A stretch of 35,400 nucleotides of DNA from Eubacteriaceae bacterium (GTDB lineage: Bacteria; Bacillota; Clostridia; Eubacteriales; Garciellaceae), in the NCBI GenBank assembly GCA_012838085.1, contig DUPX01000089.1, positions 1-35,400 of the forward strand, written 5' to 3'. The notes beneath the pieces were generated by a model. It saw only the letters and a program-made list of their open reading frames with translations, was not told where the DNA came from and searched no databases. This document shows, piece after piece, positions 1 to 35,400 of the stretch (its first letter is position 1; each line of letters starts with the position of its first letter). The translations under genes were made by a program, and so were the position numbers.

Positions 1-121
1 CTGGTTGGCCTATATTTAACCCATAAACCTTTTCCCCTTCCTTTTTAGCTAAAGCTGCATAAGGGCTTAGCTTTCTTATAGGTGAATCTGACATATTTTG
101 AATTCTACTAGATAGTTTCAT
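1..121 (-). CDS. PLP-dependent aminotransferase, class I/II-like (N-terminus only, runs off window)
   Basis: Minus strand from 121: GGAGGGAATAAAG-ATG, then MKLSSRIQNMSDSPIRKLSPYAALAKKEGEKVYGLNIGQP, which resembles aminotransferase N-termini. Confidence 0.7.
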   Translation of the reverse strand, partial: MKLSSRIQNMSDSPIRKLSPYAALAKKEGEKVYGLNIGQP

Positions 122-516
122 CTTTATTCCCTCCTAAAAATATTTTTATTCAATCTTTAAAACCGCCCCTTGTGTATATTGTAGCTTAAGGGATAGGATA
201 AAAAGACCTCTGGAAAAATTTATCAAATTTTATTGTTCTACTAAATATATCATCTTTTTTACTCCCTGCCAAGGTAAATATCTTTACTATTTAGCTTTCC
301 CACAAATAGTCCCTTAATAACAAAAATATAAATAAAACCTAAATTATATCTCCTCTCATTCTTTATATAAACTTTTATTATTTCCTCTAAATTAATAAAC
401 CCTTTACTACTATCTCTCTTATATCCAAGGTTTTTCTTATAACTTTGCTAATAAAATAAGAAGTATTTATAAAAAATGGTTTTTTTCTATACTGCAATTG
501 CTACTCTAAAAATCTA

Positions 517-534
517 AGCTGGCTTTTGCCAGCT
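517..534 (-). terminator. Rho-independent terminator downstream of the TetR gene
   Basis: AGCTGGC-tttt-GCCAGCT hairpin just past the stop codon; followed by ATTTTTAG on the minus strand. Confidence 0.65.
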
Positions 535-536
535 CT

Positions 537-1145
537 TTAGTTTAATGATTTTAACAATATTCTATAAACAGTATCTTTAGCTTCTTTGGTACTTATGTTT
601 TTATGGAAATCTTTATTATTATAGTAATAGGAAAAAGATGATATAACACCTAAAACCGTCATAATTTGGTGGAATTCTGTTTCCTTAGCTGTTATTATTC
701 CTTCCGTCCGTCCAAAGTCTAATAACTCCTTAATCTCTAAATGAACTAACTCAATAAAGTTTGATATGGTATATTCCTTGTCTCTTAAAAATTCATAAAA
801 CTTTTCAATTCCTCCTGATGATACTAATATGCTAAGTATAGATACCTTATCATTGATATTTTTTTCTATAGTGTCTAATACTTCATAAAATCTATCTTTA
901 AAGCTCTCCTTAGTCTTTATCCTATCAGTAATAGTCTTTATTTCTTCGCCTACACTATATATTATAGCCTTAGAAATAACCTCCTCCTTAGAGCCAAAGT
1001 AATCATAGATGGTTCCTTTCCCAATATTAGCAGCTTTTGCAATATCTGATACCTTTATTGAATAAGGATTTACCCCTTCTCTTATTAGCTGAATTAACCC
1101 TTTAAATATAGCTATTTCTTTATCAGAGTATTTAATGTCTTCCAT
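537..1145 (-). CDS. TetR/AcrR family transcriptional regulator
   Basis: N-terminal HTH (VSDIAKAANIGKGTIYDYFGSKEEVISKAI) typical of TetR; directly downstream of the RND gene. Confidence 0.9.
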   Translation of the reverse strand: MEDIKYSDKEIAIFKGLIQLIREGVNPYSIKVSDIAKAANIGKGTIYDYFGSKEEVISKAIIYSVGEEIKTITDRIKTKESFKDRFYEVLDTIEKNINDKVSILSILVSSGGIEKFYEFLRDKEYTISNFIELVHLEIKELLDFGRTEGIITAKETEFHQIMTVLGVISSFSYYYNNKDFHKNISTKEAKDTVYRILLKSLN

Positions 1146-1148
1146 TAT

Positions 1149-4100
1149 TTATTCATCTCCTCCTAAAGAAATCTTTTTTATTCTTTTCTTATGAAATATA
1201 TTATACATTACAGGTACCACTATTAAGGTTAATAGGGTAGCATAGGTAAGTCCACCAATGGCTGTAATGGCTAGAGGTTGAATTATCTCTGAACCCATTC
1301 CTATTGCAAATGATAAAGGTAAAAGTCCTAATATGGTAGTTATAGCTGTCATTAATATTGGTCTCATCCTTGTTTTTCCTGCTAATACTAAGGCCTCTGT
1401 TAGCTCTATATCCCTTTCCCTTAATTGATTTGTATAATCTACAAAGACTATTCCATTATTTACTACAATACCTGATAATATTAGGAATCCAAGCATGGAT
1501 ATTATGGATAAGTCATATCCTGTAATAGCTAGAGCCAAAATTCCCCCTGTAAAGGCTAATGGTATAGTAAACATAACTATAAAAGGTGATAGTAGAGATT
1601 GGAATTCCGCCACCATTATTAAATAAATAAAGGCAATAGCGATAGCTATCATTAGAATTAAGTCCCTTAAAGAATCTTGAATCAGTTTATTTTCTCCTGC
1701 GATTTCTAGACTATAGCCCTCTGGCAATGTATAATACCTTAATTCTTTTTCTAGATCACGACTTACTAATCCAATATTATATCCCTTATCTATGGTTCCA
1801 TTAATAGAAATATATCTTTCTTGGGATTTTCTCATTATGGAGCTAAGGCCCTTTTCTTCTTTTATTGTAGCTATATCCCCTATTCTTATTTCCTTTTCCC
1901 CTTCCTGCCCATCAACCTTAATTAGTAAATCCTCCAAGTCATTTCTCCCAATCTTATCTCTTTCTCCGTCTACTACTATGATGGGATAGTCTTTATTGGA
2001 AAGGGATAAAGTAGTTGTTGATCTTCCCTTAGACAATAATTCATTAACCTCACCAAAGACTTGGGCAATTGTAAGCCCTTCCTCCATGGCCTTTTCTTTA
2101 TTTACAATAATTCTAATTTCTTCTGAGTTAGTATCTGCACCAATAGTGACTTCAGCTATACCTTCAGTATTTTCTAAGATTTTAGCCAGTTCTTCAGAAT
2201 AATCTCTTAAGTTATCTAGCTCACGCCCTTTGACTAATATCTCTATTCCAGAGCCTCCTAAAGCGCTCATATCCATGTCTGCATCATGGATAACCACCTC
2301 TACATCTAAATCCTCTGTTAATTGAATTATTTGATTTTCTATCTCTCCATTACTTGCTTTTTTATCTTCATTTAATAGTAAATACATGGATATGGAAGAA
2401 TCACCATTACCACCGCCTGCTCCCAATATCCCTATACTCATTCCACTACCCTGAAAAGCTCCCACTGTTTCTATATCTTCAATAGTCATAATTCTTTCCA
2501 TAACAATATCAGACATATTTGTCGCCTCTTCAAAACTGGTGTCCTCAGGTAGTTTAAGGCTTAAAGACATTTGAGGAGGGTCCATATCTGGTAAAAAAGC
2601 TGTTCCCATATTTAAAACCCAATAACCAGATATACCTAATAAAGAAACTACTATAAGAATAACTATAGCTCTATGACCTAATGACCACCTTAATATTCTT
2701 TCATAAAAATTAGTAAATTTATTGAATAATTTGTGTTCCCTTTCTTTAGTATTCCTAAGCATTGTTGAAGCCATTGCAGGTACCAAGGTTAGGGCTACTA
2801 TCAAGCTGGCCAATAATGAATATCCAATAGTAAGCCCCATATCAGTAAAAAGCTCTTTGGAAATTCCCTTTGTAAATACTATAGGTAAAAATACACAAAT
2901 TGTGGTCAAAGTAGATGCCAGTATGGCCCCTGATATTTCCTTTGCCCCTTCTATGGAGGCTTCTATGGCTGTCTTTCCTTCATTCCTCATTCTATAAATG
3001 TTTTCTATTACTACTATGGAGTTATCTACCAGCATACCCACTCCTAAAGCCAAACCACCTAAAGAAATAATATTTATCGTTACCCCTGTAAAATACATCA
3101 TTGCTATTGAAAATATTATACTAATGGGAATAGATACAGCTATTATAAAGGTAGGCTTTATATCCCATAAGAATACTATAAGTATTAATATAGCAAGTAT
3201 CCCACCGTATATAAGGTTGTCTAACACAGAATCTACCACAATATCTATATATACTCCCTGGTCCATTAGTGTGGAAAAATTTAGCCCTTCATGTTCTGTT
3301 GCTAAATCCTCCATTTTTCTATCAATATTTTTTGATACCTCTGTTGTGGCAAAGTTGCTTTGTTTTTGGAAAGTAAGTATAATACCATTATTTCCATTTA
3401 TTTTGGCATATATATCTTCAGAATTATCCTTATAGTCTATATCTGCCACATCTTTTAAATACACCTTTCCTATTGCTTCCTCTCCGGTATCAAATAAAAG
3501 AAGGTCTTCCATCTCTTCAAGACTATTAAATTTATCTCCTATCTTAACTACATACTCTGAATCTTCTTCAGATATATAACCAGCAGGCATGGAGAAGTTT
3601 TGAGCAGTTAATATTCCGGAAATCATCTTTCGAGTAATCACTCCATCTAATGAAGCCTCTTTGAAGGCTTTCTCTCGAGCATCTTCAAATTCCTTTGTCT
3701 TTTGATTTAAGGTCTTTTCACCTTGTTCTAGCTGAGTCCTAGCCTTACCCATTTCCCTATCCAAGGTATTTTTACCTATGGCTATCTGCTCTTCTTGGGC
3801 AGTTATATCCTTTTTCTGCTCTGATAAAAGTGATTTTTGTTCTTCTAGTTCTGTTAGTTTTTCATTTATAATCTTTAATCCCTGCTGAGCTTCTATTTTC
3901 CCATTAGAAATCTCTTTTAATTTTTCTTGTATTCCTAAAAGAATAAGTTTTTGTTCTTCACTAATACTATCTCCTAGGCTTAAAAGGTCTTCTTCTTCCT
4001 CCTTTAATTTATTTTCCAATTGGAGTATTTGTTCTAATCCTGCTTCTGCTTCTCTTTTTGCATTATTTAATTCTTCTATACCTTTAGCTATGGCTAATTC

Positions 4101-4868
4101 TCCTTTAGCAATTTCCTCCTTAGCTGCAGATATTGCCTTCTCTCCTTCAATTAATTTATCTCTTTGCTTTTTTTCTTCTTCAGCTAACTTTTCTTTTCCC
4201 TCAATTATTTCCTTTTTTGCCTTGTCAAGCTGTTCTCCTGCTTTGCTTAGCTTGCTGTCCACCTTATCTAATATCTTTTTATTTAGATTATCTATTTTCT
4301 CCGGACTTATATAAACTTCTATGTTTTCTTCGATTAGTCCAACAGCAGTAACTGAAGCTACCCCACCGATACTCTCCAGCTCAGGGATAATTCTCTGGTC
4401 TACATAATGTGATAACTCTGTTACATCCTTATCTTTCATATCCACAGAAAATATACCTATTGGTAGCATATCTGGATTCATCTTTATTATCATTGGAGAA
4501 CCAACACCATCCTCCCAGGCGCCCTTTATTAAATCTAAACCACTATTAATCTCTATAATCGCTGAATCCATATTTACATCATTATTAAATTCTAATATTA
4601 CTATAGATGAATTTTCTCTTGAAATAGAATTGACATTTTTTATATTGCTGACAGTGGATACTATCTGTTCAATAGGCTTAGTAACTACCATCTCCACTTC
4701 CTCTGGACTAGCTCCTCCGTAAGTGGTAGCAATAACCAAATATGGTAATTCGATGCTTGGTAATAAATCTGTTTGTAAATTGATAAAAGAAATGCTTCCT
4801 AATAATAAAACTAAAACTACTCCAACTACTATTGTATATGGCTTTCTAACACTAAATTTCGGTAACAT
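1149..4868 (-). CDS. Efflux RND transporter permease subunit (AcrB/SwrC-like) with a large coiled-coil insertion
   Basis: 1239 aa; RND motifs (GGASPEEVE, GVTINIISLGGLALGVGMLVDNSIVVIENIYR, GIVVNNGIVFVDYTNQLRE); Lys/Glu-rich coiled-coil segment between about residues 190 and 400. Confidence 0.93.
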   Translation of the reverse strand: MLPKFSVRKPYTIVVGVVLVLLLGSISFINLQTDLLPSIELPYLVIATTYGGASPEEVEMVVTKPIEQIVSTVSNIKNVNSISRENSSIVILEFNNDVNMDSAIIEINSGLDLIKGAWEDGVGSPMIIKMNPDMLPIGIFSVDMKDKDVTELSHYVDQRIIPELESIGGVASVTAVGLIEENIEVYISPEKIDNLNKKILDKVDSKLSKAGEQLDKAKKEIIEGKEKLAEEEKKQRDKLIEGEKAISAAKEEIAKGELAIAKGIEELNNAKREAEAGLEQILQLENKLKEEEEDLLSLGDSISEEQKLILLGIQEKLKEISNGKIEAQQGLKIINEKLTELEEQKSLLSEQKKDITAQEEQIAIGKNTLDREMGKARTQLEQGEKTLNQKTKEFEDAREKAFKEASLDGVITRKMISGILTAQNFSMPAGYISEEDSEYVVKIGDKFNSLEEMEDLLLFDTGEEAIGKVYLKDVADIDYKDNSEDIYAKINGNNGIILTFQKQSNFATTEVSKNIDRKMEDLATEHEGLNFSTLMDQGVYIDIVVDSVLDNLIYGGILAILILIVFLWDIKPTFIIAVSIPISIIFSIAMMYFTGVTINIISLGGLALGVGMLVDNSIVVIENIYRMRNEGKTAIEASIEGAKEISGAILASTLTTICVFLPIVFTKGISKELFTDMGLTIGYSLLASLIVALTLVPAMASTMLRNTKEREHKLFNKFTNFYERILRWSLGHRAIVILIVVSLLGISGYWVLNMGTAFLPDMDPPQMSLSLKLPEDTSFEEATNMSDIVMERIMTIEDIETVGAFQGSGMSIGILGAGGGNGDSSISMYLLLNEDKKASNGEIENQIIQLTEDLDVEVVIHDADMDMSALGGSGIEILVKGRELDNLRDYSEELAKILENTEGIAEVTIGADTNSEEIRIIVNKEKAMEEGLTIAQVFGEVNELLSKGRSTTTLSLSNKDYPIIVVDGERDKIGRNDLEDLLIKVDGQEGEKEIRIGDIATIKEEKGLSSIMRKSQERYISINGTIDKGYNIGLVSRDLEKELRYYTLPEGYSLEIAGENKLIQDSLRDLILMIAIAIAFIYLIMVAEFQSLLSPFIVMFTIPLAFTGGILALAITGYDLSIISMLGFLILSGIVVNNGIVFVDYTNQLRERDIELTEALVLAGKTRMRPILMTAITTILGLLPLSFAIGMGSEIIQPLAITAIGGLTYATLLTLIVVPVMYNIFHKKRIKKISLGGDE

Positions 4869-4897
4869 CGTATCCTCCTAATTGGAAATATAAAATC

Positions 4898-4913
4898 GAC
4901 CGACTGGTCGGTC
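4898..4913. promoter_or_regulatory. TetR-type operator
   Basis: Perfect inverted repeat GACCGAC-TG-GTCGGTC at the predicted transcription start upstream of the RND-tetR operon. Confidence 0.8.
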
Positions 4914-4919
4914 ATGATA

Positions 4920-4948
4920 ATTATAAAAATATTATTATCATTTGTCAA
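4920..4948 (-). promoter_or_regulatory. Sigma-A promoter of the RND-tetR operon
   Basis: Minus strand: TTGACA - 17 nt - TATAAT, exact consensus hexamers. Confidence 0.85.
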
Positions 4949-4961
4949 GAAAATTATTACA

Positions 4962-5017
4962 GACAAAGGGACGTGACAAGGGGACGGACGTGACAAGGGG
5001 ACGGGGGTTTTGACACA
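4962..5017. repeat. RAYT-associated REP-like repeat, locus R1 (iterated)
   Basis: gacaaagggac-gtgacaaggggacgg-acgtgacaaggggacgggggttttgacaca; shares the core with loci R2-R6. Confidence 0.85.
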
Positions 5018-5023
5018 ATAAAA

Positions 5024-5059
5024 AATCCTGGTCCTCCTATTATTAAAGGTTCCAGGATT
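5024..5059 (-). terminator. Terminator hairpin downstream of the DJ-1/PfpI gene
   Basis: AATCCTGG...CCAGGATT stem, followed by TTTTTATT on the minus strand. Confidence 0.6.
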
Positions 5060-5082
5060 CTAAACTTTTACCTAATATCTAT

Positions 5083-5589
5083 TTACTTTAGTTTCTCTAT
5101 TATGGTTTTCAAAAATACTGGTAAATCCTTTGGAGTTCTAGAGGTAATTAAATGACCATCTATCACCACTTCTTCATCCAAATATTCTGCTCCCGCATTT
5201 ACTAAATCATCTTTAATGGAGAAAAATGAAGTAACTTTCTTTCCCTTTAAATCACAGGCTGATGCCATCATCCAGGGACCATGGCAAATCGCCGCAATAA
5301 GTTTCTTGGATTTGTCCATTTCTCGGACAAAATCAACAGTTGCTTTAGTTCTTCTCATATTATCTGGAGAGAAACCTCCTGGAATCACAACCCCATCATA
5401 ATTCTTAGCAGATACTTCCCCAGAGGAGTGGGTACTTTTTTCTGTAACACCTGATTTAGAAGTATAGACTGTATCCTTTTCAGACCCTATTAGATGAACC
5501 TCAAACCCCTCCTCTAATAGTCTAAAATAAGGATAGATAAGCTCCCTTTCATCAAATAAGTTTTCTATTAATATGGCTACTTTTTTCAT
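5083..5589 (-). CDS. DJ-1/PfpI family protein (type 1 glutamine amidotransferase-like)
   Basis: 168 aa with GVVIPGGFSPDNMRR and the nucleophile elbow AICHGPWMMAS. Confidence 0.9.
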   Translation of the reverse strand: MKKVAILIENLFDERELIYPYFRLLEEGFEVHLIGSEKDTVYTSKSGVTEKSTHSSGEVSAKNYDGVVIPGGFSPDNMRRTKATVDFVREMDKSKKLIAAICHGPWMMASACDLKGKKVTSFFSIKDDLVNAGAEYLDEEVVIDGHLITSRTPKDLPVFLKTIIEKLK

Positions 5590-5998
5590 TAGTATCCCCT
5601 TTCATTCCATTTCTTAATACTTATATACCACATATGAGATAGATTTAATCAAAATCAAGGTCTCTATTTTTAATAAAATAAATGGTCCATAATATTTCTT
5701 CTAAAGATATTTCCCATAAGTTTTTACTTCCACCCACTAGGAGTAATTGTTTAATATTTTATGGATCATAATATTTGCTACTTCTTCTATTGTTTCATCT
5801 AGTTAAATAATAACTTATTCTATCATTATATCCTTTACACTATATCCATTGATTATATTAATTCATATACTCTTTCTCTTATGATGAATACTTTTTTTCA
5901 TTATACCCCTTTTATTCCCTATTGGACCTTTTTTTTCTAATTATTCCTTCTCCTTAATAGAAAATTTCATTCTCAAATGTGTTTAAGCACATAAAGAA

Positions 5999-6038
5999 GA
6001 GTCTTGTTTTCATTAATTTTGTATATATCACAAGACTC
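5999..6038 (-). terminator. Terminator hairpin downstream of the ferredoxin gene
   Basis: GAGTCTTGT...ACAAGACTC, 9-bp stem. Confidence 0.5.
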
Positions 6039-6084
6039 ATTTAATATGTATCATTGTCCATTTTGTTATGTTTGAACATTTTTA

Positions 6085-6276
6085 CTACTCTTCTAAACTT
6101 ATTGCACCTGTGGGACAAGACTCTTCTGCTTCTATAGCTTCTTCCTTTACATCTGCAGGAACCGGATCTGCAATAACAATTGCTATACCCTCTTCATCCA
6201 TCTCAAATACCTCTGAACATATGCTGGCACATAGTCCACATCCGATACATTCATCTCTATCCACTTTCGCTTTCAT
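6085..6276 (-). CDS. 4Fe-4S ferredoxin
   Basis: MKAKVDRDECIGCGLCASICSEVFEM...ESCPTGAI; start moved to 6276 because GGAGGG lies just upstream of that ATG. Confidence 0.9.
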   Translation of the reverse strand: MKAKVDRDECIGCGLCASICSEVFEMDEEGIAIVIADPVPADVKEEAIEAEESCPTGAISLEE

Positions 6277-6413
6277 ATAAGCATCCCTCCATATCACTTT
6301 TTATTAAGATATAAATTTCATACCCCTGATTATCTAGATTCAACCATGCTATTTTTACTCCATAAATATCTTTTATTTGCTCATGAATATGTCTTAGTAG
6401 ACATTCCCTACTA

Positions 6414-6469
6414 TGACAAGGGGACGGGGGTTTTGACACGTGTGACAAGGGGACGGGGGTTTTGACACA
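6414..6469. repeat. RAYT-associated REP-like repeat, locus R2 (two full tandem units)
   Basis: tgacaaggggacgggggttttgacac-g-tgtgacaaggggacgggggttttgacaca; abuts the RAYT stop codon. Confidence 0.9.
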
Positions 6470-7237
6470 TTATGACCGTTGAATTATCCCCCGCCCTATT
6501 CCCGTTAGCTTCTCAATCTGACGAATTGTTAGGCCATATATTTCCTTCAAATCTTTTAAAAAAGCATTTCTTAGTATGGGTTCTAAGTTTTGTAAATCCT
6601 TTGGGTGTTCAACTTTACAATGTAACTTTATTATATTTATAGCTTCCCTATCTTTAACCCTTTTTATTTCTTCTGCCTCAAGGCATTTATCATCATTTTC
6701 CATATTAATAAACTCTAAAAACTTTATTTTCTGATTTCCCTTTGCCGAATCAAAGTATTGAAAAACAAAGTTCATATGGTTTTCATGTTTAGCCTTAATA
6801 ATATCTTTGTAATTTGTCCATCTATAATCCTGAATCTTATCTACTACTCCTGCTTTAACAGGATTTTGTAAAATATATCTAAGAACTGTTAATAAATAAA
6901 TATCATCTTCAACCGGTTCACTTTTATACCTGCCTTGAAATAAATATCCCACTCTATCATATTTTTTGTTATACCATAAAACATAACTACTTCCGATTCT
7001 TCGCATTGTATTGCCTATTGGCTCTTTTCCTTCTTTTAATAGCAAATGTACATGGTTATCCATTAAACAATATGTGTATAAAAGATACCCACAAATACTT
7101 TTATATTTCTCTAATATTTCGATAAACCTTTGAAAATCCTGATTTTCCTTGAAAATTTCTTTCCGATTTATACCCCTAATTATAATGTGATAAATACCAC
7201 TTTCACCCTTTTTTCTCGCTACCCTAGGCAATGACAT
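6470..7237 (-). CDS. REP-associated tyrosine transposase (RAYT, Y1_Tnp / TnpA_REP-like)
   Basis: 255 aa; GIYHIIIRGINRKEIF, HUH motif DNHVHLLL, GYLFQGRYKSEPV, then LRYILQNPVKAGVV; C-terminal HTH-like tail IYGLTIRQIEKLTGIGRGII. Confidence 0.92.
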   Translation of the reverse strand: MSLPRVARKKGESGIYHIIIRGINRKEIFKENQDFQRFIEILEKYKSICGYLLYTYCLMDNHVHLLLKEGKEPIGNTMRRIGSSYVLWYNKKYDRVGYLFQGRYKSEPVEDDIYLLTVLRYILQNPVKAGVVDKIQDYRWTNYKDIIKAKHENHMNFVFQYFDSAKGNQKIKFLEFINMENDDKCLEAEEIKRVKDREAINIIKLHCKVEHPKDLQNLEPILRNAFLKDLKEIYGLTIRQIEKLTGIGRGIIQRS

Positions 7238-7329
7238 TCACCCCAATATGTAATCATAAATATTCTACTTATAATGATAAGCTTATTCCCTCTAAATGGA
7301 AATAGTCTAGCTCAATTGGTTAATTATAC

Positions 7330-7357
7330 TGTGTCAGTTCCCCCGTCCCTGTGACAC
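7330..7357. repeat. RAYT-associated REP-like repeat, locus R3
   Basis: tgtgtcagttcccccgtccctgtgacac, inverted orientation relative to R1/R2; upstream of the RAYT gene. Confidence 0.85.
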
Positions 7358-7378
7358 TTCCTATCATATACTATTAGA

Positions 7379-8305
7379 TCATTCAAAGGATTTAAATGCA
7401 TCATAAAATTTAATACCCATTTCCTTCATCCAGTTAAACTGCTTTTCCCAATTAGCCTTATCCTTTAAATCTACTTGCTTTTCAATAATTATCCTGCTTG
7501 CTTTTTTATCGGGTAATTCTCTCCAATCAAGTGATGATTCAACAATGGATTCTATCTTTTCTCTATTTGAATAGAATTGGTTATATAAATCCTTGTTATT
7601 ATGGATATAGCACTCTACTGCTATAACATCCCTAACTGTATTAAGTAAAAAAGAAAAATGAAATTCTGAACTCCCTGAACCCACACTATACCAATGATCT
7701 GTAGATGGTTTTCTTTTATTAAATCGTCTAGAAAACTCTGGATCTAAAAAAACATAGTTGCTAAAAGCAGTCCAATAGTCTAATTTAAATACCATAGTTT
7801 CAGACATTTCCTGAGACATCTTCTTGATTTCCTTAGCCCAAGTATTTGGTTGTTCTAACACATTAAAGCGGGGTGCACAAGGCGATTCACCAATTTTCCA
7901 TAATTCAATTTGAATAAGAAAAAAATCAATATTTTCATCCATATTCTCATTTAACCATTCAATTGCTTTTCTATGTTCCTCTCTAGCATTTTTTACAATC
8001 CAAATAATAATACTAGCATTTTTTCCACTTGCATAAGTTATAATTTTACCTAAATGATCATGGTTAGTATCTTCTAATTGATTTTCAATAACAATAATTC
8101 TATCAGTCCCCGTTTCTTTAGCTACAATATCTGCACTAAAGCCACCAACAGAGGATTCTGTACTAATTTCTGAAATATCAATACCTATCGTATCACCTAA
8201 TATATTCATATTATCTTCCTCTGCTAGCCATGGTGTAAAATCATATGCTTCATTTTTCCATACTAGTCTTAAATCCTCTATTTTCTCTAAATATCCTAAT
8301 TCCAT
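7379..8305 (-). CDS. DUF4268-like protein, possible PD-(D/E)XK-type nuclease relative
   Basis: SADIVAKETGTDRIIVIENQLEDTNHDHLGKIITYASGKNASIIIWIVKNAREEHRKAIEWLNEN, followed by a DUF4268-like C-terminal half. Confidence 0.75.
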   Translation of the reverse strand: MELGYLEKIEDLRLVWKNEAYDFTPWLAEEDNMNILGDTIGIDISEISTESSVGGFSADIVAKETGTDRIIVIENQLEDTNHDHLGKIITYASGKNASIIIWIVKNAREEHRKAIEWLNENMDENIDFFLIQIELWKIGESPCAPRFNVLEQPNTWAKEIKKMSQEMSETMVFKLDYWTAFSNYVFLDPEFSRRFNKRKPSTDHWYSVGSGSSEFHFSFLLNTVRDVIAVECYIHNNKDLYNQFYSNREKIESIVESSLDWRELPDKKASRIIIEKQVDLKDKANWEKQFNWMKEMGIKFYDAFKSFE

Positions 8306-8446
8306 ATAAAGTACTCCTCCTTTGATATCACAAAACCATTGTCCTTTCCTTCTATTAACCTAAGGGTATTCTCTAATCTATCAGGTGAATCTTGTCTAAT
8401 CACAATATCTCTCCCTAATTATCATTCTAAAACTTATTCTATCATA

Positions 8447-8498
8447 GTGACGTTCTTGTGTCAGTAACCCCGTCCCCTTGTCACGTCCCCTTGTCACA
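8447..8498. repeat. RAYT-associated REP-like repeat, locus R4 (iterated)
   Basis: gtgacgttcttgtgtcagtaaccccgtccccttgtcacgtccccttgtcaca; inverted orientation, sub-module duplicated. Confidence 0.85.
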
Positions 8499-8628
8499 TA
8501 GTTCTACTTAAACTCTCTAATGCTATTATAGCATATAGGTATATTATGATTAAGGAGTATATCACAGTAATGGAAAAGTCTTCTAAGTCCTCTACTATTG
8601 TTTTTCTCTCACTTTTTTACATAAAAAT

Positions 8629-8666
8629 ATCACCTCTAGTCTAGATTACTATAAACTAAAGGTGAT
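8629..8666 (-). terminator. Terminator downstream of the YeiH-family gene
   Basis: ATCACCT...AGGTGAT stem, then ATTTTTAT on the minus strand. Confidence 0.55.
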
Positions 8667-8687
8667 AAAACGCATATAAAAAGCTCT

Positions 8688-9698
8688 CTATCCATATAAT
8701 ATCTTTACCAAAACAACACTTATAGTTAGGACAGCAGTCCAGGAGCTTGCACCTAGTATTACAGGTTTTATCCCAGCTTTTTTAATCTGCTGTATATGAA
8801 CTCCAAAGCCGATGGTAATTAGAGCAATTGTCATAAGTATTTTACTGCTTTGGCTAATTGTTTTTATTAGGGCATCAGATAAAGGTACAATAGATGCAAA
8901 GATAACTGCCATAACAAAGAATACTACAAACATAGGTACAATACTTTTAATTTGATTCCAGCTGATGGACATTTTTTCACTACCATCATTTAGGGATTCT
9001 TTTCTTTGTTTAGAATATTTATAATAAAGAACACCAAGGGTTACTGGAACAATAAATAAGGTCCTTACTAATTTTACAACAGTTGCTATGCTTCCTGCTT
9101 CATCGCTCCAATCAAAGGCAGTGGCAACTACAGATGCTGTATCATTTACCGCAGCACCAGAAAAAATACCGTACATTTGATCGGTAAAGCCAAGCATTCT
9201 CCCGATTATAGGCAATATCAATAGGGCTAACATTGAATAGATAAACATGGTGGTGATGGACACCGCAATATCTTCGTCTTCAGCTTCTAAAACTGGTGCG
9301 GTAGCAACAATAGCTGAACCCCCACAAATAGAGGTTCCAATCCCTATTAACATACTCAATATCTTATTGGTTTTTAGTCCCTTATTAACAATAAAACTGG
9401 CTAGTATAGATACAAGAATACCAGCAACTAATATAATTAAAACACTTATACCTACCTCATTTAAAATTCTTAAAGATAAGGTAAAACCTAATAATACAAT
9501 CCCTGCTTTTAATAGATAGGATGATACAAAACGAGTAATAGTTGAATCTAGTATTTCATAGATTGGTGTATGGCGAATAATAGCTCCTATTAATATTGCA
9601 GATATTGAAGTTCCTAAAAGGGGTACGGCGCCACCAATAAATAAAGCTAGCCAAGTGGATATTCCTAATATAATTAATGAAAATAACTTATTTTTCAT
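8688..9698 (-). CDS. YeiH family putative sulfate exporter (PF03601-like)
   Basis: 336 aa polytopic membrane protein; GIGTSICGGSAIVATAPVLEAEDEDIAVSITTMF and GAAVNDTASVVATAF are typical of the family. Confidence 0.88.
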   Translation of the reverse strand: MKNKLFSLIILGISTWLALFIGGAVPLLGTSISAILIGAIIRHTPIYEILDSTITRFVSSYLLKAGIVLLGFTLSLRILNEVGISVLIILVAGILVSILASFIVNKGLKTNKILSMLIGIGTSICGGSAIVATAPVLEAEDEDIAVSITTMFIYSMLALLILPIIGRMLGFTDQMYGIFSGAAVNDTASVVATAFDWSDEAGSIATVVKLVRTLFIVPVTLGVLYYKYSKQRKESLNDGSEKMSISWNQIKSIVPMFVVFFVMAVIFASIVPLSDALIKTISQSSKILMTIALITIGFGVHIQQIKKAGIKPVILGASSWTAVLTISVVLVKILYG

Positions 9699-9898
9699 AT
9701 TTTCTCCTTCCTAGGTCATCTAACTAATATAGGATGACTTAACCTGTATTTACTAATCTTTGACATTGTTCTGCTTTTTATTAATAAATAAAGGTAGTTA
9801 AGGATACAACTTTCTAAAAGAAGTACTCTTACATACTAGTCCAGTAGAAATAAAACCCCATCTACCTTTATTATATTAATTCACACTTAGCTATCTAA

Positions 9899-11779
9899 TT
9901 AAGCTGTTATTGTTATTCCTGTATCATATTTTTTGTCATCTACAATCACTTTTACCTTGTAGGCGCCATCTAAGCCTTCTTTAGTTACTACTGTTCTTGT
10001 ATCTCTGTCATCATCAGTTAAGAAAGTTCCTGTACACATTGCTCCACGTTCTCCTCTAGATGTAGAGATAAAGTATCTGCGAATTTCTTTCTCTGATTCT
10101 AGTAACAACATTACCAATTGTCCTTTTTCAAATTTTGATTCGAAGGTAAACATATCCACTTCGTCTGTTATATGAGCTTGATGTTTTTCTGGTAACAATT
10201 CACCGGTGTCTTCTGCAGGAATATCATAGTCCATCTGGGGTGTTTCTCCTAATGATCCTAAAAGTTGACCTCTACCAAGAGATAGATTATTGCCATCTTT
10301 TGAATAAAGTGTAAATTTATTTGCACGATAATAATTGGAATTAACTTTTAATTCTAATACTTTCTCATCATTGATTGTTTCAACTGTAATAGACTCTAGT
10401 GTTACACTTGGGTCATCAATTTTTGCAAATGGGCCTAATTGTTCAGATGCATTTCCTTCACCGTCAAAGGCAATTCCACCTGAATGGGTTAGGTAATGTC
10501 CTTCATTGTAATATAATACATTACAGATATATGGTGAGAAGAATTCTTTACCACGTTCTTTCCCATATTGCCATAATTGCTCTATTTCCATTTTGTCAGT
10601 ATCAATACGATACTTCACTCCACGTGAGAAACTATCATTTGCTGAAAGGTATTTATCTGGGTTTTGTGATCCGTAATGGTGATTATCAAAACACATTACA
10701 TCCCCTAAAGGTGTTATTAAATTAGCATGCTGCTCATACTGCCAATCAAATTCTCCTTCACCAATTGGCTTAAACATAAATTGTTGATATTCTTCTGGCC
10801 AGCCCTCTGGGTCTGAGATTATCCAATTTAATTCTTCTGTATCAAAATCAATATTAACCATTGCATTTATATGTCGTCCAGAGAAGGTTAATGAGTTAGA
10901 AGGTTCATCATACCAAATGGCATTACAGTGGAACCAATCTTCATCTGACCAAGAACCAGACTTTTGTGATCCTGGCTTAATAAAGTTAGAAAATTTTATA
11001 GTTCTTTTTACATGTCCTGTATCCTTATCAATAATAACTGCCATGTCTTCCACTGTTCCATTATCTAAGTCACAATTTAAAGCTGCAATATCTCCGTTGG
11101 GTAATGTAATTTGGTCATGGTGATAACCATGTGGTACACGATATTCTTTATAGATCTTTCCCACTGGGCTCATTTCATAGATACCTGAAACAAAATAAGG
11201 CATCTTCATTAAACGTTCAGATCCAAGTAAAATATTTCCATTAGGGCTTCGCTTAATATCCCAAACCATAGGCACGGTAAAGTTCAACCTTACATCTCCT
11301 GCATAATCAACGGCTATAGCTAAGTCACTTACTGCAGGACATAAAAAGATTACATTATCTTGCATATATTCTGGTGTGGTTTCCATGTATTCAACTAATT
11401 TGGCTCCTGCTACCTCAGGTGTTTTAATAGTATGAACAACTTTTTGACTATATTTTTGATATGGATAAACTTCAATCTTATTCTCATAGTTGCTATATAA
11501 GCCTACTATAGGAAGAACATGTTCTTTACCCTTGGGAAAGGTCTGATAAAAGTCCCCTTCCTTTGCTTTGCCTAATACACGGACAGTAATTGCAGTTTCT
11601 TCTTCTGTTCTAAATAACATAACTGCTGCTAAATCGTTAACAAAATATGGATTATATTTAATTAAGGGTTTTTCCATTGTAAAGTTACCATTTCTAAACT
11701 CCTTTAGCATTGCAGCTTCCGCTTTAGCCTGTTTCTGGATTAGATGTTCCTTAAATTCATAACCAACTGTCTTTGCCAT
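9899..11779 (-). CDS. Aryl-sulfate sulfotransferase (ASST family), no visible signal peptide
   Basis: 626 aa; MVWDIKRSPNGNILLGSERL, YHHDQITLPNGD, DEDWFHCNAIWYDEPSNSLTFSGRH, QHANLITPLGDVMCFDNHHYG; N-terminus MAKTVGYEFKEHLIQKQ is hydrophilic. Confidence 0.85.
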   Translation of the reverse strand: MAKTVGYEFKEHLIQKQAKAEAAMLKEFRNGNFTMEKPLIKYNPYFVNDLAAVMLFRTEEETAITVRVLGKAKEGDFYQTFPKGKEHVLPIVGLYSNYENKIEVYPYQKYSQKVVHTIKTPEVAGAKLVEYMETTPEYMQDNVIFLCPAVSDLAIAVDYAGDVRLNFTVPMVWDIKRSPNGNILLGSERLMKMPYFVSGIYEMSPVGKIYKEYRVPHGYHHDQITLPNGDIAALNCDLDNGTVEDMAVIIDKDTGHVKRTIKFSNFIKPGSQKSGSWSDEDWFHCNAIWYDEPSNSLTFSGRHINAMVNIDFDTEELNWIISDPEGWPEEYQQFMFKPIGEGEFDWQYEQHANLITPLGDVMCFDNHHYGSQNPDKYLSANDSFSRGVKYRIDTDKMEIEQLWQYGKERGKEFFSPYICNVLYYNEGHYLTHSGGIAFDGEGNASEQLGPFAKIDDPSVTLESITVETINDEKVLELKVNSNYYRANKFTLYSKDGNNLSLGRGQLLGSLGETPQMDYDIPAEDTGELLPEKHQAHITDEVDMFTFESKFEKGQLVMLLLESEKEIRRYFISTSRGERGAMCTGTFLTDDDRDTRTVVTKEGLDGAYKVKVIVDDKKYDTGITITA

Positions 11780-11781
11780 AA

Positions 11782-12093
11782 TTACAAAGCCTCCTCAATC
11801 ATATTGATAATTACTGGTTTTTGCTGTAACCCTGCCTTTCTAGACAATTCCTTACCATCTTTAAACATAATTAAAGTTGGATATCCCTCTACATCGTGTT
11901 CTTCAATTAGGTCTGGATTTTCTTCAAAATCAACTTTAATAATTTTTACCTTTTCACCATAGGTTTTATCGATATCCTTTAGTATAAAACTAAGCATCTT
12001 ACAGGGACCACAAGTTTTAGAGTAAAAATCCACCAAAACAGCTCCTTGAGCTAAATCAGTAGCAAAATCTTCTTTTACTAGTTCTTTTATCAT
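11782..12093 (-). CDS. trxA: Thioredoxin
   Basis: 103 aa, AVLVDFYSKTCGPCKMLSFILKDI and VEGYPTLIMFKDGKE. Confidence 0.93.
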   Translation of the reverse strand: MIKELVKEDFATDLAQGAVLVDFYSKTCGPCKMLSFILKDIDKTYGEKVKIIKVDFEENPDLIEEHDVEGYPTLIMFKDGKELSRKAGLQQKPVIINMIEEAL

Positions 12094-12109
12094 ATATATA
12101 CCTCCTATA

Positions 12110-13048
12110 TTATATTTCTTGTCTTTTTAAAGCTTTTATATATGAACCTGCTTCTTGGGCAGCAATAGCCCCATCAGAAGTAGCTGTTACTACTTGGCGC
12201 AGGTGTTTGCTGATACAATCCCCTGCTCCGAAAATCCCTGGGATTTTTGTAGCCATTCTTTCATTTACTTCCATAAATCCATGGCTTCCAATTATCTCCG
12301 TACCTTGAAGAAATTCTGTTGATGGGATAGCACCAATATATTCAAATACACCGTCACAATTTACTACTTGTTCATTCTCGCCTGTTTCTTTATCTGCAAA
12401 TTTAACTCCTACTAATTTTCCTTCTTTCCCTATAAATTCAAGAACACGCTTATAGGGATGAACTGTCACATTGGGTAATGAGCGTAAATAATCTGAGGAA
12501 GCAGGATCAGCTGTTAAATCAAAATCAGTGATAATGGTTAGTGATTTAGTAATGGTTGCTAGATATGTTCCTTCATCTACTGCACTATTACCACCACCTA
12601 TGATTACTACATCTTTATCTCGATATTTAGCACCATCACATATTGCACACCAACTAATAGCAGATCCTTTATATTCTTCTTCTCCTGGAATATTTAAAGT
12701 TCTAGGACGAGTTCCTGTAGCAATTATTACAGTTAAAGCTTCGATAACATCCTCATCTTCTTCAGTGTATATTTTTTTAATACTATCTAGACTCTCTATT
12801 TTAGTTACAGTCTTGTAATCAAATTCCACTCCTAATTCTTGAGTATGCTCGAACATTTTTACTGCTAATTCAGCACCATTTATCTTACCGGATCCAGGAT
12901 AATTTTCTATTTCATTGGTGTTTATAACCTGTCCCCCTGGAGCTAATTTGTCTAGCAATAATACTTTTAAATTTGCTCTAACACCATATATTGCAGCTGT
13001 CATGCCAGCTGGACCTGCACCCACTACTACTAAATCATATCGGCTCAT
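12110..13048 (-). CDS. trxB: Thioredoxin-disulfide reductase
   Basis: GAGPAGMTAAIYGVRANL, SWCAICDGAKYRDKDVVIIGGGNSA, IFGAGDC; start moved to 13048 (GGAGGAATTTT-ATG). Confidence 0.93.
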   Translation of the reverse strand: MSRYDLVVVGAGPAGMTAAIYGVRANLKVLLLDKLAPGGQVINTNEIENYPGSGKINGAELAVKMFEHTQELGVEFDYKTVTKIESLDSIKKIYTEEDEDVIEALTVIIATGTRPRTLNIPGEEEYKGSAISWCAICDGAKYRDKDVVIIGGGNSAVDEGTYLATITKSLTIITDFDLTADPASSDYLRSLPNVTVHPYKRVLEFIGKEGKLVGVKFADKETGENEQVVNCDGVFEYIGAIPSTEFLQGTEIIGSHGFMEVNERMATKIPGIFGAGDCISKHLRQVVTATSDGAIAAQEAGSYIKALKRQEI

Positions 13049-13112
13049 AAAATTCCTCCTCATTAATTTTTTACCTGTTTAGTTTTTCATAAATTACTGC
13101 TAGTCATTCAGC

Positions 13113-13781
13113 CTATAGATAACCTTCTAAGATTCTTTGTTTTAATAATTTGATTTTTGACTTATCTCTTTTAATTATCTTCTCATCCTCTAGCCTCATC
13201 ATTTCTTGATTATAAGCTGTCCGTGATATTTGTAACTTTGTGGCAATAATTCGTTGATTATCCTTTATTTCTGTCCAACCTTCATCTGAAACCCCATATA
13301 TTTCTAGCAACATATAAGCGATGCGACTTCGTAAGCTACCATAACAATTGCACAATTTCCACTTCTCTGCTAACAAACCTCTGTGGGCCATATATGCAAT
13401 TAATAATTGACACCATTCCATATCCGTCATAATAAGATTTTTTAAAATATCAAAATCAACTAATATTATTTTTGAACGTTTCTCTGCAATTAATGTGTAA
13501 ATATATTCGTTGTTACCTGATAGTAGCAAGTATTCAGGAAACATTTCTCCCTCATAAAAATAATGAGGATTAATTTCATCACCAGCATTAGTATAATTAG
13601 CACATTTCATTGTTCCTTCTAATATAAATCCAATCTTGTCGATTTTATCCCCTTGGTGATAAATGACCTCCCCCCGTTGAAGGAACTTTATTTTATGAGG
13701 GAGGGATAAAAACCTCTTTTTAATTAAATGTGAAAATTGTTCTAGGTTATCTAAATTCAGGAGAATACTTTTCGAAGTCAT
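13113..13781 (-). CDS. Crp/Fnr family transcriptional regulator
   Basis: cNMP-binding-like N-terminus (RGEVIYHQGDKIDKIGFILEGTMKCAN) and C-terminal HTH (QRIIATKLQISRTAYNQEMMRLEDEKII); start moved to 13781 (AAAGGAGGTTTTGATT-ATG). Confidence 0.88.
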   Translation of the reverse strand: MTSKSILLNLDNLEQFSHLIKKRFLSLPHKIKFLQRGEVIYHQGDKIDKIGFILEGTMKCANYTNAGDEINPHYFYEGEMFPEYLLLSGNNEYIYTLIAEKRSKIILVDFDILKNLIMTDMEWCQLLIAYMAHRGLLAEKWKLCNCYGSLRSRIAYMLLEIYGVSDEGWTEIKDNQRIIATKLQISRTAYNQEMMRLEDEKIIKRDKSKIKLLKQRILEGYL

Positions 13782-13952
13782 AATCAAAACCTCCTTTTGG
13801 TAAAATTGATAATCCCAATAAATTGTTGATTTTTTCACATGAGTTGTTGGCTAGGTTTCCTTTTTTTAGCATTTACCTTATATTTAAAGGGTTTCATAAT
13901 AATTTCCTTTTGTCTGTTTGTTTATATATTAACATACAACTTATTATATATA

Positions 13953-13968
13953 TGTTAACTGGTTAACA
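13953..13968. promoter_or_regulatory. Palindromic operator-like site upstream of the crp-trxB-trxA-ASST cluster
   Basis: Perfect inverted repeat TGTTAAC-TG-GTTAACA; resembles the Rex core TGTTAA-N4-TTAACA; adjacent to a TATAAT (minus strand, 13943-13948). Confidence 0.6.
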
Positions 13969-14081
13969 GTTTTAAACATTTTTTATTTTTTTGTAATTAT
14001 TAGTAACCTGAATTTTGATATTTTTTATAAATACCAATCCTCTTTATAGTCAATATTTTTTAGTCTTTCCTACTAAATAAA

Positions 14082-14126
14082 AAAGACTCTAAAATACACA
14101 ATATATAAGGCATAATTAGAGTCTTT
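14082..14126. terminator. Hairpin with 11-bp stem, candidate terminator
   Basis: AAAGACTCTAA...TTAGAGTCTTT. Confidence 0.5.
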
Positions 14127-14218
14127 GTATTTTGTAGTTGTCAATATTAAATATTCTTCTTAGATATTAATAGGAAATGTGTTTTGAATAGTTTTTTTAT
14201 AGAGGTGGTAGAAGATAA

Positions 14219-14246
14219 TGTGACAATACCCCCGTCCCTATGACAC
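14219..14246. repeat. RAYT-associated REP-like repeat, locus R5
   Basis: tgtgacaatacccccgtccctatgacac. Confidence 0.8.
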
Positions 14247-14250
14247 TTTT

Positions 14251-14290
14251 AAAAAAGGGTGTTTCCCCTTTGGAGAACTACCCTTTTTTT
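14251..14290 (-). terminator. Terminator downstream of the 78-aa hypothetical gene
   Basis: AAAAAAGGGT...ACCCTTTTTT stem; U-tract available on both strands. Confidence 0.7.
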
Positions 14291-14331
14291 CAACAAGCTC
14301 AATGGTTCTAAAAGAGCTATTTTATTATTCA

Positions 14332-14568
14332 TTAATATTCTTCAATTTCTATAGACCCACCTGCTTCTTGAATAGAGTTAATGATTGAATTTAAATTTAA
14401 ACCACCACCAAGAATAGGCAATCTTACAATTAAACAAACACCACTTGGAGAAGTCACTTCTATTAAGTTTAGAAGGTTAATGACAGCTCCTGCAGGGATA
14501 TTTATTCTTAATACTGTTCCAGGTAATTGAGGACAGTTTTTATTGTCTTTTTTAGAATTAGACATCAT
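14332..14568 (-). CDS. Small hypothetical protein
   Basis: MMSNSKKDNKNCPQLPGTVLRINIPAGAVINLLNLIEVTSPSGVCLIVRLPILGGGLNLNSIINSIQEAGGSIEIEEY; start set at 14568 behind AAAAAAGGAGGTGACCTTG. Confidence 0.7.
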   Translation of the reverse strand: MMSNSKKDNKNCPQLPGTVLRINIPAGAVINLLNLIEVTSPSGVCLIVRLPILGGGLNLNSIINSIQEAGGSIEIEEY

Positions 14569-14751
14569 CAAGGTCACCTCCTTTTTTCTGTCAATACATT
14601 CTATGGAGATTATTTTTGGTGGTGACATAATTTGGGAATAATTCTAAAAAAGACAAGGTCCCCCATTAGCTATAATAATTTAATCTATTTAGCTTTCCAC
14701 TTAAAATAGCACACACCCTTAATTGGATAAGTGCTTATATTAAATATTGAA

Positions 14752-14782
14752 TGTGTGCCAATACCCCCGTCCCCTTGACACA
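14752..14782. repeat. RAYT-associated REP-like repeat, locus R6
   Basis: tgtgtgccaatacccccgtccccttgacaca. Confidence 0.8.
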
Positions 14783-14793
14783 TATACACACAA

Positions 14794-14833
14794 AAACACC
14801 ATAGATTCTTTTAATAAGATTTCTATGGTGTTT
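14794..14833 (-). terminator. Terminator downstream of guaA and its structured 3' region
   Basis: AAACACCATAGA...TCTATGGTGTTT, 12-bp stem, then TTTTTG on the minus strand. Confidence 0.75.
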
Positions 14834-14884
14834 CTCTTTGTAAGCCACTTGGCATTATTTATTATATTATTCTAAAAAACTTTT

Positions 14885-15036
14885 TACCCAATTTCGTTCC
14901 AGTTGAGGTTTTTATCTGCCTTACTCCAGCCGTAGGTTGCGGACTTCTAGCTCCTTACAGTCGCTATAAGCCTCGCCAACCCTGACAGGGGTAGTACCTA
15001 CATAGCTTTCTGCGCTTTCAGCTTGAAACCTCTGGG
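14885..15036 (-). ncRNA. Unassigned structured intergenic element (candidate RNA or mobile-element remnant)
   Basis: Locally GC-richer than its surroundings; nested complementary segments 14905-14911/15026-15032 (GAGGTTT/AAACCTC), 14932-14937/14996-15001 (GTAGGT/ACCTAC) and hairpin 14980-14990 (CCCTGACAGGG). Confidence 0.4.
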
Positions 15037-15038
15037 TA

Positions 15039-15974
15039 CTATTCCCACTCTATCGTTGCCGGTGGCTTGCTTGTTATATCGTAGACTACTCGGTTTACTT
15101 CCGGTATTTTATCTGTAATTCTAGTGGATATTTTCTCTAATATCTCTAGAGGGATTTTTGCCCATTCTCCTGTCATTCCATCTATGGAGTTCACTGCCCT
15201 TAAGGCTATAGTATGACAATATGTTCTCTGCCCATCTATCACTCCCACTGATTGAATATTGGGAAGAACTGCAAAATATTGCCAAATATTTAGACCTGCA
15301 TTTTTTATTTCTTCTCTAAATATATAATCTGCTTCCCTTAATATCTCTAGTTTTTCTTTTGTAATCTCTCCTAGACATCTTACTGCTAGTCCTGGTCCCG
15401 GAAATGGTTGTCTTTCAACTATCTCTGGGGATATTCCTAATAATCTTCCTACTTCCCTTACTTCTTCTTTATATAGGGTTTTTAAAGGCTCTATCAGTTC
15501 AAAGTTTACATCCTCTGGAAGGCCCCCTACATTGTGATGGGATTTTACTGCCACCTTCCCCTTGGTACCGGATTCTATGATATCTGATTTTATAGTCCCT
15601 TGAACTAGATAGTCTATATCCTTTAATTTGCTCTGTTCTTCTTCAAAGACCCTTATAAATTCTTCCCCAATTATTTTTCTCTTTTTCTCTGGGTCAATTA
15701 TTCCTTTAAGCTTATCTAAAAATCTTTCCCGGGCATCTACTGTTATTAAATTCATTTGGAAGTGGTCTTTAAATTCCCTTTCCACTTCTTCCCTTTCGCC
15801 TTTCCGTAAAAGTCCATGGTCTACAAATACACAGGTGAGTTTTTCCCCAATTGCTCTATGGACTAGCACTGCAGCTACTGATGAATCTACTCCCCCTGAT
15901 AGGGCACATAGGACCTTTTTATTTCCTATTTGTTTTCTTATATTTTTTATTTCTTCTTCTAGAAATTTTTTCAC
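15039..15974 (-). CDS. guaA: GMP synthase, ATP-pyrophosphatase and dimerisation domains only (no GATase domain)
   Basis: [96 protein letters not shown] start behind AGGAAGTG. Confidence 0.93.
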
Positions 15975-16025
15975 TTAAACACTTCCTATTGTTTTATAAA
16001 ATACCACAAAGGTCATTCCTATTTC

Positions 16026-16047
16026 GGAACGACGCCCTCGTCGTTCC
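16026..16047. repeat. GC-rich palindromic intergenic repeat, second family
   Basis: GGAACGACG-CCCT-CGTCGTTCC, perfect 9-bp stem; related sequence at about 35124-35145. Confidence 0.6.
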
Positions 16048-16112
16048 CTACTGGTGGATCACTACAGATGTCCCTACAACTCCAAATAAATTTGTAATGG
16101 AAGACAAGCCTA

Positions 16113-17588
<1,476 letters not shown>

Positions 17589-17663
17589 TTAGCTCATTAC
17601 CCTACAAATTATGGTTAAAAACATATATCTCTATTACTATTGTTAAAATATTAATGTTAAACA

Positions 17664-17708
17664 AAAACAAACTGTATGTTTCTTATGGAAAACATACCCG
17701 TTTGTTTT
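17664..17708 (-). terminator. Terminator between the PTS IIC gene and guaB
   Basis: AAAACAAAC (17664-17672)/GTTTGTTTT (17700-17708) stem plus inner GTATGTTT/AAACATAC; TTTGTTTTTG on the minus strand. Confidence 0.65.
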
Positions 17709-17802
17709 ATTTTATATAAGAAAAAGCTCTATAATTTATTTTTTCTAGTATATTTTATAATAGCATCTTTGTCAATGATGGGGGTCTAATTTTATTAATT
17801 TA

Positions 17803-18834
17803 TTATAAATCCAATTTTAAATCCCCTTCTTTTATCCAACCCCTTTTTCTCATAAACTTTGCTATTAAAAGTGTTAAAACCGCCGGTAATATAAAATGTA
17901 GTAATAAAATATTTAAATATAGGGTAATTCCGCCTCTGCCAATGGCTTCCATAGCTGTAATGGTGCCAAATTGTCCCACAAATCCACTGGTACCCATTCC
18001 TGACCCAATGGGTATATTCTCCATCTTAAAAATATAAGTGGATAAGGGTCCTAATATTGCTGAAGTGAGGGTGGGGGGAATCCATATCCTAGGATTTTTT
18101 ATAATATTGGGCATTTGTAGCATTGAAGTTCCCAGTCCCTGGGCAAATAATCCACTCATACCATTCTCCCTATAGCTCATCACTGCAAATCCTATCATTT
18201 GTGCTGAACAACCCACTGTTGCTGCCCCTCCTGCCAGACCACTTAAACCTAGCATTATGGCTATTGCCGCACTGCTAATAGGAAGGGTCAATGCCATTCC
18301 CATCAATACTGATATTAGAATACCCATTGGTATAGGTTGCAATTGGGTGGCATAGATTATCATTCGTCCGAATTCGTTCATAAAAGTAGAAACAGCTGGT
18401 CCTACAAATTTCCCCACTAATACTCCCACAATAATGGTAGTGGCAGGAGTAACAATAATATCTATCTTTGTTTCCTTATAAACTAGTTTGCCAAATTCTG
18501 CACCAAAAACTGCTGCTAAAAAGGCCCCTACAGGCCCTCCTAATTCAGCACCTGCTGCCCCTGTTAGTACTGATGCAAAAATAACAAGAGGAGGTGATTG
18601 TAAACCATAGGATACTGCCACTGCTATAGCAGGACCAGTCATTGCCTGGGCAATAGGCCAAATTGTATCAGTAAAAAATGTTATTCCCAGTTTGCCACCT
18701 ATGGTATTTAAAATAGTTCCTATAATTAAGGAGGAAAATAGTCCTAATGCCATATAACTTAGTGCCTCTATAAAATATCTTTGGGCGGAAAATACTATAT
18801 TTTTTCTTTTTAAAAACCCTTCTGTTTCGCTCAT
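17803..18834 (-). CDS. PTS sugar transporter subunit IIC (PTS_EIIC_2-like), stand-alone
   Basis: 343 aa polytopic protein; GSGMGTSGFVGQFGTITAMEAIG and GGAATVGCSAQMIGFAV. Confidence 0.85.
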   Translation of the reverse strand: MSETEGFLKRKNIVFSAQRYFIEALSYMALGLFSSLIIGTILNTIGGKLGITFFTDTIWPIAQAMTGPAIAVAVSYGLQSPPLVIFASVLTGAAGAELGGPVGAFLAAVFGAEFGKLVYKETKIDIIVTPATTIIVGVLVGKFVGPAVSTFMNEFGRMIIYATQLQPIPMGILISVLMGMALTLPISSAAIAIMLGLSGLAGGAATVGCSAQMIGFAVMSYRENGMSGLFAQGLGTSMLQMPNIIKNPRIWIPPTLTSAILGPLSTYIFKMENIPIGSGMGTSGFVGQFGTITAMEAIGRGGITLYLNILLLHFILPAVLTLLIAKFMRKRGWIKEGDLKLDL

Positions 18835-18939
18835 CTCTCCTTTACACCATCCCTTTATTTTCTTTTGTTATTTACAATTTCTTTAATTGTATAAAAAATA
18901 ACAATAGCTGTCAATACAGTAGTATTGTCAGATGGTGTT

Positions 18940-18980
18940 ATAATAATAAGAATGAAGTTATCCTTCATTCTTATTATTAT
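18940..18980 (-). terminator. Terminator hairpin overlapping the lipoprotein stop codon
   Basis: ATAATAATAAGAATGAA...TTCATTCTTATTATTAT, 17-bp perfect stem with the stop codon in the loop. Confidence 0.65.
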
Positions 18981-19572
18981 TCTGATTATTGTCTTCTCCA
19001 TTATCCTGCACCTTTGTATCTCCTGTAACCTTGGCCCCATCCTGTAGCTGGAATGTGGTCTTATCTTCTTCATTGGAGAAATATAGATTTCCTTCAATGG
19101 TAGCATCTGATAGGGTGAATCCCTCTGCCTCTACATAGACATCACCTTTTATAACTCCGCCCTTTATATTGGTGTTAGGGCTTCTAATAATCATCTTAGG
19201 AGCAGTAATGGTATATCTCTTAGTAATCTTTTTATCTTGGTCTTGTTCATACAGTGCTAGCTTTCGGAATAGATCATTGGATGGATCATCTTTATCTCTA
19301 AACTCCCCTTCCACCTCTAGGTCCTCATCAAAGGATAGGTCTTTTGTAGGTATAATTATCCAAGTCCCCTCTTCGCTAATAGCCTCCTTAAAGGCAGATT
19401 CATCATTAACTGTGGAAGCTGTAGTATTAGCATCTTGATCTGATTTTTCTTCTTCCTCTTGCTCTTTATTTTCCTCTGGTGGTGTGTCAGGTCCTGGGGT
19501 AGTGCATCCCAATATTAATAATGATATAAGCATAATAATAAGGGATTTAGATATTAATCTTCTATATCTCAT
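18958..19572 (-). CDS. Lipoprotein, probable secreted repeat/beta-helix-like protein
   Basis: Lipobox LISLLILGC; low-complexity acidic linker; later MIIRSPNTNIKGGVIKGDVYVEAEGFTLSDATIEGNLYF. Confidence 0.75.
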   Translation of the reverse strand: MRYRRLISKSLIIMLISLLILGCTTPGPDTPPEENKEQEEEEKSDQDANTTASTVNDESAFKEAISEEGTWIIIPTKDLSFDEDLEVEGEFRDKDDPSNDLFRKLALYEQDQDKKITKRYTITAPKMIIRSPNTNIKGGVIKGDVYVEAEGFTLSDATIEGNLYFSNEEDKTTFQLQDGAKVTGDTKVQDNGEDNNQNNNKNEG

Positions 19573-19640
19573 TGGATTCCTCCTTTCATCTTACAAATCT
19601 TAATGATATTATGCCCATATTTTAAAACTATATCATAAAT

Positions 19641-19681
19641 AAAAGGACTTTCTATTTTATTTCATTAAAGAAAGTCCTTTT
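19641..19681 (-). terminator. Terminator downstream of the amidase gene
   Basis: AAAAGGACTTTCT...AGAAAGTCCTTTT, 13-bp perfect stem. Confidence 0.75.
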
Positions 19682-19702
19682 GAGAGTGTGTTTATTGTTT
19701 TT

Positions 19703-21109
19703 TTATAGATTTAGTCCTAATGCCTTTTCAATTTGATAAGCAATACGATAAGCCTTAGTTTCAGCATATTCATCAGTAAGAATCTGTAATCCTATTGGAA
19801 GGTTATCACTAGAAAGTCCACTTGGAATAGTTATAGCAGGGAAACCAGTGTAACTTGCAATAATTGTAAATAGATTATATCTAGTGTGAATAGAGTGAAC
19901 AACTCCCCGTATTTCTACTTCCCTTTGTCCTATATCTGTAGGTAATAAAGGTAGTGTAGGAGTAATAATCGCATCAATACCTTCCATCAATTCTCTAAAA
20001 TGATCTTGGAACTTACTACGCAATTTATATGCATTGATATATTCATGGGCCTTAAATGCTTCTCCCAAACTTATTTGTTCCACTAATTCAGGGCTATACT
20101 GTTCAGGTCTTTCTAAGAGGTTCTTTCTATGAACCGCATATCCCTCACTTACTCTTACTATTCTACAAGAGTCTATAAAGGTTCCATCTTCATCTATGCT
20201 TGGAATGGTCTTAATCTTTACACCTAATTCCTTTAAAACCTCTATTGTATTCATTATAGAATCATAAATTTCTGGTTCAGTGATATCTTCAAATAAACTA
20301 TATGGAACACCTATTACCATTCCCTTTATGGATTCACCGATTTCAGCAGTAAAATCCATACTAGGAAGTTTTATTGACCATGGATCTCGTGAATCATATC
20401 CAGCAAGAGCTCCTAGCATGATTGCATTATCTTCCACATTTCTTGTCATAGGTCCAATATGGTCAATGGTATCACTTAATGTATAGGCACCATATTTACT
20501 TACTCGACCTCTAGTTGCTTTCATTCCCACTATGCCACAGGCGGAAGCAGGAATACGAACTGAACCACTTGTATCTGTACCAAGAGCAGCAGTAATTATT
20601 CTTGCTGCAACGGCTGCTGCAGAACCTCCACTTGAACCACCTGATACCTTATTTTTATTATAGGGGTTCTTAACAGGTCCAAAATAGGAAACATCACTTG
20701 TAGCTCCTGCAGCAAATTCTTGGGTATTTGTTTTTCCTAAAAGAATAGCTCCTCCCCCATCTAGTTTATCAATTACTGTTGCATTAATTGTAGGGTAATA
20801 GTCTTTATATATTTTACTACCCATGGTGGTTCTTATACCCTTAGTATAAATAACGTCCTTTGCACCATAAGGGATCCCATCCATTGGTCCTAAAGATTGT
20901 CCCTTTGCAAATCGCTGTTCAGATTCCTTTGCTAATTCTGTAGCTAGCTCTCCTGTTACAGTTATAAAAGCATTTAAGTCTTCTTTCTCTTTAATTTTTT
21001 CTAATTGGTGTTTTACCACCTCAACAGGAGAAAGAGATTTTTCCCGATACAATTGGGCTATTTCCTTCATGGTCAAATTATCAATATTGTTTCCCAAGCT
21101 TACTTCCAC
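19703..21109 (-). CDS. Amidase family protein (GatA-like amidase signature)
   Basis: GKTNTQEFAAG, NKVSGGSSGGSAAAVAARIITAALGTDTSGSVRIPASACGIVGMKATRG; no gatB/gatC nearby. Confidence 0.92.
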   Translation of the reverse strand: MEVSLGNNIDNLTMKEIAQLYREKSLSPVEVVKHQLEKIKEKEDLNAFITVTGELATELAKESEQRFAKGQSLGPMDGIPYGAKDVIYTKGIRTTMGSKIYKDYYPTINATVIDKLDGGGAILLGKTNTQEFAAGATSDVSYFGPVKNPYNKNKVSGGSSGGSAAAVAARIITAALGTDTSGSVRIPASACGIVGMKATRGRVSKYGAYTLSDTIDHIGPMTRNVEDNAIMLGALAGYDSRDPWSIKLPSMDFTAEIGESIKGMVIGVPYSLFEDITEPEIYDSIMNTIEVLKELGVKIKTIPSIDEDGTFIDSCRIVRVSEGYAVHRKNLLERPEQYSPELVEQISLGEAFKAHEYINAYKLRSKFQDHFRELMEGIDAIITPTLPLLPTDIGQREVEIRGVVHSIHTRYNLFTIIASYTGFPAITIPSGLSSDNLPIGLQILTDEYAETKAYRIAYQIEKALGLNL

Positions 21110-21348
21110 TCCTTTATTTTATTTATTTGAAAAACTAATAAGTATATTTTATATAGCCATAAGCTATTGGCTCCAGATCTGATAAATTTAGTCTCTAGTA
21201 CCGTTTTCATACGACTAGAGTATACTATAAAGTGAGGATAATTGCAAATTGTTTAACATAATTTGATTGTATTAAACTTTGTTATATTTTTTATAAAAAA
21301 TATATACTATAAGACTTTACTTATTCTGCCCATATTGATAATAAAAAA

Positions 21349-21389
21349 TCCCACAGAATATCCTAGTTTTTTCTAGGATATCTGCGGGA
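21349..21389 (-). terminator. Terminator downstream of groEL
   Basis: TCCCACAGAATATCCTAG-ttttt-CTAGGATATCTGCGGGA. Confidence 0.75.
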
Positions 21390-21421
21390 AATATTAGCTT
21401 TTGTTGTCTATAGGGCAACTA

Positions 21422-23056
<1,635 letters not shown>

Positions 23057-23111
23057 CTATTACCTCCTAAATTTCTATTTGGGAGCTTCTATGTATTTGC
23101 TCCTATTTTTA

Positions 23112-23417
<306 letters not shown>

Positions 23418-23443
23418 TTATAAATTTTTATATGTCTATATTA

Positions 23444-23470
23444 TTAGCACTCTATTTAATTGAGTGCTAA
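23444..23470. promoter_or_regulatory. CIRCE element (HrcA operator)
   Basis: TTAGCACTC-N9-GAGTGCTAA, exact match to consensus, upstream of groES. Confidence 0.97.
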
Positions 23471-23661
23471 TAATATAATATAGAAAGCTTACTTTATTGG
23501 CAAATATTGTAGTAGTATCATAATTGTCGTATTTGCTCAAAATTGGTGAATTATGCTATATTATCTAGTGTTTCCTCTAAATATCTTTGTTTTTTGCAAT
23601 TTTTCTACCAATTCCAAAATTTGCACTTTTTCTTATATTATTATTGCCTTCAGATATCAAA

Positions 23662-24570
23662 TTATTCAGTGTTTCCTTCTATCTTATTGGTGTTTTTATA
23701 TTGGACAAGGATAAGGGAAAGCACCACCAATCCAATACCTAGCCATTGTAATCCTTCCATTTTTTCCTTAAATAAAACAAAGGCCAAAAATACCCCTGTC
23801 ACTGGCTCTATATTAGATAGTATCCCTGCCTTGCTAGCCTCCACATAGTTTAAGGCTTTTGCATATAGACCATTGGGAATTATAGTACAAAGAACTCCTA
23901 AGCCTAATATCAATAAAGAAGGTTTTATGCTAGTAATACTTTTTACCAATATCCAAGGAGGTCTTAGTATCCAAAGAAATAATGCAGAAAATATAAATCC
24001 ATAGACTAGAAGGGTTCTATGGGAATAGTTCTCCAGAATTTTCTTTCCCAGGACACATTGGAAGGCAAAACCTAGGGCTGACAATAACCCCCATAGTATG
24101 CCCTTGACATTTAGCTGAAGAATCCCTGGCTTATAACCTCTTACTACCAAAAAACATCCTAAGGCAGTTAGAATTAATGCAAAGATTTTCTTTAGGGTTA
24201 AAGGCTCCTGAAAGAAAAAATAAGAAAGAAAGGTGATAAGTATTGGTGCAGTATATAAGAGTATTACAGCTGTTGCAGGGCTGGTTAATTCCACAGCATA
24301 AGAAAAACCTACGAATAATCCATTATAGGCCAACATTCCATATATGAAAAATAATACTATACCCCTTAGATCTGTTTTAAAATCAGAGGGATTTTTTATA
24401 GCTGTTACTATAATATAAAAAATAACTGCCATAGTTGGTCTAAAGGTGGCTATTGTTATAGAGTCATAGCTATAATATCCAAGAAGCTTAGTAAATGTTC
24501 CTAATAATCCCCAGCCTATGGCAGCTATTATTATTAAGTAGATTCCTGTTCTTTCTTTATTGCTCTCCAA
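23662..24570 (-). CDS. EamA/DMT family transporter
   Basis: 302 aa, two repeated 5-TM halves; GWGLLGTFTKLL and EASKAGILSNIEPVTGVFLAFVLFKEKM. Confidence 0.9.
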   Translation of the reverse strand: MESNKERTGIYLIIIAAIGWGLLGTFTKLLGYYSYDSITIATFRPTMAVIFYIIVTAIKNPSDFKTDLRGIVLFFIYGMLAYNGLFVGFSYAVELTSPATAVILLYTAPILITFLSYFFFQEPLTLKKIFALILTALGCFLVVRGYKPGILQLNVKGILWGLLSALGFAFQCVLGKKILENYSHRTLLVYGFIFSALFLWILRPPWILVKSITSIKPSLLILGLGVLCTIIPNGLYAKALNYVEASKAGILSNIEPVTGVFLAFVLFKEKMEGLQWLGIGLVVLSLILVQYKNTNKIEGNTE

Positions 24571-24586
24571 ATTATTACCCCCTGCC

Positions 24587-25276
24587 TTATAAAAAGGTGT
24601 AAATCATATATATAAAGATCGGTATAAATACTGCCGGCAAGAGATTTGCCAGACGAATTTTGGTAAGTCCCAACATATTTAGTGAGATGCCGGCAATTAA
24701 AATACCACCTATTGCTGTCATTTCTCTAATTACTGGATCCTGCAATAAGGTTTTTAATAAAGCTGCTAATAGGGTAATAGAACCCTGATATATAAATACA
24801 CTAATGCCAGATAGGGCCACCCCAATTCCTAAAGTGGAACCAAAGATAATAGAGACTACAAAATCTATTAGAGATTTGGCATATAAGGTAGTATGGTCAT
24901 TTTGTAACCCACTTTGCAAAGCCCCTGTTATTGCCATTGCCCCTATACAATACATTAGTGAAGTGGTTACAAAGGCCTGGGAGATGTTTCCCCCCTTATT
25001 TTTAAACTTGCCTTCAATAAAGGTCCCAAGATTTTCTAGTTTTTTATCAATATCTATAATTTCTCCTATAATCCCGCCTAGCACCAAGCTGGCCAACACT
25101 ATTATAAGATTTCCTGTCTTTATCCCTTCAGAAATCCCATAGACCATAATTCCTAGGGCTAGTCCCTTTAAAATTGTATCATTTATTCTCTCAGGAATAC
25201 CTTTTTTTATAATCACTCCTATTATTGCTCCAATTATAATTGTTGATGAGTTTACTATAGTTCCTAATAATTGCAC
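24587..25276 (-). CDS. DUF554 family membrane protein
   Basis: LLGTIVNSSTIIIGAIIGVIIKKGIPERINDTILKGLALGIMVYGISEGI. Confidence 0.88.
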   Translation of the reverse strand: MQLLGTIVNSSTIIIGAIIGVIIKKGIPERINDTILKGLALGIMVYGISEGIKTGNLIIVLASLVLGGIIGEIIDIDKKLENLGTFIEGKFKNKGGNISQAFVTTSLMYCIGAMAITGALQSGLQNDHTTLYAKSLIDFVVSIIFGSTLGIGVALSGISVFIYQGSITLLAALLKTLLQDPVIREMTAIGGILIAGISLNMLGLTKIRLANLLPAVFIPIFIYMIYTFL

Positions 25277-25302
25277 TGTTGGTAATCTCCCTTCTAGCTC
25301 TG

Positions 25303-26175
25303 CTATTTAAAAATTTCTCCATGGCTTCTACCATAGTAAAATAAATATTGTTGGGCAAAACCTGCTAAGTTCCCCCACTTTTTATTAGCAAATTTTCTAA
25401 TCTCTTTTATAGATGTAGGTTTTTTAAAATAAAAATATTCCATTAGTCTTTTGATCCAAACATCAGTGGGAAAGACCTCATATTTTCCCATAGAAAACAG
25501 CATTACACAATCGGCTATTTTAGGTCCTACCCCATAAAGGCTAATAAGGCCTTCTCTTGTCTGATGGGAAGATAAGCTACTAATATAGTCTAAATTAATA
25601 TCTCCATTACTTACCCTTTCTACTGCAGCGTGGATAAACTTTGCCCTATAACCACATTTGCTTTTGGATATTTCTTCTATGGATAATCCAGACAATTGTT
25701 TTGGGGTGGGAAATGTGTAATATTCTTTTCCCTTATAGATTAGCATACTACCATAGCTCCTGCTTAAATATTCAATTATTTTTTTGATATGGGGTATGTT
25801 TTTATTAGAGGATATTATAAATGAAATCAGGGTTTCCCAAGGATCCTGATTTAATATTCTAATCCCCCTTCCATAGTCTATAGCCCTTTTTAGTATTGGA
25901 TCTATTTTTAGTTTCTCCTGGATTATACTATAGTCCCTAGCCAAATCAAAATAGTCCTGCCATCTATGGTAAAATTCCTCTTGACTTATATTATAAATAT
26001 ATAAATCCACTCCCCTTAGCTCCACCTCAATGACCTTATCCCTAACCACTCCTATGTAGGTATTATCATCGGTCTTATTCCATCTAAAACATTGGCCACA
26101 TTCAAAGGTGTGGATTGGATGAAAGTTTTGTATATTTTTAATTACTATACCTTTATTAATTTCTTCTATATTCAT
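25303..26175 (-). CDS. OGG1-type 8-oxoguanine DNA glycosylase (HhH-GPD)
   Basis: FECGQCFRWNK, DPWETLISFIISSNKNIPHIKKII, LYGVGPKIADCVMLFSMGKYEVFPTDVWIKR (HhH + GPD Asp). Confidence 0.92.
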   Translation of the reverse strand: MNIEEINKGIVIKNIQNFHPIHTFECGQCFRWNKTDDNTYIGVVRDKVIEVELRGVDLYIYNISQEEFYHRWQDYFDLARDYSIIQEKLKIDPILKRAIDYGRGIRILNQDPWETLISFIISSNKNIPHIKKIIEYLSRSYGSMLIYKGKEYYTFPTPKQLSGLSIEEISKSKCGYRAKFIHAAVERVSNGDINLDYISSLSSHQTREGLISLYGVGPKIADCVMLFSMGKYEVFPTDVWIKRLMEYFYFKKPTSIKEIRKFANKKWGNLAGFAQQYLFYYGRSHGEIFK

Positions 26176-26421
26176 ATTATTAACCTTAATCCTTTCTCTG
26201 TTCCACTTAATCCAACTACAATATGTTAAAAGTTTGTCCGAATATCCTTTTATTTTAGCATAAATTTAATGGGGAGGGTAATAAATTTCAGGAATAAAAA
26301 ATAGCCTATTATTCCTATAGATTTAATTGGATATTTTTTCTTATTTTCTATTGATTTGTTAAAGTATTTTGTGTATAATTTTTGTATGTTTTAAGAATAT
26401 AAATATTTAGGGGGATTATAT

Positions 26422-26937
26422 ATGAAAAGACTATTAGTATTGCTTGTAGTATTAGCTACAATGCTTACCCTAGTTATAGGTTGCTCTTCTTCAGCAAATG
26501 AACAACCAGAAGAAAAAACACCACCGGTATCTGTGGAGGATCTAGGGGTATCAGTGGAAGATTTAGAGGATGGAATCTATGAAGCCCAAGAGGAAGATTT
26601 TGATGATAATAGTGGCTGGAAAAACATTGTTACCATAGAGGTTAAGGATGGTAAAATCGTTGACGCTAAATGGAATGGGATACACAAAGATGGGGGAGAT
26701 GATAAGGTAACAAAATCTATTAATGGGGAGTATGGTATGGTGGAGCATGGAAATGCCAATGCAGAATGGCATGAGCAAGCTGCTTTAGTAGAGGCCTATC
26801 TATTAGAAGTACAAGACCCAACAGATATTAAATATTCCAATGAAGAAGGTAATACTGATGCAATTACTGGCGCAACTATCCATGTAAAAGAATTCTTTGA
26901 CCTTGCTATACAGGCACTAAAATCTCAACCCAAATAA
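26422..26937 (+). CDS. FMN-binding domain lipoprotein
   Basis: Lipobox TLVIGCSS; DGIYEAQEEDFDDNSGWKNIVTIEVKDGKIVDAKWNGIHKDGG; NTDAITGATI matches the FMN-attachment motif. Confidence 0.88.
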   Translation: MKRLLVLLVVLATMLTLVIGCSSSANEQPEEKTPPVSVEDLGVSVEDLEDGIYEAQEEDFDDNSGWKNIVTIEVKDGKIVDAKWNGIHKDGGDDKVTKSINGEYGMVEHGNANAEWHEQAALVEAYLLEVQDPTDIKYSNEEGNTDAITGATIHVKEFFDLAIQALKSQPK

Positions 26938-26945
26938 GGTGTTAT

Positions 26946-26997
26946 ATTTTTCTAAAAAAATAGTAATCCTATAGGATTACTATTTTTTTAGAAAAAT
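26946..26997. terminator. Bidirectional terminator, 52-bp perfect palindrome
   Basis: ATTTTTCTAAAAAAATAGTAATCCTA|TAGGATTACTATTTTTTTAGAAAAAT between the convergent FMN lipoprotein and rex genes. Confidence 0.85.
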
Positions 26998-27054
26998 TAT
27001 ACCCATCTATGGGAAGGTGGTGTGTTAGATGGGTTCTAATTTACTTAATAAATT

Positions 27055-27702
27055 TTAATCTTCTGGGTTATTGTATTCATTTAATAGATATGAAAGGGTA
27101 AATAGACTTTCGCTTAGATGAACATTTTCAATAACAATATTGTCTGGAACCTTTATATCAAAGGGAGCAAAATTCCAAATTCCCTTAATTCCTGCTGCAA
27201 TTAGCCTGTCTGCAGTTTCTTGGGCTTTTGAAAAGGGAACGCATATAATTCCTACTTCAATATCATTTTCCTTTATAAAGTCCTCTAAATTATCCACATC
27301 TAAGATCTCTACATCTCTTATCTTCAATCCTATTAATTTAGGATTTATGTCAAACATAGCCTTTAGTTTAAAGCCTTTTCTTTGAAAATCAGAATAATTG
27401 GCTATTGCTTGACCAAGATTGCCAGCCCCTATAATAACTGATTTATATTCCCGTACCAATCCTAAGATCTTTCCAATCTCTTTATATAATTCTTCCACAT
27501 TATAACCATAACCCTGCTGACCAAATCCCCCAAAACAATTAAGGTCTTGGCGTATCTGGGAGGCAGTAAAACCTATAATCCTACTTAATTCCTTTGATGA
27601 AATTCTATATATTTCTTTATTAAGTAGATTTTCTAAATATCGATAATACTTTGGCAATCTTCTAATAACAGCCATAGAAACCTTTTGTGATGTTCTTTGC
27701 AT
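27055..27702 (-). CDS. rex: Redox-sensing transcriptional repressor Rex
   Basis: MQRTSQKVSMAVIRRLPKYYRYLENLL, SSKELSRIIGFTASQIRQDLNCFGGFGQQGYGYNV, VIIGAGNLGQAIANY; start revised to 27702 behind GGAGGG. Confidence 0.95.
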   Translation of the reverse strand: MQRTSQKVSMAVIRRLPKYYRYLENLLNKEIYRISSKELSRIIGFTASQIRQDLNCFGGFGQQGYGYNVEELYKEIGKILGLVREYKSVIIGAGNLGQAIANYSDFQRKGFKLKAMFDINPKLIGLKIRDVEILDVDNLEDFIKENDIEVGIICVPFSKAQETADRLIAAGIKGIWNFAPFDIKVPDNIVIENVHLSESLFTLSYLLNEYNNPED

Positions 27703-27757
27703 TAAACTTCCCTCCGTTATTACCATTTCTCTAATGATACAAGTTTTTAATAAAGGA

Positions 27758-27786
27758 ATTATATCATTTGGGTAGTATAGTGTCAA
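27758..27786 (-). promoter_or_regulatory. Sigma-A promoter of rex
   Basis: Minus strand TTGACA (27781-27786) - 17 nt - TATAAT (27758-27763). Confidence 0.8.
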
Positions 27787-27803
27787 ACTTTTTTCCATGA
27801 ACT

Positions 27804-27821
27804 CTGTTAATTAATAAACAA
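27804..27821. promoter_or_regulatory. Candidate Rex-binding site between rex and the ABC-F gene
   Basis: TTGTTTATTAATTAACAG on the minus strand, two mismatches from TTGTTAA-N4-TTAACAA. Confidence 0.55.
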
Positions 27822-27934
27822 TTTTCTCTCTTTTTAAGTTATACCCAATTACAATATTCTTTAAACATTGTTTAAATGTTTTTCCCTTTCTGCTACAATA
27901 ATAATAGCTATAAAACAGCTGGAGGTATGATTTT

Positions 27935-29860
27935 GTGATATTATCATGTAAAAATATAAGTAAGTCCTTTGGTATTAACACCATATTGGCGGATGTTAGT
28001 TTTCATATAAGTTACGGTCAAAGGGTGGCCCTGGTGGGTAGAAATGGTACAGGAAAGTCCACCTTATTTAAGATAATTGCTGGAGAAATTTCAAAGGATA
28101 GTGGAAATATTATTACTCCTAAGAATACTACAATAGGATATCTCTCCCAGAAGCTAGACCTTAATGAAGAAAATAGCCTTTGGGTAGAAATGGTTAATAT
28201 CTTTAATGAACTTATTGAACTGGAACAGCAGATTCGATTCTTAGAAAAGGAGATAAGTAAAAAAAGTAATAGTCAAGACTTGCCCCTACTTATGGAAGAG
28301 TATGGCCACCTCCAAGAAAAATTTGAAGAATTAAATGGATATAGCTATCCCAGTCAAATTCGTGGGGTGTTGACTGGATTAGGTTTTAGTGAAGCTGACT
28401 ATAGTAAATCTATAGCTAACTTTAGTGGTGGTCAAAAAACCCGTATTGCTTTGGCAAAACTTCTTTTAATACAACCCCAGATCTTATTATTAGATGAACC
28501 TACAAACTTTTTAGATTTAGATGGAACAGAGTGGTTGGAAACATATTTATCCAGTTATCCCCATACACTTTTTATTATTTCCCATGATCGCTATTTTTTA
28601 GATGCCCTAGTGGACCAGGTATTGGAATTGGAAAATCATAAAATAACTATTTACCAAGGGAATTATTCCCAATATGTGAGATATAAGAAGGAAGACCAAA
28701 AGATAGCCTTCCACCAATATAGAGAACAGCAAAAGGAAATAAAAAGGCAGGAGGAAATTATTGCCAAATATCGTTCTTTTAATCGGGAAAAGAGCATAAA
28801 AAAGGCGGAGAGTAGACAAAAGGCCTTAGATAAGATTGTGTTATTAGAAAGACCGGAACAACAAAAAAATCTCAATCTATCCATCCAACCTGAGATAAAT
28901 AGCGGACGAGATGTGTTAAAGGTGGAAGATTTATCTAAGTCCTTTGGAGACCATGAGATCTTTAATAATATTAGCTTTCAGATCTATAAGGGAGAACATA
29001 TAGGAATTATTGGCCCTAACGGGGTGGGAAAATCCACACTATTCAATATTATATTAAATAGATTGTCCTCAGATTCTGGTAATGTCACCATAGGCAGAAA
29101 TGTATATCCTGCATATTTTGACCAATTGCAGGCCTTATTAGATAGTGACAACACAATATTAGAGGAGCTTTGGAAAGAAAAGCCTTCTGCCACAGAAACA
29201 GAAATTCGCAATCTTCTAGGTGCCTTTTTATTCTCTGGAGATGATGTCTATAAGGAAATTTCCACCCTATCAGGAGGAGAACGTAGTAGGGTATCCTTGG
29301 CTAAACTGATGCTCTCTAAAGCAAATCTTCTTCTAATGGATGAGCCTACCAATCATCTAGATATAGATACAAAGGAAGTGCTAGAAGATGCCCTGATACA
29401 ATATAAGGGTACCCTTCTAGTCATATCCCATGATAGATACTTTTTAAATAAGGTGGTCCATAAAATCTTTAAGATGAATAGAAAAGGTATGGAGGTATTC
29501 TTAGGTAATTATGATTATTATCTTGAAAAAAAGAAACAGGAACAACTATTAAGAGAAGGGCAACAAATAGCACCTATTATTAATAAAACCCAACTTAAAC
29601 AGGAAAGAAGAAAAGAAAGGGAATATCGTCAGGCCTTTAAAAATCAACAGCAAAGAATTGTATCCCTAGAACATAAAATAGAGGAATTAGAAAAGAAAAT
29701 TTATAAACTGGAACATATAATGTGTCAACCTAATTTTTATGATGATGGGGATAGGGTCCAGGATATTACCAAAGATTATAATAATAGTAAGGAAGAACTA
29801 AAAGAAACAATGTTGTTATGGGAAGAAAATATGATCTTATTAGAGGAAATGGGGGATTAA
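27935..29860 (+). CDS. ABC-F family ATP-binding cassette protein
   Basis: Two ABC domains (GRNGTGKSTLFKII / GPNGVGKSTLFNII), FSGGQKTRIALAKLLL, LSGGERSRVSLAKLML, inter-domain linker; no TM segments; GTG start behind GGAGG. Confidence 0.95.
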   Translation: MILSCKNISKSFGINTILADVSFHISYGQRVALVGRNGTGKSTLFKIIAGEISKDSGNIITPKNTTIGYLSQKLDLNEENSLWVEMVNIFNELIELEQQIRFLEKEISKKSNSQDLPLLMEEYGHLQEKFEELNGYSYPSQIRGVLTGLGFSEADYSKSIANFSGGQKTRIALAKLLLIQPQILLLDEPTNFLDLDGTEWLETYLSSYPHTLFIISHDRYFLDALVDQVLELENHKITIYQGNYSQYVRYKKEDQKIAFHQYREQQKEIKRQEEIIAKYRSFNREKSIKKAESRQKALDKIVLLERPEQQKNLNLSIQPEINSGRDVLKVEDLSKSFGDHEIFNNISFQIYKGEHIGIIGPNGVGKSTLFNIILNRLSSDSGNVTIGRNVYPAYFDQLQALLDSDNTILEELWKEKPSATETEIRNLLGAFLFSGDDVYKEISTLSGGERSRVSLAKLMLSKANLLLMDEPTNHLDIDTKEVLEDALIQYKGTLLVISHDRYFLNKVVHKIFKMNRKGMEVFLGNYDYYLEKKKQEQLLREGQQIAPIINKTQLKQERRKEREYRQAFKNQQQRIVSLEHKIEELEKKIYKLEHIMCQPNFYDDGDRVQDITKDYNNSKEELKETMLLWEENMILLEEMGD

Positions 29861-29870
29861 TACCCCATTT
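29847..29870. terminator. Hairpin spanning the overlapping convergent stop codons
   Basis: AAATGGGG-GATTAATA-CCCCATTT. Confidence 0.5.
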
Positions 29871-30807
29871 CCATATTTACAATATTTATCATTTCTCCAT
29901 TATTATTTAAATAGGCATCTAAATTATGAAGGAAAATCTTATTTGCCCTAGATAGATAACCTGGGAAAATACCTGCAATATGAGGAGTGATAATAACATT
30001 GTCCATATATCTTAAGGGATGGTCCTTAGGTAATGGTTCTTCTTCAAAGACATCTAATCCAGCACCGCTTATTTTTTTCTCTTTTAATGCCCATAATAAT
30101 GCCTCAGTATCCACCACTTCACCCCTGGCAATATTTACAAAATAACTGCCTTCCTTCATCTTTTCAAAGGCAGCCCTATCCAAAATATACCTAGTTTCAG
30201 AGGTTAGAGGAAGTATCATTACTATATAATCACTTTTTTCTAATAATTTACTTAAACCTTCCATGGAATACATTTCATCAACAAATTCCACATTTTTTCC
30301 TGATCTTCTGACCCCTAATACAGTCATATCAAAGGCCTTTGCCTTCCGGGCTATTTCCTGGCCTATTGCCCCTACACCAATTATACCGATGGTCTTTCCA
30401 TATAGGCTTAAGGGTTTAATATCTCTATCCCATTCCCCTTGTATTTGCTGTCTATTAAACTCACTGGATTTTCTAGCATGGGCCAACATATAGGCAAAAA
30501 CCTGCTCTGCCATAGCATGCCTATGTATTCCACTTACATTGGTAACTAAAATATCCTTATTGATAATTTCCTCTGCAGGTAGCTTATCCACCCCTGCCCC
30601 ATAGGTCATAATCCATTTAAGGTTTTTTGTCCTCTCTATTCTGCCCTTTTTCATTTGAAAGCCATAGGTAACCCATATATCCGCAAGGTCCAATAGACTT
30701 TCATCTGAATCATCCTTATCCACTATAAATTCCACCTGGGGAAATTTATTTTTAAATTCCATCAACTGGTGGTCTTTAATGGGGACAGAAAATAAAACTT
30801 TCGTCAT
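29857..30807 (-). CDS. D-2-hydroxyacid dehydrogenase, NAD-binding
   Basis: YGKTIGIIGVGAIGQEIARKAKAFDMTVLGVRRSG, FVNIARGEVVDTEALLWALKEKKISGAGLDVFEEEPLPKDHPL. Confidence 0.92.
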   Translation of the reverse strand: MTKVLFSVPIKDHQLMEFKNKFPQVEFIVDKDDSDESLLDLADIWVTYGFQMKKGRIERTKNLKWIMTYGAGVDKLPAEEIINKDILVTNVSGIHRHAMAEQVFAYMLAHARKSSEFNRQQIQGEWDRDIKPLSLYGKTIGIIGVGAIGQEIARKAKAFDMTVLGVRRSGKNVEFVDEMYSMEGLSKLLEKSDYIVMILPLTSETRYILDRAAFEKMKEGSYFVNIARGEVVDTEALLWALKEKKISGAGLDVFEEEPLPKDHPLRYMDNVIITPHIAGIFPGYLSRANKIFLHNLDAYLNNNGEMINIVNMEMGY

Positions 30808-30879
30808 TACATCAAGCCTCCTTTATATATTCTATAATTATTTACCCTAATAAAATGTCATTATTCAAAATCATTATAT

Positions 30880-30906
30880 GTTAACTATTTTTTAATGATA
30901 GTTGAC
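30880..30906. promoter_or_regulatory. BirA-like site A upstream of bioY
   Basis: GTTAAC-N15-GTTGAC; right half overlaps the -35 TTGACT. Confidence 0.6.
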
Positions 30907-30930
30907 TATCCCTAAATCCTTATGTATAAT
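30902..30930 (+). promoter_or_regulatory. Sigma-A promoter of bioY
   Basis: TTGACT - 17 nt - TATAAT. Confidence 0.75.
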
Positions 30931-30937
30931 ATCTATT

Positions 30938-30964
30938 GTTAACTTAAAATAATTTATGGTTTAC
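30938..30964. promoter_or_regulatory. BirA-like site B upstream of bioY
   Basis: GTTAAC-N15-GTTTAC between the -10 and the ribosome-binding site. Confidence 0.65.
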
Positions 30965-30980
30965 TATGGAGGTTCTAATT

Positions 30981-31526
30981 ATGAATATAAAAAAGGTTGT
31001 ATTAGTAGGAATGTTTTCTGGACTATTAGCTATAATATCTCCTCTGCAAATCATTCTTCCCTTTTCCCCTGTCCCTATTACATTACAGGTAGTGGGCATG
31101 GTTTTATCCGGAAGTATCTTAGGAAGCAAGCTAGGTTTTTTATCAGTACTAATATATACAATATTAGGTTTAGTAGGTCTTCCTATTTTCGCTGGTTTTA
31201 AAAGTGGTGTACCTACATTAATAGGTCCTACCGGGGGTTATATAATAGGTTTTATTGTTGCAGCATATATAATTGGCAAATTAATAGAAATAAAGGATGA
31301 GCCTGGGCTGGCTTATATGCTATTTGCCAATATTATCGGTTTAATAATTCTCTATACCATCGGCACCCTCCAATTATCCTTTGTTTATACCCATTCTATT
31401 CCAAAAGCTATAGTTGCCGGTGTTCTACCTTATATAATTCCTGATTTAATAAAGATATTTTTTAGTTCCATTCTTGTAATACAGGTGCGAAAAATCCTTA
31501 TTAAGTCTAATTATATAATCTTATAA
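30981..31526 (+). CDS. bioY: Biotin transporter BioY
   Basis: LQIILPFSPVPITLQVVGMVLSGSILGSKLGFLSVLIYTILGLVGLPIFAGFKSGVPTLIGPTGGYIIGFI; start moved to 30981 behind GGAGG. Confidence 0.95.
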   Translation: MNIKKVVLVGMFSGLLAIISPLQIILPFSPVPITLQVVGMVLSGSILGSKLGFLSVLIYTILGLVGLPIFAGFKSGVPTLIGPTGGYIIGFIVAAYIIGKLIEIKDEPGLAYMLFANIIGLIILYTIGTLQLSFVYTHSIPKAIVAGVLPYIIPDLIKIFFSSILVIQVRKILIKSNYIIL

Positions 31527-31534
31527 ATGGGAGG

Positions 31535-31638
31535 TTCTCCACAACCTGTCCACAATATCCACATGGTTATCCACATGGGTAAATCTTGTAAATCTGATAT
31601 TCTATTTATTTTATTTTAGTTTTTCCACATTATCAACA
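31535..31638 (+). repeat. Cluster of six DnaA-box-like 9-mers
   Basis: TTCTCCACA 31535, CTGTCCACA 31546, ATATCCACA 31555, TTATCCACA 31567 (exact), TTTTCCACA 31621, TTATCAACA 31630; all same orientation. Confidence 0.6.
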
Positions 31639-31647
31639 TTTACATAA

Positions 31648-32715
31648 TTATGATAGTGGTAAACTAGGGTAGGCATTAAGATCTAGATCAGAGATATTAC
31701 CCTTTAAATATTGATAATAGCCGGCAGCACCTATCATGGCAGCATTATCGGTACACAATATAATAGATGGATAACCTAGGTGAATATTCTCCTTTCTAGC
31801 TAACTTCCCTATTTCTTCACGAAGGGCAGTATTTGCAGCCACTCCCCCTGCCAAGTAAATAGAATTGGATTTCTTTTCTATAGCTGCCTTTATGGTTTTA
31901 TTGGCAAGAACCTCCACTACAGCCTGCTGGAAACTGGCCGCCACATCCTCTACTATAATTTCTTCCCCCCTCATTTTACAGCTATTCAAATAATTTAATA
32001 CTGAGGACTTTAAACCACTAAAACTAAAGTCGAAGCTATCCTCTTCTAGATAAGCCCTAGGAAAATCTATGGCATATTTATTTCCTTCCTTGGCCTTTTT
32101 ATCTATTAGGGGTCCACCTGGATATCCTAATTTTAGAGCCCGAGCAATCTTATCAAAGGCCTCCCCAGCTGCATCATCCCTAGTCCTACCTAAAACTTGG
32201 TATTCTCCATAATCCACTACATAAATTAAATGGCTATGGCCCCCTGAAGCAACTAAAGATACAAAGGGTGGTTCCAATTCCCTATACTCTATATAATTAG
32301 CCGATATATGCCCATCTATATGATGAACTCCGATTAGAGGAATATTCAAACCAAAGGCAAGGGCTTTCCCAGTGGAAAGGCCTACTAATAAAGCCCCTAC
32401 TAATCCAGGACCATAGGTAACAGCAATGCCATCTAATTCTTTAAGGGAAATGCCTGATTGCTCTATAGCTTCATCAATAATATAGGGTATCTTTACTAAG
32501 TGATTGCGAGATGCTACCTCTGGCACCACCCCACCAAAGACCCTATGAATATCTATTTGGGAATATATCTTATTGGATAGTACCTCCCGTCCATTTTTTA
32601 CTATGGCAATAGAGGTTTCATCACAGGAGGTCTCAATGGCCAATAAAATTATATCCTTATTCTTCTCTATATTTTTATTCATTCTTTCCTTTAATTTCTT
32701 TATTGAATAGTTCAT
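31648..32715 (-). CDS. tsaD: tRNA N6-adenosine threonylcarbamoyltransferase TsaD
   Basis: [64 protein letters not shown]. Confidence 0.97.
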
Positions 32716-32730
32716 TATCTTCTTCCTTTA

Positions 32731-33432
32731 TTATAAAATTTTATATTTAATAGTGGATTTATTCTTTCTTAAATACCAAATACTTATAAGGGTTATTAAA
32801 GCAAAACTAATAGAGATATTTAGCCCTAATTTTACAACTATATCCTTAAAAAAACCTAAGGGTACTAGATTTATTAGGATGCTTTTATTAGGATCCAATC
32901 TCCAGAGATCATTGTCAAAGAAAATATAGTGAAATATATCAAAATACTTGGAAAAATCCGTAGATATTATTATTGCCAATAATATTATCAATATGGCGGT
33001 AGTAATAATTGAATTTAATAACATCCTTACTGCTTCTCTTCTGTATTTTTTTATAAAGATTAAATATATAAATCCAATAATAAAAACTATAGATGATATA
33101 TTTCTTAGGAGAGTACCCTTTATAAAAAGGACTTGGACATCTACCATATGGGCCCGGTCCCTTTCATCAAACACCAATCTATTTTCCCCTAGGACATTAG
33201 CATATATTTTTAAGTCATTTCTTTCTCCCCTTAAATAGGATAGGAGTTCATGGGTTACTTCCATTAATTCATCTTTTTTTATACCAGTATTTTCTACCAC
33301 CTGATATTTATCATACTTAGCATTGTAAAAATTTTTATTAAAAGCGACCAACTCCAAGTTAGTAAGTATAATAATAATTGGCAATGTAATAAAAATAGCC
33401 CCCAGGGCCAGTCTTTTATATATTACTTCCAC
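32731..33432 (-). CDS. DUF1461 / TIGR01906-like integral membrane protein
   Basis: VFDERDRAHMVDVQVLFIKG, then hydrophobic segments; start revised to GTG 33432 overlapping rimI (GGAGGGGGGAAATATA-GTG). Confidence 0.75.
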   Translation of the reverse strand: MEVIYKRLALGAIFITLPIIIILTNLELVAFNKNFYNAKYDKYQVVENTGIKKDELMEVTHELLSYLRGERNDLKIYANVLGENRLVFDERDRAHMVDVQVLFIKGTLLRNISSIVFIIGFIYLIFIKKYRREAVRMLLNSIITTAILIILLAIIISTDFSKYFDIFHYIFFDNDLWRLDPNKSILINLVPLGFFKDIVVKLGLNISISFALITLISIWYLRKNKSTIKYKIL

Positions 33433-33886
33433 TATATTTCCCCCCTCTCCTCCACATAATAAGGGCATCCTCCTTATTATCATAATAGAATTCCTTTCTA
33501 ATGCCTACAGCTTCAAATCCCAAACTTTTATATAAATTAATGGCTGAAGTATTACTTATTCTAACTTCTAAAGTTATATCAAATATATTCTCCTGGGCAG
33601 CCATCTTAATTAGGGCTTCTATTAACTGTCTGCCCCTGCCCCTTCCCCTATATTCTGGATGGATTGCAATATTTGTTATATGGGCCTCCCCTAAAATAAA
33701 CCACATTCCCCCATAGCCAATCACTTTATTATCTTCAATCACAACAAGATACCTTGCTAATTGATTATGGGTAACCTCTGTGGTAAAAGCCTCTTCAGAC
33801 CATTGGATAGAAAAGCTTAGCTTCTCAATTTCCAGTACTTGTTCTATATGTTCCTTCTTCATAGTTAATATATCTATTTCCTTCAT
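33416..33886 (-). CDS. rimI: Ribosomal protein S18 alanine N-acetyltransferase
   Basis: GNAT fold motifs: ITNIAIHPEYRGRGRGRQLIEALIKMA and LEVRISNTSAINLYKSLGFEAVGIRKEFYYDNKEDALIMWR. Confidence 0.94.
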   Translation of the reverse strand: MKEIDILTMKKEHIEQVLEIEKLSFSIQWSEEAFTTEVTHNQLARYLVVIEDNKVIGYGGMWFILGEAHITNIAIHPEYRGRGRGRQLIEALIKMAAQENIFDITLEVRISNTSAINLYKSLGFEAVGIRKEFYYDNKEDALIMWRRGGKYSGSNI

Positions 33887-33903
33887 TCTCCAACCCTCTT
33901 AAT

Positions 33904-34596
33904 CTAAACACCAAATTTTTGTTCTGCCTGAGATTTTCTAATATAGTGGGGAACAATACTTTTATAATCCCCCTTTTCTCCCTTTAAAAATTTTTCAAGG
34001 GCAAGATTTGCTATTGATGAAGCCCTAGGCATCTGGGATATTATTGGAGCTAGGGAAATCTTATGACCTAGATTCTCTTTAAATATGGGAGCAAATTTTT
34101 TAATTCCATCTCCTACTAGCTGGATTGACTCTGGTCTTTTTTTCAACACTTCTATCCATTCCATAGCAGATATAGCCTGATCTTCTACAATAGAAAACAT
34201 TTGATTGTCTTCCCATTTATAAAGACCAGTATAGATTTGTTCCCTTTGAGCATCTAATATAGGGCATATTATTCCCTTACTATTAGGAAGATTAAAAGCT
34301 AATCCCTCTAATGTTGACACCCCAATAAGGGGCTTATTATCAATATGTGCTAGAGCCTTCATAGCTGATAAACCTATTCTAATACCTGTAAAGGAACCAG
34401 GCCCTATTGAAACTCCAAAGGCATCAATATCTTTAAATTTTATTTCCACTTCATCTAATAATTGTCTTAGTAAAGGCATAAGTTTCTGAGAGTGATTCTT
34501 TTTATGATTTATTATCATTTCACCAATGACTTTATCCTGGTCTACCACTGCCACTGTGGCAACAATAGAGGAGGAATCCAGTGCAAGCAATTTCAT
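33904..34596 (-). CDS. tsaB: tRNA threonylcarbamoyladenosine biosynthesis protein TsaB
   Basis: MKLLALDSSSIVATVAVVDQDKVIGE, SIGPGSFTGIRIGLSAMKALAH. Confidence 0.95.
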   Translation of the reverse strand: MKLLALDSSSIVATVAVVDQDKVIGEMIINHKKNHSQKLMPLLRQLLDEVEIKFKDIDAFGVSIGPGSFTGIRIGLSAMKALAHIDNKPLIGVSTLEGLAFNLPNSKGIICPILDAQREQIYTGLYKWEDNQMFSIVEDQAISAMEWIEVLKKRPESIQLVGDGIKKFAPIFKENLGHKISLAPIISQMPRASSIANLALEKFLKGEKGDYKSIVPHYIRKSQAEQKFGV

Positions 34597-35051
34597 ATCT
34601 TTAACTCCTTTAGCAATTCTATATAGTAATTCCCCTTGGGTATTAGGGTAAGAGTTCTATCATTAAAATCTTCCCCTTTTTTTATATCTATCCAAAGGTA
34701 TTCCTTAGGAAGGAACTCCTTTATTAAGTTTGCCCATTCAATTATTACAATACCCTCCCCGTATAGGTATTCATCAAAACCTATTTCATAGAGTTCGTCC
34801 CCATCCTCCAACCGGAAGACATCAAAGTGATAGATGGGGAGCTTTCCACTATATTCATTTATTATTGTATAGGTGGGGCTGGTCACATAGGTTTCTATTC
34901 CGGCACCTTTGACAATTCCCTGGGTCAAGGCTGTTTTCCCTGCCCCCATTTCCCCAGCAAGACATACAATGGAACCAGCTATTAATCTTTCACCGATTTT
35001 CTCCCCAAATTCATAGGTCTGTTGGGGAGAGTTTGTAGAAAAATCCTTCAT
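34593..35051 (-). CDS. tsaE: tRNA threonylcarbamoyladenosine biosynthesis ATPase TsaE
   Basis: LAGEMGAGKTALTQGIVKGAG, VTSPTYTIINEYSG, YHFDVFRLEDGDELYEIGFDEYL, IIEWANL. Confidence 0.96.
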   Translation of the reverse strand: MKDFSTNSPQQTYEFGEKIGERLIAGSIVCLAGEMGAGKTALTQGIVKGAGIETYVTSPTYTIINEYSGKLPIYHFDVFRLEDGDELYEIGFDEYLYGEGIVIIEWANLIKEFLPKEYLWIDIKKGEDFNDRTLTLIPKGNYYIELLKELKI

Positions 35052-35138
35052 TATTTCAACTCATTTCCTTTTGTTATATTTATATTTTGGTAAGATATTT
35101 TTCCAATAACATCCCCAAAATGACGAGGGCACCGTTTC

Positions 35139-35400
35139 CTACAACTCTTTTTGAGGTGCTTCTTCCCCTTCTCCTACCTTACCTTCCCCTTCTTCCATGT
35201 CCAGGGGTTGTTCATCTAGTTTTCCATAAAGATTGTCCCTTTCTTCTTCCAAAGCCTTTATATCTAATTTTAATTGTTTAATAACCTTATTTTGCCCAAT
35301 TTGCTTTACTAAACTCAATAATAATACAATAAATGCGCCTGCAAGGGCAGATATTAATATAACTACAGCCTGGGATATAGAAAATTTTGCAAATAAAAAG
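35139..35400 (-). CDS. LapA/DUF1049-like membrane protein (C-terminal part, runs off window)
   Basis: Minus-strand translation FLFAKFSISQAVVILISALAGAFIVLLLSLVKQIGQNKVIKQLKLDIKALEEERDNLYGKLDEQ...APQKEL*. Confidence 0.65.
   Translation of the reverse strand, partial: FLFAKFSISQAVVILISALAGAFIVLLLSLVKQIGQNKVIKQLKLDIKALEEERDNLYGKLDEQPLDMEEGEGKVGEGEEAPQKEL

Follow-up and report, generated by a model that had tools for sequence, protein, structure and literature searches.

Gene Neighborhood and DnaA-Box Array

The window analyzed in this study is a stretch of 35,400 nucleotides from the genome of a Eubacteriaceae bacterium. The gene order in the window was tsaE-tsaB-rimI-X-tsaD, a DnaA-box array, bioY, a D-2-hydroxyacid dehydrogenase gene, an ABC-F ATPase gene, rex and, further on, groES-groEL, the last pair being identified from ORF translations. 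tsaD was formerly named gcp. The ABC-F gene was ydiF-like and lay 1.7 kb beyond the array, separated from it by bioY and the dehydrogenase gene; we infer that it is orthologous to Bacillus subtilis ydiF. The array filled the 121-bp gap between the convergent genes bioY and tsaD and started 9 bp from the tsaD stop codon. The features are listed in Table 1. Elsewhere in the window, at 15039–15974, a GMP synthase-like ORF of 311 aa apparently contained the ATP-pyrophosphatase part alone.

Table 1. Positions in the window of the DnaA boxes and of the genes around them.
Feature	Position	Strand	Description
ABC-F ATPase gene, likely ydiF counterpart	27935–29860	+	ABC-F families; tblastn matches to ydiF-like genes adjoining the arrays of relatives
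bioY	30966–31526	+	PF02632, 4.7e-42; convergent neighbor, varies among relatives
DnaA box F	31535–31543	+	TTCTCCACA, 1 mismatch
DnaA box E	31546–31554	+	CTGTCCACA, 2 mismatches; step to D 9 bp
DnaA box D	31555–31563	+	ATATCCACA, 1 mismatch; step to C 12 bp
DnaA box C	31567–31575	+	TTATCCACA, exact; conserved more than any other box
AT-rich spacer, 45 bp	31576–31620		length conserved, sequence not conserved
DnaA box B	31621–31629	+	TTTTCCACA, 1 mismatch
DnaA box A	31630–31638	+	TTATCAACA, 1 mismatch; abuts B (step 9 bp)
tsaD (= gcp)	31648–32715	−	TIGR03723, 432 bits; syntenically linked to the array

The original prediction placed six DnaA-box-like sequences of one orientation, one of them exact, between convergent bioY and tsaD, and this was borne out. 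All six 9-mers were found at the predicted positions and on the predicted strand, spanning 31535–31638 (104 bp). The boxes are lettered A to F in the direction of tsaD; all were in the TTATCCACA sense, with steps from A to F of 9, 54, 12, 9, and 11 bp. One box was exact, four had one mismatch, and one had two.

The density of the boxes was compared with that of Markov-simulated windows. Within 105 bp of one strand, the 400 simulated windows contained no more than five boxes with 2 or fewer mismatches (reached three times) and never six. The next densest same-strand cluster in the window had three such boxes per 105 bp. The plain motif TTWTNCACA occurred 7 times in the window against 3.7 expected, which was not significantly high. 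It is the clustering, rather than the number of boxes, that exceeds chance. The C-D-E triple (31549–31575) had no second match in the 1.70-Mb genome of this organism, even when 3 mismatches were allowed. Two other clusters were seen in the same genome, whose cluster counts rest on exact-box positions and individual stretches: one of six DnaA boxes, at C41:2126–2285, downstream of a V-type ATPase subunit D-like gene, and one of five, at C24:10242–10408, overlapping a YedE-like/TusA-like gene pair.

Conservation of the Array Downstream of tsaD

The 3′ flanks of tsaD from 93 clostridial and 40 bacillar genomes (133 in total) were scanned for the layout A-B-(41–54)-C-12-D-9-E, and an array was called at a score of at least 20. 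The array was present, in one orientation to tsaD, in 37 of the 93 clostridial and 16 of the 40 bacillar flanks; the flanks came mostly from the better-scoring TsaD matches, and these fractions are therefore biased. The same scan gave no array on the opposite strand and none in ten shuffled sets (0.0 per set). In the next 800 bp, it gave 0 of 90 in Clostridia and 1 of 38 in Bacilli. Since over half of the sampled flanks in both classes had no array, the array is dispensable in many lineages.

An unbiased scan was carried out with the bare triple TGTGGATAANNNTGTGGANNNTGTGGA, allowing at most one mismatch, in 388 genomes of the class, taken to be Clostridia from the nearest named loci. It returned 127 matches in 110 of the 388 genomes, which as relatives are not independent of one another, and the reversed-pattern control returned 0. 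Among the 79 matched genomes with a listed place of tsaD, 53 had the match 76–564 bp downstream of tsaD, in every case (53/53) on the tsaD strand. Named genomes were scanned independently, which yielded 80 loci. Twenty-two of them, including loci of Alkaliphilus, Geosporobacter, and Caloramator, were in the same orientation as tsaD and less than 500 bp downstream of it; the remaining loci were near dnaA/recF, at a mycobacterial site, upstream of mraZ, or elsewhere.

The array was then compared in two relatives of the same family. In G002, the order tsaD-array-bioY-dehydrogenase was kept, with six boxes at steps of 9, 55, 12, 9, and 11 bp. In G001, the array was kept at steps of 9, 54, 12, 9, and 11 bp, and bioY was absent there. 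The boxes of both relatives were 81% identical to those of the window (44 of 54 positions in each). Outside the boxes, identity to G001 was 15 of 50 positions, about the chance level, and the spacer was 36% identical to that of G002. Selection acts on the boxes and not on the DNA between them. In two Alkaliphilus loci (L105 and L128), the order tsaD-array-bioY-ydiF was kept. The boxes would have been expected to vanish from relatives with bioY-tsaD synteny if the prediction were wrong; they persisted in G002, where all six remained, and in both Alkaliphilus loci. The gene after the array was bioY, ydiF, the dehydrogenase gene, or another gene, in either orientation. Because this gene changes across relatives, the array travels with tsaD and not with its neighbor.

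No description of the conservation of a tsaD-linked array was found in the literature searched, which did not include Okumura 2012; earlier notice within Bacillus is possible.

Spacing and Helical Phasing of the Boxes

The shared spacing was A-9-B-(42–44 or 51–55)-C-12-D-9-E, and the two B-to-C classes held in most relatives. The position of box E was kept across Clostridia and Bacilli. Distances between same-orientation boxes in the 133 flanks peaked at 9, 12, 21, 31–33, 42–44, 51–56, 63–65, 73–74, and 85–87 bp. Nearly empty troughs were found at 13–19, 25–30, 35–39, 45–50, 57–61, and 66–71 bp, with a background of 0.57 per bp. Apart from the 9- and 12-bp steps, the peak distances were near multiples of 10.5 bp, which places the boxes on the same face of the helix. 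About one helical turn separated the two common spacer lengths.

The boxes had a high information content, whereas that of the spacer was near zero; the spacer had almost no informative columns and no conserved motif of a bending-protein site or unwinding element. Clostridia and Bacilli have the spacing, the orientation, and the gene address in common although the sequence separating the boxes has diverged to about chance, indicating that the geometry itself is selected.

Chromosome Position

In 14 of the 15 complete genomes scored at 20 or above, tsaD and the array lay away from dnaA by 13–41% of the replichore; the genome studied here is a draft of 131 contigs. The exception was G043, whose array-bearing tsaD was near the terminus, at 96% of the replichore. 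tsaD was almost always co-directional with the replication fork.

Comparison with Known DnaA-Box Clusters

The B. subtilis gcp-ydiF cluster is reportedly one of the oriC-proximal DnaA-box clusters (Okumura 2012, Smith & Grossman 2015). In B. subtilis, genome-wide in vitro binding put the region downstream of both gcp and ydiF among the strongest outside oriC for DnaA (PMC4447404). The gcp-ydiF region has 10 boxes and an apparent Kd of 0.15 μM for ATP-DnaA versus 0.33 for ADP-DnaA, and 16-fold more of its DNA was recovered with ATP-DnaA than with ADP-DnaA at 55 nM (PMC4447404). Deletion of six clusters outside oriC led to early initiation in B. subtilis (PMC5295017, PMC13220808).

The array of the window resembles the gcp-ydiF cluster in being an intergenic DnaA-box cluster downstream of tsaD (gcp), and the tsaEB-rimI-tsaD/ydiF-rex-groESL neighborhood is retained in the window. 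It is a cluster of TTATCCACA-like boxes between tsaD and ydiF, apart from dnaA-dnaN, with an architecture shared by Bacilli: the same steps and orientation were found in 16 of 40 Bacilli at a score of at least 20, and in Neobacillus terrae ydiF was the gene next to the array. The window differs from B. subtilis in having bioY and the dehydrogenase gene between the array and ydiF, and in having six recognized boxes where B. subtilis has ten. The homology to the B. subtilis cluster is drawn from the gene address and from the arrays of other Bacilli, in which the boxes were compared one by one.

In the incC module of B. subtilis oriC, a distal box is helically phased over three turns and used 44 bp from box 6 (PMC6669920). 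The layout of the array is similar: incC also combines paired boxes (box 6/7) with a helically phased distal box some 44 bp away, and it has an orientation constraint (PMC6669920). In contrast to incC, the array of the window has a larger number of boxes, set in a fixed 9/12/9/11 series, lies away from dnaA/dnaN, and has no obvious DnaA-trio or unwinding site.

The datA, DARS1, and DARS2 sites of Escherichia coli are likewise DnaA-box clusters outside oriC that act on DnaA availability, but the array of the window is in another gene context and no IHF or Fis partner is known for it. The suggestion that the array is a titration or regulatory cluster like those described elsewhere was supported for the B. 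subtilis clusters, where the gcp-ydiF position matched, while the likeness to datA was unsupported in detail.

Proposed Function of the Array

The array is best explained as a predicted DnaA-binding array of same-face, same-orientation boxes, a positional homologue of the gcp-ydiF cluster that was inherited with tsaD across Bacillota and would sequester ATP-DnaA (probability about 0.7). It is probably an ancient Bacillota element that brakes replication through DnaA. This explanation starts from the observed boxes, which are fixed in spacing and phasing, conserved in their orientation and in their linkage to tsaD, and under selection. By analogy with B. subtilis, DnaA binding, a preference for ATP-DnaA, and an effect on initiation timing would be expected in this organism, and sequestration and looping may occur.

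In the proposed mechanism, DnaA monomers would bind at boxes A-B and C-D-E-F. Almost every distance between boxes is near a whole number of helical turns, so neighboring DnaA molecules would sit on the same side and be able to cooperate, and could build a cooperative complex that prefers ATP-DnaA. A loop across the spacer of about 4–5 turns is possible. The complex would keep DnaA from oriC. If the array is copied fairly soon after initiation, the sink would double early in the cycle and may help prevent premature re-initiation.

Titration alone does not account for the strictly kept spacing and orientation. Simple titration would not call for so strict a geometry, and a trap or a nucleotide switch is therefore conceivable. 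It can be suggested, tentatively and with more doubt than confidence, that the tsaD-linked array is an ancestral element of fixed geometry common to Clostridia and Bacilli, that its helical phasing makes it a functional device, either a trap that takes up ATP-DnaA cooperatively or a nucleotide switch, and that it would be the Bacillota counterpart of datA/DARS instead of a loose titration pile. No equivalent of datA/DARS is said to exist in B. subtilis, and the limitation of DnaA outside oriC is largely unexplored in Bacillota other than B. subtilis. The array offers a precise, mutable target for probing the control of initiation.

Alternative Explanations

An active nucleotide-switch site, with datA-like hydrolysis or DARS-like reactivation, would have an architecture that places DnaA protomers to stimulate ATP hydrolysis or ADP release, not merely to store DnaA. 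Spacing, phasing, and orientation stricter than passive titration requires would suit such a site, as would the discrimination between ATP- and ADP-DnaA by the B. subtilis gcp-ydiF region (PMC4447404). However, B. subtilis reportedly lacks datA, DARS1, DARS2, and IHF (PMC13220808), and the spacer lacks any conserved motif for a bending protein. Such a switch site is unlikely.

A local role in transcription is somewhat less probable still. DnaA bound between the two 3′ ends could act as a roadblock or terminator, or could regulate bioY, tsaD, or their neighbors. The array fills a convergent gap in which no intrinsic terminator was found for bioY or tsaD, and such a role would fit this arrangement. 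Promoter-like matches were little above shuffles (5 versus 2.6 ± 1.8), and no Rfam match to a structured RNA was found up to an E value of 0.1. Against this role, the array sits 3′ of tsaD and not at the promoter of tsaD or bioY, and it stays although the identity and orientation of the next gene vary: by a rough ORF-based call, the next gene was convergent versus co-directional in 26 versus 11 Clostridia and in 4 versus 12 Bacilli.

The genome has its own dnaA-dnaN-recF-gyrBA locus on another contig (C2), where the dnaA-dnaN gap contains boxes, and the DnaA encoded there has the C-terminal domain typical of the protein (PF08299, 111.8 bits). The array is thus not the canonical oriC, which agrees with the original prediction; it is not beside dnaA/dnaN, and no DnaA-trio run adjoining the boxes was obvious by eye. 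A copy of oriC was also considered and found no support in the dnaA regions of 20 relatives or in the own oriC of this genome. The full layout was absent from the oriC regions of these 20 relatives, where the best score was 22 versus up to 35 at tsaD. A secondary or relic origin would be consistent with a DnaA-box array that has an AT-rich spacer and a phased distal-box layout resembling incC, but the normal dnaA-dnaN oriC, the unconserved spacer sequence, the lack of an obvious trio run by eye, and the low scores at the oriC regions of relatives make it very improbable.

Chance, or a leading-strand composition bias of TGTGGA words by which the fork-directed tsaD would bias box orientation, can practically be dismissed, being refuted at the sequence level by the simulation and by the shuffle, opposite-strand, and reversed-pattern controls, none of which gave the array, and being at odds with the fixed spacings and with conserved boxes set in DNA whose identity is close to chance.

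Other Recurrent Box Clusters

Several clusters away from tsaD were noted in the scans. A near-identical DnaA-box cluster was found in 13 mycobacterial genomes (L112, L116, L133, L140, L141, L145, L147, L154, L159, L166, L167, L177, and L180), with an opposite-strand TTATCCACA 59–70 bp before TGTGGATAAACCTGTGGAAACTGTGGATAG and with glpQ-like and sodA-like genes nearby in several genomes. It is possibly a conserved DnaA site.

A second recurrent triple, starting TGGGGATAA, was present in several clostridial families (G005:C6, G122:C2, G336:C218, G231:C110, G300:C35, G269:C110, G211:C26, G354:C37, G070:C82, and G146:C32) and is perhaps another conserved DnaA cluster.

Triples just upstream of an mraZ-like gene in two Patescibacteria contigs and one Elusimicrobia contig (L126, L136, and L176) may be MraZ-type repeats instead of DnaA boxes. 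Triples were also found at about the same place within mutL-like reading frames of Oscillospiraceae and Enterococcus contigs (L148 and L165).
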